Below are positions 1 to 64,000 of a stretch of 64,000 nt of DNA, piece after piece. Each line of letters opens with the position of its first letter. Within the stretch, counting starts at the first letter, position 1. The translations under genes were made by a program, and so were the position numbers. The stretch comes from Sporichthya polymorpha DSM 43042 (GTDB taxonomy: Bacteria; Actinomycetota; Actinomycetes; Sporichthyales; Sporichthyaceae), in NCBI RefSeq assembly GCF_000384115.1, contig NZ_KB913029.1:3137057-3201056 (forward strand), in the 5' to 3' direction. Under the pieces are notes generated by a model. The model was not told the origin of the DNA. It ran no database searches and saw only the letters and a program-made list of their open reading frames with translations.

Positions 1-2007
1 CGGACGGCGTACGGGATCGCGGACGCCGAGGTCACCGAGTACGACGCCAAGACCACGGCGGAGGCCGGGGCACTGCGGGCGAACGCGAACACGACGGCGA
101 GCATCCGTCTGCTCGACCCCAACATCGTCTCGCCGACGTTCCAGCAGCAGCAGCAGATCCGTGGCTTCTACTCGTTCCCGGACACACTGAAGATCGACCG
201 GTACAACGTCAACGGGCGGACCGAGGACGTTGTCGCCGCGGTGCGTGAGCTCAACCTCGGCGACATCCCGCCGGAGCAGCGCAACTGGGTGTCCGACCAC
301 CTGATCTTCACCCACGGCTACGGATTCGTGGCCGCGCGCGGCAACACCGTCAACTCCGACGGCGGTCCGAACTACCTCTCGGGCGGGATCTCCGCAACCA
401 ATGAGTTGGTCGGCGAGTACGAGCCGCGCATCTACTTCGGTGAGGAGTCGCCGGAGTACTCGATCGTCGGCCGTTCCGACGGCGCGAACCGCGAGTTCGA
501 CTATCCGGACGACACCAAGCCCAACGGCCAGTCGAACAACACGTACGCCGGCAAGGGCGGGGTGCCGATCGGCAGCTTCTGGAAGCAGATGCTGTACGCG
601 GTGAAGTTCCGCGAGCAGAAGATTCTGCTCTCCTCCGACGTCGACACGGCCTCGAAGATCCTCTACATCCGTGACCCGCGGGCGCGGATCGGGAAGGTTG
701 CGCCCTGGCTCACGCTGGACGGCAACCCGTACCCGGCGATCATCGACGGCCGGGTGCAGTGGATCGTCGACGGCTACACGACCAGCGGTAACTACCCGTA
801 CGCCAGTCGCACGACGCTGGGGACGGCGACCGAGACCACGCTGACGACGGCGGACCGTCGGGTCATCGCCCCGCGTGACGAGGTCAACTACATCCGCAAC
901 TCGGTGAAGGCGACGGTCGACGCCTACGACGGCACGGTCAGCCTCTACACGTGGGACGAGGAAGACCCCGTCCTGAAGACGTGGAAGAAGGCGTTCCCGG
1001 ACTCCGTCAAGGAGAAGAGCGAGATCCCCGACGCGCTGATGTCGCACCTGCGCTACCCGGAGGACCTGTTCAAGGTTCAGCGGGAAATGATGGCCCGTTA
1101 CCACGTCACGGACGCGGAGACCTTCTACGGCCGGGCGGACTTCTGGCAGGTGCCGCGGGACCCGGGCACCGGTGACAGTCAGACCGCGCTCGGCGTCGCC
1201 TCCGACACCGAGGCCCAGCCGCCGTACTACCTGACGCTGCAGATGCCGGGTCAGAAGGAGCCGGCCTTCTCGCTCTCGACGGCGTTCGAGCCGGCGGGGC
1301 GTCAGCAGCTCTCGGCGTTCATGGCGGTCAACGCGACGCCGGGGGCGGAGTACGGCAAGATCCGCGTGCTCCAGCTGCCCCGAAATACCACCGTGCCCGG
1401 CCCGAGACAGGTGCAGAACGAGATCAAGGCCGATCCGGGCGTCAACGCCGAGCTGCTGGCGCTGCGCGTCGGCAACAAGGTGACGTTCGGGAACCTGCTG
1501 ACGCTCCCCGTCGGCGGTGGCCTGCTCTACGTCGAGCCGCTGTACGTCCAGGCCGCGACCGGTACCTCGTTCCCGCTGCTGCAGCAGGTGATCGTCGCCT
1601 TCGGCGACAACATCGCCATCGGCCGCAGTCTCGGGGACGCCCTCGACAAGGTCTTCGAGGGCGACTCGGGGGTCACCACGCCGGACGAGACGCCCAGCGG
1701 TGGTGGCAACAACAACGGCAGCTCGGGCGGCGGACAGAACGTCAACGCCCAGATCGCGTCCGCGATCGCCGACGCCCAGAAGGCCTACTCCGACGGCCAG
1801 GAGGCTCTCGCCAAGGGTGACTTCGCGGCCTACGGCAAGGCCCAGGACCGGCTGGAGGCGGCGCTGAACAAGGCCGCGAACCTCCAGAACCGGCGCGGCG
1901 GCGGAGGCGGCGGGGGCAACAACGCCCCGGTCGCGACCCCGACCCGGCCCGCACCACCGGACCCGACTCCGGCACCACCGAATCCGACCCCGCCGGCCGA
2001 CACGTAG
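1..2007 (+). CDS. UPF0182 family membrane protein, C-terminal part (5' truncated)
   Basis: The reading frame is open from base 1 and ends at a TAG at 2005-2007; 668 residues are visible and the true start lies left of the window. Full UPF0182 proteins are about 900-1000 residues, with an N-terminal multi-spanning membrane region and a large extracytoplasmic part; only the latter is present here. Family-typical stretches include PEQRNWVSDHLIFTHGYG near residue 91 and the TYAGKGGVPIGSFWKQ segment. The last 120 residues form a Gly/Asn-rich linker, a short helical AQKAYSDGQEALAKGDF segment, a poly-Gly run and a Pro/Thr/Ala-rich tail. Molecular function is unknown. An initiator tRNA follows 137 bp downstream on the same strand. 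Confidence 0.9.
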   Translation, partial: RTAYGIADAEVTEYDAKTTAEAGALRANANTTASIRLLDPNIVSPTFQQQQQIRGFYSFPDTLKIDRYNVNGRTEDVVAAVRELNLGDIPPEQRNWVSDHLIFTHGYGFVAARGNTVNSDGGPNYLSGGISATNELVGEYEPRIYFGEESPEYSIVGRSDGANREFDYPDDTKPNGQSNNTYAGKGGVPIGSFWKQMLYAVKFREQKILLSSDVDTASKILYIRDPRARIGKVAPWLTLDGNPYPAIIDGRVQWIVDGYTTSGNYPYASRTTLGTATETTLTTADRRVIAPRDEVNYIRNSVKATVDAYDGTVSLYTWDEEDPVLKTWKKAFPDSVKEKSEIPDALMSHLRYPEDLFKVQREMMARYHVTDAETFYGRADFWQVPRDPGTGDSQTALGVASDTEAQPPYYLTLQMPGQKEPAFSLSTAFEPAGRQQLSAFMAVNATPGAEYGKIRVLQLPRNTTVPGPRQVQNEIKADPGVNAELLALRVGNKVTFGNLLTLPVGGGLLYVEPLYVQAATGTSFPLLQQVIVAFGDNIAIGRSLGDALDKVFEGDSGVTTPDETPSGGGNNNGSSGGGQNVNAQIASAIADAQKAYSDGQEALAKGDFAAYGKAQDRLEAALNKAANLQNRRGGGGGGGNNAPVATPTRPAPPDPTPAPPNPTPPADT

Positions 2008-2102
2008 CGGCCGACCGACGTCGCAGCGTCCGCGGTGCGGGAGCTCACCCGCTCCCCGCCTCGGGCGCTGCGGCCGTTAAGCCTCCCGACCCACCCCCGA
2101 AT

Positions 2103-2130
2103 TTGATCGCGCTCCCATTGCTGGTAATCT
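2103..2130 (+). promoter_or_regulatory. Probable promoter of tRNA-fMet
   Basis: TTGATC at 2103-2108 and TAATCT at 2125-2130 are separated by 16 bp, close to the housekeeping sigma consensus, and the -10 box ends 14 bp before the tRNA 5' end. The placement fits a short leader removed by RNase P. Confidence 0.55.
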
Positions 2131-2144
2131 GACGGAGTCATCGA

Positions 2145-2221
2145 CGCGGGGTGGAGCAGTTCGGTAGCTCGCTGGGCTCATAACCCAGAGGTCGCAGGTT
2201 CAAATCCTGTCCCCGCTACCA
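2145..2221 (+). tRNA. Initiator tRNA-fMet (anticodon CAT)
   Basis: A 77-nt cloverleaf with anticodon loop CTCATAA and an encoded CCA end. It carries both initiator hallmarks: an unpaired first acceptor position (C1 opposite T72) and three consecutive G-C pairs at the base of the anticodon stem (GGG/CCC). The T arm contains GGTTCAAATCC. These features separate it from elongator tRNA-Met. Confidence 0.96.
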
Positions 2222-2238
2222 AGGAAAGTACGGATCGA

Positions 2239-2277
2239 GGCCCTGATCGCCGGCAGGCGGTCGGGGCCTTGTTCGTT
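2239..2277 (+). terminator. Intrinsic terminator after tRNA-fMet
   Basis: A 13-bp stem (2239-2251 with 2256-2268, two or three G-T pairs) closes a GGCA loop and is followed by a T-rich stretch TTGTTCGTT. It lies 18 nt after the tRNA and would also shield the convergent ATPase gene. Confidence 0.75.
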
Positions 2278-2297
2278 CCGGTCGTCAGACATTCGGT

Positions 2298-3578
2298 TCA
2301 GGGACCGAGGAGAGCGGCGGGAACCACGGCGATTCCGTCGCGGCGGCGGTAGGCGGAGGCGCCTGGGGTGAGGACGACAGCGTCGCGGAGGTCGTCGCCG
2401 ATCTGTTCGCGCAACCACGCCAGGTGCTTGACGTCGTCGTCGTCGACCGCAGCGGTCAGTTTGATCTCAATCGCGACGACGGTGCCGTCGGCGTTCTCGA
2501 CGATGAGGTCCACCTCGCGCTCCCCCCGGTGGAGGCGAAGGTGGCCGACCTGAGCTTCGTTGTGCTGTGCGTAGATTCGCACGCTCTGGGTGACCAGCGA
2601 TTCGAACAGCGCGGCGAGCATCGCGACGCCTTTGCTCGCCGCTGCGCCGCGCCCCAGCAGATTGGTCTCGTCGATCCCGAGCAAGGTGGTGGCCAGGGCG
2701 GGATCGGCCAGGTGATGTTTCGGTGCGGCGGCCACCTGGTTGATCGGCCGCGCCCGCGGCATCCAGGCGGGAATCGGGTCGAGGACGTACAAGCGCTCCA
2801 GGGCGTCGCGGTACGGAATGGTCGTGGTCCTGGCCGGCTTCTCACCCTGGCCGGAGGTGGCGGCGTCGCGGATGGTCTCGAACGACGCGGTGGTGGCGGA
2901 GGAAGCCGCGTACGCACGCAGCCAGCGTTCGAGCGCCGCGGGATTGCGCACCGAGCGTCCGAGTTCGGCCATGTCGCGATCGATGACGCGCTGCACGTAA
3001 CCGGCGAGCTGACCGCGCCGGAGCCGGGGCGACAGGTCGCGGATGCCGGGGAAGCCCGAGCGCACGATCTCGGCGGCATAGCCGGACAGCGTGACCTCGC
3101 AGGTGCCGGTGACCGGAGGGAGCTCACCGGACAGCAGCGCTCCGAGCGAGACGGTCGGCTCAGCGAGGCCACGTTCGACCAGGCTCTGGGGCCGCATGCG
3201 GAGGACGAGGATGGGCCCGGCACCGCTGTGGGTCCCCGGGTTCGTCTGCGAGGCCGACCCGGTCAGGAGGAACTGTGTCTCCGCCCCGGCGTCGACGGCT
3301 CGGCGGACGACGTCCCACGACTGGGGGAGATGTTGCCATTCGTCGATGAGAACGGAGTCGCCGCCGAGCAGGAGCGCGGGCTCGGCTTCGATGAGCGACC
3401 GGACGGCCGGATCGTCGAGAGCGAAGGCAATCGCCGCCCGCTCCGCAGCGGTTGCGCTCTTGCCCACCGCCTTGGCGCCGACCAGAGCGATGGCTGACGC
3501 TCCTTGGCCGATCAGAGCGTCGAGCTCCTCGTCGATGACCCGCCGCCGGTACAACGGCGCACGAAGGGTCGGTGGCAT
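2298..3578 (-). CDS. AAA+ ATPase with DUF4143/PD-(D/E)XK-like C-terminus
   Basis: 426 residues. An N-terminal P-loop GAKAVGKS (about residues 34-41) and a Walker B-like LIDEWQ are followed by a sensor-like LLTGSAS, the order seen in the ATP-binding proteins that carry a C-terminal DUF4143 region. Near the C-terminus, REVDLIV and a following AIEIKL resemble the D...ExK core of a restriction-endonuclease-like fold. The biological role of the family is poorly defined. The gene stands alone, convergent with the tRNA terminator and divergent from the P450 gene. No good ribosome binding site precedes the ATG, so a leaderless or very short leader is possible. Two direct repeats lie immediately upstream. 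Confidence 0.85.
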   Translation of the reverse strand: MPPTLRAPLYRRRVIDEELDALIGQGASAIALVGAKAVGKSATAAERAAIAFALDDPAVRSLIEAEPALLLGGDSVLIDEWQHLPQSWDVVRRAVDAGAETQFLLTGSASQTNPGTHSGAGPILVLRMRPQSLVERGLAEPTVSLGALLSGELPPVTGTCEVTLSGYAAEIVRSGFPGIRDLSPRLRRGQLAGYVQRVIDRDMAELGRSVRNPAALERWLRAYAASSATTASFETIRDAATSGQGEKPARTTTIPYRDALERLYVLDPIPAWMPRARPINQVAAAPKHHLADPALATTLLGIDETNLLGRGAAASKGVAMLAALFESLVTQSVRIYAQHNEAQVGHLRLHRGEREVDLIVENADGTVVAIEIKLTAAVDDDDVKHLAWLREQIGDDLRDAVVLTPGASAYRRRDGIAVVPAALLGP

Positions 3579-3584
3579 GGGCCA

Positions 3585-3622
3585 AACGCTACTGTTTCGT
3601 ATTCTCCAACGCTACATTTTCG
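3585..3622. repeat. Two direct repeats AACGCTAC-NN-TTTCG upstream of the ATPase gene
   Basis: Copies at 3585-3599 and 3608-3622 are identical apart from the two central bases and are 23 bp apart. On the ATPase coding strand they read CGAAANNGTAGCGTT and end within 10 bp of its ATG. The core GTAGCGTT recurs once more at 3721-3728, facing the P450 gene. Confidence 0.5.
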
Positions 3623-3683
3623 AGCCCGTGAGCGCTGCCGATTCGCCTCCCTGTACCGGGCGGTGCGGCGCGACGCTTTACGT

Positions 3684-3735
3684 GCGTTCAGGTTAGGCTG
3701 TACAAGCGTTCAGTATTTCGGTAGCGTTTTTACCG
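3684..3735 (+). promoter_or_regulatory. Repeat-rich control region of the P450 gene
   Basis: GCGTTCAG occurs at 3684-3691 and again at 3706-3713, 22 bp (two helical turns) apart, bracketing TTAGGCT, which could serve as a -10 box. Just downstream an inverted repeat CGGTA-N7-TACCG spans 3719-3735. The arrangement suggests operator sites; the binding regulator is unknown. Confidence 0.35.
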
Positions 3736-3755
3736 ATTCACTGAGGGAGGGCGCT

Positions 3756-4967
3756 GTGGCGTTTCTGGACGACGAGTTCCGGCTGGACGACCCGAGCTTC
3801 TACGCCGGTGATCCGGTGCCGGTGTACGCCCGGCTGCGGGCCGAGGCGCCGGTCCACCGGTACGAACCGCTCGACCTGTGGGTGCTGAGCCGGTACGAGG
3901 ACATCCGCCACGTCTCGCGCACGCCGGAACTCTTCTCCTCCGAGAGCGGGCTCGTGCTGAACGACATCAAGTACGACCAGAGCATGGTCAAGATGCTGTT
4001 CCCGCCGGACGCCGAGAACCTGATGGCCAGTGACCCGCCGCGGCACCGCCAGCTGCGCAAGATCATCGTCACGGCCTTCACGGCGAAGATCGTCAACACG
4101 ATGGAGCCCAGGATCCGGCGCATCGCAACAACGCTGCTCGACCGCATCACCCCGGGTGAGCCGATCGAATGGGTCGAGGACATCGCGGTCCCGTACCCGC
4201 TGCTCGTCCTCAGTGAGCTCATGGGCCTGCCGGGGGACAACATTCCCGACCTCCGCACGTGGGCGGACGACACCACAGCCGTGGGTCTGCCGCTGACCCA
4301 GGAGGAGTTCGAAGCGATCGTCCGGGACCTGATGAACTCCGCCGCCTACTTCGGCGAGCAGTTCGCCCAGCGCCAAGCCTGCCCTGCCGGTGATCTGCTG
4401 ACTGGCTTGCTCGACGCACAGATCGACGGGGAACGCCTGAACGAGGTCACACGGCTGATGTTTTGCCAGTTCTTGTTGGCAGCCGGCGGCGAGACGACCC
4501 GGCACCTGTTGTCCAACGCGCTTCTGACCTTCCTCGATCATCCGGAGCAGCACGAGCTCCTGATCAACGATCCCGGTCTGGCCTCGACGGCCGCCGACGA
4601 ACTGCTGCGCTGGATCACACCGGCGATGGGATTCGTCCGCACTGCGAAACAGGAGACGGAGATCCGCGGCCAGCACATCGGGGCGGGCGAACGGGTCTAC
4701 ATGCTGTACCCGGCAGGCAACCGTGACGAGGAGATCTGGCCCGCGGCCGACAAGCTCGACCTGGCGCGCGAACCGGACCCGATGCACCTGTCGTTCGGGT
4801 TCGGTGAGCACTTCTGCATGGGGGCGGCTCTGGCCCGCATGGAGATTCGTGTCTTCCTCGAGGAACTGATGGTGCGTCATCCGCGCTTCGCCCTCGCCGG
4901 CGAGCCGCGCCGCCAGGACAGCGTCCTCTTCAACGCGTGGGAGTCGGTACCCGTCGTGTTCGGCTAG
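3756..4967 (+). CDS. Cytochrome P450
   Basis: 403 residues from a GTG start preceded by GGGAGG. The open frame extends further 5', but the leading residues look non-coding and this start gives the usual bacterial P450 length. Visible hallmarks: I-helix AGGETT (242-247) with the oxygen-activating acid/Thr pair, ExxR as ELLR (282-285), and the heme loop FGFGEHFCMG with axial Cys354. It is soluble and will need a separate ferredoxin and reductase; neither is adjacent. The sequence style resembles actinobacterial steroid- and fatty-acid-hydroxylating P450s, but the substrate cannot be assigned. Next comes a solute-binding lipoprotein 103 bp downstream, so it may share the same catabolic theme. 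Confidence 0.93.
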   Translation: MAFLDDEFRLDDPSFYAGDPVPVYARLRAEAPVHRYEPLDLWVLSRYEDIRHVSRTPELFSSESGLVLNDIKYDQSMVKMLFPPDAENLMASDPPRHRQLRKIIVTAFTAKIVNTMEPRIRRIATTLLDRITPGEPIEWVEDIAVPYPLLVLSELMGLPGDNIPDLRTWADDTTAVGLPLTQEEFEAIVRDLMNSAAYFGEQFAQRQACPAGDLLTGLLDAQIDGERLNEVTRLMFCQFLLAAGGETTRHLLSNALLTFLDHPEQHELLINDPGLASTAADELLRWITPAMGFVRTAKQETEIRGQHIGAGERVYMLYPAGNRDEEIWPAADKLDLAREPDPMHLSFGFGEHFCMGAALARMEIRVFLEELMVRHPRFALAGEPRRQDSVLFNAWESVPVVFG

Positions 4968-5070
4968 ACCGACGCCGACCGGTAGCAGAACTCGAAACAC
5001 CGCCGACCGGGGGCCCGCACCGGGGCTCCTTGTCGTGCGTGGTTGCAGGACGAAGGGGACGGGAGGATGC

Positions 5071-6525
5071 ATGTCTGAGTGCCTCGGGACCCGAGGGGTT
5101 CGCCGCTTCGCCGTGCTGGCGGCCGCGGTCAGCCTGGTGCTCGCCGTGTCGGGGTGCGGCTCGCAGGTCGACCGTGCGGAGATCGCACGTGCTGCGGGCG
5201 ATCTGGGCGCGGCGACCGTCGACGGGCAGGGAATGGGTGCGGTGCCCCCGGCGGGTGTCGGGGTGCCCCAGGCCGAAACGGGTGGGGTCGCGATCCCCGG
5301 GAACGCCTCGACCGGGGTCGCGGCAACTGCTCCGGGCGCGGCTGCTCCGGTCACCGGTACCGGATCGGCCGGGGCGGCGGTCGGGAAGGGGCCGCAGCCG
5401 GCAGCCGGGGCGAGACCGGGGTCGGCGCCGCAGATCGCGGACCGGCCCGAGATCAAGCTCGGGCACATCGGGACCTATTCGGGAGTGCTCGGAGCGATCT
5501 TCAAGGGTGGCCGCGAGATGACCCAGGTCTGGGCGAGTTGGGTCAATGCACGAGGCGGGCTCAACGGGCACCCGGTTCGGGTGATCACGGCCGACGACGG
5601 CGGAGACCCCTCGCGCAACCTGTCGCTGGTGCGCAGCCTCGTCGAGCAGCAGAAGGTCATTGCCTTCTTCGGGGCCATCACGCCGCTCTCGCTCAACGGC
5701 AGCAAGGCCTATCTCGAGCAGAAGCAGATTCCTCTCGTCGGAGGTGACCTGACCGACGTCGGCTGGTACGAGAGCCCCATGTTCTTCCCCCAGGGTGCGC
5801 TCATCGACGGCCCGCTGCGGGGAACAGCCCAGCTGGCGGTCAAGCACGGTGGCGCGAAGGTCGCCCTGATCTACTGCGGCGAAGCGGCGGCGTGCTATCG
5901 CGCTCGGGACATCTACAACGCGGGTGCGGTCACGAAGGCGGGTGGAGAGCTCGTCTACACGGCTCAGGTGTCGCTGGCGCAACCGGACTTCACCGCGGAG
6001 TGCCTGCAGCTCCGATTCCGCGGGGTACAGGCGGTTGTCGCCACGGTCGACGGCAACTCGCTGGCCCGTATCGCGCGCGACTGCAAGCAGCAGAACGTCA
6101 AGGTCACTTTCGTCTCGTTCGCCCTGGCCCTGGTCGACTCGCTCCGCGACTCACCCGATCTGGATGGCCTGGTCGCGGCGGCGGGGGCCTTCCCCTGGAC
6201 GCTCAACGACGGTCCCGCGGCGGACTATGCGGCGGCGCTGTCCCAGTACGGCCCGAGGATCAGCACGTCCGGATCGACCTCGTCGGTCTGGGGGAGCGGA
6301 CTCCTGTTGCAGGCGGCATCGAGGGCCCTCCCGGCCGGCGCCGTGACGTCGGCGGACCTACTCAACGGGCTCTGGGCGCTGAAGAAGGAGACCCTCGGTG
6401 GCCTCGCACCACCACTGACCTTCCGCAAGGGGCAGCCTCCCGTCGAGATGTTCTGCTGGTACCGGATCGCCCTCAACAAGGGGGTCTTCTCAGCACCGGA
6501 CGGCCTGAAGTACACGTGCACCTGA
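5071..6525 (+). CDS. Lipoprotein solute-binding protein, LIV/type-1 periplasmic fold
   Basis: 484 residues. The ATG at 5071 has GGGAGG four bases upstream; the frame is open further 5' without a better start. A positively charged N-terminus, hydrophobic helix and lipobox AVSGC predict a lipoprotein. Residues about 35-130 form a Gly/Ala/Pro-rich linker with no predicted fold. The receptor domain starts near IKLGHIGTYSG and shows the two-lobed branched-chain-amino-acid-receptor style. Several cysteines match positions in the paralogue at 18716 (CGEAAAC, FTAEC, RDC, FCWY, terminal C), implying disulfides. No permease or ATPase is adjacent, so it may dock with the transporter at 16-18.6 kb. Ligand unknown. 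Confidence 0.82.
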   Translation: MSECLGTRGVRRFAVLAAAVSLVLAVSGCGSQVDRAEIARAAGDLGAATVDGQGMGAVPPAGVGVPQAETGGVAIPGNASTGVAATAPGAAAPVTGTGSAGAAVGKGPQPAAGARPGSAPQIADRPEIKLGHIGTYSGVLGAIFKGGREMTQVWASWVNARGGLNGHPVRVITADDGGDPSRNLSLVRSLVEQQKVIAFFGAITPLSLNGSKAYLEQKQIPLVGGDLTDVGWYESPMFFPQGALIDGPLRGTAQLAVKHGGAKVALIYCGEAAACYRARDIYNAGAVTKAGGELVYTAQVSLAQPDFTAECLQLRFRGVQAVVATVDGNSLARIARDCKQQNVKVTFVSFALALVDSLRDSPDLDGLVAAAGAFPWTLNDGPAADYAAALSQYGPRISTSGSTSSVWGSGLLLQAASRALPAGAVTSADLLNGLWALKKETLGGLAPPLTFRKGQPPVEMFCWYRIALNKGVFSAPDGLKYTCT

Positions 6526-6577
6526 TGGACACCTGGGACCGGAGCGGGCACTGACGCCAATGCAGCGGTGAACGTCC

Positions 6578-6600
6578 CGAGGTCTGGCATGCTGACCTCG
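6578..6600. promoter_or_regulatory. Candidate TetR operator
   Basis: Inverted repeat CGAGGTC-N9-GACCTCG lies 27 bp before the tetR-family ATG, a position typical of autoregulation. Confidence 0.35.
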
Positions 6601-6627
6601 AGTTCGCTGCCGGGTTCGGGAGGAAGA

Positions 6628-7278
6628 ATGACGGGGGACCCACGGCCCGCCCGCCCCGCGCCGCGACCGTGGATGGATCCCGTCACCGCCAAGGCGCGTC
6701 TGCGGCAGGCCGCACTGTGTGCCTTCGGCGAGAAGGGATTCGGCGTCCCGGTCCGCGAGATCGCCGACCGTGCCGGGGTGTCCGCCGGTCTGATCGCTTT
6801 CCACTTCGGGTCCAAAGAGGGTCTGCGGGAGGCCGTCGAGGACTACGTGTTCGAGCGCTTCTGGGAGGTCGTGCACGTCGCCGGCGACGATCCCGCAACG
6901 AACGAGCAGGCGCGCCGCAGTGCGCTGGTCGAGGCATTCCGGCAGAACCCGGAGGTCGTCGCCTTCTTCCGGCGGGTCTTCTCCGACGACTCCGAGCGGA
7001 GTCGCGCCTTCATCCGTCGGCTGGTGGACATCGAGTTGGCGCAGCTGTCGCAACAGAGCCGGGACGGAGCGCTGCGCGACCTCCCGGACGAAACCATGGT
7101 CGCCTTCGTGATCACGGCCATGCATGTGGGACTGATGACGATGGCGCCCGCGGTCGAGGAAGCCTTCGGAGCGTCCTTCTTCGCGCCCGAAGTACTGGAC
7201 CGGTGGTTCGCCGCGCAGTGGGACCTCCTGACGAACGGCCTGTATGGGGGCAGTCGAACGAAAGGCCGGGATGACTGA
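6628..7278 (+). CDS. TetR/AcrR family transcriptional regulator
   Basis: 216 residues from the ATG at 6628, which has GGGAGGAAG just upstream. Residues 41-61 (PVREIADRAGVSAGLIAFHF) form the TetR helix-turn-helix: helix, turn at AGVSAG, recognition helix ending in the typical Y/F-H-F. The rest is a helical ligand-binding domain that cannot be assigned. Its stop overlaps the start of the carboxyl transferase gene (ATGACTGA at 7271-7278), so the two are translationally coupled. The palindrome at 6578-6600 is a likely operator. Effector probably a CoA thioester or the transported compound, by context only. Confidence 0.9.
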   Translation: MTGDPRPARPAPRPWMDPVTAKARLRQAALCAFGEKGFGVPVREIADRAGVSAGLIAFHFGSKEGLREAVEDYVFERFWEVVHVAGDDPATNEQARRSALVEAFRQNPEVVAFFRRVFSDDSERSRAFIRRLVDIELAQLSQQSRDGALRDLPDETMVAFVITAMHVGLMTMAPAVEEAFGASFFAPEVLDRWFAAQWDLLTNGLYGGSRTKGRDD

Positions 7279-8800
7279 GTGCCCGCACGAGGTCCTGACC
7301 GCCGCCGGGCTGGACGCGGCGCGACCGGAGGCGGTCGAACGCCAGCACCGGCGGGGGAAGCTCACGGCACGGGAGCGGATCGAGCGCCTGTGCGACGCCG
7401 GGAGCTTCCGGGAGATCGGAGCACTGGCACGACCGGAGGGTTCGCCCGAGCTCGCGGCCGACGGGCTCGTCGCCGGTCTGGGGACGGTGGACGGGCGACC
7501 CGTCGTCGTCCTCGCCACCGACTTCACCGTCGCGGGCGGGAGCAACGGCGACCTCGGCAATGCGAAGCAGGACCGCTGCTGGCGGATGGCCGCCTCCCGC
7601 GGGATCCCGGTCGTCATGCTGCTGGACGGGGGCGGGCACCGGGTGTCTGAGGGCCTCGACGCCCGGAAGTTCGGCGGCGGATTCCCCCTGCAGCAGACGC
7701 AGGCACGGCTGTCCGGGTGGGTCCCGATGGTCGCGGCCGTGCTCGGCCCGGCGTACGGCCAGCCGACGCTGGCGGCGTCCCTGTGCGACTACGTCGTGGC
7801 GGTGCGGGGACAGGCCGCACTCGGGATGGCGCCGCCCGCGCTGGCCGCCTCCGCGACCGGGGAGCAGTTCGACGCGGAAGCTTCGTGCGGAGCGGACGCG
7901 CAGGCGCAGCACGGACTCGTGGACGCTGCCGTCGACTCCGAGACCGAGGCCCTCGACGCGCTCCGCTGGTACCTCGCGATGCTGCCGTCGAACGCCCAGG
8001 CGCCGCTGCCGGTGGAGTCGGTGACGGACCCTCAGTCCGACGCCGCGGCTGCCCTCGACGAGGCGGTCCCGGCGAATCTGCGGCAGCCCTACGACATGCA
8101 CGCGGTGATCGCGGGGATCGTGGACGCGGACAGCGACGTCGAGCTGAAGGCGGAGTACGCCCCGAACCTGATCACGACACTGGCGCGGGTCGGCGGCCGT
8201 CCGCTGGGGATCGTCGCGAGCCAGCCGCTGCAGAAGGCCGGGATGCTCGACGCCGCCGCCGCGGCGAAAGCCGCGCGACTGGTCTCGCTGTGCGACGCCT
8301 TCGGCATTCCGGTGCTCGTGCTGATGGACCTGCCCGGCCTCGCGGTCGGCGCCGAGGCCGAACGCAGCGGACTGGCGAATGCGTGCGCCCGGTTGATCAC
8401 CGCGCTCGGCGACGCGACGGTGCCGACGATGACGGTCATCGCGCGCAAGGGCTACGGCGGTGGTTACGTCGTGCTGTCCGGCGGGCGCACCTTCGACCCC
8501 GAACTGGTGGTCGCCTGGCCCGACGCGCGGACCGCGGTGATGGGCCCCGAGAGCGCCGTCGAACTGATGTACCGACGCGAGATCGATGCGGCACCGGACC
8601 CGGCGGCCCGCCGCGCCGAGCTCACCGGCCGGTTCGCGGAGCAGGCCGGCGTGCTCGGGGCTGCCGCGGCGTTCGGCGTCGACGTCGTACTCCGGCCGAG
8701 CGAGACCCGCGCGTGGCTGCTCGCCACCCTCGCCACCCTGCCCCGCCGTCGGCAGCTGCAGACCCTGACCCCGCGGGTGCGGGCGGTCAGCCCCCTGTGA
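7271..8800 (+). CDS. Acyl-CoA carboxylase carboxyltransferase (beta) subunit
   Basis: 509 residues. Both carboxyltransferase halves are present: the N-half has RERIERLCD and an AGGSNGDLGNAKQDR segment, the C-half has the LSGGRTFDPELVVAWPDAR region and ends with RRRQLQTLTPR. The family transfers CO2 from carboxybiotin to acetyl-, propionyl- or longer acyl-CoA. It overlaps tetR by 8 bp. No biotin carboxylase/carrier gene is next to it; the nearest is at 35489, with its own beta subunit. Substrate class unresolved. Start chosen at the coupled ATG rather than an in-frame codon 27 bp earlier inside tetR. Confidence 0.88.
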   Translation: MTECPHEVLTAAGLDAARPEAVERQHRRGKLTARERIERLCDAGSFREIGALARPEGSPELAADGLVAGLGTVDGRPVVVLATDFTVAGGSNGDLGNAKQDRCWRMAASRGIPVVMLLDGGGHRVSEGLDARKFGGGFPLQQTQARLSGWVPMVAAVLGPAYGQPTLAASLCDYVVAVRGQAALGMAPPALAASATGEQFDAEASCGADAQAQHGLVDAAVDSETEALDALRWYLAMLPSNAQAPLPVESVTDPQSDAAAALDEAVPANLRQPYDMHAVIAGIVDADSDVELKAEYAPNLITTLARVGGRPLGIVASQPLQKAGMLDAAAAAKAARLVSLCDAFGIPVLVLMDLPGLAVGAEAERSGLANACARLITALGDATVPTMTVIARKGYGGGYVVLSGGRTFDPELVVAWPDARTAVMGPESAVELMYRREIDAAPDPAARRAELTGRFAEQAGVLGAAAAFGVDVVLRPSETRAWLLATLATLPRRRQLQTLTPRVRAVSPL

Positions 8801-8827
8801 CGGGGGCGCATGTCGGACAAGTTCCTG

Positions 8828-8857
8828 TAGACAGCGTGTATGGACGTGGCGTATAAC
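8828..8857 (+). promoter_or_regulatory. Possible sigma-70-type promoter for the AveC-like gene
   Basis: TAGACA (8828-8833) and TATAAC (8852-8857) each match 5 of 6 consensus bases and are 18 bp apart, leaving a leader of about 40 nt with GGGAGCGG near the ATG. Confidence 0.35.
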
Positions 8858-8904
8858 TTGACGGTCCGGTAGTAGCGCACGTCACGTCTCGGGAGCGGCC
8901 GCTC

Positions 8905-9891
8905 ATGTTGAACGAATTGGCCTTGAGGGCGATTTCGGCAAGCGGGGACAGTTGGAACCCCCTCGTCGGCGAGGAGGGATGGCCGCCCAACGTCATCCCG
9001 TCGAACGAGCCGACCCTGGGTCCGGCGAGTCTCGGTGCCGAGGTGGCCTTCTTCTTCATCGCGGGTGCCGCGGTGGTCATCCTGGCGCTGCCGTGGGCGA
9101 TCCGTTCGATCGTTCAGAACAGCAACTGGATGCCGCTCATCGTCATGATCGGTGGCCTGATCTGCTCGCTCGAAGAAGCGATGCTCGACATGCTCGGGCA
9201 CCTGCACTGGGCGCCGGGCCTCGCGCCGGCCTACACGAACTTCGGCGTGACCGTGCCGGCGCTGATTCCCCTGTGTTACGTGGCCTTCCTCGGCCTGATG
9301 TCGTACTTCTGCTACTTCGTCATCCGCAACGGCGCCAAGCGTGAGCACTACTTCATGCTGCTGGCGATGGGCGGCATCCTCGATGCGGTCATGGAGACCA
9401 TCGGCATCAACCTCGGCGTCTACAAGTACTACGGCGTCCAGCCCTTCGAGTTCCTGAACTTCCCGTACTGGTGGGCGTTCATCAACGGCGCCTCGTTCGT
9501 CGCCGTCGGTGCGATCCTCGCCTGGGGTGTGCCGCGCCTGCAGGGCCGCAAGAAGTGGTTCCTCCTCATGGCGCCGTCGTACGGCATGGCGGGCACCTAC
9601 TTCACCGTCGGCTGGATCCACCTGATCGCGCACAACTCGGCCCTGCCGACCTGGGCGCGTTGGGTCGCCGCGGCGCTGATGATGGTCGAGGCCTGCTTCT
9701 TCATGGCCCTGCTCCACTACATCGGTGGCCGCAAGGCCGACGAGCCCGCGCTCGCCTGGACCCTGCCGCGCATGTTCGCCTACGTCCTCATTCCGGGCCG
9801 TAAGCGCGACGAGCTGTGGGCCACCATGGAGCGCGAGGGTGGCATCACCATCGACCGCGAGCAGAAGGTCCGCGAGCTCGCCGGCGTCTGA
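8905..9891 (+). CDS. Polytopic membrane protein, AveC-like (spirocyclase family)
   Basis: 328 residues with about seven hydrophobic segments (near 48-68, 77-96, 114-138, 147-160, 190-212, 218-238, 245-265). The pattern, the motif EEAMLDMLGHLHWAP and the FPYWWAFINGA stretch fit my memory of AveC-like spirocyclase-family proteins of actinobacteria. AveC acts on a spiroketal polyketide; for the broad family no such role is shown. It follows the carboxylase gene by 104 bp but seems to have its own promoter, and a strong terminator follows. It may act on a hydrophobic, oxygenated substrate at the membrane. Membrane location is clear; the family assignment is moderate. Confidence 0.55.
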   Translation: MLNELALRAISASGDSWNPLVGEEGWPPNVIPSNEPTLGPASLGAEVAFFFIAGAAVVILALPWAIRSIVQNSNWMPLIVMIGGLICSLEEAMLDMLGHLHWAPGLAPAYTNFGVTVPALIPLCYVAFLGLMSYFCYFVIRNGAKREHYFMLLAMGGILDAVMETIGINLGVYKYYGVQPFEFLNFPYWWAFINGASFVAVGAILAWGVPRLQGRKKWFLLMAPSYGMAGTYFTVGWIHLIAHNSALPTWARWVAAALMMVEACFFMALLHYIGGRKADEPALAWTLPRMFAYVLIPGRKRDELWATMEREGGITIDREQKVRELAGV

Positions 9892-9917
9892 TCCTCACCT
9901 GACCGGGCGCAAGACAG

Positions 9918-9948
9918 GAGCCCCGATCGCGGTCGGCGATCGGGGCTC
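9918..9948 (+). terminator. Strong intrinsic terminator
   Basis: A perfect 13-bp stem (9918-9930 with 9936-9948) closes a 5-nt loop and is followed by TTGCGTTGT. It ends the P450-to-AveC-like gene run. Confidence 0.85.
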
Positions 9949-9993
9949 TTGCGTTGTCCACGGTGCCGCGGACAATGGCACTCGTGACCGAGG

Positions 9994-10080
9994 ATGAACA
10001 CGCACCGCGAGCACGGTGAGATGCTGCGGGGTCACGGCGAGATGCTGCGTGAGATCCTGCGACGGCTGGACGCCGCCTGA
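9994..10080 (+). CDS. Possible 28-residue peptide with a repeated HGEMLR motif
   Basis: ATG preceded by CCGAGG opens a 28-codon frame with a six-residue motif repeated (HGEMLRG then HGEMLRE), giving a short amphipathic helix. It lies between a terminator and the 3' end of the convergent cobW-like gene. Nothing else supports expression; it could be chance or the remnant of a longer coiled-coil protein. Confidence 0.2.
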   Translation: MNTHREHGEMLRGHGEMLREILRRLDAA

Positions 10081-10088
10081 CCGTGCGC

Positions 10089-11129
10089 CTACCGGGCGCG
10101 GAGGCGGCGGAGGGCGGCGAGGCCCGCGGTGGTCGGGTCGGTGGTGGGAAGAAGCGCTTCCTCAAGACGACGGCGAACCTGCTCGCGGTCGAGGCCCAGG
10201 CCGATGGCGACGAGCTCGCTCCGGCCCTCGGGCGCTGCCTTGGCCGGGACGAGGTCGCCGGAGCGGCCCACGACGTGGAGGACGTAGCGCTGCGGACGAC
10301 CGCGGGTGGCGACGGTGACGGTGCCCTTGATGCGGTACGCAGTCGGCGGGGGATCGGTGAGCAGGTCGACGAGGCCGGCGGGCTCGACGGCCCCGTCGAC
10401 CGTGACGGTGACCGAGTCGGCGTGGACGTGCGGGGGCTCGACGGGGGACTCGGCGCGCAGCGCCTCCCCGAACGGCAGCTGGTCGGGTGGGTCCTCGGTC
10501 GCGGCGGCGTCGTAGATCAGGTCGGGATCGATGCGACCGTGCTCCGCGGGCACGATCGCGACGTGGGCGTTGCGGGCCCGCACGCGTTCGGTGATCCGGG
10601 CGAGAGTCTTCTCGCGGTCGGCGGCGTCGACGCGGTCGAGCTTGTTCACCACGACCAGCGTCGCGGCCTCGAAGCGCAGCGGTGCGGGGCCCCGGCCGTC
10701 GTCGACGGTCGCGAAGTACTCCGCCGCGTCGACGACCTCCACCACACCGCCGGGCCGGACCCGCTCGACCGCGGAGAACCGCACGAGCCGTGCGAGCGTC
10801 GTCGGCTCGGCGAGACCGCTGGCCTCCACCAGAACGACATCGAGCCCGAGCCGCGGGTGGGTGAGCTTGGCGAGGGCGTCGTCGAGCCCGCCCGCGTCGG
10901 GCAGGCAGCAGATGCAGCCCCCGGCGATCGAGGCCGGCTCGTCGACCTGCCCGCTGACCAGGCCCGCGTCGACGTTCGCCGCACCGAAGTCGTTGACGAT
11001 CACTCCGACCCGCGCCCCCGGGCGCCGCAGCAGGAAGTTGAGCAGCGTCGTCTTCCCCGACCCGAGGTGGCCTGTCAGCACCACCACCGGCACCCGTTCC
11101 GAACTCACGCCGTCATGATGGCAGTGCAC
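10089..11129 (-). CDS. CobW/P47K (G3E) family GTP-binding metallochaperone-like protein
   Basis: 346 residues. The P-loop GHLGSGKTT lies near residue 19, followed by the family-defining metal-binding GCICC motif near residue 70, and NKLD as the guanine-specificity motif. The C-terminal CobW domain (about residues 235-330) contains YRIKGTV. COG0523-type proteins hydrolyse GTP while delivering zinc or cobalt to target proteins, often when zinc is scarce. Both candidate starts are GTG (11129 or 11108); neither has a strong ribosome binding site. The extra N-terminal HCHHDG, if translated, is His-rich and might add metal binding. No Zur box was recognised upstream. Confidence 0.88.
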   Translation of the reverse strand: MHCHHDGVSSERVPVVVLTGHLGSGKTTLLNFLLRRPGARVGVIVNDFGAANVDAGLVSGQVDEPASIAGGCICCLPDAGGLDDALAKLTHPRLGLDVVLVEASGLAEPTTLARLVRFSAVERVRPGGVVEVVDAAEYFATVDDGRGPAPLRFEAATLVVVNKLDRVDAADREKTLARITERVRARNAHVAIVPAEHGRIDPDLIYDAAATEDPPDQLPFGEALRAESPVEPPHVHADSVTVTVDGAVEPAGLVDLLTDPPPTAYRIKGTVTVATRGRPQRYVLHVVGRSGDLVPAKAAPEGRSELVAIGLGLDREQVRRRLEEALLPTTDPTTAGLAALRRLRAR

Positions 11130-11176
11130 GGATCTGACGGACCGTCCTGGGTTGCGCGCCGGAGTACGGTCACGAC

Positions 11177-11575
11177 GTGGCCTACTTCGTGCTGGCGGCG
11201 TGGTTGCTCCAGGCCGTGGTGGGAGTCGTGCTGCTCGTGGGCTGGAACCGGCACCGGCAGCAGGCCGGGGTGATGCTCGGGCACGTCACGTTCTCGGTCG
11301 GGGGACTGGTGCCCTGGGTCGCGTTCCTGGTGACCGACCGCGCGCTGTGGGGATGGGTCGCGCTGGGTCTGATCACGGCCGGGAACACCCTCGGCGACGA
11401 GGTGCTCCGCGGCCGCTGGCGTCGCCTGTCCGGGCAGCAGTCGTCACTGCTGCGGGACTACGGCGCCGCGATCGGCGCCGCCGTGACCGGCCGCTTCCCG
11501 CCACCGGTCACGTTCCACGCGCTGTTCGCCGGCGTCGTGTACTTCGCCGCGTTGATCGCCTGCCTGACGGCCTGA
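11177..11575 (+). CDS. Small integral membrane protein, unknown function
   Basis: 132 residues from GTG, divergent from the CobW-like gene with 47 bp between starts. About four hydrophobic segments: residues 2-22, 33-52, 55-70 and 110-130. A basic loop (RGRWRRLSGQQSSLLRD) sits between the third and fourth. I do not recognise the family. The divergent arrangement might link it to metal homeostasis, but no motif supports this. Confidence 0.6.
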   Translation: MAYFVLAAWLLQAVVGVVLLVGWNRHRQQAGVMLGHVTFSVGGLVPWVAFLVTDRALWGWVALGLITAGNTLGDEVLRGRWRRLSGQQSSLLRDYGAAIGAAVTGRFPPPVTFHALFAGVVYFAALIACLTA

Positions 11576-11601
11576 TCAATCGACCTGGTCAGCCGGCCTG
11601 A

Positions 11602-12768
11602 TCAGGCCGCCTTCGTCTGCCCGGTGGCGTAGGCGTGGCTGGCGGCGACGATGCCGAGGACGGTGGGAAGTTCGTCCTCGGTCCGGGGGCCGTAGACCAT
11701 CACGAACCCCGCCGGGAGCCGGGTTCCCGCCCACATGTGGGGTCGGCCCCAGCCCTTGGCCGCGAGGTCCGCGGCGAGATCCGGCGGCAGCGCGAGGTGC
11801 AGCGAGCCGTCGTACTCCGGGTGCAGGTGCGCGAACTCCCCGACCCGGGGGACGAGGAAGGCTGCGGGGTCGTCCGTGCCCGCGCGCAGGGTGAAGGCGC
11901 GTGCGCCGGGCACCGAGATCCGGGACGCGGCGACGCCCACGCCCGGGAGAGCGCGAACCGCGTCGAACAGGCGCTGCTGCAGGTCGGCGGGCGCGTGGTC
12001 CGACACCTGCTGTTGCGGGATCGTCCAGGTCACCCCGGGCGGGGGACCGGGACGGGCCGGCAGGACGCCACCGGCCAGCGTCGGCCAGGTGACGATGGGC
12101 CGGGGGCCGGCGGGCGTGCTCGGGTGGTCCTCGACGAAAGCGACGCGGCGCGTGAGCCAGTCGGCCAGGTGACGAACCGTCAGCAAACTCAGGTAATGGC
12201 CGCCGGGCTCGCGCAGGGCGACGGTCGGCGCGCCGGACTCGGCGAGTAGATAGGTCCAGGTCGCGTCGAGCAGGTCGCGGGGGATGACGTGGTCGTCCTC
12301 GCCCTGGGCGACGAACACCGGCAGGTGTGCGAGACGACCCGGGTCGATGGGAACTCCGACGTCAAACGGCAGTGTGCCGAACAGGATCGCCGCGCCGGCG
12401 TAGCGCGCGGGGTCGTCGAGCGCGAGCCCGCCGGCGAACGCGGCGCCGCCGCTGAACCCGACGAGGATCACGGGCCGTCCGGCCGGGGCGGCGTCGTCGA
12501 GCCAGGTCCGGAACCAGTCCATCGTGGCGCGCAGCGACGTCGCGACCGGGCGCCCGATGCCGCGGTTGTCGAACCAAGCCCAGCCGCCGCCCTCGACGAT
12601 CGGGGCCCGGACGGCGGCGTACGCGGGACCGACCGGGAGGTGCTGCGTGAGCCCCAGGATCTCCGTCTCGCTCGACCCGCGTCCGTGCAGGAGGACGACG
12701 AGCGGCGCGGCCGGGTCGGTGGAGCCGTAGGTGGCGACGACGGCCGGGGCGAAGGTCCGGGTGGTCAT
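11602..12768 (-). CDS. Alpha/beta-hydrolase (phospholipase/carboxylesterase-like) fused to a luciferase-type domain
   Basis: 388 residues. The ATG at 12768 has GGTGGAGG upstream and overlaps the stop of the VOC gene (ATGA). Residues 1-220 are an esterase/dienelactone-hydrolase-like fold: LVVLLHGRGSS oxyanion region, nucleophile GFSGG with Ser106, EDDHVIP carrying the acid, and GGHYLSL carrying the catalytic His. From about residue 240 a second domain contains HLHPEYDGSLHLALP and GRPHMWAGTRLPAGFVMVYGP, resembling the Pfam luciferase-type domain (PF17648/DUF5519). The two are joined by a Pro/Gly-rich linker. Downstream of VOC in one operon. Function of the C-terminal part is unknown. Confidence 0.78.
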   Translation of the reverse strand: MTTRTFAPAVVATYGSTDPAAPLVVLLHGRGSSETEILGLTQHLPVGPAYAAVRAPIVEGGGWAWFDNRGIGRPVATSLRATMDWFRTWLDDAAPAGRPVILVGFSGGAAFAGGLALDDPARYAGAAILFGTLPFDVGVPIDPGRLAHLPVFVAQGEDDHVIPRDLLDATWTYLLAESGAPTVALREPGGHYLSLLTVRHLADWLTRRVAFVEDHPSTPAGPRPIVTWPTLAGGVLPARPGPPPGVTWTIPQQQVSDHAPADLQQRLFDAVRALPGVGVAASRISVPGARAFTLRAGTDDPAAFLVPRVGEFAHLHPEYDGSLHLALPPDLAADLAAKGWGRPHMWAGTRLPAGFVMVYGPRTEDELPTVLGIVAASHAYATGQTKAA

Positions 12769-13280
12769 GACGCCTCCACCGGGACGAGCTCGGCCGCGGT
12801 CCGGACACCGGCCCAACGCTCCACCTCGGCGGCGAGGTTCAACCGGTCGATCGGCGCGGCGTCGGCGTCGGCGTACTCGCCCCAGGTCGCGCGGGGGAGC
12901 ATCCACATGACCTCGAACTCGTTGCCGTCGGGGTCCTGCCCGTAGACGCTCTTGGTCGCGCCGTGGCTGGACTCCCCGGTGTACGCGCCGAGGTCCGCCA
13001 GCGTCGCGCGCGCCTCCTCCAGCTCCTCGATCGTGTCGACCTGCCAGGCCAGGTGGTACAGCCCGATGCTGCCCCGTGGGCGCGGGGGTTGCGCACCCAC
13101 CCCGAACAGCCCGAGGTCGTGGTGGTTGCCCGACCGCGGGAGCCGCAGAAAGGTGGCGTTCGCGCGGGGCTCGCGCGCCATGACCGTCATTCCGAACGCG
13201 GCTGAGTAGAACGCGATGCTCCGCTCCAGGTCGGCGACGAACAGCACGGCGTGGTTGAGGCGGACGGCGTTGACGGTCAT
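12765..13280 (-). CDS. VOC (glyoxalase/extradiol dioxygenase-like) family protein
   Basis: 171 residues. Two beta-alpha-beta-beta-beta modules are visible: LNHAVLFVADLERSIAFYSAAFG at the N-terminus (metal-ligand His near residue 9) and GLYHLAWQVDTIEELEEA in the second (His near 75), with QDPDGNEFEVMW near residue 120 supplying the Glu ligand. This is the usual His/His/Glu set of catechol-2,3-dioxygenase-like proteins, and the length fits a single-chain small extradiol-type enzyme or a glyoxalase-type isomerase. Its stop overlaps the esterase start, so the two proteins are made together. Substrate not determinable. Confidence 0.85.
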   Translation of the reverse strand: MTVNAVRLNHAVLFVADLERSIAFYSAAFGMTVMAREPRANATFLRLPRSGNHHDLGLFGVGAQPPRPRGSIGLYHLAWQVDTIEELEEARATLADLGAYTGESSHGATKSVYGQDPDGNEFEVMWMLPRATWGEYADADAAPIDRLNLAAEVERWAGVRTAAELVPVEAS

Positions 13281-13333
13281 GGCGTGCTCCCGGGGTACTG
13301 GTGCGGATCAGGCGTGACGTGCTGTCAGGTGGT

Positions 13334-13909
13334 TCAGGCGACGATGCCGACGCCGCCGGTCCACGAGACCTTCTCGTTGACGGCGAGAGTGAGCTGCAGG
13401 AAGCCGATCGCCTCGAGTTCGCGGGCCCGCTTCAGCGATCCGGCGTCCACCGTCACGAGGCCGGCGTCGGTCACGACCCCGGCCAGCGTGGTCTTGGCCT
13501 CGGCGTCGTCGCCGGCGATCAGCACGGTCGTGGTCAGCGGCCCGACCGCACCGCTGCCGAGCGTGGCGGCGAAGTTGGTGTTGAACGCCTTGAGGACGCG
13601 CGACTGAGGCAGGGCGGCGGCGATCTCGGCGGCGGCCGAGCTGTCGGCCGGAACGAGCAGGGAGTCGAAGGTCTCGAAGTTCAGCGGGTTGCTGATGTCG
13701 ACGACGATCTTCCCGACGAGCTGAGCGCCGCGCTGGGCGATGACGTCGCCGACCGCGGAGTAGGGGACGGCGAGGACGACGATGTCACCGGTCACCGGGG
13801 TGGCGCCGTCCTGCGACCCGAGCTGCTGGACGGAATGGCCGCCCTTCGCCGCGAGCGAGGCGAGCACCTGCCCCATGTTGCCGGTGCCGAGGATCGAGAT
13901 GGTCGTCAT
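13334..13909 (-). CDS. NADP-binding oxidoreductase of the F420-dependent NADP reductase family
   Basis: 191 residues. The N-terminal Rossmann motif GTGNMG (residues 8-13) and VVLAVPYSAV, DISNPLN and LKAFNTNFA stretches match the F420:NADP oxidoreductase-like family, often annotated as NADPH-dependent F420 reductase or a domain of unknown partner. True F420 reductases are about 210-240 residues, so this short form may be a relative with another role. Divergent from marR across a 95-bp gap that contains a clear palindrome, which makes it the likely MarR target. Confidence 0.83.
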   Translation of the reverse strand: MTTISILGTGNMGQVLASLAAKGGHSVQQLGSQDGATPVTGDIVVLAVPYSAVGDVIAQRGAQLVGKIVVDISNPLNFETFDSLLVPADSSAAAEIAAALPQSRVLKAFNTNFAATLGSGAVGPLTTTVLIAGDDAEAKTTLAGVVTDAGLVTVDAGSLKRARELEAIGFLQLTLAVNEKVSWTGGVGIVA

Positions 13910-13967
13910 GAGTGCTCCCTGGGTCGCGAGGATTTTGTTGTCGCTACAAGTAACAGCGTCGCACGGT

Positions 13968-13987
13968 TTAGTTGTTCCTTCAACTAA
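13968..13987. promoter_or_regulatory. MarR operator in the divergent marR/reductase region
   Basis: Perfect inverted repeat TTAGTTG-TTCCTT-CAACTAA, 20 bp overall. It ends 17 bp before the marR ATG and lies upstream of the reductase start. The TAGTTG half-site is a common MarR-type half-site, and the location suits simultaneous repression of both genes. Confidence 0.7.
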
Positions 13988-14004
13988 TCGCGTAGACTGT
14001 GGTC

Positions 14005-14562
14005 ATGGACACGCCGTCCCCTGAGCCCCGCTGGCTCGACGCGACCGAGCGGGAGGCCTGGCTGCGGCTCGTGGCGGTGGTCGAGCTGCTGCCCGGGGTG
14101 CTGGAGGCGCAGCTTCGAGCCGACGCGGGCGTGACGCACTTCGAGTACTACGTGCTCGCAATGCTGTCCGAGGCGCCCGAGCGCACGTTGCGCATGACCT
14201 CCCTGGCCCAGCGGACGAACTCGACGCTCCCGCGGCTCTCGCACGTCGTGAAACGCCTCGAGGACCGCGGGCTGGTCGAGCGCGTCCCGTGCCCGGAGGA
14301 CGGTCGGGCGACCAACGCCCGCCTGACGAAGGCCGGCTGGAACCTGATGGTCGCCGCCGCCCCTGGCCACGTCGCCAACGTCCGGTACCACGTGTTGGAC
14401 CCGCTGTCCCGGGCACAACTTCGTCAACTGCGCGAGATCGCCGACGCGCTGCTGAGCCGGCTCGACCCGGACGGGCGAATGACCGATCTGTACGACGCGG
14501 ACGTTCACCGACGGACCGTCACGGTCGAGGACGTCGTGCCATCCAGTGGCACCACGCGTTGA
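14005..14562 (+). CDS. MarR family transcriptional regulator
   Basis: 185 residues from the ATG at 14005; an in-frame GTG lies two codons earlier. The winged-helix core is LRMTSLAQRTNSTLPRLSHVVKRLEDRGLVERVPCPEDGR (about residues 65-105): recognition helix followed by the wing with the conserved D-x-R. N- and C-terminal helices form the dimer interface. It is divergent from the NADP-binding oxidoreductase, and the palindrome between them is its likely operator. Its 3' end contains the operator/promoter of the following ABC transport operon (14536-14587), so transcription from marR could also read into that operon. Confidence 0.92.
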   Translation: MDTPSPEPRWLDATEREAWLRLVAVVELLPGVLEAQLRADAGVTHFEYYVLAMLSEAPERTLRMTSLAQRTNSTLPRLSHVVKRLEDRGLVERVPCPEDGRATNARLTKAGWNLMVAAAPGHVANVRYHVLDPLSRAQLRQLREIADALLSRLDPDGRMTDLYDADVHRRTVTVEDVVPSSGTTR

Positions 14563-14587
14563 CCGCCCGGAACGCGATTTCTACCGT
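14536..14587 (+). promoter_or_regulatory. IclR-type operator plus promoter of the ABC transport operon (site A)
   Basis: Palindrome GTGCCA-TCCAG-TGGCAC (14536-14552) is followed after 6 bp by TTGACC (14559-14564), a 17-bp spacer and TACCGT (14582-14587). Sites at 21116 and 23639 have the same order and spacing. The element overlaps the last codons of marR. Downstream, CGGGGGC-ACTCA-GCCCCCG forms a small hairpin next to the ribosome binding site of the 14617 gene. Confidence 0.72.
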
Positions 14588-14616
14588 TCGGGGGCACTCA
14601 GCCCCCGGAGGCCCCT

Positions 14617-15975
14617 GTGGTCCGAACCTCCTCCGTCGTCGGTGTCGTCGTCGGCCTGACCTGCTCCTGCGCCTGGTTGGGAGCCACCGCCGGTAGTGCG
14701 ACCGCCGGCGCGGCGTACGAGGCACTGGCACGAACTGACGCCTCGACAGTCACCATCGGCAACGAGTCGATCCCGACCGGGATCGACATCGAGGCCGGCG
14801 GGCCGGTGGCCCGGGTGGTTCAGGACAGCCTCGGCATCCGGGACGCGAGCGCCGCCCTGCCCTACGCCGGTGACACGGTGGCCGGGCTGCCCGGGCTCGG
14901 GGCGAGCCTCTTCGGCTTCACCGCCCCGCCGTACCCCTTCGTCGCCGCGTCGACGGCCGGATCCCCGCCGCAGAACGTGGCCTACCCGGGCATGAACCTG
15001 GAGGCGGAGAGCGCGGATCTGCACAGCCGCGCCCGCGCGGTCGCGGGGGAGCCCGGCGCGGGCGCGAGTGCGTCCGCCTCGGTCGTCGAAGACCGGCTCG
15101 GCACCGTCGTCGCCGTCGCCAGCACGGCGGTAGACACCATCAAGCTCGGTCCGTACGGCGTGCTCTCCAACGTCCGCACGGTCGCCGAGGTCGCCGCCGA
15201 CGGCAACTCCGGCAAGCTGACGCGTTCGACCTCGAGCTCGATCGGCCGGATCTCCGTCCCTGGCCTCTCGTTCACGGTTCCCGAGCAGAGCCCGGGCGCG
15301 GTCCCGATCCCGATCCCGCTGCCCGGGGTCCCCAACCAGGACCCGATCCCCGCACCGCCGTTCCCGTTCCCCGGTGCCGGCACCACGTTCCACGACCCCG
15401 ACCTCGGGGTCCAGGACGGCTACTTCACGGTGACGGCACCCGGACAGGACGGACCCCAGCGTTTCGCCGTGCCAACCCAGCCGGTGCTCGACGCGTTGAA
15501 GGCCGCGGGCATCACTCTGCGGTTCCAGGCGCCGGAGCACACCGCCACCGGCGTGGTCGCAGGGTCGTACATCGTGACCTACACGCTGCCGGCCCCGCCG
15601 TCGAACTCGTACTGGAACGGTCCGACGACCATCACCCAGACGACGGCCTACGGGATCGCGAGCGTGAACCTCACGCCGACGGCGACCGGGTCCGTGCTCG
15701 GAGCCCCGGTCTCGGCAGGAACCGGGTCGGGCGCGGTGCCGGGGGTCGACGCCGCGGGCGCCGTGGACCTGCTCCCCGGCACGGACGCCGGTGCTCTGCC
15801 CGGTGCCGTGCCGGCGACGGTCGACCTGTTCCCCACTGCGGACCGGACACAGTTCACCGCCGCGTACCCGCTCGGCCGCGGCGTCGACGCGCTGTACCTG
15901 ACCCTGCTGGCCCTGGCGGTCGTGGGCGCCCTCGCCACGGCCGGCGTGATCCGGTTCGGGGTGCGCTCCTCATGA
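14617..15975 (+). CDS. Secreted surface protein with C-terminal membrane anchor, first gene of the ABC operon
   Basis: 452 residues from a GTG preceded by GGAGG. A signal peptide (residues 1-33, cleavage likely after TAGA or ATAGAA) and one C-terminal transmembrane helix (LYLTLLALAVVGALATAGVI) followed by RFGVRSS place the bulk outside the cell. The central region is Ala/Gly/Val/Ser-rich with a Pro-rich stretch (PIPIPLPGVPNQDPIPAPPF) about residues 228-250. I do not recognise the family; it resembles actinobacterial choice-of-anchor surface proteins only in build. Being first in the transport operon suggests a role in capturing or channelling the substrate at the envelope. Confidence 0.72.
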   Translation: MVRTSSVVGVVVGLTCSCAWLGATAGSATAGAAYEALARTDASTVTIGNESIPTGIDIEAGGPVARVVQDSLGIRDASAALPYAGDTVAGLPGLGASLFGFTAPPYPFVAASTAGSPPQNVAYPGMNLEAESADLHSRARAVAGEPGAGASASASVVEDRLGTVVAVASTAVDTIKLGPYGVLSNVRTVAEVAADGNSGKLTRSTSSSIGRISVPGLSFTVPEQSPGAVPIPIPLPGVPNQDPIPAPPFPFPGAGTTFHDPDLGVQDGYFTVTAPGQDGPQRFAVPTQPVLDALKAAGITLRFQAPEHTATGVVAGSYIVTYTLPAPPSNSYWNGPTTITQTTAYGIASVNLTPTATGSVLGAPVSAGTGSGAVPGVDAAGAVDLLPGTDAGALPGAVPATVDLFPTADRTQFTAAYPLGRGVDALYLTLLALAVVGALATAGVIRFGVRSS

Positions 15976-16013
15976 CCGCCGCGACGACCGCCGCGCGGAA
16001 CGGCTCCGCCTGA
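15972..16013 (+). CDS. 13-codon linking ORF between surface protein and ABC ATPase
   Basis: ATG overlaps the stop of the preceding gene (ATGA) and its own TGA overlaps the next ATG (TGATG at 16011-16015). The ATPase start has no evident ribosome binding site, so this minimal frame could carry ribosomes across the 37-bp gap. The encoded peptide is low-complexity (Ala/Thr) and probably has no function of its own. Confidence 0.3.
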   Translation: MTAATTAARNGSA

Positions 16014-16711
16014 TGCTCGCCCTCGACGGCGTCACGGCCGGGTACGGCGGAACGACCGTCCTGCGGGACGTGAGCGTCCGCGTGCCCGACGGTGCGGTGG
16101 TGGCGCTGCTCGGACCGAACGGGGCGGGCAAGACCACGTTGCTGCGTGTCGCCTCCGGGCTGCTCCGTCCGACCGGCGGGCGGGTGCTGCTCGACGGCGC
16201 GGACGTCACGACGCAGGCCCCGCACGCGCTCTGTGCGCGCGGTGTCTGCCACGTCCCCGAAGGACGCGGTGTGTTTCCGAGCCTGACGGTGCGCGACAAC
16301 CTCGTGCTGCTGTCGAAGGCCGGCACCGAGTCGGAGTCGCTGGAACGGGCCGTCACCGCCTTCCCGCGTCTCGGCGAACGGCTGAACCAACTCGCCGGCA
16401 CCATGTCCGGCGGTGAGCAGCAGATGCTCGCGCTCGCGCGCACCTACATGCAGCGTCCCCGCGTGGTGCTCCTCGACGAGGTGAGCATGGGCCTCGCACC
16501 GACGATCGTCGACGAGATCTTCGCCTTCCTCGCCCGCCTCTCGGCCGAGGGGGCGAGCCTCCTGCTCGTCGAGCAGTACGTCACCCGTGCCTTGGAGGTC
16601 GCGGACTTCGTCTTCCTGCTGAACCGGGGTCAGATCGCTTTTGCGGGCGAGGTCGGAGAGGTCGACGTCGCGGCGCTCGCCGCGGAGTACGTGGGCGGCG
16701 GACGCGGATGA
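16013..16711 (+). CDS. ABC transporter ATP-binding protein, LivF type
   Basis: 232 residues. Walker A GPNGAGKTT (about residues 34-42), LivF-style HVPEGRGVFPSLTV, signature MSGGEQQ (about 130), Walker B VVLLDE, and the switch His replaced by Q in LLLVEQYV, as is usual for LivF. The family norm LLLDEPSMGLAP reads VLLDEVSMGLAP here. It couples ATP hydrolysis to import by the branched-chain-amino-acid-type (HAAT) system. It overlaps the permease gene by 4 bp (ATGA). No LivG partner is encoded in the operon, so it would act as a homodimer or borrow a second ATPase. Confidence 0.93.
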   Translation: MLALDGVTAGYGGTTVLRDVSVRVPDGAVVALLGPNGAGKTTLLRVASGLLRPTGGRVLLDGADVTTQAPHALCARGVCHVPEGRGVFPSLTVRDNLVLLSKAGTESESLERAVTAFPRLGERLNQLAGTMSGGEQQMLALARTYMQRPRVVLLDEVSMGLAPTIVDEIFAFLARLSAEGASLLLVEQYVTRALEVADFVFLLNRGQIAFAGEVGEVDVAALAAEYVGGGRG

Positions 16712-18645
16712 GCGACTACCTGCCGTTCCTCGTGATCGGGGTCGTCACCGGGTCGATCTACGGCCTGTGCGCCATGGGCCTCGTCCTCACCTACAAGACG
16801 AGCGGCGTGTTCAACATCGGTCACGGCGCGGTGTGTGCCGCCTCCGCGTTCGTCTTCTACAGCCTTCGCGACCAGGCCGATTTGCCGTGGCCCGTGGCGG
16901 CCCTGCTGGTCGTGTTCTGCTTCGGCCCGCTCGCCGGGCTGCTCCTGGAACGCCTCGCGGTCGCCCTGGCACCGGTCGCGATCGCGTACAAGATCGTGGG
17001 CACGGTCGGGCTCCTGGTGGCGATCCGCGCGCTGCTCGGCCTGGTGTACGGCGACAGCACGCGGTTCTTCCCGCAGTTCCTGCCCGAGGACAAGGCGTTC
17101 GACCTCGCCAGTGTCGCGGTCGGGTGGGACGACCTCATCACGCTCGGGATCGGTGCGGCCTCCGCGCTGGCGCTGTTCCTGTTCTTCCGGCTCTCCCGGC
17201 TGGGCACCGCGATGCGCGGTGTCGTCGACGACCCGCAGCTGCTCTCGATGGCCGGGACCTCACCGGTCCGGGTGCGCCGTGCGGCCTGGGTCATCGGAAC
17301 CTCGTTCGCCGCGATGTCCGGCGTCCTCTTCGCCGCGGTGCAGAACCAGCTCGACGTCAACGTGCTCACCCTGCTGGTCGTCAACGCGTTCGGTGCGGCG
17401 ACGATCGCGCGGTTCCAGAGCGTCCCCACCGCGTTCGCCGGCGGGATCCTGGTCGGGGTCGTGCAGGCCGTGCTGAGCAAGGCGGTCGGGACCTCCGAGC
17501 AGCTGCAGGGCCTCGATCTGGCTACGCCGTTCCTCGTTTTGTTCCTCGGCCTGCTGCTGATCCCGCGACGCAAGCTGGTCGAGATCGGCCGGGTGGTCCG
17601 GCCGACGCCCCCGCCGGCGAGTGTCTTCGGCACCCGCACCCGCGCGGTCGGCTACACCGGGGCGTTCGGCCTCGCGCTGCTCGTCCCGACCTTCGCCGCC
17701 GAGGAACTTCCCGGCTACAACCTGGCGCTCACGCAGGTGGTGCTGTTTGCCTCGCTGCACCTGCTGGTCCGGTCCTCGGGCCAGATCTCGCTGTGCCACT
17801 TCGGCTTCGCCGCGGTCGGAGCCGCGACCTTCGGACAGATGCTCGCGAAGGACGTGCCGTTCTACGCCGCGGTCGTGCTCGGTGGGCTGGCGTGCCTCCC
17901 GGTGGCGCTGATCGTCTCGGTCCCCGCCATCCGCCTCTCCGGGTTGTACCTGGCGCTCGCCACCCTCGGCTTCGGGATCGTGCTCGCCCAGTTCGCGTAC
18001 GCCAAGTCGTGGATGTTCGGCGGGGGACAGCTGCTGACCGAGCGCGCACCGGGCCTCGACACCGACCGCGCGTACTACTACCTCCTGCTCGGCATCGCGA
18101 TCGCGTCCGTGCTCTTCGTCCTCGCGGTCGAGCACTCGCGCCTCGGCCGTCTGCTGCGGGCGATGGCCGACTCCCCGGTCGCGCTCTCGACGCTCGGGGC
18201 GTCGGTCAACGTCTCGCGCGTCATCGTCTTCTGCATCTCGTGCTTCCTGGCGGGCGTCAGCGGGGCTCTGTACGCATCGCTGTTCGGCGCCGTCACGCAG
18301 GACGCCTTCAACTTCGTGCAGTCGCTGGTCGTGCTGGCGGTCCTGGCCGTCGCCGGCCGGCGCACCGTGACGGCGGCCTTCGTGGCGCCGTTCCTGCTCT
18401 ACGTCGTCCCGGTGTACATCGACGACCCGGACACCGCCCAGTGGCTCCAGTTGGCGTTCGGGGTCGGGGCGATGGCCGTGGCCGCGGCCTCCCAGGGCGC
18501 GGTCCGCCAGTGGCTCTCCCGGCAGTCGGTGACGCTGGCCGACCGGGCCCACGGTCCGGCCGACGAACGACGGCGAACCGCGGCCGACGAACCACCGTCG
18601 TCCTGGGCCGTCGTCGACCGCCCACTCGTCGGAGCCGACACATGA
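16708..18645 (+). CDS. Fused LivH-LivM branched-chain-type ABC permease
   Basis: 645 residues, about twice a single permease. The first half (about 1-290) is LivH-like, with GSIYGLCAMGLVLTYKTSGV and FNIGHGAV near residue 33; a linker of about 30 residues rich in Pro/Arg follows. The second half (about 310-615) is LivM-like, with QISLCHFGFAAVGAA and the RLSGLYLALATLGFG motif. The C-terminus is a charged cytoplasmic tail (ADERRRTAADEPPSS). The fusion ensures a 1:1 permease pair. Starts with ATGA overlap to the ATPase gene. Probable substrate: not necessarily an amino acid, given the lipoprotein partner and catabolic context. Confidence 0.92.
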   Translation: MSDYLPFLVIGVVTGSIYGLCAMGLVLTYKTSGVFNIGHGAVCAASAFVFYSLRDQADLPWPVAALLVVFCFGPLAGLLLERLAVALAPVAIAYKIVGTVGLLVAIRALLGLVYGDSTRFFPQFLPEDKAFDLASVAVGWDDLITLGIGAASALALFLFFRLSRLGTAMRGVVDDPQLLSMAGTSPVRVRRAAWVIGTSFAAMSGVLFAAVQNQLDVNVLTLLVVNAFGAATIARFQSVPTAFAGGILVGVVQAVLSKAVGTSEQLQGLDLATPFLVLFLGLLLIPRRKLVEIGRVVRPTPPPASVFGTRTRAVGYTGAFGLALLVPTFAAEELPGYNLALTQVVLFASLHLLVRSSGQISLCHFGFAAVGAATFGQMLAKDVPFYAAVVLGGLACLPVALIVSVPAIRLSGLYLALATLGFGIVLAQFAYAKSWMFGGGQLLTERAPGLDTDRAYYYLLLGIAIASVLFVLAVEHSRLGRLLRAMADSPVALSTLGASVNVSRVIVFCISCFLAGVSGALYASLFGAVTQDAFNFVQSLVVLAVLAVAGRRTVTAAFVAPFLLYVVPVYIDDPDTAQWLQLAFGVGAMAVAAASQGAVRQWLSRQSVTLADRAHGPADERRRTAADEPPSSWAVVDRPLVGADT

Positions 18646-18719
18646 GTCGCCCGCTCCGTCCCACCACGAACAGTTCCCGCGCGAGCTCGGCTCGCCCCGG
18701 CTCCCGGAGGCCGCTGTGA
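18642..18719 (+). CDS. 25-codon linking ORF between permease and binding protein
   Basis: ATG overlaps the permease stop (ATGA) and the TGA overlaps the GTG of the next gene (GTGA at 18716-18719). The product would be basic and Ser/Arg-rich. Unlike the 15972 case, the downstream gene has its own CGGAGG site, so translation coupling is optional and the frame may be chance. Confidence 0.25.
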   Translation: MSRPLRPTTNSSRASSARPGSRRPL

Positions 18720-20230
18720 AGCGAACCCCAGCACGTCGACAAACCTTCTTCTCGCGCCGGCAGCGCGTCACCACGGCCGGGGCCACGCTGGGGCTGCTCG
18801 TCCTCACCGCCGGGTGCGGGACGCAGCTCGAGGAGGAGCGCCTGGCCGCGGTCGGCAACGGGTACAGCGCGCAGGTCGTCCCCACGCTCGCGCCGGGGCA
18901 GGTGCCGGCGGGCGGGGAGGTGGCCCCGGTCGACCCTGGCCTCGCAGCACCGCTCCCCGGCGCGGCGCCCGACTCGGGCAGCACCGGTGCGGTGGCGAGC
19001 GGAGCTCCCGGATCCGGTGCCGGCGCCGCCGCCCCGGTCCTCGGCGGCTCACCCGGGCGCACGAAGCCGACCGGCGGTGCCCCCGCGGCCCAGACGGCCG
19101 GCGGTGCCTGCACCGAGCCCCGGAAGCCGCTGGTGATCGGGCAGACGCTGGCGACCTCCGGGCTCATCGGGTCCACGACCGGATACCTGCGGCAGGGAAT
19201 GCAGATGTGGGCCGCCGCGGTCAACGCCGCCGGCGGCGTGCAGTGCCACCCGGTCCAGGTCATCTCGCTCGACGACGGCTCCGACTCGGCGCGCGTCGCG
19301 TCGAACTGGAACACGCTGAAGGCGCGCGGCATGGTCGCCATGGTCGGGGCGGGCGAGCCGATCACGATGGGTGCGCTGCGCGCGCAGGCGGAGCGGGACA
19401 AGATCCCCGTGATCGGTGGGGACCTCGTCGACACCGCCTGGTTCGAGAGCGAATGGGTCTTCCCGCAGGGCGCACCCACGACGGCGTCCTACGACGGCTC
19501 CCTGGTCGAGGCCGCGCGGGCGCGGACGGGCGCGAAGACGGCCGGCCTCATCTACTGCGTCGAGGCCTCCATCTGCACGGCGATCAAGGGGAACTTCCCC
19601 CGGTCGGCGGAGACGGCCGGCCTCGGGGTCGGCCTGATGAAGGCGGTCTCGCTGACCCAGTCCGACTTCACGGCCGAGTGTCAGGCGATGAAGGACGCGA
19701 AGGTCGACGTCCTCTGGCTCGCGCTCGACGGCTCGGGAGTCACCCGACTCGGCCGGTCCTGCGACCGCCTCGGGTACAAGCCGCAGCTGGCCACGATGGC
19801 CCTCGCGGTGCCGCCCGCGGTGGCGGAGGACCAGGTGCTGCGGAAGGCGACGGTGTACCTGGCGTCGCCCACCGTTCCGTACTCGACCACCGACACCGCC
19901 GGGACTGCCGAATTCCACGCGGCGGCCAAGCGCTTCGCCCCGAGCCTGAAACTCGATCAGAGCGTCATGCAGGGCTGGTCGGCCGGGAAGCTCTTCGAGG
20001 CGGCCATGGCGAAGGTGGGCGACCGAGCGCGATCCGGGGACGTGACCACCGCGCTGATCCTCGAGGGGCTTTGGCAGCTGAAGTCCGAGAAGCTTGGCGG
20101 TCTCAGCCCCGGCGTCACCTTCGTGAAGGGGAAGCCGGCGAGCGCGCCACCCTGCTACTACGTCCTCCTGCTCAATGCCAACGGCGTCACTGCGCCCCTC
20201 GGCTCCAAGCTGCGCTGCCTCAAGCAGTAG
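18716..20230 (+). CDS. Lipoprotein solute-binding protein of the ABC operon
   Basis: 504 residues from GTG with CGGAGG five bases upstream. A basic N-terminus, hydrophobic helix and lipobox LTAGC predict membrane attachment, followed by a Gly/Ala/Pro-rich linker to about residue 135. The type-1 receptor fold starts at KPLVIGQTLATSGLIG. Organisation and many motifs (FPQGA, IYC-x-EA, DFTAEC, GGLSPGVTF near the C-terminus) are shared with the protein at 5071, showing they are paralogues. Cysteine pairs recur at matching places. As the binding protein of the LivF/LivHM system it sets specificity; the ligand cannot be inferred from sequence. Confidence 0.9.
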   Translation: MKRTPARRQTFFSRRQRVTTAGATLGLLVLTAGCGTQLEEERLAAVGNGYSAQVVPTLAPGQVPAGGEVAPVDPGLAAPLPGAAPDSGSTGAVASGAPGSGAGAAAPVLGGSPGRTKPTGGAPAAQTAGGACTEPRKPLVIGQTLATSGLIGSTTGYLRQGMQMWAAAVNAAGGVQCHPVQVISLDDGSDSARVASNWNTLKARGMVAMVGAGEPITMGALRAQAERDKIPVIGGDLVDTAWFESEWVFPQGAPTTASYDGSLVEAARARTGAKTAGLIYCVEASICTAIKGNFPRSAETAGLGVGLMKAVSLTQSDFTAECQAMKDAKVDVLWLALDGSGVTRLGRSCDRLGYKPQLATMALAVPPAVAEDQVLRKATVYLASPTVPYSTTDTAGTAEFHAAAKRFAPSLKLDQSVMQGWSAGKLFEAAMAKVGDRARSGDVTTALILEGLWQLKSEKLGGLSPGVTFVKGKPASAPPCYYVLLLNANGVTAPLGSKLRCLKQ

Positions 20231-20268
20231 CCGCGCGACCAAGTCGGACGACGAAGGAGGCAACCGGC

Positions 20269-20607
20269 ATGGAGTTGTTCAGGTATCTACGGCTGCAGTG
20301 GGACCGGGCCGTCGCCGTCGGGGCGGTGGTGCTGGCGGCCGTCGTCCTGCTGCTCGGCTACCTCGGCACGGCCCGGACCGAGTACATCGCCGGACAGATC
20401 CCGTACCTGATCTCCGGTGGTCTGGTCGGCCTGATGCTGCTGACCGTCGCGGCGGTGCTCTGGATCTCGGCGGATCTGCGGGACGAGTGGCGCGTCATGC
20501 ACCGTCAGAACGAGCTGCTGCACCGCGAGCAGGTCGAACAGCGCAGCGCGCTCGTCGACCTGGTGCGTGAGGAGCTCGCCGCGCGGGGCGTCCCGGAGCG
20601 GACGTGA
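20269..20607 (+). CDS. Small two-helix membrane protein with coiled-coil tail
   Basis: 112 residues, ATG with a strong GAAGGAGG site. Hydrophobic segments at about 13-35 and 44-67 are followed by a charged helical tail (RDEWRVMHRQNELLHREQ) likely to be a cytoplasmic coiled coil. Not a family I recognise. Its stop overlaps the next gene (GTGA), and it follows the binding-protein gene by 38 bp, so it belongs to the transport operon and may be an accessory subunit. Confidence 0.75.
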   Translation: MELFRYLRLQWDRAVAVGAVVLAAVVLLLGYLGTARTEYIAGQIPYLISGGLVGLMLLTVAAVLWISADLRDEWRVMHRQNELLHREQVEQRSALVDLVREELAARGVPERT

Positions 20608-21125
20608 CCGCCGTCGCCGATGTCGAAGCGACGCCGCGGGACGTGGTGACTCCACGCCGGCGCCGGGTCGCCGCGCCCGCGCCGGCCCGGTTGGGCTCGC
20701 CCGCGCCGTGGGGACGGGCCGACCTGACCGGGCCGGGCGTGCTCGGCGCGGTCGGCGCCGTCGTGGTCGCCGTGGCCTGGAACGGCGCGTCCCGCGAGGA
20801 GGTCTTCCGGGAGCAGATCGGCTGGATCGTGCTCGCGGCCGCGGGGTTCGGTGTCTTCGCCCTGGGCGGGGCGTGGTGGATCCTCGTCGGCTTCCGGCGG
20901 ACCCGGCAGTGCCGGGCGCAGCTGCGGATCGACTTCGCCAACGCGTTCGCCGAGCCACTGCCCGGTGTCGATGCTCGGCCGCCGGACGACGTCGGCGGCC
21001 TGGTGACGGGCCCCGGCATGCGGTGGGCGCACCGGCCGGACTGCCTGCTGGTGCGGGACAAGGCCGTGCGCCCGCTCGGGCCGGACGAGGGCGACGTCCT
21101 GGCGCCCTGCGCCATGTGCCACTGA
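20604..21125 (+). CDS. Two-helix membrane protein with Cys-rich cytoplasmic end
   Basis: 173 residues from GTG overlapping the previous stop. A basic Pro/Arg-rich N-terminus (about 1-40), two membrane segments (about 45-60 and 72-95), and a C-terminal part with HRPDC and CAMCH, which could form a Cys/His metal site or disulfide. Last gene of the ABC operon; the BVMO 1 operator overlaps its final codons and stop. Family unknown to me. Together with the preceding 112-residue protein it looks like a conserved membrane pair accompanying this transporter. Confidence 0.7.
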   Translation: MTAVADVEATPRDVVTPRRRRVAAPAPARLGSPAPWGRADLTGPGVLGAVGAVVVAVAWNGASREEVFREQIGWIVLAAAGFGVFALGGAWWILVGFRRTRQCRAQLRIDFANAFAEPLPGVDARPPDDVGGLVTGPGMRWAHRPDCLLVRDKAVRPLGPDEGDVLAPCAMCH

Positions 21126-21167
21126 GTGGCACGGCCGATTGCCGGAGCCGAGTCCGCTCCCTAGCGT
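21116..21167 (+). promoter_or_regulatory. IclR-type operator plus promoter of BVMO 1 (site B)
   Basis: Perfect 17-bp palindrome GTGCCACTGAGTGGCAC (21116-21132), 6 bp, TTGCCG (21139-21144), 17-bp spacer, TAGCGT (21162-21167). The palindrome is identical to that at 23639. Expected transcription start about 21174, giving a leader of about 40 nt with GGGAGG. Confidence 0.8.
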
Positions 21168-21214
21168 CGTGCGACCAACGGCGCCACCACCGAACGACGA
21201 GCCGGGAGGTCCCC

Positions 21215-22846
21215 ATGCCGGACGCGAGCACGGAGTACGAGGTCCTGATTGTCGGCGGTGGACTCACCGGCCTGTATCAGCTCTACCGAGCCCGCGAGCA
21301 CGGTTGGTCGGTGCGCCTGCTCGAAGCGGGCGGCGGCGTCGGCGGCACCTGGTACTGGAACCGGTACCCCGCCGCGCGCACGGACTCCGAGGGTTACAGC
21401 TACGCCTACTTTATGAACGAGGAGCTCCTCCAGTCCTGGGACTGGAAGGAGACCTTCCCGGCGCAGCCCGACCTGGAGCGCTACTACAACGAGTTCGTCG
21501 ACCGGTTCGACCTGCGTCGCGACATCGAGTTGAACACCCGGGTGACCGCGGCCGAGTACGACGAACCGAGCGGCCGCTGGACGCTGCGGACGGCGACGGG
21601 GCAGACGTTCGTGACGCGGTACCTCGTCGCGGCCAGCGGTGTGCTCTCGGTGCCGCACTTCCCGGACATCCCCGGTGCGGGGGAGTTCGCGGGCCCGGTC
21701 CACCACACCGCCCAGTGGCCGGCGGAGGGCGTCGACGTCCGCGGCAAGCGGGTCGCGGTCATCGGCACCGGCTCGAGCGGGATCCAGCTGATCCCGGCGA
21801 TCGTGGACGAGGTGGCCTCGCTGACGGTCTATCAGCGCACGGCCAACTGGGCCATGCCGCTGAACAACAAGCCGTTGTCCCCGCAGGAGCAGGAGGACAT
21901 CCGCCGCAACTACCCCGCGCTGCGCGAGCTCCTGCGACGCACGTCCGGCGGCTTCGTCCACGAGGACGCCACCCGCAAGACCTTCGAGGACTCCGAGTCC
22001 GAGCGCCGGGCTCACTACGAGCGGCTGTGGAACGGCCAGGGCATGCGGGCGATGTTCAGCACGTACGCGGACCTCGTGACCGATCCCGCGGCCAACGCGG
22101 AGTTCAGCCGGTTCCTCGCCGAGAAGATCCGCTCGATCGTCACCGACCCGGTGGTCGCGAAGAAGCTGATCCCCTCGGACCACGGCTTCGGGATGAAGCG
22201 TCCACCGATGGAGAACGGGTACTACGAGGCCTTCAACCGGTCGCACGTCGAACTGGTCGACCTGCGTGCGAACCCCACTCGCCGCATCACCGCCACGGGC
22301 ATCGAGTCCGAGGACCGGCCGCGGGAGTTCGACGTGATCGTCTACGCGACCGGATTCGACGCGTTCACCGGTGCGCTGCTGAAGATGGGCATCCGGGGGC
22401 GCGACGGGGTCTCGCTGAACGACACCTGGGCCGACGGCCCGTTCACCTACCTGGGCGTCGCGGTGCCGGGGTACCCGAACCTGCTCATCGACAGCGGGCC
22501 GCACGGGACCTACGGCAACATCCCGCGCTCGGCGGAGGTTCAGGCCGACTTCGTGACCGAACTGGTCAACCACGCGCGCGCGCACGGTTACGAGCGGATC
22601 GAGGCGACGACCGAGGCCGCCGAGGCCTGGACGGCGCACGTGTACGAGGCGGCGCAGTACTACCTGCTCGCCGACGGCGCGTGGTACGTCGGCGGGAACG
22701 TGCCGGGCAAGCCGCGGCGCTTCCTGCCGTACAGCTGGGGCATCCCGACCTACCGCAGCAAGCTCGACGAGGTCGTGGCGGCCGGCTACCGCGGGTTCGA
22801 GTTCGCGACCGCGGCCGTACCGTCCCCAGTCGCGTCGGGAGCGTGA
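21215..22846 (+). CDS. Flavin-dependent Baeyer-Villiger-type monooxygenase 1
   Basis: 543 residues; ATG at 21215 with GGGAGG upstream. FAD-binding GGGLTGL near residue 14, the BVMO fingerprint FAGPVHHTAQWP (158-169, consensus FxGxxxHxxxW[P/D]), and the NADPH-binding GTGSSG near residue 185. Such enzymes insert oxygen next to a ketone, producing esters or lactones; substrates of relatives include cyclic ketones, steroids and terpenoids. The gene has its own promoter with the shared palindrome and is followed by the convergent iclR gene. It is paralogous to, but clearly diverged from, BVMO 2 at 23698. Confidence 0.93.
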   Translation: MPDASTEYEVLIVGGGLTGLYQLYRAREHGWSVRLLEAGGGVGGTWYWNRYPAARTDSEGYSYAYFMNEELLQSWDWKETFPAQPDLERYYNEFVDRFDLRRDIELNTRVTAAEYDEPSGRWTLRTATGQTFVTRYLVAASGVLSVPHFPDIPGAGEFAGPVHHTAQWPAEGVDVRGKRVAVIGTGSSGIQLIPAIVDEVASLTVYQRTANWAMPLNNKPLSPQEQEDIRRNYPALRELLRRTSGGFVHEDATRKTFEDSESERRAHYERLWNGQGMRAMFSTYADLVTDPAANAEFSRFLAEKIRSIVTDPVVAKKLIPSDHGFGMKRPPMENGYYEAFNRSHVELVDLRANPTRRITATGIESEDRPREFDVIVYATGFDAFTGALLKMGIRGRDGVSLNDTWADGPFTYLGVAVPGYPNLLIDSGPHGTYGNIPRSAEVQADFVTELVNHARAHGYERIEATTEAAEAWTAHVYEAAQYYLLADGAWYVGGNVPGKPRRFLPYSWGIPTYRSKLDEVVAAGYRGFEFATAAVPSPVASGA

Positions 22847-22864
22847 CGGAGCGGGCCCGCGTCC

Positions 22865-23608
22865 TCAGCCCCGCATCGGGCGGGCGCGGGCACGGGCCGC
22901 GACGCGCGTGATCGTCGAGGCTGCGAGCCGGGCGGCGCTGAGCAGTTCGTCCGGCCGGATCGCCTCGCGTGGCCCGCGCAGCTCGAGAGCGGACTCGAAC
23001 ACACGCGAGCCGGAGGTGGCGAGCGGAACCGCCAGCGAGCCCAACGTCGGATCGGTGGCGCCGTACTCCAGGGCGAAACCGTCGTGGCGGATGCGCCGGA
23101 GCTCCTCCGCCAGGTCGTCGACGTCGAACTCGTCGCGGGGGAGAAGGCCGTCCAGGATCCGGGCCGGGAGGCTCGAGAGCAGCACCTTGCCCGCGGCGGA
23201 CAGGTGCGCCGGTACGCGGATCTCCGCGCGGCGCCGTGCGGTCCCGACGCCCCGCGGCACGTGCCGATCCAGGAAGGCGACGTCGGCGCCGTCCAGCAGG
23301 CCGGCCTGGACGGTGAGACCGGTGGCGCGGCACAGGTCGGCCATGTAGGGCTGCACGGCCTCCTTCACCCCGGAGGGGTAGTGCCGGTTGCCGAGTTCGT
23401 AGAGGCGCAGACCGATGCGGTAACCGCGTTTGCCCGGTTGCAGCGCGCCGATCGCCACCAGCTGACGGGCGAGTCGGAACGCGGTCGACTTCGGCAGTCC
23501 GGTGGCCAGCGCCAGCTCGCTGGGGCCCAGCGGTTCGGGCGCGGCGGCGGCGACGGCGTCCAGGAGCGCGAACGCGCGGGCGAGGACCGCGTCGGGTGGT
23601 TCCGGCAT
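22865..23608 (-). CDS. IclR family transcriptional regulator
   Basis: 247 residues. The N-terminal winged helix contains LGPSELALATGLPKSTAFRLARQLVAIGAL (about residues 27-56), and the C-terminal effector domain contains the GLTVQAGLLDGADVAFLDRH and LSAAGKVLLSSLP stretches typical of IclR. It lies between BVMO 1 (convergent) and BVMO 2 (divergent). The 17-bp palindrome 31 bp upstream overlaps its own -35 region and precedes the BVMO 2 promoter. It is therefore the best candidate to bind all three GTGCCA-N5-TGGCAC sites in the window. Effector likely a pathway intermediate. Confidence 0.93.
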   Translation of the reverse strand: MPEPPDAVLARAFALLDAVAAAAPEPLGPSELALATGLPKSTAFRLARQLVAIGALQPGKRGYRIGLRLYELGNRHYPSGVKEAVQPYMADLCRATGLTVQAGLLDGADVAFLDRHVPRGVGTARRRAEIRVPAHLSAAGKVLLSSLPARILDGLLPRDEFDVDDLAEELRRIRHDGFALEYGATDPTLGSLAVPLATSGSRVFESALELRGPREAIRPDELLSAARLAASTITRVAARARARPMRG

Positions 23609-23615
23609 GCCGCGC

Positions 23616-23644
23616 AGGTTATCTGAGGCGGCGTCAACGTGCCA
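23616..23644 (-). promoter_or_regulatory. Candidate leaderless promoter of iclR overlapping the operator
   Basis: On the minus strand TAACCT (23621-23616) ends 7 nt before the iclR ATG, so the transcript would start at or next to the start codon. Seventeen bases further upstream lies TGGCAC, the operator half-site at 23639-23644, in -35 position. Operator occupancy would block this promoter, giving autorepression. Confidence 0.5.
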
Positions 23645-23690
23645 CTGAGTGGCACCTCGCGTTGACCGGTCCTGACCCTGTTCCTAGCGT
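23639..23690 (+). promoter_or_regulatory. IclR-type operator plus promoter of BVMO 2 (site C)
   Basis: GTGCCACTGAGTGGCAC (23639-23655), 6 bp, TTGACC (23662-23667), 17 bp, TAGCGT (23685-23690); the ATG of BVMO 2 begins 8 nt after the -10 box, so the mRNA is probably leaderless. No ribosome binding site precedes the ATG. Confidence 0.8.
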
Positions 23691-23697
23691 TCCGGAC

Positions 23698-25311
23698 ATG
23701 CAGCAGGCGAAGGAGCGCGACGTCACGAACGTCGACGCCGTGGTGATCGGGGCCGGCTTCTCCGGCCTGTACATGCTCCACTGTCTGCGCGACCGGCTCG
23801 GTCTCGACGTGCGCGGATTCGAGGCGGCCGGTGGCGTCGGCGGGGTCTGGTACTACAACCGGTACCCGGGCGCCCGCTGCGACTCCGACGGCTTCGTCTA
23901 CTGCTACTCCTGGGACTCCGAACTCCTGCAGGAGTGGGAGTGGGGCGGCAAGTACCCCGTGCAGCCGGAGCTGCTCCGCTACCTCGAACACGTGGCGGAC
24001 CGCCACGACCTGCGGCGCAGCTTCACCTTCGACACCCGCGTCACCTCAGCCGTGTACGACGAGGCGGCGGCCCGCTGGACGGTCACGACCGACGGCGGGG
24101 AGACGCTCTCCACCCGCTACCTCGTCACCGGGATCGGGCACCTGTCGATCGCCCGGTACGTCCCGGACCTGCCGGGCCTGTCGGAGTTCGGTGGCGAGTG
24201 GTACCACACCGGTTCGTGGCCCCACGAGCCGGTCGACCTCTGTGGTAAGCGGATCGGCGTCATCGGCACCGGCTCGTCCGGGGTGCAGTGCATCCCGGTC
24301 GTCGCGGAGCAGGCGGAGCACCTGACGGTGTTTCAGCGGACGCCCCAGTTCAGCATCCCCGCGCGGCACGAGACGGTGGACGAGAACTTCTGGCGGGACG
24401 TCAAGGCGAACTATGACGAGATCTGGGAGCAGGCGAAGGTCTCCGCGAGCGGCTTCCCGTGGCAGCACAACGGCAAGCGGGCTTTGGAGGTCTCGGACGA
24501 GGAACGGCGCGAGACCTACGAGCGACTCTGGCTCCACGGCGGAGTGCGTTTCGCGAACGGCTCGTTCCGCGACCTCGTCAGCGACGACGAGGCGAACCGG
24601 ACGGTGTCCGAGTTCCTGCGCGAGAAGATCCGCGAGATCGTGAAGGACCCGGTGACCGCGGAGAAGCTCGTTCCGCAACACCCGTTCCTGTCCCGTCGGC
24701 CGATCGTCGACACGAACTACTTCGAGACCTACAACCGCGACAACGTGACCCTCGTCGACATCCGGGCCGAGCCGATCGTCACGCTGACGCCGGCCGGGGT
24801 CCGCACCGCCGAGGCCGAGTACCCGCTCGACGTCCTGATCCTCGCGACCGGGTTCGACGCCGTCACCGGCCCGTACTTCGGGATCGACGTCCGTGGACGG
24901 GACGGGCTCTCGCTCGTGGACGCCTGGCGCGACGGGCCCTCGGGCTACCTGGGCCTGCAGACCGCCGGCTTCCCGAACCTGTTCACGGTCACCGGGCCGG
25001 GCAGCACCCTCGGGAACCTCCCGATCACGATCGAGACGCACGTCGAGTGGATCACCGACTGCATCGCCCACCTGGAGGCGAACGGGATCCGCGAGATGGA
25101 GGCCGACCCCGAGGCCGAACGGGAGTGGATGCGCCAGGTCAACGAACAGGCGGAGAGCTCGATGATCTCCCGCGCCGACTCGTGGATCAACGGTGCGAAC
25201 ATTCCCGGCAAGCAGCGGGCGTACGTCTTCTACTTCGGCCACTTCGGCTACTTCCGCCGGCTGTGCGCGGAGGTCGCCGCGGACGGCTACCGAGGGTTCG
25301 TGCTGCGATGA
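23698..25311 (+). CDS. Flavin-dependent Baeyer-Villiger-type monooxygenase 2
   Basis: 537 residues from the ATG at 23698, chosen because the shared promoter ends just before it; the open frame continues upstream through the operator. FAD motif GAGFSGL (near residue 15), BVMO fingerprint FGGEWYHTGSWP beginning at Phe164, and NADPH motif GTGSSG. The C-terminal GKQRAYVFYFGHFGYFR segment is typical of this group. First gene of a long catabolic operon; it overlaps the nitronate-monooxygenase-like gene by 4 bp (ATGA). It probably catalyses the first oxygenation of the imported compound or a later ketone intermediate. Confidence 0.94.
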   Translation: MQQAKERDVTNVDAVVIGAGFSGLYMLHCLRDRLGLDVRGFEAAGGVGGVWYYNRYPGARCDSDGFVYCYSWDSELLQEWEWGGKYPVQPELLRYLEHVADRHDLRRSFTFDTRVTSAVYDEAAARWTVTTDGGETLSTRYLVTGIGHLSIARYVPDLPGLSEFGGEWYHTGSWPHEPVDLCGKRIGVIGTGSSGVQCIPVVAEQAEHLTVFQRTPQFSIPARHETVDENFWRDVKANYDEIWEQAKVSASGFPWQHNGKRALEVSDEERRETYERLWLHGGVRFANGSFRDLVSDDEANRTVSEFLREKIREIVKDPVTAEKLVPQHPFLSRRPIVDTNYFETYNRDNVTLVDIRAEPIVTLTPAGVRTAEAEYPLDVLILATGFDAVTGPYFGIDVRGRDGLSLVDAWRDGPSGYLGLQTAGFPNLFTVTGPGSTLGNLPITIETHVEWITDCIAHLEANGIREMEADPEAEREWMRQVNEQAESSMISRADSWINGANIPGKQRAYVFYFGHFGYFRRLCAEVAADGYRGFVLR

Positions 25312-26420
25312 CCGACATTGCACGCCTGTTCGGCATCGAGTTCCCGGTGTTCGCGTTCAGCCATTGCCGCGACGTGGTGGCGGCCGTTTCCGGGACCGGC
25401 GGGTTGGGTGTCTTCGGCGCCAGTGTGTTCACGCCGGAGGAGATCGAGATCGAGCTCGACTGGATCGACCGGCACAGCCACGGCGCCCCGTACGGGATCG
25501 ACTTCGCCTTTCCGCCCCGGGCGACGGAATCCGTACCCGGTGCGGAGCCCGACCTCCCGGCGCAGCACCGCGCCTTCGTGGAGGACCTGCTGAACCGGTA
25601 CGGCGTCGCCGAGTTCCCGGCGGGCACGGACGAGGAGCGGGCGACCTATCGCGGCGTCGACTTCGGGGACTACGACGAGGCGCTCGAGGTGGTCTACCGG
25701 CACCCGAACTGCCGCTTGGTGGTCAGCGCGCTCGGCACCCCGCCGAGCGGGGTGGTGGAGCGGGCCCACGCCGAGGGCCGGCTGGTCGCAGCCCTCGCGG
25801 GCAAGCCCGAGCACGCCGTGCGCAGTGTGGCGGCCGGTGTCGACATCATCGTCGCGCAGGGCTCGGAGGCGGGCGGCCACGCCGGATCGGTGTCGACCAT
25901 GGTGCTCGCCCCGCAGGTCGTCGACGCGGTCGCCCCGACGCCCGTGCTCGTGGCCGGGGGCATCGCCTCCGGCCGTCAGATGGCGGCCGCGATGGCGCTG
26001 GGCGGTGCCGGGGTCTGGACGGGGTCGATGTGGCTGGCCACCGAGGAGTCCGACCTCAGTCCGGAGATGGTGCAGAAGATCGTCACGGCCGACTCCTGGC
26101 AGACCGTGCAGACCCGGTCGATCACCGGCAAGCCCTGCCGGGTGGTCCGGTCGGCGTGGTCCGACGCGTGGGAGGCCGAGGGCTCCCCGAAGCCGCTGCC
26201 CATGCCGGCGCAAGGGTTCCTCGTCGAGGACGCGATGCGCCGGATCGAGCGCGCCTCCCGCGACCGTGACTCGGGCGGGCTGGAACTCCTGACGTGTCCC
26301 GCTGGACAGGTGATCGGTCAGCTGACCAAGGTTTCGAAGGCGTCCCGGCTGCTGCTCGACATGGTCGAGGAGTACATCGAGTGCGTCGAGGACCTCGAGC
26401 GGCGATTGGTCGCGGAATGA
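25308..26420 (+). CDS. Nitronate monooxygenase / 2-nitropropane dioxygenase-like flavoprotein
   Basis: 370 residues; starts by ATGA overlap with BVMO 2. FMN-binding TIM-barrel features: EFPVFAFSHCRDVVAAVS at the N-terminus, the AQGSEAGGHAGS motif (about residues 185-196) and VLVAGGIASGRQMAAAMALGGAGV for phosphate binding. Many actinobacterial members annotated this way sit in CoA-dependent catabolic operons and may be enoyl-type reductases or oxidases rather than true nitronate oxidases. The C-terminal 45 residues (CPAGQVIGQLTKVSKASRL) appear in the same subgroup. Coupled to the SDR that follows. Confidence 0.85.
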   Translation: MTDIARLFGIEFPVFAFSHCRDVVAAVSGTGGLGVFGASVFTPEEIEIELDWIDRHSHGAPYGIDFAFPPRATESVPGAEPDLPAQHRAFVEDLLNRYGVAEFPAGTDEERATYRGVDFGDYDEALEVVYRHPNCRLVVSALGTPPSGVVERAHAEGRLVAALAGKPEHAVRSVAAGVDIIVAQGSEAGGHAGSVSTMVLAPQVVDAVAPTPVLVAGGIASGRQMAAAMALGGAGVWTGSMWLATEESDLSPEMVQKIVTADSWQTVQTRSITGKPCRVVRSAWSDAWEAEGSPKPLPMPAQGFLVEDAMRRIERASRDRDSGGLELLTCPAGQVIGQLTKVSKASRLLLDMVEEYIECVEDLERRLVAE

Positions 26421-27178
26421 GCGCCGGACCGGAGGTGGCAGCAGTGACGCGGGCGAACTCGGTGGCGCTGGTCTTCGACCAGGACTCCGGGCTGGGCGTG
26501 GCCACCGCCCGCGCGCTGCACAAGCTCGGCGCCACGGTGGTGGTGGCCGGGCCGGACCTGTCCGGCCACGACGCCGATGTCGTCCTCCTCGAGAACGACT
26601 GGACCGACGAGGATGCGGTCGCGCAGGTGTGTGCGGCCGCGCGGGAGTACGGTCCGATCCGCAGTGCGGTGGCGATCTCCGGGCTCTCCTCGTCCCGCCG
26701 GCTCGTGGACCGGAGCGGGGGCGTTCACCCGCTGGCGGAGTTCGATCAGGCGCTCCGGCACGGACTGTGGGGCCCGTTCAACGTGCTGCGTTCGGTCGCC
26801 GCCGCGATGCGAACCAACGAACCGGACGAGAACGGTCAGCGCGGCGTCATCGTCACCACCGCGTCGGTCTCGGCCTACGACGGCCAGGTCGGGCAGGTGG
26901 CCTACGCGGCGGCGAAGGGCGGCGTCGTCGCCATGACGTTGCCCGCGGCACGCGACCTGGCGCCGATGGGGATCCGCGTCTGCGGTGTCGCGCCCGGGCT
27001 GTTCGCGGTGCCGAAGGCCGCCGGGCTCGGCCCCGACGTCGCCCGGCCCGTCCTGTCCCCGCCCCGGTTGGGGCACCCCGAGGAGTTCGCCGAACTCGTC
27101 GGGCACATCGTGACCAACCCGTACCTGAACGCCGAGGTCATCCGCCTCGACGGCGGGCTGCGGCTGTCGGCGAAGTGA
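26417..27178 (+). CDS. Short-chain dehydrogenase/reductase, HSD10/FabG-like
   Basis: 253 residues; ATGA overlap with the previous gene, although an in-frame GTG at 26444 is an alternative. Rossmann fold with an atypical cofactor motif: the first Gly of TGxxxGxG is replaced, reading FDQDSGLGVA. The catalytic Ser (TASVSAYDG) and YAAAK pair are present. This style resembles 3-hydroxyacyl-CoA dehydrogenase type 2. Reaction: NAD(P)-dependent oxidation of a hydroxyl, probably on a CoA-bound ring or side chain. TGATG overlap with the acyl-CoA ligase. Confidence 0.86.
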   Translation: MSAGPEVAAVTRANSVALVFDQDSGLGVATARALHKLGATVVVAGPDLSGHDADVVLLENDWTDEDAVAQVCAAAREYGPIRSAVAISGLSSSRRLVDRSGGVHPLAEFDQALRHGLWGPFNVLRSVAAAMRTNEPDENGQRGVIVTTASVSAYDGQVGQVAYAAAKGGVVAMTLPAARDLAPMGIRVCGVAPGLFAVPKAAGLGPDVARPVLSPPRLGHPEEFAELVGHIVTNPYLNAEVIRLDGGLRLSAK

Positions 27179-28749
27179 TGGTGGTGGAGACCATGGGTGA
27201 GACCGACCGGACCGTGCCGGCGATCCTGCGCGCGCGAGCGGCCCAGGACCCGGACGGGACGGCGATCTGGTGCGAGGACCGCCGGACGTCCTTCCGTGAG
27301 CTGGACGTCCGGTCGGACCGGATCGCGACGGCGCTGCTCACCGACGGCCTCCGTGCCGGCGATCGCGTCGCCTACATCGGCAAGAACTCGGAGCGCTTCC
27401 TGGAGATGCTCCACGGCTGCGCGAAGGCCGGGACCGTCCTGGTCTCGGTGAACTACCGCCTCACCGCACCGGAGATCCACTTCATCCTCGCCGACAGCCG
27501 GAGCCGGCTGCTCGCCGTCGACGCGGATCTGCTTCCGGTCGGTACGGAGGCGATCGCCGGCACCGGCGTCGATCACGTCCGCGTGATGGACGGCGGCGAC
27601 GACCCGCGCGACTTCGACACGTGGCGCGACGCGCAGCCCGCGGGGCCCGTCGACGTCACCCCGTCCGTCGAGGACCCGGTCCTGCAGATCTACACGAGCG
27701 GGACCACCGGCTTCCCGAAGGGCGCCGTTATCCCGCACCGCTCCTTCGCCGGGATGCTCGACCTCGCCCACAACGTCCCGCAGCAACCGCTGCGGTGGTA
27801 CGAGGGCGAGTCGATCCTCTGCCCGATGCCGAACTTCCACGTCGGCGGGTCGCTGTTCCCGTTCTGGGTCACGATGCAGGGCGCCACGATCGTCCTGATG
27901 CCGAACTTCACCCCGGACGCGGTGCTCGACGCGGTGGAGACGCATTCGGCGGCCGCGTTCGTCGCCGTCCCCGAGATGCTCCAGATGATCCTGGCGAACC
28001 CCCGGACCGAGACCCTCGACTACAGCCGGCTGCGCTACATCTACTACGGCGCCGCCCCGATGTCGCCGGAGCTGCTGAAGCGGTGCATGGACACCTTCGG
28101 CTGCCGCTTCACCCAGACCTACGGCATGACCGAGCACTCGGTGATCGGCCTGCTCGGACCCGACGACCACGGCCCGGACCTGGCCGAACGGATGCTCTCC
28201 GTCGGGCAGCGGACACCGGGGATGGAGACCGAGATCCTCGACACCGCGGGCAATGTCGTGCCGCCGGGCGTCGTCGGCGAGATCTGCGTGAAGTCGCCGG
28301 CGATGATGCTCGGCTACTGGCGCAGCGACGGCACGGTCGACCCGTCGGTGGACGCGAACGGCTGGTTCCACACCGGCGACGCCGGGTGCTACGACGAGAG
28401 CGGCTACCTGTTCCTCAAGGACCGCATCAAGGACATGCTCATCTCCGGCGGGGAGAACGTGTACCCCGCGGAGGTCGAGCGTGTGCTCGGCGAGCACCCC
28501 GCGGTGCTCGAAGCCGCGGTGGTCGGGCTGACGGACCCTCAGTGGGGTGAGGTCCCGAAGGCCTACGTGGTCCGTCGGTCCGACGTCGACGCCGCGGACC
28601 TGCAGGCCTTCGCCCGGGAGCGCCTCGCGCGCTACAAGGTGCCGAAGGAGATCGAGTTCATCGACGCGCTGCCGCGCACCGCCTCGGGCAAGGTCCGGCG
28701 ACGTGACCTCCGTGAGCACGCCCGGCGAGAGCAAGGAGTGACCGCATGA
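27178..28749 (+). CDS. Acyl-CoA ligase (AMP-forming, FadD-like)
   Basis: 523 residues. All ANL-family motifs are present: YTSGTTGFPKGA phosphate loop, YYGAAPMSPELL, YGMTEHS, GWFHTGDAG, the hinge KDRIKDMLISGGENVYPAEVE, and the C-terminal Lys in RTASGKVRRRDL. It activates a carboxylate as acyl-AMP and then acyl-CoA; within this operon it probably acts on the acid released after BVMO and ester cleavage. The start is the ATG overlapping the SDR stop; another in-frame ATG lies 12 bp later. Overlaps the next gene by ATGA. Confidence 0.94.
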   Translation: MVVETMGETDRTVPAILRARAAQDPDGTAIWCEDRRTSFRELDVRSDRIATALLTDGLRAGDRVAYIGKNSERFLEMLHGCAKAGTVLVSVNYRLTAPEIHFILADSRSRLLAVDADLLPVGTEAIAGTGVDHVRVMDGGDDPRDFDTWRDAQPAGPVDVTPSVEDPVLQIYTSGTTGFPKGAVIPHRSFAGMLDLAHNVPQQPLRWYEGESILCPMPNFHVGGSLFPFWVTMQGATIVLMPNFTPDAVLDAVETHSAAAFVAVPEMLQMILANPRTETLDYSRLRYIYYGAAPMSPELLKRCMDTFGCRFTQTYGMTEHSVIGLLGPDDHGPDLAERMLSVGQRTPGMETEILDTAGNVVPPGVVGEICVKSPAMMLGYWRSDGTVDPSVDANGWFHTGDAGCYDESGYLFLKDRIKDMLISGGENVYPAEVERVLGEHPAVLEAAVVGLTDPQWGEVPKAYVVRRSDVDAADLQAFARERLARYKVPKEIEFIDALPRTASGKVRRRDLREHARREQGVTA

Positions 28750-29576
28750 CCACCATGACCTCGAGCGTCCGGGAGATCCGGCCGGAGGAGAGTGAGACCT
28801 TCCGGCAGAACGGATGGGTCAAGCTCGAGAACTTTCTGTCGGCGGACCTCGCCGCGCAGTTGCTGGAGGGAGCGCAGCGGCTCCTGGGCCCCGACGGCAC
28901 GGGGCACACGGCCCGGCGCGGTGTCGACATCGACTTCGACTGGTTCGCCGAGTACCAGCTGCCCGGCTACGAGGGGCTGGAACCCTTCCGGTCCGTCGCG
29001 TTCGACCCGGCGATGGGCAAGGCCGCTCACGCGCTCGGGGTCCGGCGCGACGTCGGGGTCCGCTACCTGCGGGACCAGGTCGTGTGCCGGCAGCCGGCGG
29101 GGCAGCGCAAGTCCGAGCCGGCGCCGCCGCACCAGGACTTCTCGGCCGCGGTCTTCGACCGCATGGGCTACGTGAACTTCTGGATCGCGCTCAACGAGAT
29201 TCCGCCCGAGCGGGGCTCGTTGCGCTTCTTCTCCGGCTCGCACCGTGAGGGTCCGCTCGGGTGGCGGGACCGGGACGGGCAGCTCTCCCCGAGCGGTCGT
29301 TCGCTGCTGGAGACCTACCCGGACCTGGCCGAGCGGTGCCCGCCGTCCGAACCGCTGCACCTGCGCCCCGGGGACGCCACCGCGCACACGATGCTCACTG
29401 TCCACGAGTCGCCGGGCAACTTCACCGACGAACCGCGGTGGAACCTGATCAACCTCTACGTGCCCGAGGACGTCGTCTACACCGGACTGGTCCGGGGCGG
29501 CATCGAGCCGCTGGTCGACGTCGGTCAGCCGCTCGACCATCCGCGGTTCCCGGTGATCTGGCGACCGGGCGACTGA
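28746..29576 (+). CDS. Phytanoyl-CoA dioxygenase (PhyH) family Fe(II)/2-oxoglutarate oxygenase
   Basis: 276 residues. The facial-triad motif HxD is seen in PPHQDFSAA (His129, Asp131); the distal His lies in the AHTMLTVHES region, with a following Arg (EPRWNL) suited to binding 2-oxoglutarate. Relatives hydroxylate the alpha position of CoA thioesters or other hydrophobic substrates. The gene is coupled to the acyl-CoA ligase by a 4-bp overlap, consistent with a CoA-thioester substrate. It ends 6 bp before the crotonase gene. Confidence 0.86.
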   Translation: MTTMTSSVREIRPEESETFRQNGWVKLENFLSADLAAQLLEGAQRLLGPDGTGHTARRGVDIDFDWFAEYQLPGYEGLEPFRSVAFDPAMGKAAHALGVRRDVGVRYLRDQVVCRQPAGQRKSEPAPPHQDFSAAVFDRMGYVNFWIALNEIPPERGSLRFFSGSHREGPLGWRDRDGQLSPSGRSLLETYPDLAERCPPSEPLHLRPGDATAHTMLTVHESPGNFTDEPRWNLINLYVPEDVVYTGLVRGGIEPLVDVGQPLDHPRFPVIWRPGD

Positions 29577-29582
29577 GGGGGC

Positions 29583-30362
29583 GTGGTGATCGATCCGTCC
29601 GGGTACCGGCACGTCGAACTCGACGCGCGGAGCAACGGCGTCCTGGTGGCGCGGCTGAACCGCCCCGAGCGGCTGAACGCGATCAACGACCGGCTGCATC
29701 ACGAACTCGCGCGTCTGACGTACGACGTCGACCTCGATCCGGACGTGGACGTCCTGGTGCTCACCGGTGCCGGGCGCGCTTTCACCGCGGGAGGTGACCT
29801 GCGCGAGCCGATGGACACCACGCCGACGGCGGCGACCTACAAGATCGGCCGGCAGGTGGTGGACAACCTCCTGGCCCTGGACAAACCGGTGATCGCGGCC
29901 GTCAACGGGCCGGCTCGCGGCCTCGGGGTCACCCTCGCGTTCCTCTGCGACGTCGTCTACGCCCATCGTGGCGCGACGTTCGCCGACACCCACGCGCTGA
30001 TCGGGGCCGGCGCCGGCGACGGAGCCCAACTCGTCTGGCCGCTGCTCGCGGGGCCGAACTGGGCGAAGTACTACCTGATGACCGGAGAGACGGTCTCGGC
30101 CGACGACGCGCATCGCCTCGGCCTCGTCAACTTCGTGGTCGACGGCGACGTGGAGGCGGCGGCGGTCGAACTGGCCGACCGGCTCGCCGCCGGCAATCAG
30201 CGCGCGATCCGCGCCTCGAAGGTGGCGGTCAACGCCCAGATGCGTGCCCTGGCGGCGTGGGTGGTCCCGTACGGGCTCGTCGCCGGCCAGGTCACCCCGG
30301 ACCACACCCCGCACTGGCCGGACGCCCGACCGCGGTCCGGCCGGGCGCGCGTCCCTGGCTGA
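29583..30362 (+). CDS. Crotonase-fold (enoyl-CoA hydratase/isomerase-like) protein lacking both hydratase glutamates
   Basis: 259 residues from GTG. Crotonase fold with oxyanion-hole stretch GAGRAFTAGGDL and NGPARGLGVTLAFLCDVVYA. Aligned to classical hydratase, the Glu of GGGCELAMMCD (Glu144 in the rat enzyme) is Thr in VTLAFLCD, and the Glu of FGQPEILLG (Glu164) is His in FADTHALIG. A GAGDGAQLVWPLLAG segment follows, a pattern seen in a distinct actinobacterial subgroup. A different reaction (isomerase, hydrolase or C-C bond cleavage) is therefore likely. The 20-residue C-terminal tail is basic and Pro-rich. Confidence 0.82.
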   Translation: MVIDPSGYRHVELDARSNGVLVARLNRPERLNAINDRLHHELARLTYDVDLDPDVDVLVLTGAGRAFTAGGDLREPMDTTPTAATYKIGRQVVDNLLALDKPVIAAVNGPARGLGVTLAFLCDVVYAHRGATFADTHALIGAGAGDGAQLVWPLLAGPNWAKYYLMTGETVSADDAHRLGLVNFVVDGDVEAAAVELADRLAAGNQRAIRASKVAVNAQMRALAAWVVPYGLVAGQVTPDHTPHWPDARPRSGRARVPG

Positions 30363-30414
30363 TAGTTCGTCAGTTCGTCACGTCGTTGCGCAACCGAGAA
30401 ATGAGGAGACCGCC

Positions 30415-31344
30415 ATGGTGGAACGCGTCAGCGACGCCCGCATGGACGCGCTGTTCGAGAAGGTCAAGAACTGGGGTCGCTGGGGTGACGACGACGAGCG
30501 CGGGACCCTCAACCTGCTGACGCCGGAGCACACGGCGCGGGCCGCACGGAACGTCGTGGGTCGCACGGTGAACTGCGGGCGGGTGCTGCCGGTCGCCCCG
30601 TCGGTCGAGAACCCGGTCCCGGCGCAGCACATGATGATCCTCGCGGGCGACGCCCGGCACGGGACCGGTGTCCCGGGTGCCGAGGCGTGCATCGACTACA
30701 TCGGGCTGGCCTTCCACGGGCTCGGGGTCTCGCACCTCGACGCGCTCTGCCACGTATTCCACGAAGGCGTGATGTACAACGGACGCCCGGCGTCGGAGGT
30801 GATGAGCACCGGGGCGACGCGCAACAGCGTCATGGCGATGGCGGGCGGGGTCGCCTCGCGCGGGGTGCTCCTCGACATCCCGCGGACCCGCGGTGTCGAC
30901 TGGCTTGAGCCCGGCGACGGCGTCACTCCGGACGACCTCGACGCGGCCTGCGAGGCCCAGGGCGTCCAGGTCGGTCCCGGGGACATCCTGCTGGTCTCGA
31001 CGGGCCGCGACGCCCGCCGCGAGGCCGAGGGCCCGTGGGACCCCGGGCACGGCCTGGCCGGTCTCGACGGGGAGTGCGTGCCGTGGATCGCCGAACGGGA
31101 CATCGCGATGCTCGGGTGCGACGGCGCCAACGACATCATGCCGCCGAACACGAACCGCTGGCCGCTGCCGATCCACGTCTGCTGTCTGGTCGCGATGGGC
31201 GTGCACCTGCTCGACAACCTCGACCTGTCCGGCCTGGCTGCGGTGTGCGAGGAGGAACGGCGCTGGGAGTTCCTGTTCACCGTCAGTCCGCTGCAGATTC
31301 AGGGTGGCACCGGTTCGCCGGTGAACCCGGTCGCGGTCGTGTAG
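30415..31344 (+). CDS. Cyclase family protein (kynurenine-formamidase-like metal hydrolase)
   Basis: 309 residues; ATG at 30415 with GAGGAG upstream. Family motif HGxxxSHLDAxxH is visible as FHGLGVSHLDALCHVF (about residues 105-120); its His/Asp residues bind a divalent metal. The N-terminal NWGRWGDDDERGTLNLLTPE is characteristic of the cyclase family. Members hydrolyse amide, ester or lactone bonds. With two BVMOs nearby, lactone hydrolysis is an attractive but unproven role. It is the first gene after a 52-bp gap, still co-directional. Confidence 0.87.
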   Translation: MVERVSDARMDALFEKVKNWGRWGDDDERGTLNLLTPEHTARAARNVVGRTVNCGRVLPVAPSVENPVPAQHMMILAGDARHGTGVPGAEACIDYIGLAFHGLGVSHLDALCHVFHEGVMYNGRPASEVMSTGATRNSVMAMAGGVASRGVLLDIPRTRGVDWLEPGDGVTPDDLDAACEAQGVQVGPGDILLVSTGRDARREAEGPWDPGHGLAGLDGECVPWIAERDIAMLGCDGANDIMPPNTNRWPLPIHVCCLVAMGVHLLDNLDLSGLAAVCEEERRWEFLFTVSPLQIQGGTGSPVNPVAVV

Positions 31345-31346
31345 CG

Positions 31347-32096
31347 GTGATCGACCTCAAGGGCGAGATCGCGGTCGTCACCGGCGGTGCGTCCGGGATC
31401 GGCCGCGGTGTCGTCGAGCTGCTGGTGCAGTGCGGGGCCGTGGTGGCGATCGTCGACCGGGACGCCGAGGCCATGGCGGTCACGCTCGAGGGCCTCGGGT
31501 CGGCGCCGGAGGTCGCCGCCTTCGTCACCGACGTGACGGTGCTGGACGAGGTCCACGAGATGCGCCGCCAGGTCCTCACGGACCTCGGGACGCCGACGAT
31601 CCTCGTCAACAGCGTCGGGTGGGACCGTCCGATGCCGTTTGCGGAGACGGATCCGGCGTTCTGGAAGGAGGTCCTGGACCTCAACCTGCTCAGCACGCTG
31701 ACGGTGACCCACGAGTTCTTCGGCCCGATGCTGGAGCAGGCGCGCGGCGGGCGGATCGTCAACATCGCCAGCGAGGCCGGCCGGATCGGCAGTCTCCACG
31801 AGGCGCTGTACTCCAGCGCCAAGGGAGCAGTGATCGCCCTGACCAAGGCGCTGGCCCGCGAGGGCGCACGGCACGCGGTCACCGTGAACTGTGTTTGTCC
31901 CGGCGTCATCGACACACCGCTCTACCGGTCGATGCCCGACCCGCACGCCGCGTCCCGGGTCCGGGCCATCCCCATGCGGCGGTTGGGCATCCCGGAGGAC
32001 GTCGCGGCCGCGGTCGTCTTCCTCGCCTCCCCGGGGGCCGCGTACATCACCGGTCAGGTGCTGTCGGTCAGCGGCGGCCTGACGATGGTCGGGTGA
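31347..32096 (+). CDS. Short-chain dehydrogenase/reductase, FabG-like
   Basis: 249 residues from a GTG two bases after the cyclase stop. Canonical motifs: TGGASGIG cofactor loop, DVT, the NSVG segment in place of NNAG, catalytic Ser in IVNIASEAG, YSSAKGA (Tyr/Lys pair) and CPGVIDTPLY. The C-terminus has YITGQVLSVSGGLTM, standard for classical SDRs. It probably oxidises a 3-hydroxyacyl-CoA or a ring alcohol in the same pathway. Overlaps nothing; 4 bp separate it from the VOC gene. Confidence 0.9.
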   Translation: MIDLKGEIAVVTGGASGIGRGVVELLVQCGAVVAIVDRDAEAMAVTLEGLGSAPEVAAFVTDVTVLDEVHEMRRQVLTDLGTPTILVNSVGWDRPMPFAETDPAFWKEVLDLNLLSTLTVTHEFFGPMLEQARGGRIVNIASEAGRIGSLHEALYSSAKGAVIALTKALAREGARHAVTVNCVCPGVIDTPLYRSMPDPHAASRVRAIPMRRLGIPEDVAAAVVFLASPGAAYITGQVLSVSGGLTMVG

Positions 32097-32100
32097 CGTC

Positions 32101-32514
32101 GTGGCCCTGACGCCCACCAAGGACTCGGTCGACATCGGGATCGTGACCAACGACCCCGGACCGATGCTCGGCTTCTATCGCGGCGTGGTCGGTCTGGTCC
32201 CCGACGGGGAGACCCCGCTCCCCGTCCCCGGTGGCGTGAGTTACCGCCTCCGCTGCGGGACGACCGTGGTCAAGCTGCTCGCCCTGCGCAAGCCGCTGCC
32301 GGCCCGGTCGGCCCCGGGCGGGATCTACGCCTCCACGGGTCTGCGGTACTGGACGATCTCGGTTCCGGACGTGACGGTGCTGCTCGCCGACTGCGAGACG
32401 GCGGGCGTCCCGATCGCGGTGCCGTTGACCGAGTACGCGCCCGGCCGCCGGATGGTGATCGTCGAGGACCCGGACGGGAACTGGGTCGAGTTCGTCGACG
32501 CGCGCCCGAACTAG
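32101..32514 (+). CDS. VOC family protein (glyoxalase/methylmalonyl-CoA epimerase-like)
   Basis: 137 residues from GTG. One VOC module pair: VDIGIVTNDPGPMLGFYRGVVGL at the N-terminus and LRYWTISVPDVTVLLADCE in the second half, with EDPDGNWVEFVD near the C-terminus providing the Glu ligand. The first expected metal-ligand His is replaced (DIGIVTND), so metal binding may be reduced or rearranged. Lies between an SDR and a CoA-transferase-type gene. Role unassigned; an isomerase on a CoA thioester is possible. Confidence 0.8.
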   Translation: MALTPTKDSVDIGIVTNDPGPMLGFYRGVVGLVPDGETPLPVPGGVSYRLRCGTTVVKLLALRKPLPARSAPGGIYASTGLRYWTISVPDVTVLLADCETAGVPIAVPLTEYAPGRRMVIVEDPDGNWVEFVDARPN

Positions 32515-32517
32515 CCC

Positions 32518-33612
32518 GTGGCACCCTCGGCGTCCGCCGCCGCGGATCCTCCGCTCACCGGCGTCCGTGTGCTCGAACTGGCCGGACTGGGTCCCGTCTC
32601 CTTCGCCGGGATGATGCTCGCCGACCTCGGGGCGAGGGTGCTCCGCGTCGACCGCCCCGAACCGCCGGCGGTCCCGGCCGAGGCTCGCCGCCGGGTCGAC
32701 GTGCTCGGCCGGGGCAAGCAGTCGGTCGTCCTGGACCTGCGGGCGCCGGGGGCGGCCGATGCGCTCCTCGACCTCGTCGCCTCGTGCGACGTGCTGATCG
32801 AGGGATACCGACCCGGGGTGACCGAACGGCTCGGCGTCGGTCCGGGCCCGTGCCACGAACGCAATCCGGCGTTGGTCTACGTGCGCCTGACCGGCTACGG
32901 GCAGGCCGGGCCGTTGGCCCAGGAGGTCGGGCACGACCTGAACATCCTGGCGGTCAGCGGTGTGCTCGATGAGGTGGGCCGGGCCGGCCAGGCCCCGACG
33001 CCGCCGCTCAATCTCGTCGCGGACTACGGCGGGGGAGGGATGCTCGCGGTGGTCGGTGCCCTCGCGGCGCTCACCGACGCGCGGCGGACCGGGCGGGGCC
33101 GCGTCGTGGACGCCGCGATGTGCGACGGCGCGATGCTGCTGGCGAGCGCGACCTACGCGTTCGACCCCCCGGGGCCCCGCGGGACCAACCTGCTCGACTC
33201 CGGGGCGCCGTTCTACGAGGTCTACGAGACCTCCGACGGGCAGCACGTCGCGGTGGGGGCTCTGCTGGACCCGTTCTGGCGGGCGCTCCTCGAAGTGCTC
33301 GGCCGGGCCGACGACCCGCGGTGGCGCGACCGGCGCGCGGCGGACTGGCCGGCGCTGAAGAGTGAGCTCCGGGAGATCTTCGCCGGGCGCACCCGGGCGG
33401 AGTGGGTGGCGGCCTTCGCCGGTACCACCGCCTGCGTGTCACCGGTGCTGCGGCGCGACGAGCTCGCCGACTTCCCGCACCACGCCGCCCGCCGGGCGCT
33501 GATCGAAGTCGACGGCGTGCCGGTGCCCGCCCCGGCCCCCCGCTTCGGCCCCGGGGCCGGGTCAGCCGTGGGCGCGCAGGGCGGCGAGGAGTCCGCCGAA
33601 GCGTCGGGGTGA
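32518..33612 (+). CDS. CaiB/BaiF family CoA transferase or alpha-methylacyl-CoA racemase
   Basis: 364 residues from GTG, four bases after the VOC stop. N-terminal VRVLELAGLGPVSFAGMMLADLGA is typical of alpha-methylacyl-CoA racemases, and GHDLNILAVSGVL (His) and GRGRVVDAAMCDGA (Asp) match the racemase catalytic His/Asp pair. Racemases convert (R)- to (S)-2-methylacyl-CoA before beta-oxidation of branched or sterol side chains. Its last 51 bp overlap the 3' end of the convergent luciferase-like gene. This is the end of the co-directional run starting at BVMO 2. Confidence 0.9.
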   Translation: MAPSASAAADPPLTGVRVLELAGLGPVSFAGMMLADLGARVLRVDRPEPPAVPAEARRRVDVLGRGKQSVVLDLRAPGAADALLDLVASCDVLIEGYRPGVTERLGVGPGPCHERNPALVYVRLTGYGQAGPLAQEVGHDLNILAVSGVLDEVGRAGQAPTPPLNLVADYGGGGMLAVVGALAALTDARRTGRGRVVDAAMCDGAMLLASATYAFDPPGPRGTNLLDSGAPFYEVYETSDGQHVAVGALLDPFWRALLEVLGRADDPRWRDRRAADWPALKSELREIFAGRTRAEWVAAFAGTTACVSPVLRRDELADFPHHAARRALIEVDGVPVPAPAPRFGPGAGSAVGAQGGEESAEASG

Positions 33613-34566
33613 GGGGACGTCACCCGGGCGGTTGAACCGGATGCGGTCGACGAGGCCGGAGAACTGCCGGTGGAGCGCGGCGGCCACCTCCTCCTCGGTG
33701 CCGGACGCGCACATCGCGCCGAGCACCTCGTCGGACACCAACGGCACCATGTCGTCCCAGCGTCCCTGCTTCGACAGCGCGTTCAGCTCGTCGTGCAGAT
33801 CGCCCCAGCCGTGGAGGTCGAGCACCGGGCGGTAGGCCGGTGTGGAGCCGTAGAAGGAGATCTGCCGACGTACCGCCTCGCGATCGGCCTCGTCGAGCGC
33901 GACGAAGGGGGAGTGGGCGATCTCGAGCGGTGCGGCCCCGGCGGGACGGTGCCGCTCCAGCGTGGGCCGGACGACCTCGCGGAGGTAGCGCTCGGTGCAG
34001 AACGAGTGCACGAACAGCCCGTCCGCGACCTCGGCGGTGGTCTGCAGCATCTTCGGGCCGACGGCGGCGAGGAAGACCTTGGGCGGTCCGTACGGGTTCG
34101 GGGCCGGGGTGAAGTTCGGCGTCATCAGGGAGTGCTCGTAGAACTCCCCGCGGTGGTCCAGTCGCTCGCCGGTCTCCCAGGTCCGCCAGATCGCGCGCAG
34201 AGCCGTGACGAACTCGTGCATGCGGGCCGCCGGTCGTCCCCACGGCATCGAGAAGCGCTTGGCCACGTGCGGGCGGATCTGACTGCCGAGCCCGAGCACG
34301 AACCGCCCGCCGGAGAACCGCTGCAGGTCCCAGGCGGGGTAGGCGACGGTCATCGGCGTCCGGGCGAAGGCGATGGCCACCGACGGTCCGATCTCGACCT
34401 GCCGGGAGTGCTCCGCGGCGAGGGTGAGCGCGACGAACGGGTCGTTGACGGTCTCGGTGTTCCAGGCCCCGTCGAAGCCGAGCTCGTCGCAGGTGCGGAC
34501 GTCCTCGGCGATGGTGGTGAGGTCGTTGCGCAACCGGGCGTCGATCCGCAACCGGCGTTCGGTCAC
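33562..34566 (-). CDS. Luciferase-like (LLM) F420-dependent oxidoreductase, TIGR03617-like
   Basis: 334 residues from a GTG overlapping the SDR stop (GTGA). TIM-barrel LLM features: DELGFDGAWNTETVNDPF, IGPSVAIAFARTPM, RFVLGLGSQIRPHV, and PPKVFLAAVGPKMLQTTAEVADGLFVHSF. The group uses F420 rather than FMN in actinobacteria by family inference. It is translationally coupled to the mycofactocin-type SDR, suggesting a shared redox step. The 3' end overlaps the caiB-like gene on the other strand. Confidence 0.87.
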   Translation of the reverse strand: MTERRLRIDARLRNDLTTIAEDVRTCDELGFDGAWNTETVNDPFVALTLAAEHSRQVEIGPSVAIAFARTPMTVAYPAWDLQRFSGGRFVLGLGSQIRPHVAKRFSMPWGRPAARMHEFVTALRAIWRTWETGERLDHRGEFYEHSLMTPNFTPAPNPYGPPKVFLAAVGPKMLQTTAEVADGLFVHSFCTERYLREVVRPTLERHRPAGAAPLEIAHSPFVALDEADREAVRRQISFYGSTPAYRPVLDLHGWGDLHDELNALSKQGRWDDMVPLVSDEVLGAMCASGTEEEVAAALHRQFSGLVDRIRFNRPGDVPSPRRFGGLLAALRAHG

Positions 34567-35420
34567 GCCATCACCGGGGCCAGGTTGAGCCCGGGGAGGA
34601 GCAGATGGCCGGCCTCGACGGGCAGGGTGGCACCGGTGATCGCGGCGGCGAGGTCCGAGTTGAGGAACAGGGCGGCGTCGGCGATGACCTGTGGGTCGAG
34701 GAACCCGGTGCCGCGCAGGGCGTGGAAGGCGTGGCCGCCCGCGAGCATGTCCTCGCGGGTGCCGCCCTTCCGCCCGGCGAACATGTCGTAGACCGCGGGC
34801 TGATTGACCATCGGGGTGTCGATCGCACCGGGACAGATCGCATTGCAGCGGACGCCGAACGGCGCGAGTTCGAGCGCGAGGTTCTTCATCAGCCCGATCA
34901 CCCCGTGTTTCGCCGCGCAGTAGTGCGCGTAGTTCTGGCCGGGTTCGACGCCGTTCGCCGAGGAGATGACGACGATCGACCCCGTCCGGCGCTCCATCAT
35001 GTGCGGCGCGACCGCCTTCGCACACCGCCACACGCCGGTGAGGTTGACCGCGATCATCTCCTCCCACTGCGCGTCGGTGAGCTCCCAGAACGGCGCCCGG
35101 GTCCAGATGCCGGCGTTCGCGACGAGGATGTCGATCCGGCCGAGCTCCGCCACACCCTGCGCGACGACGGCGTCGAGAGCCGCCTGGTCCCGGACGTCGG
35201 CCGCCGCGGTGAGGACCCGCCGGTCGTGGTCCTCGACGAGCCGGGCGGTCTCGGCGAGCTCCTCCGCGGTGCCCAGCGGGTACGGGACCGACGGCAGTTC
35301 ACCGGGGACGTCCACCGCGATCACGTCCGCACCCTCGCGGGCGCAGGTGAGCGCGTGCGCCCGGCCCTGGCCCCGGGCCGCTCCGGTCACCAGCGCGACC
35401 TTGCCGTCGAGAAGTCCCAT
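34563..35420 (-). CDS. Mycofactocin-coupled-type SDR oxidoreductase
   Basis: 285 residues; ATG at 35420 with CGGAGCGA upstream. The TGAARGQGRAHA cofactor motif (about residues 12-23), VANAGIW, VISSANG and YCAAKHG catalytic region, and the long insertion before the C-terminus match the mycofactocin-coupled SDR subfamily (carveol dehydrogenase-like), which retains its NAD cofactor and recycles it through mycofactocin. No mycofactocin biosynthesis gene is in the window. Coupled to the F420 enzyme downstream. Confidence 0.86.
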   Translation of the reverse strand: MGLLDGKVALVTGAARGQGRAHALTCAREGADVIAVDVPGELPSVPYPLGTAEELAETARLVEDHDRRVLTAAADVRDQAALDAVVAQGVAELGRIDILVANAGIWTRAPFWELTDAQWEEMIAVNLTGVWRCAKAVAPHMMERRTGSIVVISSANGVEPGQNYAHYCAAKHGVIGLMKNLALELAPFGVRCNAICPGAIDTPMVNQPAVYDMFAGRKGGTREDMLAGGHAFHALRGTGFLDPQVIADAALFLNSDLAAAITGATLPVEAGHLLLPGLNLAPVMA

Positions 35421-35447
35421 GGCTCGCTCCGATCGTGGGGTGCTGCG

Positions 35448-35510
35448 GTTTCCGGCTGCGTTTCCGACTGCGTGTTCAGGGTGCGTGTTCAGGCTGCGTA
35501 TTCGGGTGGC
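35448..35510. repeat. Five degenerate 12-13-bp tandem repeats (GTNTTC..CTGC)
   Basis: Units GTTTCCGGCTGC, GTTTCCGACTGC, GTGTTCAGGGTGC, GTGTTCAGGCTGC and GTATTCGGGTGGC follow each other from 35448 to 35510. They span the stop codon of the carboxylase alpha gene and the leader of the SDR gene, so the last units also encode its C-terminus. Confidence 0.55.
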
Positions 35511-37489
35511 TGCTCCTCGATGACGGCGATCAGTTGCTGGGGCTGCACCTGGTCGCCGGGGGCGACCGTCAGGCGGCTCAGGGTCCCGGCGGCGGGGGCG
35601 GTCACGGTGTGTTCCATCTTCATCGCCTCCAGCACGACGAGGACCTGACCTGGCGTCACGGACTCGCCCGTCGCGGCGAGGACGCGGACGACCGTCCCCG
35701 GCATGGGGGCGAGCAGCGATCCCGGGGCCGCGACGGACCCGGGCTCGGGCAGTCGGGGCAGTTCCACCAGGGCGGCGGTGCCGTCCGGTCCGTCGACGTA
35801 CGTGCGGCCGCCGACGGTGTGGACGCGGTAGGTCCGGCGGACGCCGCCGCTCTCCAGCACGACCCGTTCGGGGGCTGCCGTGACGAGCCGGCACGGGAGA
35901 TCCTCGCCGTCGACCGCGACGTCCACGTCCCGGCCGAACGCGCCGCGGTCGCGGATCGTGTAGGTGACCGCGTACGTCCGGCCGCCGACGGCGTAGGAGA
36001 CGGCCTGCGGCGGGGCGGGAGCGTTGCGCCAGCCCGACGGGAACCCGGCGAGCACCAAAGCCGTGGAGCGGTTCCGGGCCTGGCGGGCCAACGCCGCCAC
36101 CACGGCGTGAACCCGGGTCGCCGCGGCAGGCTGAGGGTTCGTCAGTTCGGGATGGCGGTCCAGGTAGGCGGTGTCGGCGCGTCCGGCGAGGAACTCCTCC
36201 TCGCCGAGGAGCCCGACGAGCAGGTCGCGATTGGTGACGACGCCGTGGAGCTCGGCTCGGGCGAGGACGCGTGCCAGTCGTCGCGCGGCCTCGTCGCGGG
36301 TTTCGCCGTGGGCGACGACCTTCGCGAGCATGGCGTCGTAGTGCGGGCCGACGACGGAGCCGTCGGACACCCCGGAGTCCACGCGAACCCCGGGCGGGGT
36401 GGGGACGTGGAACCGGTCGAGAGTCCCGGTGGTCGGGAGGAACCCGGCCGGGACGTCCTCGGCGTAGAGGCGGGCCTCGATCGCGTGGCCGTCGAGCCGC
36501 GCGGCGCGCACACTCTCCGGCAGCGGCCGCCCCTCGGCCACCTGGATCTGGAGGGCGACCAGGTCGAGCCCGGTGACCATCTCAGTGACGGGGTGCTCGA
36601 CCTGCAGGCGGGCGTTGACCTCGAGGAAGTGGAAGGCGCCACTCTCCTCGAGGAGGAACTCGACGGTCCCGGCGTTGGTGTAGCCGATCGCCCGGCCCGC
36701 CGCGACGGCCGCCGCGCCGAGGTCCGCGCGCAGCTGTGCGTCGACTGCGGGGGAGGGACATTCCTCGACGATCTTCTGGTGCCGGCGCTGGACCGAGCAG
36801 TCCCGCTCGAAGAGGGAGACGACCGTGCCGTGGGCGTCGCCGAGAATCTGCACCTCCACGTGCCGGGGCCGCTCGACGTACCGCTCGAGGAAGACCGTGC
36901 CGTCCCCGAAGGCCGAGGCCGCCTCACGGGCGGCCTGTTCGAGGGCGCCGGCCAACTCGTCCGGGTCCCGCACGACGCGCATGCCCCGCCCGCCGCCGCC
37001 GAAGGCAGCTTTGACGAGGACGGGGTAACCGATCCGGTCGGCCTCCGCCCGGGCATCCTCCCCGGGTCCCACGGTCGCGCCCGGGAGCACCGGGACTCCC
37101 GCGGCGGCCATGAGGGCCTTGGCCTCGAGCTTGGACCCCATGGCCGCGATGGCCGCGGGGGCCGGACCGACGAAGGTCAGGCCGGCCTCCTGACAGTCCC
37201 GGGCGAAGCCGGCGTTCTCGGACAGGAAGCCGTAGCCGGGATGGACGGCGTCCGCGCCGGTGGCCCGCGCGGCGGCGATCACGGAATCTCCGCGCAGATA
37301 GGTCTCGGCCGGGGTGGCGCCGGGCAGGCGGACCGCCTCGTCGGCCAGCGCCACGAACGGTGCGTCCGCGTCCGGGTCCGAGTGCACGGCGACAGTGGCG
37401 ATCCCGAGCTCGTGCGCGGTGCGCAGGACGTGGACGGCGATCTCCCCGCGGTTGGCGACGAGGAGTTTGCGGACGGGACGGATCGTCAT
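35489..37489 (-). CDS. Acyl-CoA carboxylase alpha subunit (biotin carboxylase + biotin carrier)
   Basis: 666 residues. The N-terminal biotin carboxylase (about 1-450) shows KLLVANRGEIAVHVLRTA, ATP-grasp GGGGRGMRVV and the active-site region FLEVNARLQVEHPVTEM. A linker domain follows, then the biotin carrier at the C-terminus with EAMKMEH and biotinyl Lys624. It forms a complex with the beta subunit encoded 9 bp upstream in the same operon. Such two-gene units act on methylcrotonyl-, geranyl-, propionyl- or related CoA esters. Probably GntR-controlled. Confidence 0.95.
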   Translation of the reverse strand: MTIRPVRKLLVANRGEIAVHVLRTAHELGIATVAVHSDPDADAPFVALADEAVRLPGATPAETYLRGDSVIAAARATGADAVHPGYGFLSENAGFARDCQEAGLTFVGPAPAAIAAMGSKLEAKALMAAAGVPVLPGATVGPGEDARAEADRIGYPVLVKAAFGGGGRGMRVVRDPDELAGALEQAAREAASAFGDGTVFLERYVERPRHVEVQILGDAHGTVVSLFERDCSVQRRHQKIVEECPSPAVDAQLRADLGAAAVAAGRAIGYTNAGTVEFLLEESGAFHFLEVNARLQVEHPVTEMVTGLDLVALQIQVAEGRPLPESVRAARLDGHAIEARLYAEDVPAGFLPTTGTLDRFHVPTPPGVRVDSGVSDGSVVGPHYDAMLAKVVAHGETRDEAARRLARVLARAELHGVVTNRDLLVGLLGEEEFLAGRADTAYLDRHPELTNPQPAAATRVHAVVAALARQARNRSTALVLAGFPSGWRNAPAPPQAVSYAVGGRTYAVTYTIRDRGAFGRDVDVAVDGEDLPCRLVTAAPERVVLESGGVRRTYRVHTVGGRTYVDGPDGTAALVELPRLPEPGSVAAPGSLLAPMPGTVVRVLAATGESVTPGQVLVVLEAMKMEHTVTAPAAGTLSRLTVAPGDQVQPQQLIAVIEEQPPEYAA

Positions 37490-37498
37490 GACGGAGCC

Positions 37499-39097
37499 TC
37501 ACATCCGGAAGACGCCGAAGCCGCGGCGTCCGCTGACCGGGCCCGAGTGGGCCGCCGACAGGGCCATCCCGAGCACCGTGCGGGTGTCCCGCGGGTCAAC
37601 GACGCCGTCGTCGTAGAGCCGGGAGGAGACGGCGAACGCGTGCGACTCGCCGTCGATCTGTGCCTCGATCGCGCGCGTGCGGGAGGCGTCGGCCTCCTCG
37701 TCGAAGGGCCGGCCCTGCGCGGCGGCGGAGGCGCGGCCGACGAGCGAGAGCACCCCGGCCAACTGGGTCGCCCCCATGACGGCGAGCCGTGCCCCCGGCC
37801 AGGAGAACAGCAGGCGTGGGTCGAACGCGCGGCCGGCCATGCCGTAGTTACCGGCTCCGAACGACGAGGCCATGTTCACGGTCAGATGCGGGACCGTGCT
37901 GTTGGTGACGGCGTTGATCATCTTCGCGCCGTCCTTGACGATGCCGCCCTCCTCGTAGCGCCGACCGACCATGTAGCCGGTCGTGTTCTGGAGGAAGACC
38001 AGCGGGATGTCGGAGGAGTTCGCGAGCAGGATGAACTCGGTGGCCTTCTTCGCCTCCTCGCTGAACAGCACCCCGCGGTGGTTCGCGAGGATGCCGACCG
38101 GGTACCCGTGCAGCGTCGCCCAGCCGGTGACGAGCGACGTGCCGTAGAGCGGCTTGTACTCGTCGAAGTCGGAGTCGTCGACGGTGCGGGCGATCACCTC
38201 CCGCGGGTCGAAGGGGACCTTGGGGTCGGCCGAGACGATGCCGAGGATCTCGTCCGGGTCGTACCGGGGCTCGCGCGCGTCGGGAGCGGGTGGGGGTCCC
38301 TGCTTGCGCCGGCCGAGGCGGGCGACGATCTGCCGGCCCAGCCGGATCGCGTCGCGTTCGTCGGCCGCCAGGTGGTCGGAGAGACCCGAGATCCGCGAGT
38401 GCATCTCGGCACCGCCGAGGGACTCGTCGTCGGACTCCTCGCCGGTCGCCATCCGGACCAACGGCGGGCCGCCGAGGAAGACCTTCGCCTGCCGGTCCAC
38501 GAGGACGGCGTAGTCGCACATCGCCGGCACGTACGCACCGCCGGCGGTGGAGTTGCCGAAGACGAGCGCGACCGTCGGAATCGCGTGGGCGGAGAGCTCG
38601 GTGAGTTCGTGGAAGATCCGGCCGCCGGGGACGAACAGGTCGGCCTGCGTCGGCAGGTCCGCCCCGGCGGACTCCACCAGGTTGACGACCGGCAGCCGAT
38701 TGATGCGGGCGATCTCCAGGGCGCGCAGGATCTTGCGCAGAGAGTAGGGATTCATCGCCCCGCCGCGCACGGTCGGGTCGTGCCCGACGACGACGCACTC
38801 GACGCCGGACACCACCCCAATGCCGGTGACCGTGGCGGCGCCCACCGTGAAGGAGGTGCCCCACGCGGCGAGCGTCGACAGCTCGAGAAAGGGGGAGTCC
38901 GGGTCGAGCAGGAGGGCGATCCGCTCCCGGACCGGCAGCTTCCCCCGTTCCCGGTGCCGCCGCAGGGCGTCGTCGCCGCCGCCGGCCGCGGCGACCTCGA
39001 GCTGCTCCGTCAACGCGGCGAGCAGCTCGAGCTGGTGGGCGCGGTTGCACGTGTACGTCTCGGACGTCAGGTCGAGCGCAGACCGCAGCACGGTCAT
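37499..39097 (-). CDS. Acyl-CoA carboxylase beta subunit (methylcrotonyl/geranyl-CoA type)
   Basis: 532 residues. Carboxyltransferase with RERGKLPVRERI, GGAMNPYSLRKILRA, VESAGADLP, GNSTAGGAYVPAMCDY and FLQNTTGYMVGRRYEEGGIVKDGAKM; the last is the signature of the methylcrotonyl/geranyl-CoA carboxylase beta group, so a branched unsaturated acyl-CoA is the likely substrate. That links the operon to leucine or acyclic terpenoid breakdown. It is the first gene of the operon; the palindrome ATTGTATGCAAT lies 67-78 bp upstream of its start. Confidence 0.92.
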   Translation of the reverse strand: MTVLRSALDLTSETYTCNRAHQLELLAALTEQLEVAAAGGGDDALRRHRERGKLPVRERIALLLDPDSPFLELSTLAAWGTSFTVGAATVTGIGVVSGVECVVVGHDPTVRGGAMNPYSLRKILRALEIARINRLPVVNLVESAGADLPTQADLFVPGGRIFHELTELSAHAIPTVALVFGNSTAGGAYVPAMCDYAVLVDRQAKVFLGGPPLVRMATGEESDDESLGGAEMHSRISGLSDHLAADERDAIRLGRQIVARLGRRKQGPPPAPDAREPRYDPDEILGIVSADPKVPFDPREVIARTVDDSDFDEYKPLYGTSLVTGWATLHGYPVGILANHRGVLFSEEAKKATEFILLANSSDIPLVFLQNTTGYMVGRRYEEGGIVKDGAKMINAVTNSTVPHLTVNMASSFGAGNYGMAGRAFDPRLLFSWPGARLAVMGATQLAGVLSLVGRASAAAQGRPFDEEADASRTRAIEAQIDGESHAFAVSSRLYDDGVVDPRDTRTVLGMALSAAHSGPVSGRRGFGVFRM

Positions 39098-39163
39098 CGG
39101 TGACCTCCGGGACGGTCAGGGATGGATGGCCGACCTTAGCGATTCCGGAGTGGTGCGCACAAG

Positions 39164-39175
39164 ATTGTATGCAAT
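39164..39175. promoter_or_regulatory. Candidate GntR operator upstream of the carboxylase operon
   Basis: ATTGTATGCAAT is a near-perfect 12-bp palindrome, followed by a further GGCAATCAAT half-site-like stretch. It lies between the carboxylase beta start and the end of the gntR gene and resembles the site at 39918-39941. Confidence 0.55.
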
Positions 39176-39192
39176 TTGGTAGGCAATCAATC

Positions 39193-39864
39193 TCAGCGGG
39201 GCGACGGCGCGAGCGCAGTGTGGAGATCGCTCACGGTGAGGTCGCGGTGCGCGTCCATCAGCGCGACGACCTGCTCGTGATCGCCCTGGCGCAGTGCGGT
39301 GATCATCCGGCGGTGCTCGCGGACGATCCGCTTACGGCCGTCGCTGTCGTAGAGGTGCAAGGTCCGGTACGGCTCGCTGCGGCGCCACAGTTTCTCGATC
39401 TCGGCCACGACGAGGTCGAGGCCGGACAGGCCGAACATCGCGAAGTGGAAGGCCTGGTTGGTGGCAAGGATCTCCGCGACGTCCGCGCGCTCGACCGCCT
39501 CGCCGATGGCGTCGTTGAGCGCCGTCAGCTCCTTCACCTGCGTGGATGTCAGGCGCGGAAGCGCGCGGAGCACCTCGGTCTCCAGGGCCCGGCGCATCAG
39601 GTAGATCTGCGCGAGCTCGGCCGCGTTGAGCCGGGCGACCGTGTAGCCGACGTTGGGTTCGTGGTCGAGGATGCCTTCGGCCGCCAGTGCTTTCAGTGCC
39701 TCGCGCACCGGGATCCGGCTCACGCCCAGGCGGCCGGCGAGGGCCTCCTGGCGGACCTGCTGCCCCGGCACGAGCTGACGGCTCCGGAGCAGGGCGCGGA
39801 TCTCGGAGATTGCGCGCTCCACCGTCGTGGTCCGCTGCGGGGGAGCGGGTTCGATCGCGGCCAT
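39193..39864 (-). CDS. GntR family regulator (FadR/FCD subfamily)
   Basis: 223 residues; ATG at 39864 with GGAGGT upstream. Winged helix at about residues 15-80, with RQEALAGRLGVSRIPVREALKALAAEGIL and GYTVARL; an all-helical FCD effector domain follows, with His and Asp residues likely to bind metal or a carboxylate. It lies between the carboxylase operon and the divergent NDP-forming acyl-CoA synthetase. TTGTAT/GGATACAA-type palindromes occur on both sides, so it probably senses an acyl-CoA or organic acid and represses both transcription units. Confidence 0.92.
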   Translation of the reverse strand: MAAIEPAPPQRTTTVERAISEIRALLRSRQLVPGQQVRQEALAGRLGVSRIPVREALKALAAEGILDHEPNVGYTVARLNAAELAQIYLMRRALETEVLRALPRLTSTQVKELTALNDAIGEAVERADVAEILATNQAFHFAMFGLSGLDLVVAEIEKLWRRSEPYRTLHLYDSDGRKRIVREHRRMITALRQGDHEQVVALMDAHRDLTVSDLHTALAPSPR

Positions 39865-39917
39865 CGGCACCTCCGGATCCCAGCGTAACCGTGCGGGGGC
39901 TCGTTCCGGCGCTGGAC

Positions 39918-39941
39918 ATTGGATACAAAATTGTGTCCGAT
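39918..39941. promoter_or_regulatory. GntR operator in the divergent gntR/acyl-CoA synthetase region
   Basis: 24-bp imperfect palindrome; the halves match at 9 of 12 positions, with core GGATACAA-AA-TTGTGTCC. It is the most A/T-rich spot in the neighbourhood and sits between the two divergent starts (39864 and 39984). Confidence 0.65.
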
Positions 39942-39983
39942 ATAGCGGCACGGTCATGGGGTCCGGGTGAGCGGAGGACGGCG

Positions 39984-42050
39984 ATGAGCCTGCCGGGCGG
40001 TCGAAGCACCAACTGGGACCGGGTGTTCCGGCCCCGCTCGGTGGCGTTGGTCGGAGTGTCCGGGCGACCGGGACACCCGATGGCGCGTCCACTGGAGTGG
40101 CTGCGGGACCGCGGCTACGCCGGACGCGTGCTGCCGGTCAATCCGAAGCACTCCGAACTCGGGTCGCTGCCGTGCCACCCGGACCTGACCTCGGTGCCGG
40201 GTCCGGTCGATCTGGTGCTGTGCCTGACCCCGGCCGAGAACGTGGTCGCGACGGTGGAGGCGGCCGGCGCCGTCGGCGCGGCGGCCGTCGTCGTCTTCGC
40301 CTCTGGATTCGCGGAGGTCGGAGCGGGCGGAGCGGCGCTCCAGGCCGACCTCGTGGCGGCCGCGCACGCGGCCGGTGTCCGGGTGATCGGACCGAACTGT
40401 CAGGGGCTGTTCGTCGCCGAGAGCCGGCTGTTCGCGACGTTCTCGGCGGCCGCCGCGCGACCGCTCGCGAGCGCCAGCGGCATCGCGTATGTCGGGCAGA
40501 GCGGCGCGGTCGGCGGGTCGCTGCTGGACCTGGCCGCGGCCCGCGGCCTGGATCTCAGCGCCTGGGTCAGCACCGGCAATCAGGCGGACGTCGACCTCAC
40601 GGAGATCGGACGCGTCCTGGTGGCCGATCCGGAGATCCGGGTCCTCGCGATGTACACCGAGTCGCTCCCGCGGGGGGAGGACTACGTGCGACTGGCCGTC
40701 GAGGCGCGGGCGGCGGGAACGGCGCTCGTCGTGCTCCGCAGCGGGCGCAGCGAGACCGGACGCCGCGCCGCGCTCTCGCACACGGGTGCGATGCTCGGTG
40801 ACCACCCGGCGTTCGACCTGGTCTCCCGGGAGCACGGAGTCGTGCTCGTCGACGACGTGGAGGAGATGCTCGCAGCAGCGGCCCTGCTCCGCGGGCAGGC
40901 CCGGCCGACCGGGCGCCGCGTCGCCGTTCTCACGAGTTCGGGCGGGGCCGGCACCCTCGCCGCTGACCGGTGCGCCGACGCCGATCTCGCCGTGCCGGAA
41001 CTGGGCGCGGCGACGCAGCAGGCGCTGACCGCCCTGGTCCCGTCGTTCGGCGCGGTGCAGAACCCGGTCGACGTCACCGCCCAGCAGTTCAACGACGGAG
41101 GTGACGCGTTCGCCCGGGTGTGCGCGATCGTGCGCGCCGACGCGAGCGTCGACGCGGTGGTCGTCGTACTCACGATGCTCGTCGGCGAGACGGCCCGGGC
41201 GCTCGCGGCCGACCTCGCACGGGTGGTGCACGACGCGCCCGCGGGCGCCCCGCCGCTCGTCGTCGTCTGGATGGCCGGGGAGGACGCCACCGCCGAGGCG
41301 CGCCGCATTCTCACGGGCGCCGGGGTCCCGGTGCTGTCCTCGGTCGCGTTGGCCGCGCGGGTCCTGGGGGCGGCCGCGCCGTCGCGAGTCGCCTCACCGG
41401 TACTCGGCGGTGCGGTGCCGATCGCGCCGGGCGACGGGTGGGACCTGCTCGATCGCCTGGGGGCACGGACACCGGCGGCTCTCCGGATCGAGACCGCGGA
41501 GGCCGCCGCCGAGGCCGTGGTCAAGGTCGGCGGTCGAGCCGCGCTCAAGGCCGTCGCCCCCGGGTTGGAGCACAAGACCGAACTCGGCGGGGTTCGTCTC
41601 GACGTAACGCCGGATCGTGCGGCCGCGGAGGCCGAGGACCTCTTCGCGTCGGTACCCGGAGTCCGCGCGGTGCTGGTGCAGGAACAGGTCCCGGCGGGCG
41701 TGGAGCTGCTGGTGTCGGTGACCGCGCCCGCAGAGGGGTGGCCGGGCATCCTGACCGTCGGCCGGGGTGGCACCGAGGTCGAACTGCACCGGGACCTCGT
41801 CCACGCACTCGCGCCCGTCAGTGCGGAGACCGCGCGGGCCCTGCTCTCCTCGTTGCGGTGCTGGCCCCTGCTCGCCGGTCATCGGGGCACACCGCCGCGC
41901 GATGTCGAGGGCGCCGTCGCGGCCGTCGAGCGCATCAGTCGGGCCGGGCGCGCGCCGGGCGTGCGCGAACTCGAGGTGAACCCGTTGGTGGTGGGCCGGT
42001 CAAGCGCGGTCGCGGTGGACGTGCTGCTGGACCTTGATCTCCCTGACTAG
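39984..42050 (+). CDS. NDP-forming acyl-CoA synthetase (ACD-type, alpha-beta fusion)
   Basis: 688 residues; ATG with GGAGGACGGCG upstream. Domain order: CoA-binding Rossmann domain (about 1-130, GVSGRPGHPMARPLEWL and NPKHSELGS), two succinyl-CoA-ligase-like domains with the phosphohistidine loop ALSHTGAMLGDH, and C-terminal ATP-grasp (about 460-688, ALKAVAPGLEHKTELGGV and REFEVNPL-like RELEVNPLVV). It converts an acid, CoA and ATP to acyl-CoA, ADP and phosphate, or the reverse. Divergent from gntR and likely co-regulated with the carboxylase pair. Confidence 0.92.
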   Translation: MSLPGGRSTNWDRVFRPRSVALVGVSGRPGHPMARPLEWLRDRGYAGRVLPVNPKHSELGSLPCHPDLTSVPGPVDLVLCLTPAENVVATVEAAGAVGAAAVVVFASGFAEVGAGGAALQADLVAAAHAAGVRVIGPNCQGLFVAESRLFATFSAAAARPLASASGIAYVGQSGAVGGSLLDLAAARGLDLSAWVSTGNQADVDLTEIGRVLVADPEIRVLAMYTESLPRGEDYVRLAVEARAAGTALVVLRSGRSETGRRAALSHTGAMLGDHPAFDLVSREHGVVLVDDVEEMLAAAALLRGQARPTGRRVAVLTSSGGAGTLAADRCADADLAVPELGAATQQALTALVPSFGAVQNPVDVTAQQFNDGGDAFARVCAIVRADASVDAVVVVLTMLVGETARALAADLARVVHDAPAGAPPLVVVWMAGEDATAEARRILTGAGVPVLSSVALAARVLGAAAPSRVASPVLGGAVPIAPGDGWDLLDRLGARTPAALRIETAEAAAEAVVKVGGRAALKAVAPGLEHKTELGGVRLDVTPDRAAAEAEDLFASVPGVRAVLVQEQVPAGVELLVSVTAPAEGWPGILTVGRGGTEVELHRDLVHALAPVSAETARALLSSLRCWPLLAGHRGTPPRDVEGAVAAVERISRAGRAPGVRELEVNPLVVGRSSAVAVDVLLDLDLPD

Positions 42051-42065
42051 GCCCAGATCTGGCCG

Positions 42066-42362
42066 TCAGATCCGTCGGAGGATCTCGTCGGGGACGCCCC
42101 AGTGCTCGCGGAGCCAGGTGAAGTCCTTGGATCGGAACCCCGCGCACTCGCGCTGGACGACCAGGGCCCAGGCGGCGTCGCGGGCCTCGGTCAGGGCGGT
42201 CTCGACGCGGGCGGATTCGGCGCCGGTCTCGAGAGCCGACCGGTAGGCGGCGAGGGCTTCGTTCAGCCTGACCCCGGCGAGGCCCAAGGTGTTCGCCCGT
42301 TCGCCGGCGATCTCCTTGAGCACGGACTCGTGGTAGCTCCAACTCCGGCGAAGGTCACGCAT
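42066..42362 (-). CDS. Small helical protein, possibly DUF6665-like
   Basis: 98 residues, ATG at 42362. Almost entirely helical: YHESVLKEIAGERANTLGLAGVRLNEALAAYRSALETG, then a Glu/Ala-rich helix and a C-terminal WLREHWGVPDEILRRI. The family label is tentative and rests on the E-x-A-x-x-LG pattern. No catalytic motif is visible. It lies downstream of the GAF-ANTAR gene on the same strand with 35 bp between; TACCGT just before the ATG could be a -10 box of a leaderless transcript. Confidence 0.6.
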   Translation of the reverse strand: MRDLRRSWSYHESVLKEIAGERANTLGLAGVRLNEALAAYRSALETGAESARVETALTEARDAAWALVVQRECAGFRSKDFTWLREHWGVPDEILRRI

Positions 42363-42397
42363 CGCTCCACGGTACGTCGGCCGCGGCGGGAGCGTCG

Positions 42398-43141
42398 TCA
42401 GCTCTGCGCAGCGTGCCCGTTGGCGTGGGGGAGGGTGCCGGTCTCGGCGACGTACGCGGCGATCTCGCGCAGCTTGCGGTTCTGGTCCTGGCTGTGCGTG
42501 CGCAGGACCTCGAAGGCCTGCTCGCGGGTGAGCTGCTCGCTCACCATGAGGACCCCGATCGCGATGCCGATCTCCCGGGCGGACCCGAGGGCCTGCTGCA
42601 GCTCCTCGGCCCGACGCCGGTCGGCGATCGAGTTCAGCCCGAGCGCGGAGTAGGTGGCCATCAGCCGCCCGGTGACGACGGCCTCGGTGTCGAAGGCGTC
42701 GACGGTGCAGCTGAAGACGTTGAGCGCGGCGATCGTGTCCTTGACGTCCATCGTCAGGCGGAACGCCATCATGCTGCGGACGCCGAGCTCGTCGGCGACG
42801 CGGTGGCCGAAGGTCGGCCAGCGTTCGTCGGTCCGCAGGTCGCGGACAACCACGTCGGTCTCGTCCAGGATCGCGTCGACGCACGGGCCGGCGCCGACCG
42901 CGTACTGAATCGCGTCCGCCTGCTCGGCGCGGGGGTCGGTGCTGGCCATCGTCCGGAACTCGCCCCCGGCCAGGGTGGTGATGCTGACCCAGTCCGCGGG
43001 CTCGATGCGCGCCTGCGCCACCCGCGCCACGGCCGCCAGGAGGTCCTGCTCGTCCGCGATCTGGAGCGTCACCCGGCCCAGGCCCACGAAGTCGTCGGCC
43101 AGGGCCAGCATCGTCCCGGCAAGGTCCGGCCGTTCGTTCAC
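42398..43141 (-). CDS. GAF-ANTAR domain RNA-binding antiterminator protein
   Basis: 247 residues. The GAF sensor spans about 20-165 (WVSITTLAGGEFRTMASTD, AGPCVDAI and SMMAFRL). The C-terminal ANTAR domain (about 180-235) has REIGIAIGVLMVSEQLTREQAFEVLR and SQDQNRKLREIA. ANTAR proteins bind tandem stem-loops in nascent RNA and prevent termination. It is divergent from the STAS gene by 165 bp, a frequent pairing in stress signalling. Ligand of the GAF domain unknown. Confidence 0.92.
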   Translation of the reverse strand: MNERPDLAGTMLALADDFVGLGRVTLQIADEQDLLAAVARVAQARIEPADWVSITTLAGGEFRTMASTDPRAEQADAIQYAVGAGPCVDAILDETDVVVRDLRTDERWPTFGHRVADELGVRSMMAFRLTMDVKDTIAALNVFSCTVDAFDTEAVVTGRLMATYSALGLNSIADRRRAEELQQALGSAREIGIAIGVLMVSEQLTREQAFEVLRTHSQDQNRKLREIAAYVAETGTLPHANGHAAQS

Positions 43142-43306
43142 GCTCGTTCGTCCCGTCGAGAAGTGCCCGCGCCGGATTCCGGGCGGGAAAGGTGGTGGGA
43201 GGCCGACTTTTGTTCGCTGCCGCCGCCCCTGTCAACCGGGCGTGCGCTAGGGTCGAGGTGACCGACTCCGCTGAAGACACCGGCGGTGCAACTTTCTAAG
43301 GCACCC

Positions 43307-43657
43307 ATGGATCTCACCGTCTCGGTGGAAACTCAGGGCGTAAGTACCGTCGCGCACGTCCGCGGCGAGCTCGACGCCTACACGGCCCCCGTGCTGCGCT
43401 CGGTGCTCACCGACCTGGCGGATCAGGGCGCGACGGACGTGATCGTCTCCCTGCGTGACGTCACGTTCGTGGACTCCAGCGGCCTCGGCGTTCTCGTCGG
43501 CGGGCTCAAACGCCTGCGCACCGGGGGCGGCACGCTGCGCCTGGCCGCGATCAACGAGCGTGTTCTCCGCGTCGTGCGGATCACCGGGCTCGACACGGTC
43601 TTCGAGATCCACCCGGACGTCGACTGCGCCCTCGCGGTCGTGAGCGCGGTCGACTGA
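43307..43657 (+). CDS. STAS-domain anti-sigma factor antagonist
   Basis: 116 residues from the ATG at 43307, with AAGG spaced six bases upstream; a GTG 21 bp earlier is also in frame. STAS fold: VSTVAHVRGELDAYTAPVLR, then VIVSLRDVTFVDSSGLGVLVGG carrying the phosphorylatable Ser in DSSG, as in SpoIIAA/RsbV. Its unphosphorylated form would bind and sequester an anti-sigma kinase. No cognate anti-sigma or sigma gene is adjacent. Divergent from GAF-ANTAR. Confidence 0.92.
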   Translation: MDLTVSVETQGVSTVAHVRGELDAYTAPVLRSVLTDLADQGATDVIVSLRDVTFVDSSGLGVLVGGLKRLRTGGGTLRLAAINERVLRVVRITGLDTVFEIHPDVDCALAVVSAVD

Positions 43658-43672
43658 CCCTCGTCCGCGTAG

Positions 43673-44704
43673 TCAGGCCGCCCGCCGCCAGGCTTCGGCG
43701 ACCTCGAGGAGACTGCGGGTCCGGCGTGCACGGTCCAGGCTCGGGGTGACGACGACGATCTCGTCGACCTGGGCCTGCTCCTGAAGCTCCAGCAGGCGCT
43801 CGGCCACGGCCTTGGGTTCGCCGACCACCATGCGGCTCGAGTCCCGTTCGGCGCGGCGGAAGGACTCCGACCGCGCCAGTTCGACGATGTCCTGCGGGCG
43901 CAGCGGCTCCCGGATCCCGCGGGCGAGGTTGCGCATCATAAGCGTCCAGGCCGCCTCGAACTCGGCCACGTCGTCGGGGTTCTCGCTGCCGAACGTCAGC
44001 ACCGACATGACGGAGTAGGGCTCGTCGCCAGGGTTCCGGGGCTCGAACTCGCGGCGGTAGGCGCGAAGCGCCTCGACGGCGATCTCCGGGCTCATGTGGT
44101 GCGCGAACGCTGCCCGCAGCCCGTTGACGGCGGCGAACCGGGTGCCGTAGCCGCTGGAGCCGAGCACGAACATCTCCGGCTGCTCCTCGACGACCGGGGC
44201 GGCGACGAGCGGGGCGTAGGGGTGGCCCTCGGGGAAGCCGTCGCCGAGGAACGCGAGCAGTTCGGCGACCTGGCCGGGGAACTCGGCCCCGGGGTCGAGG
44301 TTCAGGCCGCGCCGCAGGACGTGGGCGGTGAGCGGGTCGGTGCCCGGCGCGCGGCCGAGAGCGAGGTCGATCCGGCCGGGGTGCATGGCGAGCAGCGTCC
44401 GGAAGATCTCCGCGACCTTGAACGCGGCGTGGTTCGGCAGCATGATCCCCGCCGCCCCGACGCGGATCCGCTCGGTCTGCGCCGCGATGTGCGCGATCAG
44501 GATCTCGGGCGCGCTGCAGGCGAGGCTGCGCATGTTGTGGTGCTCGGACACCCAGTAGCGCCGGTAGCCGGCGGCCTCCACGCTGCGCGCGATCTCGACC
44601 GCGCCGCGGATCGAGTCGCCGGCGGTCTGGCCGTACTCGATCCCGACGAAGTCGAGTACGCCGACGGGCAGGGTTGCGGACGTCGTTGTCGTTGCATCAC
44701 TCAC
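43673..44704 (-). CDS. LLM-class flavin-dependent oxidoreductase (luciferase group 1)
   Basis: 343 residues. N-terminal PVGVLDFVGIEYGQTAGDSIRGAVEIARSVEAAGYRRYWVSEHHNM is the hallmark of the alkanal-monooxygenase-like group 1, followed by VGAAGIMLPNHAAFKVAE and GRIDLALGRAPGTDP. An FMN or F420 cofactor cannot be distinguished from sequence alone. It lies 55 bp downstream of the DUF1801 gene in the same orientation and converges with STAS. Confidence 0.88.
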   Translation of the reverse strand: MSDATTTTSATLPVGVLDFVGIEYGQTAGDSIRGAVEIARSVEAAGYRRYWVSEHHNMRSLACSAPEILIAHIAAQTERIRVGAAGIMLPNHAAFKVAEIFRTLLAMHPGRIDLALGRAPGTDPLTAHVLRRGLNLDPGAEFPGQVAELLAFLGDGFPEGHPYAPLVAAPVVEEQPEMFVLGSSGYGTRFAAVNGLRAAFAHHMSPEIAVEALRAYRREFEPRNPGDEPYSVMSVLTFGSENPDDVAEFEAAWTLMMRNLARGIREPLRPQDIVELARSESFRRAERDSSRMVVGEPKAVAERLLELQEQAQVDEIVVVTPSLDRARRTRSLLEVAEAWRRAA

Positions 44705-44759
44705 GGCAGGTGCAGCGACGGGACGCGCGCCCGCATTCCCGCTCCGGGTGGCGGGCGCA

Positions 44760-45161
44760 TCACGTCCAGCCCGGGAACCGGCCCGCCTGCTCGATCCACT
44801 CGCGGACCTGCGGCTGCTCGACCTCCTCGAGCGAGCGCAGCTTCACGTAGCGGGTGCGTCCGGTCTCCCCGAGCGGAGGCGGGGACGGGAAGTCGGCGCC
44901 GCCGTGGAAGACCACGTTCACCGAGACGTCGTAGGCGACCATCTCGATCACCCAGCCGTGGTCGGAGGTCCCGTAGTACGCCTTCTTCCACTTCACGGCG
45001 TACTGCAGGTCGTCGAGCCGGTCGCGGATGAGCTCGTCGAGGCGTGCGACGACGGGCTGGAGGTCGGGCATGACCTTGCGCGCCCAGTCCTCGATCTCGG
45101 CGTGGCTGTCCGTCGGCTCCGGCGGCTTGCGGGTCGCCCCGGCCTTGGGTGCTTTCGGCAT
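44760..45161 (-). CDS. DUF1801 domain protein
   Basis: 133 residues. A basic, Pro-rich start (PKAPKAGATRKPPEPTD) precedes a YdhG/DUF1801-type fold: LDELIRDRLDDLQYAVKWKKAYYG, VNVVFHGGADFP and RYVKLRSLEEV. Function in bacteria is not established. It lies 34 bp after the acetoacetyl-CoA synthetase stop on the same strand, so co-transcription is likely. Confidence 0.82.
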   Translation of the reverse strand: MPKAPKAGATRKPPEPTDSHAEIEDWARKVMPDLQPVVARLDELIRDRLDDLQYAVKWKKAYYGTSDHGWVIEMVAYDVSVNVVFHGGADFPSPPPLGETGRTRYVKLRSLEEVEQPQVREWIEQAGRFPGWT

Positions 45162-45195
45162 GTCGTCCTCTCCGGTGTCGCGGTCAGGTGCGTGG

Positions 45196-47169
45196 TCAGG
45201 TGCGCGGTGCCCGGTCCGCCGCGAAGGCGGCGAACCAGCGCAGGGCGTCCGGGTCGTCGACGGCCGCGATGTTCGCGGCCCGCTCCAGCGGCGTCCCGCG
45301 GAGCAGCTTCTTGATCGGGACCTCGAGGCGCTTGCCGGACAGGGTGTGGGGGACCGCCGGGGCCTCGATGATCTCGTCGGGGACGTGCCGCGGGGACAGC
45401 CGCGTGCGCAGGGTGTCGACGATCCGCTGCCGGAGCGCGTCGTCCAGTGCGTGCCCCGGCGCCGGCACGACGAACAGGCCGAGCCAGTACCCGTCGTCGG
45501 GCAGGTCGTTGCCGATGACCAGGGTCTCGGCGATCTCCGGCATCGTCTCCAGCACGTCGTAGAAGTCGCTGCTGCCGAGGCGCACCCCGTGCCGGTTGAG
45601 CGTGGCGTCCGAGCGACCGTGGACGGTGATGCTGCCGTCGGAGTGCATCGTCACCCAGTCACCGTGCCGCCAAACGCCGGGCCAGGTGTCGAAGTAGGCC
45701 TCGGTGTAGCGGGCGGCGTCGGGGTCGTTCCACAGGTGCACCGGCATCGACGGCATCGGCTGGGTGACGACGAGCTCGCCGACCGCGTCGACGAGTGGCT
45801 TGCCGTCGTCGTCCCAGGCCCCGCAGTCGCAGCCGGCGAGCTTGCCGCCGATCCGCCCGACCTGGACCGGGGCGTACTCGTTGCTGCCGACGAACGCGCC
45901 GCTGACGTCGGTGCCGCCGCTGGTGGAGTCGATGCGGACGGCCCCGATGTGCTCGAGGATCCAGCGGTAGCCGTCCGACGGCAGCGCCGACCCGCTCACC
46001 ATGACGTGCCGCAGCCCGCTCAGGTCGAACTCGTGTCGCGGCGAGATCCCGGACTTCGACGTCGCCGTCACCACCGCCGCGCCGAGGAGGATCACGTGCG
46101 CGCCCGTACGCGCCGCCGCCTCCCACACCGCCCCGACGGGGTGGTTGAAGCTGCCCTCGTAGAGCACGATGCTCGCGCCGGTCGCGAGGGCGTTGATCTG
46201 CATGTTCCACAGCGCCCACCCCGTCGAGGTGTAGGCGAAGAGGCGCTCGTTCGGGGCGAGGCCCGCGTACAGGCCGGCCCACTTCAGGCCTTCGAGGGTG
46301 ATGCCGCCGTGCCCGTGCACGAGGCCCTTCGGCAGGCCGGTCGTCCCGGAGGTGAAAAGCACCCAGAGCGGGTGGGAGAACTCGACCGGCTCGAACTCCG
46401 CCGGGGCGTCCTCGGCCAGCAGCGCGTCCCAGGGCGTCGAGTCCTCGGGGTGCGGCCGGTCGAACACGTAGGGGACGTGCACGAAGTGACGGAGCGTCGG
46501 AAGTTGAGCGCGCAGCTCGGTGACGACGTCGCTGCGGTCGACCTCCTTGCCGTTCCAGTGGTAGCCGTCGGTGGCGATCAGGACGGTCGGCTCCAACTGC
46601 GCGAGGCGGCCGATCGTGCCCTCGGCCCCGAAGTCGGGGGAGCAGCACGCCCACACCGCGCCGACCGCCCCGGCCGCGAGGGCGCCGATCACCGCGTGCT
46701 CGGTGTTCGGCAGGTAGGCCACGACCCGGTCCCCGGGCCGGACCCCGGCGCGGCGCAGCCAGCCTGCCGCGGCGGCGACGGACCGGCGCAGGGCCGCGCG
46801 GGTGATCTCGCGGACCGGCGTCCCGCCCTCGGTGAGGCAGACCAGCGCGACGTCGTCGTCCGCGCCGGGCCGGAGCAGGTGCTCCGCCCAGTTCAGCTGC
46901 GCGCCGGGGAACCAGCGGGTGTGGGGCATGGGGTCGGCGGTGCGGACCTGCGTCCACGGGGTGGAGAAACGCACGTCGTAGTACTCGGCCAGGGAGGTCC
47001 AGAACCGGTCGACGCCCTCGACCGACCAGGACCAGAGCGCGTCGTGGTCGGGGAACGGGCGGCCCTCGCGGGTTGCGAGCCAGTCCAGGTACGCGCGCAG
47101 CGGGGAGGCGGCGATGCGGGCGGGCGAGGGTTCCCAGAGGGTTTCGGCTCCGGACGCGTCGACATTCAT
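45196..47169 (-). CDS. Acetoacetyl-CoA synthetase
   Basis: 657 residues, the usual length for acetoacetate-CoA ligases. N-terminal LWSWSVEGVDRFWTSLAEYYDV and GAQLNWAEHLLRPG belong to this family; ANL motifs LFTSGTTGLPKGLVHGHGG and DSTSGGTDVSGAF are present. C-terminal GRSDATLNRHGVRLGSSDFYDVLE carries the hinge. It activates acetoacetate using ATP and CoA, feeding ketone-body or side-chain products into central metabolism. TAAGGT ends 6 nt before the ATG, suggesting a leaderless transcript; divergent from the LLM gene at 47239. Confidence 0.93.
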   Translation of the reverse strand: MNVDASGAETLWEPSPARIAASPLRAYLDWLATREGRPFPDHDALWSWSVEGVDRFWTSLAEYYDVRFSTPWTQVRTADPMPHTRWFPGAQLNWAEHLLRPGADDDVALVCLTEGGTPVREITRAALRRSVAAAAGWLRRAGVRPGDRVVAYLPNTEHAVIGALAAGAVGAVWACCSPDFGAEGTIGRLAQLEPTVLIATDGYHWNGKEVDRSDVVTELRAQLPTLRHFVHVPYVFDRPHPEDSTPWDALLAEDAPAEFEPVEFSHPLWVLFTSGTTGLPKGLVHGHGGITLEGLKWAGLYAGLAPNERLFAYTSTGWALWNMQINALATGASIVLYEGSFNHPVGAVWEAAARTGAHVILLGAAVVTATSKSGISPRHEFDLSGLRHVMVSGSALPSDGYRWILEHIGAVRIDSTSGGTDVSGAFVGSNEYAPVQVGRIGGKLAGCDCGAWDDDGKPLVDAVGELVVTQPMPSMPVHLWNDPDAARYTEAYFDTWPGVWRHGDWVTMHSDGSITVHGRSDATLNRHGVRLGSSDFYDVLETMPEIAETLVIGNDLPDDGYWLGLFVVPAPGHALDDALRQRIVDTLRTRLSPRHVPDEIIEAPAVPHTLSGKRLEVPIKKLLRGTPLERAANIAAVDDPDALRWFAAFAADRAPRT

Positions 47170-47238
47170 CCGAAAACCTTAGGAGGTGTGGCTAGGGTCA
47201 CTTCCACCTGACAAACGCACGGCAAGGAGGCCGCACGC

Positions 47239-48228
47239 ATGAGGCTCGCTCTGTACCTTCCGAACTTCCGGACCAAGGTGACGCTCAAGGAGCTCGAGGA
47301 CCTGACGGCGCTCGCCGAGCAGCTCGACTTCGACTCGGTGTGGACCCTGGACCGGATCGTCGTCCCCGAGGCGTCGGACCGCCAGGAGCTGCAGTACTCC
47401 TTCGGCATGATGACGGAGTTCCCGAAGGGCATGCCGGTCGCCGCCCGGGGCGAGTGGTTCCAGGGGTACCCGCTGATCCCGTACCTCGCCGCGAAGACGT
47501 CCAAGCTGCGCGTCGGCATGAGCATCATCGACACCCCCTACCGGTCGCCGGGCGTGCTCGCGACCGAGCTCGCGACGATCGACCACCTCGCGGGCGGACG
47601 CCTCAACGTCGGCGTCGGGTCGGGATGGATGCCCGAGGAGTTCGCGGCGGCCAGCGCGTCCGACATCTTCCCGCGGCGGCACGCGCACGTGCGGGAGACG
47701 ATCGAGATCATGCAGGGCATCTGGAGCAACGACCTCTTCGAGTACCACGGCGAGTTCGCGGACTTCGACCTGTGCGGCTTCGGGCACAAGCCTCTGCAGA
47801 AGCCCGGGCCGCCGATCTACTTCTCCGGCCTCAAGGACCCGAAGCGGTCGGCGAAGCGCATCGCGAAGTACGGCCTCCAGGGCTGGATCGGCATCCAGGA
47901 CACGCCCGAGGAGATCGCCCGCTGGAAGACCGAGATCAACAACGAGCTCGGCGAGATGGGCAACGCTCTGCCGGACAACTTCGACATGTGCTCGATGATC
48001 TGGTTCGTCATCACCGACGTGGACATGGACCAGTCCCCGGCCGGCAAGGGCACCAACCTGCTGGTGGGCTCCGTCGGCCAGATCACCGACCGGCTCAAGG
48101 CCTACAAGGAAGCCGGCATGACGATGCCGCTGCTGTGGCCGCCGTTCGCCGACGTCCCGACCGAGAAGACGATGGACGACCTCAAGCGCCTCGCCGAGGA
48201 GATCCTGCCGAAGGTCAACGCGGGCTGA
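47239..48228 (+). CDS. LLM-class F420-dependent oxidoreductase
   Basis: 329 residues; ATG with AAGGAGG. N-terminal MRLALYLPNFRTKVTLKELEDLTALAEQLDFDSVWTLDRI, then IDHLAGGRLNVGVGSGWMPEEF and KPLQKPGPPIYFSGLKDP identify the F420-type LLM subgroup. It is divergent from acetoacetyl-CoA synthetase with 69 bp between and converges with the PPOX gene. TAGGGT at 47193-47198 could be its -10 box. Substrate unknown. Confidence 0.88.
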   Translation: MRLALYLPNFRTKVTLKELEDLTALAEQLDFDSVWTLDRIVVPEASDRQELQYSFGMMTEFPKGMPVAARGEWFQGYPLIPYLAAKTSKLRVGMSIIDTPYRSPGVLATELATIDHLAGGRLNVGVGSGWMPEEFAAASASDIFPRRHAHVRETIEIMQGIWSNDLFEYHGEFADFDLCGFGHKPLQKPGPPIYFSGLKDPKRSAKRIAKYGLQGWIGIQDTPEEIARWKTEINNELGEMGNALPDNFDMCSMIWFVITDVDMDQSPAGKGTNLLVGSVGQITDRLKAYKEAGMTMPLLWPPFADVPTEKTMDDLKRLAEEILPKVNAG

Positions 48229-48238
48229 TCGTCCGGCC

Positions 48239-48679
48239 TCAGGCCCCGGTCCAGCCGCTCCAGCGCTGCACCTCGATCCACACCACCGGCCCGGCGGGTG
48301 GACGGTCGCGGTACTGCGCGTAGCGCGCGCACAGTGATGCGACGGCCTCGTCGCGGTGCGGGTCTCCGTCCCCGAGCACCGCGGCGAGGCCGTCCGCGCG
48401 TGCCCACCACAACTCGGTCCAGTCCTCGGACCAGAAGTCGGCCAGCAGGCAGACGGCGGGGTTCGCGGCGATGTTCGCGAGGCGGCGCAGCGCGGTGGTC
48501 GTCTTCGGCTTGTGGTCGACGGCGAACACGACGACGTCCGGGGTCGGCAGCGCGAACGTGATCGGCACGAGGTGGGGGACACCCTCGGCGTTCACGGTGG
48601 CCAGCCGGACCACCCGCGCCGAAGCGAACGCGGTCCGCGCCTCGTCGGGGGTCACGGTCGCAGCGTAGTTCCGGCGCAT
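48239..48679 (-). CDS. PPOX-class putative F420-dependent enzyme (Rv0121-like)
   Basis: 146 residues. Split-barrel flavin/deazaflavin fold with VVRLATVNAEGVPHLVPITFAL, VVFAVDHKPKTTTALRRLANIAANP and WTELWWARADG, a combination diagnostic for the TIGR03668 (Rv0121) group. The start could instead be a GTG eight codons further in. It lies back-to-back with the LLM gene at 48716 with only 36 bp between, so the two promoters overlap. Confidence 0.88.
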   Translation of the reverse strand: MRRNYAATVTPDEARTAFASARVVRLATVNAEGVPHLVPITFALPTPDVVVFAVDHKPKTTTALRRLANIAANPAVCLLADFWSEDWTELWWARADGLAAVLGDGDPHRDEAVASLCARYAQYRDRPPAGPVVWIEVQRWSGWTGA

Positions 48680-48715
48680 CGTCCGGACACGCGTGCGGCC
48701 CTAGGCTCGCCGGTC

Positions 48716-49645
48716 ATGGAGCTCGGCTTCGCCCTCCCGTACGCCGGCCGCTGGGCCACGCCGGAGAACCAGGCGGCCGTCGCCCGGCGGGCGGAGGAGC
48801 TGGGCTGGTCGCGGGTGTGGACCTCGCAGCGGCTGCTGTACCCGGACTCGCCGCGGGACAGCTTCCCGGCGGCGCCGGGCCCGGCGTGGCCGCCGACGAT
48901 CCGCAGCGTCGTCGACCCGATCGCTCCCTTGGCCTACGTCGCCGCGCTGACCAGTCGGATCCGGCTGGGGACCTGCTCGCTGATGCTGCCGCTGTTCTCC
49001 CCGGTCCTGCTCGCGAAGCAGCTGGCGACCCTCGACGTTCTGTCCGGCGGACGGCTCGACGTCGGGGTGTCGCTGGGTTGGTCGCAGGACGAGTACGCCG
49101 CGGTCGGGACGCCCTTCGTCCGGCGCGGGGCGCGGTTCGACGCGTATCTCGAGGCCTTGGTTGCCGCGTGGACGGGGGAGGCGCTGGAGAACGAGTTCGT
49201 GACGCTGCCGCCGGGTGAGGTTCTCCCCGGCCCGGTGCAGCGGCCGCATCCGCCGCTGTTCGTCGGTGGGTACACCGAGAACGCGCTCCGCCGCGCGGTG
49301 AGGTTCGGCCGGGGGCACCTGGCCGGGAGCCTCCCGCTGGACCGCGTCCCCGAGGTCCGGGCCCGGCTGTCGGAGTTCGCCCTCGCCGGCGGCCGCGACC
49401 CGAGCGACCTCGCGCTGGTGTGCCGCGGGGTGACGGTCGTGACCGCGGCTCCGGTGGCTCCGGGCGGGAAGCCGCTGACCGGGACCGTGGAGCAGATCGC
49501 CGCCGACGTCGAGCGCTACGCCGCCGCCGGGGTCGACCACCTGTTCCTCGACCTCAATTTCGACCCCGCCGTCGGGACCCTCGACTCCGACCCCGCCGCC
49601 TCCCTCGACACCGCGCTGGCGGTGCTGGAAGGCGTGGCTGTCTGA
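48716..49645 (+). CDS. LLM-class F420-dependent oxidoreductase
   Basis: 309 residues from the ATG at 48716. The frame is open upstream, but TAGGCT lies 8 nt before this ATG, indicating a leaderless start. LLM features: ELGFALPYAGRWATPENQAAVARRAEELGW, RIRLGTCSLMLPLFSPVLLAKQ, GGRLDVGVSLGWSQDEY and PHPPLFVGGYTENALRRAVRFGRG. Divergent from the PPOX gene, convergent with the HNH gene. It is the fourth LLM gene in 16 kb. Confidence 0.88.
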   Translation: MELGFALPYAGRWATPENQAAVARRAEELGWSRVWTSQRLLYPDSPRDSFPAAPGPAWPPTIRSVVDPIAPLAYVAALTSRIRLGTCSLMLPLFSPVLLAKQLATLDVLSGGRLDVGVSLGWSQDEYAAVGTPFVRRGARFDAYLEALVAAWTGEALENEFVTLPPGEVLPGPVQRPHPPLFVGGYTENALRRAVRFGRGHLAGSLPLDRVPEVRARLSEFALAGGRDPSDLALVCRGVTVVTAAPVAPGGKPLTGTVEQIAADVERYAAAGVDHLFLDLNFDPAVGTLDSDPAASLDTALAVLEGVAV

Positions 49646-49707
49646 CGGAACGTCAGAGTCTGGTCCGCCGCGAGGACCGGTGGGCGGCCTGGTTCGGCCC
49701 GGGAGCC

Positions 49708-51444
49708 TCAGACGGCTGGCTCGTCGGGTCCGGGGCGGGGTGCTGGTCGTTCCCCGGGGTCGATCAGGGGTGGGATTTCGACGTCGTAGCTGACCCCGAG
49801 GCGGGTGATCCAGCGGACTCGGTCGTGGCCGAGCCGGATGAGTTGCCACCCGCCTTTGGTCTTGAGGTCGTGGTCGTGCTCGCAGAGCGGGCCGAGGTTC
49901 CCGGCCAGGGTCAGGCCCCCGCGGGCGTGGTCGAGGGTGTGGTCGATCTCGGACCGGGCGGCGGGGAGTCGGCAGCCGGGGGCTTGGCAGGTGGTCATCC
50001 GGAGCTGGGTGTCCCGGCGTAGTTCTTGGCGGGGGAACCGACGCCGGGCGTCGTCCGGGTTTTCCGGGGCGGTCTCGTTCTCGGCGCCGGCGGTGGCGAG
50101 GAGGTGCTGGCGGCCGATCTCGACCAGCACGGACCGCCAGGTGGGGACGTGTTCCCCGGTGACGGTTCCCTCGAGCAGCGCCCGTAGGAGGGTCGCGGGG
50201 ATGAGCAGGTCGACGATGCCGTGGTCGCTGGAGCGGCGCCGGTCCCACCCGTGGGGGCGGGCGGCGACCAGGCCGGAGGAGATGGCGTACCCGGCGGGGT
50301 CGGTGACCGCGAACCGCCACTGCCCGGCCGCCAGTCGGTGGGCAAGGTCGCGGGCGTACTCGGCGTGCACCGGGCCCTGCCCGGCCAGTTCGGCGGGGTC
50401 GCGGTCCAGCCCGAGCAGGGTGGAGACCTTCGCGGTCAGCTGCACCCCGTGGTGCGGCGACCGCGCCACCGGCTCCGGCTCGGGTTGCGGCTCCGGTCGC
50501 GGTTCCGCCTCGGGCTCCGGCTCGGGCTCGCGCACCGGCTCCGGCTCCGCCTCGGGCTCGGGCTCCGTCTCGAACGCGTCGCCCTCGTCGGTCTCGGCCG
50601 TCTCGACCGTCTCGTCCTCGGTGGGGCGGGTGGTGGCGAGGTGGGCGAGGATCTGCTCGTCGGTGAAGTCGGCGTAGGTGCCGTCCAGCAGGTTGAGCGC
50701 GATCTCCGAGCGCAGGTGATCCACCGGCCGGGGGTCACCCGCGCGTTTGGCGTCGTCGGCGAGTTTGCGGACGCGGGCGATGGCGGCGGCGACGCGGGCG
50801 GGGTCCTGGTTCTGCGCGGCGAGGGTGGCGGTGCCGTCCTCGTTGCGCCAGGAGATCACCCGCCGTTCCCGGTGGGCCTCGGTGAACCGGCGTTGGGCCC
50901 AGTCGGGGTCGAGCTGGCTGCCGAGTTTGCGGCACCGCGCGGCGAGCTGCTCACTGGTCCAGGGGCGGTCGGCGTCGATCGAGCAGTGCCCGAGGACCTC
51001 ATCGATCACGGTGTTGGCGTGCTGATCGCTCATGTCCCGGACCCAGAAGTGGATCACCCGGGCCCGTTCGATGCTCAACTCGCCGGCGGCCATCGCGGCA
51101 TGGAGCTTCGGGAACCGGCGCACCACGGCCCAGGCGAAGTCGAGCAGTTCGTTCGCGGTGTAGGCGGAGATGTGCAGGGCAGTGCGGACCTCATCGGCGC
51201 CCCAGCGGTCCGGGGCCGCCAGGCGCACGATCTCGTCCTGCGAATCCAGCCCCCGGGACCCGACCTCCGCCACCATCGCCAACCAAACCGCGTTCGCGGC
51301 GTTCAGCTGTCGTTGGCCGGCCCGCAGCACCCCGACCGACTCGGCCCCGGTCATCGACGCGCGCTCGCCCTCGCTGGGCGCAATGCCCAACGAGACCTGC
51401 CACGCACTCGGCGTGGAAGTGGTGGCTGTCGATGTCCCCGTCAT
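49708..51444 (-). CDS. DUF222 (13E12-repeat type) protein with HNH endonuclease motif
   Basis: 578 residues from the ATG at 51444, which is preceded by a GTG; the frame stays open to 51636 through two in-frame 36-bp repeats, so a longer form is possible. An N-terminal DUF222 helical region (about 40-250) is followed by an acidic Pro/Glu-repeat linker (about 285-330, EPEPEAEPEP-type). The C-terminal HNH motif reads CQAPGC...EIDHTLDHARGG...NLGPLCEHDHDLK. Such genes are multicopy in actinomycetes and are thought to be mobile or defensive nucleases; the role is unproven. Flanked upstream by unusual palindromes. Confidence 0.87.
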   Translation of the reverse strand: MTGTSTATTSTPSAWQVSLGIAPSEGERASMTGAESVGVLRAGQRQLNAANAVWLAMVAEVGSRGLDSQDEIVRLAAPDRWGADEVRTALHISAYTANELLDFAWAVVRRFPKLHAAMAAGELSIERARVIHFWVRDMSDQHANTVIDEVLGHCSIDADRPWTSEQLAARCRKLGSQLDPDWAQRRFTEAHRERRVISWRNEDGTATLAAQNQDPARVAAAIARVRKLADDAKRAGDPRPVDHLRSEIALNLLDGTYADFTDEQILAHLATTRPTEDETVETAETDEGDAFETEPEPEAEPEPVREPEPEPEAEPRPEPQPEPEPVARSPHHGVQLTAKVSTLLGLDRDPAELAGQGPVHAEYARDLAHRLAAGQWRFAVTDPAGYAISSGLVAARPHGWDRRRSSDHGIVDLLIPATLLRALLEGTVTGEHVPTWRSVLVEIGRQHLLATAGAENETAPENPDDARRRFPRQELRRDTQLRMTTCQAPGCRLPAARSEIDHTLDHARGGLTLAGNLGPLCEHDHDLKTKGGWQLIRLGHDRVRWITRLGVSYDVEIPPLIDPGERPAPRPGPDEPAV

Positions 51445-51561
51445 CACTGCTGAACCTAGAGGCCACCACCGACAGTCTGTTTCCGCCGCCCGTCGGGTCT
51501 GCCGCGGCCCGGGAACGTCGGCTGCGCAACGCCTCTGACGCATCATCAGCACCACCGGCAT

Positions 51562-51632
51562 CTGCACAAGAGATGTCATCTCCACTGCAGGGCGTGCCTG
51601 CACAAGAGATGTCATCTCCAGTGCAGGTCGTG
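51562..51632. repeat. Two tandem 36-bp-period repeats containing GAGATGTCATCTC
   Basis: Copies 51562-51596 and 51598-51632 differ at two bases. Each holds the interrupted palindrome GAGATG-T-CATCTC flanked by TGCACAA and TGCAGG. The period keeps the HNH reading frame open, so the repeats would encode a duplicated ALEMTSLVQ-like segment if translated. Confidence 0.75.
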
Positions 51633-51688
51633 TCAAGAAGGGGTGACACCCCTTACTGGGGAGTAAGGGGTGTCACCCTTTCTTGACA
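51631..51688. repeat. 58-nt inverted repeat with 27-bp arms built from a 17-bp palindrome
   Basis: Left arm 51631-51657 and right arm 51662-51688 are complementary except for one base, with loop GGGG. Each arm itself contains AAGGGGTGACACCCCTT or its variant AAGGGGTGTCACCCTTT, so the DNA can fold as one long hairpin or two small ones. TGTCAAGA and TCTTGACA form the ends. It could end transcription of the NlpC gene or be a mobile palindromic element. Confidence 0.8.
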
Positions 51689-51702
51689 GCGGCGACCTCA
51701 AT

Positions 51703-51719
51703 AAGGGGTGACACCCCTT
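51703..51719. repeat. Third copy of AAGGGGTGACACCCCTT
   Basis: An exact 17-bp copy of the palindrome in the 51638-51654 arm, 17 bp before the stop of the NlpC/P60 gene (minus strand). Confidence 0.75.
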
Positions 51720-51736
51720 GTTGAAGGGCGGGGAGG

Positions 51737-52249
51737 TCAGAGGACGCGGCCGGCGCGCCAGGCGGAGGTCCAGATCTTCTCGAGCTTGACCTTCTGGCCG
51801 GGGCGGGGGGCGTGCCAGATCTGCTTGTCCCCGGCGTAGATGCCGACGTGGTAGACGCGGCCGCCGCGGTGGAAGAAGACGAGGTCGCCGCGGCGGACCT
51901 TGTTCTTCGCGACCTTGTGGGCGCTGGCGAACTGTTGGCGGGAGGTGCGGGGGAGCTTCTCCCCGGCCTTGGCGTAGACGAAGCGGGTGTAGCCGGAGCA
52001 GTCGAAGCCGCGGCGGTTCGTGCCCCCGTAGACGTACGGCGTGCCCTTCAGGCGGCTCGCCGTGTGGATCACGCGGTCGACCTTCTGCAGTCGCAGCGTC
52101 TTGTTCAGGGGGCCGGCCGCGGCGGCCGTGCTGCCGAGGGCGCCGGCGCCGAGGGCGACGACGGCGGCAAGGGTGACCAGGGACAGTGCGGTGGCCAGAA
52201 TTCGGCGGAGGCGGATGCGGGCGTGCGTCATCGCGGGCGGAAGAGTCAT
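51737..52249 (-). CDS. Secreted NlpC/P60 peptidoglycan endopeptidase
   Basis: 170 residues. A signal peptide (about 1-45, LATALSLVTLAAVVALGAGALG then AAAAGP) precedes a single NlpC/P60 domain with catalytic Cys in RRGFDCSGYTRF, His in VYHVGIYAG and the third polar residue in IWHAPRPG. It cleaves D-iGlu-meso-DAP stem-peptide bonds in the wall. Start taken at 52249, with GGGGA nearby; an internal ATG at 52231 is possible. A c-di-AMP riboswitch lies immediately upstream, so expression should follow cell-wall and osmotic status. Confidence 0.92.
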   Translation of the reverse strand: MTLPPAMTHARIRLRRILATALSLVTLAAVVALGAGALGSTAAAAGPLNKTLRLQKVDRVIHTASRLKGTPYVYGGTNRRGFDCSGYTRFVYAKAGEKLPRTSRQQFASAHKVAKNKVRRGDLVFFHRGGRVYHVGIYAGDKQIWHAPRPGQKVKLEKIWTSAWRAGRVL

Positions 52250-52261
52250 GAAGATCCCCAG

Positions 52262-52414
52262 GACCGCCTGCGGAAGGAAACCTGTCGGATTCGGACGCCA
52301 GGGACGCCCGGCCCTCCGCAGAGGGCTTCACCCCGAGGGCGCGAAATCGCGCCCGTGTTGCCGGTTCTCCCGCTCCCGCCGCTCGTCGGTAGTGCGGACC
52401 GCGGGACAGGCGAC
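52262..52414 (-). ncRNA. c-di-AMP riboswitch (ydaO-yuaA type)
   Basis: Read on the minus strand, conserved blocks appear in order: CGCCTG (P1 5' strand, 52412-52407), GGAGCGGGAGAACC, a variable hairpin GGGCGCGATTTCGCGCCC, CGGGGTGAAGCCC, CCGGGCGTCCCTGG, CCGAATCCGACAG and CGCAGGCGG, whose CAGGCG (52270-52265) pairs with the P1 5' strand. The order and core sequences match the ydaO consensus. It ends 13 nt before the NlpC/P60 ATG, next to the ribosome binding site. The family binds c-di-AMP and commonly controls wall hydrolases in actinobacteria. Confidence 0.9.
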
Positions 52415-52563
52415 GGGATTCGGCGTGCACGTCTCGCGGCGGTGCCCGGTGCAGGCACCGAGAAGTCCTATCGGCGCTCCCGGCCCCGGCCTTGACCGTT
52501 CGGCCTCACACGATCGACATTGCCAATCTCACGGCGATCTCACAGGCGATCTCACCGGCACGC

Positions 52564-53514
52564 TCACGCCAGCGCGAGGTAGGCGAGCAGGAAGCACAAC
52601 GCCGCGAGCAGGACGCAGCCGACGACGACCGCCGGGCCGGAAAGCTCGCGGCCCGCGGCCACCGGCTCGGGCGAACCTGCTCCTTCCGGCACGAAACGGG
52701 ACAACTCGCGCGCGAACTCCGCCGCACTCGCCGGACGCGCGGCGGGGTCCCAGCTCAGAGCCCGCGTGAGCAGGTGGTCCAGGCCCGCTGGGCGACCCAC
52801 CTGTGCGGCCACGGGCGCGGGCCGGGAGTCGGGGGCGCGGTGCACCACCGACGCCGCGGTCCGGTGCGAGAACGGCGGCTCGCCGGCCAGCAGGTGGTAC
52901 GTCACGGCTGCGACGGCGTAGACGTCGGCGCGGGCGTCGAAGCCGGCGCTCTGGTGGATCTGCTCCGGCGCCATGTACGACGGCGTCCCGGTCGTGACCG
53001 TGATGCCCGAAGCCTCGGCCAGCAGCTTCGCGCTGCCCAGGTCGGAGACGATCAACCGCGGCGGCGTGACGCGGTCGTCCAGCAGCAGGTTGCTCGGCTT
53101 CAGATCGCGGTGCACGACGCCCGCGTCGTGCAGCACCTGGACCGCTTCCGCCGTCGCGACTCCGAAGGTCAGGGCGTCCGCGGGGCTCAGCGTCCCGATG
53201 CGGTCCGCGAGCGTCCCGCCGGGGACGTATTCCATGACGAAGTAGGGGCGGGACTCCGCGTCGCTCTCCCCGGCGCCGCTCACGCCGACGTCGAAGACGC
53301 GCACCACCCGCGGGTCGTCGATGCGCCGCAGCAACCGCGCCTCGGCCAGGAACCGCTCGACGACGTCGGCGTTGTTCACCCAGTTGTCGGCCAGCACCTT
53401 CACGGCGACGGGCACCTCGAGGGCGGGGTCGTCGCCGAGCCACACCGTCGCGAACGCGCCCGAGCCGAGGACACGCACGAGCCGGTACCGGCCGACTCGC
53501 TTGATCGACTGCAT
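52564..53514 (-). CDS. Ser/Thr protein kinase with C-terminal membrane anchor
   Basis: 316 residues from the ATG at 53514. Kinase subdomains: LGSGAFATVW P-loop (16-25), Lys39 in VAVK, HRDLKPSN (135-142), then SDLG (157-160) where most kinases have DFG, and MAPEQ (181-185). A Pro/Ser juxtamembrane stretch leads to one transmembrane helix at the very C-terminus (VVVGCVLLAALCFLLAYLALA), with no extracellular sensor domain. The gene is divergent from a sigma factor with 19 bp between starts, so each promoter must lie inside the other's 5' region or the pair shares one control region. Confidence 0.9.
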   Translation of the reverse strand: MQSIKRVGRYRLVRVLGSGAFATVWLGDDPALEVPVAVKVLADNWVNNADVVERFLAEARLLRRIDDPRVVRVFDVGVSGAGESDAESRPYFVMEYVPGGTLADRIGTLSPADALTFGVATAEAVQVLHDAGVVHRDLKPSNLLLDDRVTPPRLIVSDLGSAKLLAEASGITVTTGTPSYMAPEQIHQSAGFDARADVYAVAAVTYHLLAGEPPFSHRTAASVVHRAPDSRPAPVAAQVGRPAGLDHLLTRALSWDPAARPASAAEFARELSRFVPEGAGSPEPVAAGRELSGPAVVVGCVLLAALCFLLAYLALA

Positions 53515-53533
53515 TGAGACACCATGGCAGCCC

Positions 53534-54082
53534 GTGGAACCCGACGACGGCACGACGACGCTCGAGGATGACCTCGTGGCGCGCGCCCGCGCCGGGGACG
53601 CGGCCGCGCTCGAGGAGCTGCTCGGCGAACTGCGCCCCTTCGTCGTGCGCCGGTGCTCGCGGTTCCTGCCGCACACGCACGACGCCGAGGAGGCCGCGCA
53701 GGACGCGCTGGTCGCGATCGCGCAGAACCTCGGCAGCTACACCGGGGTCGGCACGTTCCGGGGCTGGGTCACCGTGATCGCCTCCAACAGTGCGCGGATG
53801 ACCTACCGCCGGCTCCGCCGCCAGGCGATCGAGAACGGCGCGATCGAGCTGCCCGAGACCGCGGACCCCCGCACGACCAGCGTCATCGCCGGTACGCGGA
53901 TCGACTTGATGGAGGCACTCGCCCGGCTCGAGGAGGCGAAGCCGCAGGTCGTCGAGCCGTTCGTGCTGCGCGACCTCGGCTCGCTCCCGTACGAGGAGAT
54001 CGCGGCGATCACCGGGACGTCGCTGGCGACCGTCCGCGAGCGCATCTCCGCGGCCCGGACCTTCCTGCGGGCCCGCCTGTGA
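53534..54082 (+). CDS. ECF-like RNA polymerase sigma factor
   Basis: 182 residues from GTG. Region 2 is RFLPHTHDAEEAAQDALVAIAQNLGSYTGVGTFRGWVTVIASNSARMTYRRLRRQ (about 38-95) and region 4 is FVLRDLGSLPYEEIAAITGTSLATVRERISAARTFLRARL (about 141-182). No ATG in this frame gives a better start. No anti-sigma gene follows; the next gene encodes a secreted protein. The divergent Ser/Thr kinase may regulate it. Confidence 0.88.
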   Translation: MEPDDGTTTLEDDLVARARAGDAAALEELLGELRPFVVRRCSRFLPHTHDAEEAAQDALVAIAQNLGSYTGVGTFRGWVTVIASNSARMTYRRLRRQAIENGAIELPETADPRTTSVIAGTRIDLMEALARLEEAKPQVVEPFVLRDLGSLPYEEIAAITGTSLATVRERISAARTFLRARL

Positions 54083-54182
54083 CGCAGCTCACACGACTTG
54101 TCACCGACGAAACCGTGCCCGCGCGCATCAAGCGGGGTGGGACGGCACGACGAGCCGCCCGTCGACGACAGGGGAGTACACC

Positions 54183-54851
54183 ATGAAGCGCAGCACCGCC
54201 ACGATCGCCGCCGTCACCGCCGCCGTGGTCGGAATCGGGGGTGGGGCCGCCGCGGCCCTGCTGAACGACGACGACAACGTCGAGGTCGTCCCGGTGACGG
54301 CCTCGCCCGCCGCGACACCGGCGACGCCGTCGCCCACTGCGACGGACGCGCCCTCGGAGGAGAACCTCGTCCGCGAGCGGATGTACTTCGACGTCACCGG
54401 GCACGCGTTCGACCGCACGACCCTCGGGCAGAGCGCCCGCCTCGGTCCGTGTACCGGCGACAGCACCTTCGCCGACGTGCTCCCGGTCCAGGGCGTCACG
54501 CGGATCGGGACCCGGCTCACCGGCAGCGACAACCGGGCGGTCACCCACCAGCTCGCGCAGGCCCTGAACGCGCAGGAGGCGCGCGTCGCGGCGAACGAGA
54601 TCGTGTCGCTCGTCGACGAGTGCGCGGCGATCTCGGGTGGCGACTTCGGCTACGGCGACCCGGTGACGGTGATCGACGAGCCGGACCGCAAGGTCGTCTA
54701 CTTCCCGGCCTTCGACACCGACCGCGTCTACGGCGGCTACGTCGTCCTGCAGGTCGGCCCGCGCGTCGGCGTCGTCGACATCTCCGACACCGTGCCGGCG
54801 GACCAGGTCGAGCAGATCGCGAAGGAAGCGGCGGGGATCGCGGACGACTGA
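54183..54851 (+). CDS. Secreted or membrane-anchored protein of unknown function
   Basis: 222 residues; ATG at 54183 with AGGGGAG upstream. N-terminal membrane/signal segment (TIAAVTAAVVGIGGGAAAALL) followed by an acidic NDDDN and a Thr/Pro/Ala/Ser linker. A globular part with several cysteines (LGPCTG, DECAA) follows; family not recognised. It lies 100 bp after the sigma gene, probably co-transcribed, and might be the product whose secretion or sensing this sigma/kinase module controls. Confidence 0.7.
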   Translation: MKRSTATIAAVTAAVVGIGGGAAAALLNDDDNVEVVPVTASPAATPATPSPTATDAPSEENLVRERMYFDVTGHAFDRTTLGQSARLGPCTGDSTFADVLPVQGVTRIGTRLTGSDNRAVTHQLAQALNAQEARVAANEIVSLVDECAAISGGDFGYGDPVTVIDEPDRKVVYFPAFDTDRVYGGYVVLQVGPRVGVVDISDTVPADQVEQIAKEAAGIADD

Positions 54852-54878
54852 CGATCCGTCAGGCATGAGCCAGAACCG

Positions 54879-55868
54879 CTAGAAGTACCGCACCCGCGCC
54901 TCGGGGTGATCGGCCAGCCACCGCTTCGCCGGGGGAGTGGTGCGGGAGGAGTACCCGACGCGGAGCACGGCGTCCCCGGCGCGGGTCCGGTAGTACACCT
55001 GCCAGGCGTGGAAGGACGCGTACGCGCGGTCGTCGGCGCGGAGGACGGCCGCGTACTGCAGGACGCCGGTGACGTAGTGCCCGGAGTTGTTGTACCGGCG
55101 GACGGCGCGGCGCAGACCGGCGCTGGTGCCGTCCGCCCCGCCGTTCGCGGCGAGGTAGCGGGCGGCGGCAAGAATCGAGTCGTGCGCGTCGTCGATGTCG
55201 CCGCGCCCGTACGCGCGCCAGGTCGCGGGCATGAACTGCATGGGTCCGCGCGCGCCGGCGGTGGAGTAGCCGACGATGCGGCCCATCCGGGTCTCGACGA
55301 GGTTGATCGCGGCGAGCACCTCCCAGGGCACGCCGAACCGCCGCTCGCCCGCCGCGTAGTACCGGCGCAGGTTCTCCGCCGGCTCCGGCTCCACGATCTG
55401 CCAGGCCGGCATCTTCGTCGCCGGTTTGCCGACCAGCTGCGCCAGCGCCTCCCCGGCGCGCAGGTGCCGCCGGGCGTGCTTGCGGTAGTGCGACGGGAGG
55501 GCGGCGAGGACCGTGCGGTGCCACTCCGGCCGACCGTTCAGCGCGCGGTACGCGTGCTGGGCCGCCCACCCGGCGGCGGCGACGCGGGCCGGGCTCTCGG
55601 CGCGGTCGCGCACCACGTCCTCGGCCACGGTCAGGTAGCGCGCCAGCTCGCGCGGGTCCGCCGGCAACAACGGCTGCTCGCCGGCCAGTGGGCGCGCGAG
55701 CACCGCGTCCCGTTCGGGGGAGGTCGCCGCGGTGGTGGACGCGGCCTTCGCCGCGGGAGCCGGCCCCGCGCCGCCGGAGGAGCCGGTCAGCTCGCCGCAG
55801 CCGCTGAGCGCGACGACGGCGGCCAAAGGGGCCGCCAGGGCACGAACGGTGGTGCGGGTCGATCTCAT
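54879..55868 (-). CDS. Lipoprotein lytic transglycosylase (SLT family)
   Basis: 329 residues from the ATG at 55868. Lipobox LSGC near residue 23 after a hydrophobic helix, then a disordered Ala/Ser/Gly region and a helical domain. The catalytic SLT core is WEVLAAINLVETRMGRIVGYSTAGARGPMQFMPATWRAYG, with the Glu in VET and the GPMQF motif. It cleaves the glycan strand of peptidoglycan with 1,6-anhydro product formation. TAACCT ends 7 nt before the ATG, consistent with a leaderless mRNA. It lies downstream of the DUF4015 gene on the same strand, separated by a terminator. Confidence 0.9.
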   Translation of the reverse strand: MRSTRTTVRALAAPLAAVVALSGCGELTGSSGGAGPAPAAKAASTTAATSPERDAVLARPLAGEQPLLPADPRELARYLTVAEDVVRDRAESPARVAAAGWAAQHAYRALNGRPEWHRTVLAALPSHYRKHARRHLRAGEALAQLVGKPATKMPAWQIVEPEPAENLRRYYAAGERRFGVPWEVLAAINLVETRMGRIVGYSTAGARGPMQFMPATWRAYGRGDIDDAHDSILAAARYLAANGGADGTSAGLRRAVRRYNNSGHYVTGVLQYAAVLRADDRAYASFHAWQVYYRTRAGDAVLRVGYSSRTTPPAKRWLADHPEARVRYF

Positions 55869-55896
55869 CGGTCCGAGGTTAGGCGCACAACGCGGA

Positions 55897-55928
55897 AGGC
55901 GCGGCGCCCCGGGTGGGGCGCCGCGCCT
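55897..55928 (-). terminator. 14-bp GC hairpin between DUF4015 and lytic transglycosylase genes
   Basis: AGGCGCGGCGCCCC pairs perfectly with GGGGCGCCGCGCCT across a 4-nt loop. It has no T-run on the minus strand, so termination may be of the stem-only type common in GC-rich genomes; it is 25 bp after the DUF4015 stop. Confidence 0.65.
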
Positions 55929-55953
55929 CTCGCGGTGCTGGTGCTGGTGCTGG

Positions 55954-57414
55954 TTACGGCGTGGCCGTCGCCGACGGCTCCGGCGAGGACTCGGTGTCCG
56001 ACGAGGAGGAGTCCGACGAGCTCGGCTCCGTCGTCGCCGGGGTGGCGGGCTCGTCGAGCGGGTTCTTGAACGTGCCCTCACGTCCGCCCTCGAGCCAGGC
56101 CAGGTACGCCTCGAAGACCTTGCGGGCCTTCTCGAGGTCCGTGCTGCCCTCGGACTTGTTGCCGGGCTTGTTGATCGAGTACACGATCTGGCCGGGCACG
56201 TTGTTGGCCTTGTCGCCGGGCTGCAGCGCCGGGGCGCCGATGCCGACCTTCGAGGAGTCGTTCCACAGGAACCAGCTGTTGATGCCGGTGTCCTTGACCG
56301 CCTTGATCTGCGCGGCCACGTCGGACGCGGTGTAGGTCTTCGGCCAGCTGAAGTTCTGCAGCCACGGCACGACCGCGCACTTGGTGCCGATCACCATGCG
56401 GTTGAAGTCCATCATCGACTGCTTGACGATGTCGTACGGCTGGTCGACCGGGGAGGCGACCGAGTACTCGCCCTTGTTCCAGTGCGACGGGTAGATCATC
56501 GGCGAGACGAAGTCGAGAACCTTGGCCATCGCCGGGATGTCCTGCGCGACCGAGGACGGCGCGAAGGACGAGATGCCGTACACCGCCGCGCCGGCCGCGG
56601 CGCCCGCCGCCCGGATGCGCGGGGCGGCCTTCTCGAGGAAGGCGGTGATGCCCTCGGCCGGGGTCTTGTCCCCGAGGCCCGGGTAGACCTGGCCGCTGTT
56701 CTCGGGCTTGCGGACGTAGTCGTACATGATCGCGTCGAAGCCGGCCTTCGCGGCTTCCTCGGCGAGCTGGATGTTGTACTCCATGACGTCGTTGTTGGCG
56801 AAGTTCGTGAACGCGCCGACGCCGTAGTTGCCGGCCGGGTAGGGCTTGCCCGCGCTGTCCTGGATGAGCATGTCCATCTTGCCCTCGTTCAGGGCCCACT
56901 TGCCCAGGCGCGGGTCGCGGAAGGCGACGATGCGCCCGGTGACGGTCGCCCCGAGGTCGTGGATCTCCTTGATGGTCGCGGCGAGGTCGAAACGCGCCGT
57001 GCCGTTGGGCTTGTAGACCGTCTTGGCCTCGACGGCCAGCGGGACCTGCGAGTCGTAGCCGACGATGCCGTCCTCGTCCTTGATGTCGAGCTGGACGTTG
57101 TCGAGCTTGCCGGCCTTGATCAGCGCGACGACCGGGTCCTTGGTCTCCGGGTCGCCCCAGGCCCACGAGGTCAGGTGGGTGGAGCGGACGTGCACCGCGC
57201 CGACGCCGTTGCCGGCCTCGGGGCCGGCCGCCGCGTCCGGGCTGCTGGCCGCCGAGGGTTCGGCCGCGGGCGCCGCGGTCTCGGTGGCCGCCGCGGCGGG
57301 CTCCGCCACGGGGTCGTCGTCATCGTTGCTGCACGCGGCCAGCGTGGTCAGCAGAGCCAGAGCTCCGGCGGCGGCCAAGGCGCGCCGGAGGTTCGGCCGT
57401 CGTGCACCGGTCAT
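55954..57414 (-). CDS. DUF4015 putative glycoside hydrolase lipoprotein
   Basis: 486 residues. Lipobox LAAC in LTTLAACSNDDDD, a disordered Ala/Glu/Pro linker to about residue 70, and a TIM-barrel-like domain (about 75-400) with VQLDIKDEDGIVGYDSQ, GATVTGRIVAFRDPRLG, FDAIMYDYVRKPEN and FVSPMIYPSHWNKGEY. These match DUF4015-type GH-like proteins; the DxKD and DYVR acids are probable catalytic residues. The last 40 residues are Ser/Glu/Thr-rich. Substrate unproven, presumably an envelope glycan. Confidence 0.88.
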   Translation of the reverse strand: MTGARRPNLRRALAAAGALALLTTLAACSNDDDDPVAEPAAAATETAAPAAEPSAASSPDAAAGPEAGNGVGAVHVRSTHLTSWAWGDPETKDPVVALIKAGKLDNVQLDIKDEDGIVGYDSQVPLAVEAKTVYKPNGTARFDLAATIKEIHDLGATVTGRIVAFRDPRLGKWALNEGKMDMLIQDSAGKPYPAGNYGVGAFTNFANNDVMEYNIQLAEEAAKAGFDAIMYDYVRKPENSGQVYPGLGDKTPAEGITAFLEKAAPRIRAAGAAAGAAVYGISSFAPSSVAQDIPAMAKVLDFVSPMIYPSHWNKGEYSVASPVDQPYDIVKQSMMDFNRMVIGTKCAVVPWLQNFSWPKTYTASDVAAQIKAVKDTGINSWFLWNDSSKVGIGAPALQPGDKANNVPGQIVYSINKPGNKSEGSTDLEKARKVFEAYLAWLEGGREGTFKNPLDEPATPATTEPSSSDSSSSDTESSPEPSATATP

Positions 57415-57687
57415 GGTTGTGCCCCCCGAATCAGGTCAGACGTCAAGAGCAGAGTGCGGCAAAGCGCGGGTCCGGCGCACGGACTTCCGCGATCTTGCAC
57501 CCGATCGGGCCGGGCGAGGCCGGGACGAAGATTGGCGAATCCGCCCATCGCAGGATTCGTCCGGATGTGATCGGGATAACGTACAGATAGTAGTTGTGCG
57601 GCTGCGGTCAGTGAGGGAAGCGGGGAGGCTGTTCTCGCACCGTCCCTCAGGGAAGAGGCGGCAGCGACAAAGGGGGCGGGGTTCATC

Positions 57688-58917
57688 GTGTTGGAGCGGT
57701 TCGCGGAGGCGGACGTCCTGGTCGTCGACGACAACCGGGCGAACGTCGCGCTGCTGTCGGCGATCCTGGAGCGCGCCGGCCTGCGGAACGTGCGCACCTA
57801 CACGGACTCCCGCGAGGCCGTCGCCGGCCTCGCGCAGCGCCCCGACCTCGCGCTGGTCGACCTGCACATGCCCCACCTCGACGGCTACGCCGTCCTGGAG
57901 CGGATCGTCGAACGGGCCGCCGGCTCCTACCTGCCCGCGCTGGTGCTCACGGCGGACGTCAGCGCCGAGGCGATGCGGCGTGCGCTCGCCTCCGGCGCCC
58001 ACGACTTCGTCACCAAGCCCTTCGACGCGACCGAGGTGGTGCTCCGCGTCCGCAACCTCCTGCAGACGAACGCCCTGCAGAAACAACTGCGGCTGCACAA
58101 CCGCTGGCTGCGCTCGAAGGTCGACGAGCAGCGTGCTCACACCGAGGCCGAGCGGGGTGAGCGCTCGCAGCAGGAGGCGCGGATCCGCCGGGTCCTCGAC
58201 GAGCGGGCCCTGAATGTCGTCTATCAACCGGTCGCCGACGTGCAGACCGGCCGCGTCGTCGGGGTCGAGGCCCTGGCGCGGTTCTCCGGCGAACTCGCGC
58301 GGACCCCCGACGTCTGGTTCGCCGAGGCCGACCGCGTGGGCCTGGGTGTGGAACTGCAGTTGTTGGCGATCGAGCAGGCGCTGACCGCGCTCGACTCCCT
58401 CCCGCCCGGCGTCCTCCTCGGGGTCAACCTGACGCCGTCGGTCCTGCTCGACCGCTCGCACCGGTTGGCGGCCCTGACGGAACCGGTGCTGGACCGGCTG
58501 GTCCTCGAGCTCACCGAGCAGGTGCCGGTCGAGGACTACGACGCGTTGAACGCCGCGGTCGAACCGCTGCGCAAGGGCGGCGCTCGGCTCGCGGTCGACG
58601 ACACCGGCGCCGGGTACGCGGGGCTGCAGCATCTGGTCGCGCTCGCGCCCGACGTCGTCAAGCTCGACCTGTCGCTCACCCGCGGCGTCGACCGGGACCC
58701 GGCGCGCCGGGCCCTGGCCAGCGCGCTAGTCCAGTTCGGGAGCGACACCGGCTCGGGGGTCCTCGCCGAAGGGGTGGAGACCGCCGCCGAACTGGATTCG
58801 CTGCGTGACCTCGCCGTGCCGTGGGCGCAGGGCTACCTGATCGCGCGACCGCTGCCGCTGGACGAGGTGCTGCGCTTCTGCCACGGCGACGGCGCGCCGG
58901 GCCGAGCGCCGGGATGA
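57688..58917 (+). CDS. Response regulator with EAL c-di-GMP phosphodiesterase domain
   Basis: 409 residues from GTG. The N-terminal receiver (1-125) has acidic pair D14/D15, phospho-acceptor Asp58 and Lys110. A coiled-coil link (about 130-165) leads to the EAL domain (about 168-400), whose catalytic set looks intact: EAL at 194-196 with ALAR, GVNLTPS, LELTE, VDDTGAG, KLDLSL, AEGVET and AQGYLIARPLP. It should hydrolyse c-di-GMP when activated. A 7-bp inverted repeat (57612-57649) lies in its leader region. Seven bp upstream of the histidine kinase, so they form one signalling unit. Confidence 0.93.
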   Translation: MLERFAEADVLVVDDNRANVALLSAILERAGLRNVRTYTDSREAVAGLAQRPDLALVDLHMPHLDGYAVLERIVERAAGSYLPALVLTADVSAEAMRRALASGAHDFVTKPFDATEVVLRVRNLLQTNALQKQLRLHNRWLRSKVDEQRAHTEAERGERSQQEARIRRVLDERALNVVYQPVADVQTGRVVGVEALARFSGELARTPDVWFAEADRVGLGVELQLLAIEQALTALDSLPPGVLLGVNLTPSVLLDRSHRLAALTEPVLDRLVLELTEQVPVEDYDALNAAVEPLRKGGARLAVDDTGAGYAGLQHLVALAPDVVKLDLSLTRGVDRDPARRALASALVQFGSDTGSGVLAEGVETAAELDSLRDLAVPWAQGYLIARPLPLDEVLRFCHGDGAPGRAPG

Positions 58918-58924
58918 CCTGCAG

Positions 58925-60886
58925 ATGACGGACCGTCAGCGCAGTGCCTTCGGTCGGTGGTGGTCGAACCGCTCCCTCCGTACGAAAGGCGTACTCGTCC
59001 TCGCCCTGCCGCTGCTCGCGTTCGTCGGCGCCGCCGTCGTGTTCCTGTCCGTCCTCTCGCAGACCGAACGGTCGCAGGACCGGGTGGACGAGACCCGCCA
59101 GGCGCAGGACGAGCTCGCCCAGGCCTACCGGCTGGTGATCGACGGCGAGACCGGCATCCGGGGTTACCTCGCCACCGGCGACCGCCAGTACCTGGCCCCG
59201 ACGAGGACGGCGCAGGAACGTCTGCCGCAGGTGCTCGACAACCTGACCGCGCTGGTCGGCGACACCCCGGAGCAGGCGGCCCGCCTGGCGCGCATCCGCG
59301 TCCTGCTCGACGACGGCTACCAGCTGCGCGCACCACCGCGACGCAACACCGACGCCCAGTTCGTGCGCGCCTGGATCGACCGCCAGAAGGCGTCGACCGA
59401 CGAGCTCCGCGAGTTGCTGTCCGACGTCTGGCGGACCGAGGACCGGTTGCTCGCCGACCGGTTGCGGTCCGAGGATGCGTGGGTCGACCGCGGGACGGTC
59501 ATCACGATCGTCGCGCTCGGCCTCGGGATCGCGGGCGGGGTCGCGGCGATGCTCGCGTTCACCGTAGGAGTGACGCGTCGTCTGGAACGCGTCGTCGCAC
59601 GGACCGACGGCCTGCGCGAGGGGGAGGTCCCCAACTTCGTCGACCCGGGCCGGGACGAGATCGGCGTGGTCTCGCGCCGGCTGACCGACGTCGCGTCCCG
59701 CTGGCAGCTGTGGAAGTCCGAGGCGCAGGCGGCCCGGGTGGCGGCGGAGGAGGCCAATCAGGCGAAGAGCGAGTTCCTCTCGCGCATGAGCCATGAACTG
59801 CGTACGCCGTTGAACGCGGTGCTCGGTTTCGCGCAGCTGCTGGAGATGGACCTGCCCGAGGGTGAGAAGGAGAGTGCCCGTCAGATCCGGCGGGCCGGCG
59901 CTCATCTGCTCGATCTCATCAACGAGGTGCTCGACATCTCGCGGATCGAGGCGGGGCAGTTGACGCTCTCGCTGGAGCCGGTGCGCGTCTCCGACGTGGT
60001 CGGGGAGGTGGTCGAGCTGATGGCGCCGCTCGCCGCCGACCACGGGGTCGCACTCGACGTCTCCGCCGTGGTCCGCGGTTCCGGGTATGTGCTCGCCGAC
60101 CGGCAGCGCACCAAGCAGATCGTGCTGAACCTCGTCTCGAACGCGGTGAAGTACAACCGGCCGGGCGGATTCGTCGTCGTGCGGTGCCACGCCGGTGATC
60201 CCACGACCGCGATCGAGGTGACCGACAACGGCGTCGGCATCGCGGCGGAGGATCTCGTGCGACTCTTCACCCCCTTCGAACGGCTGGGCGCGACGAACAG
60301 CGAGATCGAGGGCACCGGCGTCGGGCTCGCGCTGTCGCAGCGCCTCGCGTCGGCGATGGAGGGCCGCATCGAGGTGGAGTCCGAGCGGGGTGCGGGGAGC
60401 ACCTTCCGGCTCGTGCTGCCGTCGGCCACGGCGCCGACGACGGCGGTCGACCGGCCGACGGGGGAGATCCGACTGCCGGCGGCCCGCGCGAGCGAGGAGT
60501 CGACGCTGGTCGTGCTCGCCGTCGAGGACAACCCGGCGAACGTCCGCCTGCTGCAGGAGATCGTGAGCCGGCGGCCGGGCTGGCGGCTCGTCACGGCCGG
60601 ACAGGGGCAGCTCGGGCTCGATCTCGCGATCGCCGACCCGCCGGACCTGGTCCTGCTCGACCTCCATCTGCCCGACCTGCGGGGCGAGGACGTCCTGATG
60701 CGACTGCGGGCCGAGCCGAGCACAGCCGCGGTGCCGGTCGTCGTGGTCAGCGCCGACGCCACCCCGGGCCGCGCGGAGCGAATCGTCGCCCTCGGCGCGG
60801 CGGACTACTTCACGAAGCCGATCCAGGTCGGTCGTCTGCTCGCGCTGCTCGACGACGTCCGCCTGGCGCGCATCCCCGGGCTCTGA
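58925..60886 (+). CDS. Hybrid sensor histidine kinase (CHASE3-like, HAMP, HisKA, HATPase, receiver)
   Basis: 653 residues. Transmembrane helix 1 (about 22-45), an extracytoplasmic helical CHASE3-like sensor (ETGIRGYLATGDRQYL near residue 75), helix 2 (about 193-215), HAMP (VVARTDGLREGEVP), HisKA with phosphorylated His290 in MSHELRTPLN, HATPase with NLVSNAVKYN, DNGVGI and GTGVGLAL, and a C-terminal receiver with Asp579. It follows the EAL regulator by 7 bp and is the likely phosphodonor to it. Signal unknown. Confidence 0.94.
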   Translation: MTDRQRSAFGRWWSNRSLRTKGVLVLALPLLAFVGAAVVFLSVLSQTERSQDRVDETRQAQDELAQAYRLVIDGETGIRGYLATGDRQYLAPTRTAQERLPQVLDNLTALVGDTPEQAARLARIRVLLDDGYQLRAPPRRNTDAQFVRAWIDRQKASTDELRELLSDVWRTEDRLLADRLRSEDAWVDRGTVITIVALGLGIAGGVAAMLAFTVGVTRRLERVVARTDGLREGEVPNFVDPGRDEIGVVSRRLTDVASRWQLWKSEAQAARVAAEEANQAKSEFLSRMSHELRTPLNAVLGFAQLLEMDLPEGEKESARQIRRAGAHLLDLINEVLDISRIEAGQLTLSLEPVRVSDVVGEVVELMAPLAADHGVALDVSAVVRGSGYVLADRQRTKQIVLNLVSNAVKYNRPGGFVVVRCHAGDPTTAIEVTDNGVGIAAEDLVRLFTPFERLGATNSEIEGTGVGLALSQRLASAMEGRIEVESERGAGSTFRLVLPSATAPTTAVDRPTGEIRLPAARASEESTLVVLAVEDNPANVRLLQEIVSRRPGWRLVTAGQGQLGLDLAIADPPDLVLLDLHLPDLRGEDVLMRLRAEPSTAAVPVVVVSADATPGRAERIVALGAADYFTKPIQVGRLLALLDDVRLARIPGL

Positions 60887-60922
60887 GTGACCGCCGCCGA
60901 TCCGGAGTCCGTGGCGGCTCGG

Positions 60923-61318
60923 TCAGTGGGCGAGGAACTCCGCGACGTGGACCTCGGCGATCCGGCCGTCGTAGGCCGCGAGGATCGCGGAGGTGAGGTC
61001 GGCCTTGGCGTCCGCTCGTTCCTCCGCGGTGTCGAGATCGGCACCGGTGCGCGGCGCGAGTTCGGCGATGGCGACGTCGAGGGCCTGCGTGCGGTCGATC
61101 TCGGCCGGTGTGAGACCGGTAGCTCCTTCGAGGTCCAGCGAGAGTTGGACGTAGTGCTCGTCCGCGAGGTCGAGGGTCAGAGGCGCGAGTTGGACGCGGG
61201 GGCCGGCGTTCGCGGTCGCGGGTGCCACCTCGGGGCGCAGCAGGATCGCCGTCGCGGTCACCAGCAACGTCAGTTCGAGCAGCCGGCGTCCGGCCCCCTG
61301 CGCCCGCTGGATGTTCAC
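60923..61318 (-). CDS. FliL-like flagellar basal body-associated protein
   Basis: 131 residues from a GTG with GGAG seven bases upstream. An N-terminal membrane helix (LLELTLLVTATAILL) is followed by a short Pro/Ala region and a FliL-like domain: VQLAPLTLDLADEHYVQLSLDLEG, then a helix with ELAPRTGADLDTAEERADAKADL and a C-terminal IAEVHVAEFLAH, which matches the typical FliL ending (v-x-F-T-E-F). FliL links to stator function in flagellar motors. It is isolated from other flagellar genes but lies next to the c-di-GMP/kinase pair, which fits motility control. Confidence 0.72.
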   Translation of the reverse strand: MNIQRAQGAGRRLLELTLLVTATAILLRPEVAPATANAGPRVQLAPLTLDLADEHYVQLSLDLEGATGLTPAEIDRTQALDVAIAELAPRTGADLDTAEERADAKADLTSAILAAYDGRIAEVHVAEFLAH

Positions 61319-61667
61319 TGATCACTCCAAGGGATCGCGGGCATCGAAGCTGACAGCGTCTGAATAGCCGTCAGATCACTCTGATCATGGACAACCTCGG
61401 TCGCCGCGGCCTGGGTCTTTAGGCCCGGTTCGGACGATTCGGCCTGGGATCGTCCGAACGGGTGATTGGTCGGCGTGGCGGCGAGACGCGGGTCACGGAC
61501 CCTCAAGACGGACCGGTCCATGTCCGACATTCACAGCGTCGGACAACGCAACGCGGAACACACGGCGCCTCGCGCCCTCCGCGGCACCGCAGCGGATCAC
61601 GGGAACCGCAGCGGCCACTCGATGAGCGGGTCCGAGACACCTCACGCCTTCCTTCAGGAGACCCTTC
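61319..61667. other. Intergenic region with an 11-bp-arm inverted repeat
   Basis: 349 bp without a convincing gene between the divergent FliL-like and CAP genes. The only clear structure is GTTCGGACGAT (61428-61438) paired perfectly with ATCGTCCGAAC (61449-61459) across 10 bp, which may be an operator or a leader hairpin for either gene. AGGAGA lies before the CAP-protein ATG. No riboswitch or RNA gene was recognised. Confidence 0.5.
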
Positions 61668-62162
61668 ATGTCGCACGCCCGCTTGTCTCTGGCCCGCACC
61701 GGCGCTGCCGCGGCGGTCCTCACCCTGACCGCGCTCACGCCGGCGCTGACGGCCAGCTCGGCCGAGGCCGCGTCGGTGAGCGGCTCCACCCGCGCCGAGC
61801 TGCGCACCGACGTCGTCGCCTCGGTGAACGCCGCCCGCGCCAAGGCCGGCTGCAAGCCGCTGAAGGTCTCCTCGCAGCTGACGACGGCCGCCCAGCGCCA
61901 CGCCGACGACATGGTGCGCACGAATCTGTTCAGCCACACCAGCGCCAACGGCCGCTCGTGGATCACGCGGATCAAGAAGGCCGGGTTCAAGAAGCCGGGC
62001 GGGGAGAACATCGCGCGGGGCCACACCTCGACCGAGCGGGTCATGACCGCCTGGCTGAAGTCGCCGGGCCACCGCGCGAACATCCTCAACTGCAAGTTCC
62101 GCCAGATCGGCGTCGGCCACAACGCGAACGGCAACTACTGGGTCCAGGACTTCGGCTACTGA
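61668..62162 (+). CDS. Secreted CAP (SCP/PR1-like) domain protein
   Basis: 164 residues. Signal peptide about 1-35 (AAAAVLTLTALTPALTASSAEAA), then a CAP domain: VNAARAKAGCKPLKVSSQLTTAAQRHADDM (active-cavity His), FSHTSANG (second His and conserved core), GGENIARGHTS, and SPGHRANILNCKFRQIGVG. Two Cys residues probably pair. CAP proteins in bacteria are exported and of largely unknown function. The nearest neighbour is the truncated surface protein downstream, 137 bp away. Confidence 0.92.
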   Translation: MSHARLSLARTGAAAAVLTLTALTPALTASSAEAASVSGSTRAELRTDVVASVNAARAKAGCKPLKVSSQLTTAAQRHADDMVRTNLFSHTSANGRSWITRIKKAGFKKPGGENIARGHTSTERVMTAWLKSPGHRANILNCKFRQIGVGHNANGNYWVQDFGY

Positions 62163-62299
62163 CCCGGGGCCGACCCGGGGCCGATCCCGCGGCAGTGAGG
62201 TGAGGTTTCCCATCCCTGCGAGTCCGGTCGCTTTCGTCAGGTCGACCGGCCCCCGACCGATGGGGGTCTGAGGACGGGACAACGCATGGGGAGCCACGG

Positions 62300-64000
62300 A
62301 TGGCTGCACAGCGCAGGACGACGACCACCCGCCGGCGCGGGGCGCACCGCCGGTCGCCCGCACGCGTCGGGGCGGGCCGGCGCGCCGTGGCGCTGACGAC
62401 CGCCACGGGACTCTCGGCGGCAGGGCTGCTGCTCACCGCGGAGCCGGCGACGGCCGACGACCCGGTCGCCCAGGCCCAGGGGCGATTCCTGTCCGGCAGC
62501 GTCCTCGGGACGAACCTGGACAGCCTGCTCGCGGTCCTCCCGGCCGGCGCGACGAACGTCGGGTCGGTCGCGCAGGTGTTCCAGGCCAACCCGCTCGACC
62601 TCGACCTGCTCAACTCCATCCCCATCTCCCTCGGCCCGGTCAACCTGCTGGGGTCGAACCCGATCCTGACGCTCGGCGCGGTCGGGCAGTACGCCGAGGC
62701 GAACGCCGACGGCAGCGCCCTGGCCGCCGCCGGCGCGGTCACCGACTCCGGCGCCATCGCCGTCGGCGGCGCGGGGGTGCCGCTCGCGAACGCCGCCCTG
62801 AACCTGAGCGGTCTGCTCGGCAGCGGCGACACCGGCCTGATCAGCGAACTCGGCCTGAACATCTCCTCGATCGCCGCCCGGGCCGTGCAGGCCGCGGGGG
62901 CGGGCGGCGCGCAGTCCGGCACCTACGACATCGCGGACATCAGCCTCGACCTCCGCAGCCCGGCCGTCGCGGACATCCTCGGTGCGCTGCGAACCACTCT
63001 CGCCGGGCTGCAGGTGCCGGTGAACGCGATCGTCGACACGCTCAACCTCCTGCTCGATCCGCTGGACCTCGGCATCGTCGAGATCAGCGGCCTGCCCACG
63101 CTCGTCGACCTCGTCGACGCTCTCGGCACTGTCACCAGCAACGACGGCTCGTTGGACATCAACCTGCTCGAGGGCCGGATCAGTCTGGACGTCGGGCACC
63201 TCGTCGACCTCGCCGGCCCCGATCTGGACTCTCTCGCCCCGAACACCGAGCTGCTGCCGCTGATCACCGCCACGCTCACCACGCAGCTGCTGCCGACGAT
63301 CACCGGGATCCTCAACGACCTGCTCGCGGACATCACCGGGTCGCTGGAGAACCTGACGGTCACGGTGCTGGGCCTGCCGATCGAGGCCGGCACGTTGCTC
63401 TCGGTCGTGACACCGGTCGTGAACCTGGTGACCGGCGCGATCACCAGCGCGGTCGCGGGCCTCAACCCGTTGCTCGACGACACTCTCGCGAACCTGCTGC
63501 CGGGCGTGCTCGGACTGCAGGCCAACGTCCAGGAGACCGCGGACGGCCGGTTCACCCAGTCCGCGCTGCGCGTCGCCGTGCTGCCCGGCGCCCCGTCGGT
63601 CGCGGAGATCAAGCTGGCCTCCGCGACCGTCGGGCCGAACGCCGGCCCGGCGGACCCGGAGCCGACCCCCACGCCGACCCCCACGCCGACCCCCACGCCG
63701 ACCCCCACGCCGACGCCGGGGGACCCGACGCCGACGCCCAGTCCAGACCCGACCCCCATGCCGGACCCGACGCCGACCCCGACGCCCACCCCGACGCCCA
63801 CGCCGTCCGCCGCGCTCCCGGAGTCCCTGGCCCCGGACGCCGCGGACGAGGTGCCCGCGCCGACGGACGAGATGGCCGTCCCCGTGCTCCCGAGCACCGG
63901 AGCCGCCGGGATCGTCCCGATCGGGGCAGCCGGCCTCACGATGCTGGTCGCGGGCGGAGCTCTCAGCGCGGTCCGCTCCCGGCCCCGCGGTCGCCACGCC
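62300..64000 (+). CDS. Choice-of-anchor G-like surface protein with LPXTG-type end (3' truncated)
   Basis: ATG at 62300 with GGGGAG seven bases upstream; the frame stays open to the right edge, giving 567 residues with no stop in the window. Twin-Arg-like start, hydrophobic segment (VALTTATGLSAAGLLLTA) and AQAQGRFLSGSVLGTNLDSL, which I associate with choice-of-anchor G proteins. The body is rich in Leu/Asn/Asp/Gly. A Pro-Thr repeat (63662-63807, TPTPTPTP...) is followed by VLPSTGAAGIVPIGAAGLTMLVAGG, an LPxTG sorting motif (LPSTG) plus membrane helix, and an Arg-rich tail. Sortase anchoring is predicted. Confidence 0.85.
   Translation, partial: MAAQRRTTTTRRRGAHRRSPARVGAGRRAVALTTATGLSAAGLLLTAEPATADDPVAQAQGRFLSGSVLGTNLDSLLAVLPAGATNVGSVAQVFQANPLDLDLLNSIPISLGPVNLLGSNPILTLGAVGQYAEANADGSALAAAGAVTDSGAIAVGGAGVPLANAALNLSGLLGSGDTGLISELGLNISSIAARAVQAAGAGGAQSGTYDIADISLDLRSPAVADILGALRTTLAGLQVPVNAIVDTLNLLLDPLDLGIVEISGLPTLVDLVDALGTVTSNDGSLDINLLEGRISLDVGHLVDLAGPDLDSLAPNTELLPLITATLTTQLLPTITGILNDLLADITGSLENLTVTVLGLPIEAGTLLSVVTPVVNLVTGAITSAVAGLNPLLDDTLANLLPGVLGLQANVQETADGRFTQSALRVAVLPGAPSVAEIKLASATVGPNAGPADPEPTPTPTPTPTPTPTPTPTPGDPTPTPSPDPTPMPDPTPTPTPTPTPTPSAALPESLAPDAADEVPAPTDEMAVPVLPSTGAAGIVPIGAAGLTMLVAGGALSAVRSRPRGRHA

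Follow-up and report, generated by a model that had tools for sequence, protein, structure and literature searches.

Within some 160 bp of the genome of Sporichthya polymorpha DSM 43042, palindromes lie inside larger palindromes beside a DUF222/HNH gene, which raises two questions: what kind of element is this array, and does the neighbouring protein have a part in its presence there? A sequence-only reading of the window (the whole stretch of 64,000 nucleotides analysed) had proposed a mobile extragenic element, perhaps acted on by the HNH protein or its relatives. With a probability of roughly 0.6, our answer is that two lineage-restricted families of REP-like gene-end palindromes, probably terminators, are stacked after the stop codon of an NlpC/P60 gene and followed by a separate, amplified DUF222/HNH unit. 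Below, G000 denotes the organism's own genome (5.5 Mb), G002 a sister species, G001 a third congener, and G003 and G004 other relatives.

An array of palindromes after an NlpC/P60 gene

The array (~160 bp, 51562-51719) is located between the NlpC/P60 stop codon (51737) and the leader of the DUF222/HNH gene, both genes lying on the minus strand. Read from the NlpC/P60 stop, it consists of a 17-bp palindrome, a 58-nt hairpin of two inverted palindromes and two 36-bp units with GAGATGACATCTC, after which the DUF222 leader follows. The features of the locus are:

51737-52249, minus strand: NlpC/P60 hydrolase, the host gene lying upstream of the array and conserved at the corresponding site in G002 (L113); from domain match and ortholog comparison
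51703-51719, no strand: single palindrome AAGGGGTGACACCCCTT, 17 bp from the NlpC/P60 stop; belongs to the family of ~266 sites
51631-51688, no strand: 58-nt hairpin, inverted 17-bp palindromes at 51638-51654 and 51665-51681, flanking arms TGTCAAG/CTTGACA; REPIN-like doublet, from its arms, fold, 65 aligned copies and family location
51598-51633, no strand: 36-bp repeat unit, palindrome TGGAGATGACATCTC on the minus strand, core GAGATGTCATCTC at 51606-51618; from repeat match and genome-wide counts
51562-51597, no strand: second 36-bp repeat unit, core at 51570-51582; from repeat match and genome-wide counts
51530-51549, minus strand: left-end motif CTGATGATGCGTCAGAGGCG, conserved in the DUF222 unit and with CTGACGNNNCGTCAG as its counterpart in other DUF222 families; from copy comparison
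51453-51479, minus strand: conserved leader CAGACTGTCGGTGGTGGCCTCTAGGTT, immediately upstream of the start codon; near-identical among subfamily copies
49708-51444, minus strand: intact DUF222/HNH gene, 578 aa, HNH region ~49846-49989; from domain matches and dN/dS
49668-49707, minus strand: right end of the unit, with the short inverted repeat GGCTCCCGGGSCG... at which the copies cease to be similar; from copy comparison

The building blocks named by the sequence-only reading are all there. Its two tandem repeats with GAGATG-T-CATCTC begin at 51562 and 51598, are 94% identical with a period of 36 bp, and carry one GAGATGTCATCTC each (51570-51582 and 51606-51618). The arms of its hairpin, 27 nt each and 96% complementary, occupy 51631-51657 and 51662-51688 and enclose a loop of 4 nt, and its further palindrome copy is an exact AAGGGGTGACACCCCTT at 51703-51719, which also occurs exactly at 51638-51654 and with 2 mismatches at 51665-51681. 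Since this palindrome has 6 matches in the window as compared with 0.04 in shuffled sequences, and since the RNA strand of the hairpin folds at -54.1 kcal/mol (z = -9.8), chance does not explain the array. The GAGATG copies are weaker in the window, with 4 matches at up to 2 mismatches, a count that 6 of 100 shuffles attain. As the palindrome at 51703 is 17 bp from the NlpC/P60 stop, the array spans the gap from the 3′ end of that gene to the DUF222 leader. Against the hairpin, Rfam returned only eukaryotic and viral microRNA models far under their thresholds. Directly upstream of the NlpC/P60 gene, a c-di-AMP (ydaO/yuaA) riboswitch match (52250-52435, minus strand) stays just below threshold at 37.1 bits (cut-off 38).

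Two palindrome families in two sister species

Neither palindrome is unique to this locus, each having many sites in both G000 and G002. The first, "AAGGGG" or AAGGGGTG, family (AAGGGGTGWCACCCYTT) has ~266 sites in the 5.5 Mb of G000 (reversed control 0), most of them 58-nt hairpins of two inverted palindromes. The second (TGGAGATGNCATCTC) has ~70 sites in G000, and its core GAGATGTCATCTC has 77 exact sites genome-wide (reversed control 0). Among 98 genomes searched with a cross-genome pattern, the first family was counted 182 times in G000, 227 times in G002, once in G001 and 0 to 2 times in the others; among 40 genomes, the second was confined to G000 (71) and G002 (~143). Thus, both are at chance level in G001 and in all other relatives scanned (98 genomes for the first family, 40 for the second). 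The hairpin motif alone was also scanned for in 84,980 species, a set that may lack the own genome and close relatives; it gave 5 scattered single matches, not beyond chance, and viral contigs gave 7 single matches. This distribution shows that copying in the ancestor of the two sister species spread both families, and their near-identity may have been kept by continued copying or gene conversion.

Exact AAGGGGTGWCACCCYTT copies avoid two stretches of G000:C1, at 4.61-0.02 Mb (0.91 Mb) and 2.34-3.04 Mb (0.70 Mb), where diverged copies are present. An abundant counterpart of G001's own was considered and rejected as weak: AGGCGTGWCACGCCT (2 mismatches) gave 38 matches versus 13 in the control, with a pattern that, in G000 and G002, also catches the AGGGG family. 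All three congeners have another dispersed repeat as well, GATCCCGCGGGATGACGTCCCGC...GTCAGCCCGGAGGAGGGCTGAC (left flank of L014 in G000, near 948.7 kb; C14, C27, C63 and others in G002; C124 in G001).

Gene-end position and form of the hairpins

Positional statistics come from an 864-kb sample of G000 processed with a simple gene caller (799 genes, 91% coding), whose tiles were partly picked around known copies, so that density is inflated while orientation should be unaffected. The sample has 38 AAGGGG clusters; 27 have convergent genes on their two sides and 10 have tandem ones, no cluster separates a divergent pair, and 1 falls within a called gene. In the background, 124 of 779 gene pairs are convergent (16% expected; p ~2e-14). 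The gene ends flanking these clusters are 64 3′ ends versus 10 5′ ends, with the stop codon at a median of 22 bp, and the GAGATG family shares the bias in weaker form (34 versus 16; median 19.5 bp). In this sample, the hairpin is found at ~22% of convergent pairs, a share probably too high for the whole genome because of the choice of tiles. With ~266 and 77 sites against none in the controls, and 37 of the 38 clusters outside called genes, the proposal of a dispersed extragenic palindromic element stands.

Doublets make up 22 of the 38 clusters, and the rest are single palindromes or arrays. Among 65 aligned doublets from G000 and G002, a 44-bp core is near-invariant; three show a two-sided A-T/T-A swap at the centre pair, and the outer pairs vary by wobble. 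The foot reads gtcaag, gtggaaaag or variants of these and bears no consistent tag; some hairpin feet are CTGTGGAAAAG. Where G000 and G002 are compared at orthologous sites, both species nearly always have the hairpin, if sometimes in another form, although the spacers flanking it have diverged. G001 usually has nothing at these sites; at three of them (L136, L144, L148) it has another palindrome, AACCATTAGGCGTGACACGCCTAATGGTT or a variant of it, whose centre is likewise GTGWCAC. The hairpin looks like a copied element that has been retained at gene ends.

What might keep it there? The location just past stop codons and between convergent genes is that of an intrinsic bidirectional terminator, and the hairpin at 51631-51688 is probably such a gene-end hairpin. 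The AAGGGGTG family would then be a gene-end element whose doublet folds into a symmetric hairpin of very high stability, A-rich at the foot and T-rich in the tail (AAGAAAGGG...CCCTTTCTT). Being the same on both strands, a single copy could terminate the transcripts of both members of a convergent pair, or shield the 3′ ends of their mRNAs, a putative function that we derive from position and shape. A simple terminator scan did not flag the hairpin (stem -54 kcal/mol, tail TTTCTT), the reason being that C or G breaks up the T-rich tail, which moreover base-pairs with the stem. Furthermore, the core is almost invariant although a plain terminator needs no exact sequence, so that a DNA-binding protein or a recent spread is needed as well. 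Alternatively, the palindromes might be bound by a regulator or a nucleoid protein, each as an odd-length dyad around TGWCA; the exact sequence is kept in 65 hairpins, and the TGWCA centre is common to both families and to the G001 palindrome. Nevertheless, we consider this reading unlikely, as the sites accumulate at gene 3′ ends rather than at promoters, none of them between divergent genes.

In the 5′ flank of L092, and at L165 in G002, an upstream carrier-protein-like ORF seems to enter the hairpin and to stop at its TGA (GGGTGA), so that the repeat may encode its last residues.

A separately amplified DUF222/HNH unit

The 578-aa protein has a clear DUF222 domain (E 7e-13) and an HNH region with a weak profile match (E 0.005) and a PHROG HNH match (E 4e-6). 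No sequence relatives of it were found in the PDB, the AlphaFold model has a mean pLDDT of 62 with the HNH part below 50, and defence-system models gave no match. It belongs to a multi-copy DUF222 family with an HNH motif: G000 has 31 DUF222 matches, and the subfamily of the window gene forms near-identical units of ~2 kb, nine in G000 and six in G002, with a common leader, the left-end motif CTGAYGNNGCGTCAG and the right end GGCTCCCGGG. Purifying selection acts on its proteins (dN/dS 0.22-0.39), which all retain the HNH motif except that of the frameshifted copy L115. In 297 genomes of the class, close relatives were found in this genus only, the best match outside having ~43% identity. The unit, from its CTGAYGNNGCGTCAG left end to its GGCTCCCGGGGCG right end, was amplified in the same two species as the palindromes and directly downstream of them.

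A second DUF222 family in G000 (L031-L041) comprises about ten near-identical copies of 469-486 aa, each of which opens with CTGACGNNNCGTCAGAAA, a short palindrome at which the copies start to resemble one another.

Palindromes next to the units

The sequence-only reading had suggested that the repeats might cluster next to DUF222/HNH genes, and this holds for one amplified subfamily only. First-family palindromes lie upstream of seven of the nine units in G000 and of all six in G002, one per species being only partly preserved; relative to intergenic density, 7/9 corresponds to p ~8e-5, with copies that are not independent of one another. Exact composites of hairpin and GAGATG palindrome number 14 in G000 and G002: 10 are followed by an intact DUF222 gene, three are without DUF222 and one is an empty site. 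The majority of palindromes have no DUF222 gene nearby, and 37 of the 38 sampled hairpin clusters do not adjoin a gene of the subfamily (864 kb). The other DUF222 families of G000 have no AAGGGG palindrome in common, with single GAGATG-like sites near L037 and L044, and the DUF222 genes of G001, G003 and G004 share no palindrome. A general rule that DUF222 genes carry palindromes is thereby ruled out.

How, then, did the association arise? Same-species paralogs are closer to each other (mostly 90-92% in the first third) than the window gene is to L113, its same-site ortholog (86%), and leader types follow the species even at the same site, type A in G002 and mostly type B in G000. Both observations argue for concerted evolution, and show that the copies and their leaders have been homogenised within each species, with gene conversion among the copies; given the shared leaders, palindromes may travel or convert together with the unit. 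Hence, one ancestral unit may have had palindromes ahead of it, and duplication and gene conversion copied the leader along. The species-specific leaders speak for this account, as does the precedent of REP13E12 in M. tuberculosis, where gene conversion has strong hot spots at these DUF222 loci (PMC13061034). That system is likewise multi-copy DUF222/HNH, but here the subfamily is another one and has two palindrome families ahead. The make-up of the array, which varies among copies in its number of GAGATG units (0, 1 or 2) and in extra single palindromes, weighs against such hitch-hiking, as does a unit without any palindrome (L094); we give this account a little less than even odds.

In type B leaders (L091, L092, L095, L096, L098), TTATCCACA lies between the hairpin and the GAGATG palindrome; this is the textbook DnaA-box sequence.

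Comparison of orthologous sites adds a further candidate. G002 has hairpin and GAGATG palindrome without a gene at L165 and L167, where G000 (L092 and L091, respectively) has the unit just after the GAGATG palindrome; at the L091 site, G001 has neither palindromes nor unit. The palindromes might therefore be preferred landing or conversion sites of a unit that arrived second and did not move them, just as REPs are landing sites of some insertion sequences, among them ISPpu9, ISPpu10 and ISRm19 (PMC1525189). Those insertion sequences are reminiscent of the present case as multi-copy gene units beside an extragenic palindrome; here, in contrast, the protein is of the HNH type, the unit lies beside the palindromes and no target duplication is seen. 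Gene loss from an ancestral occupied site would account for L165 and L167 equally well, and palindromes are dispensable for the unit, given a DUF222 gene without them in G001 at the L096/L112 site and their absence from the L098 site in both G002 and G001. We regard the landing-site account as tentative and rather doubtful. Together, the gene-less composites of G002 and the palindrome-less DUF222 gene of G001 indicate that neither palindromes nor unit requires the other.

Relation to known repeat systems and the question of a mover

The repeats are of a known kind. REP and REPIN sequences are short extragenic palindromes, also in inverted doublets, that lie close to the stop codons of genes in convergent or tandem arrangement (PMC3116915, PMC3733652), and the same gene-end position bias has been reported for REPs (PMC3733652). 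The families described here resemble REP/REPIN (BIME) elements in their hundreds of short extragenic copies (~266 sites for the first), hairpin doublets (22 of 38 clusters), single and clustered forms, and proximity to stop codons, but differ in having no RAYT, no GTAG/CGTC foot, an actinobacterial host and a partial association with DUF222/HNH genes. Specifically, the Y1 transposase (RAYT, PF01797) has 0 matches in G000-G004, control genomes being positive, and neither GTAG nor CGTC stands at the hairpin foot in the 65 aligned copies. The repeats are therefore REP-like rather than members of the REP/REPIN-RAYT system, and the enzyme moving them is not a Y1/RAYT transposase. Closest in this respect are CGTC-tagged REPs, which are found at gene ends without a dedicated transposase or known mover (PMC3733652); here CGTC is missing from the hairpin foot and the host phylum is a different one. 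MITEs, in turn, share the 27-bp inverted ends and the lack of coding capacity, but the present element is only 58 nt long, and no partner IS was found in a non-exhaustive search; ordinary MITEs would have an autonomous one, here with TGTCAAGAAAGGGTGACACCCC terminal repeats. Furthermore, ortholog comparisons revealed no clean target-site duplication.

REP-like repeats lacking their usual transposase make a nuclease a suspect, and the HNH protein is a possible mover of the palindromes: it would nick or cut at TGWCA centres, and repair would copy its own unit and the palindromes to new gene ends in a RAYT-like manner. Besides the missing Y1 enzyme, the joint presence of palindromes and amplified subfamily in two species, the 10 composites preceding a gene, the intact HNH motif under purifying selection and the palindromes kept at empty sites are consistent with this. 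Still, the co-occurrence amounts to a single phylogenetic event, and the rarity of the subfamily beside sampled clusters and the palindrome-free DUF222 genes elsewhere, including that at the L096/L112 site of G001, point the other way. If the GAGATG palindrome were the cleavage site, the unit would not disrupt its own site as in homing, for the palindrome is intact both beside the unit and at empty sites. As for the suggestion that the HNH protein acts on the palindromes, a DUF222 gene lacks palindromes at the same site in one species, and palindromes lack the gene at two sites in another; we judge the HNH protein to be a possible but unlikely mover. The fuller version, in which the nuclease takes the role of RAYT, recognises TGWCA-centred palindromes, spreads REPIN-like hairpins to 3′ ends and copies its own gene by break-induced gene conversion, appears more improbable still.

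What is new about these two REP-like gene-end families stacked ahead of an amplified unit, then, is that they lack the transposase, are restricted to two species and have a partial tie with DUF222/HNH genes, which are common yet uncharacterised in actinobacteria. With the hairpin at about one in five sampled convergent gene pairs, both species seem to have adopted a copied repeat as a standard signal for gene ends. Moreover, a REPIN-like population without RAYT, present in two sister species and absent from a congener, makes the mover of transposase-less REPs and the role of DUF222/HNH genes testable.
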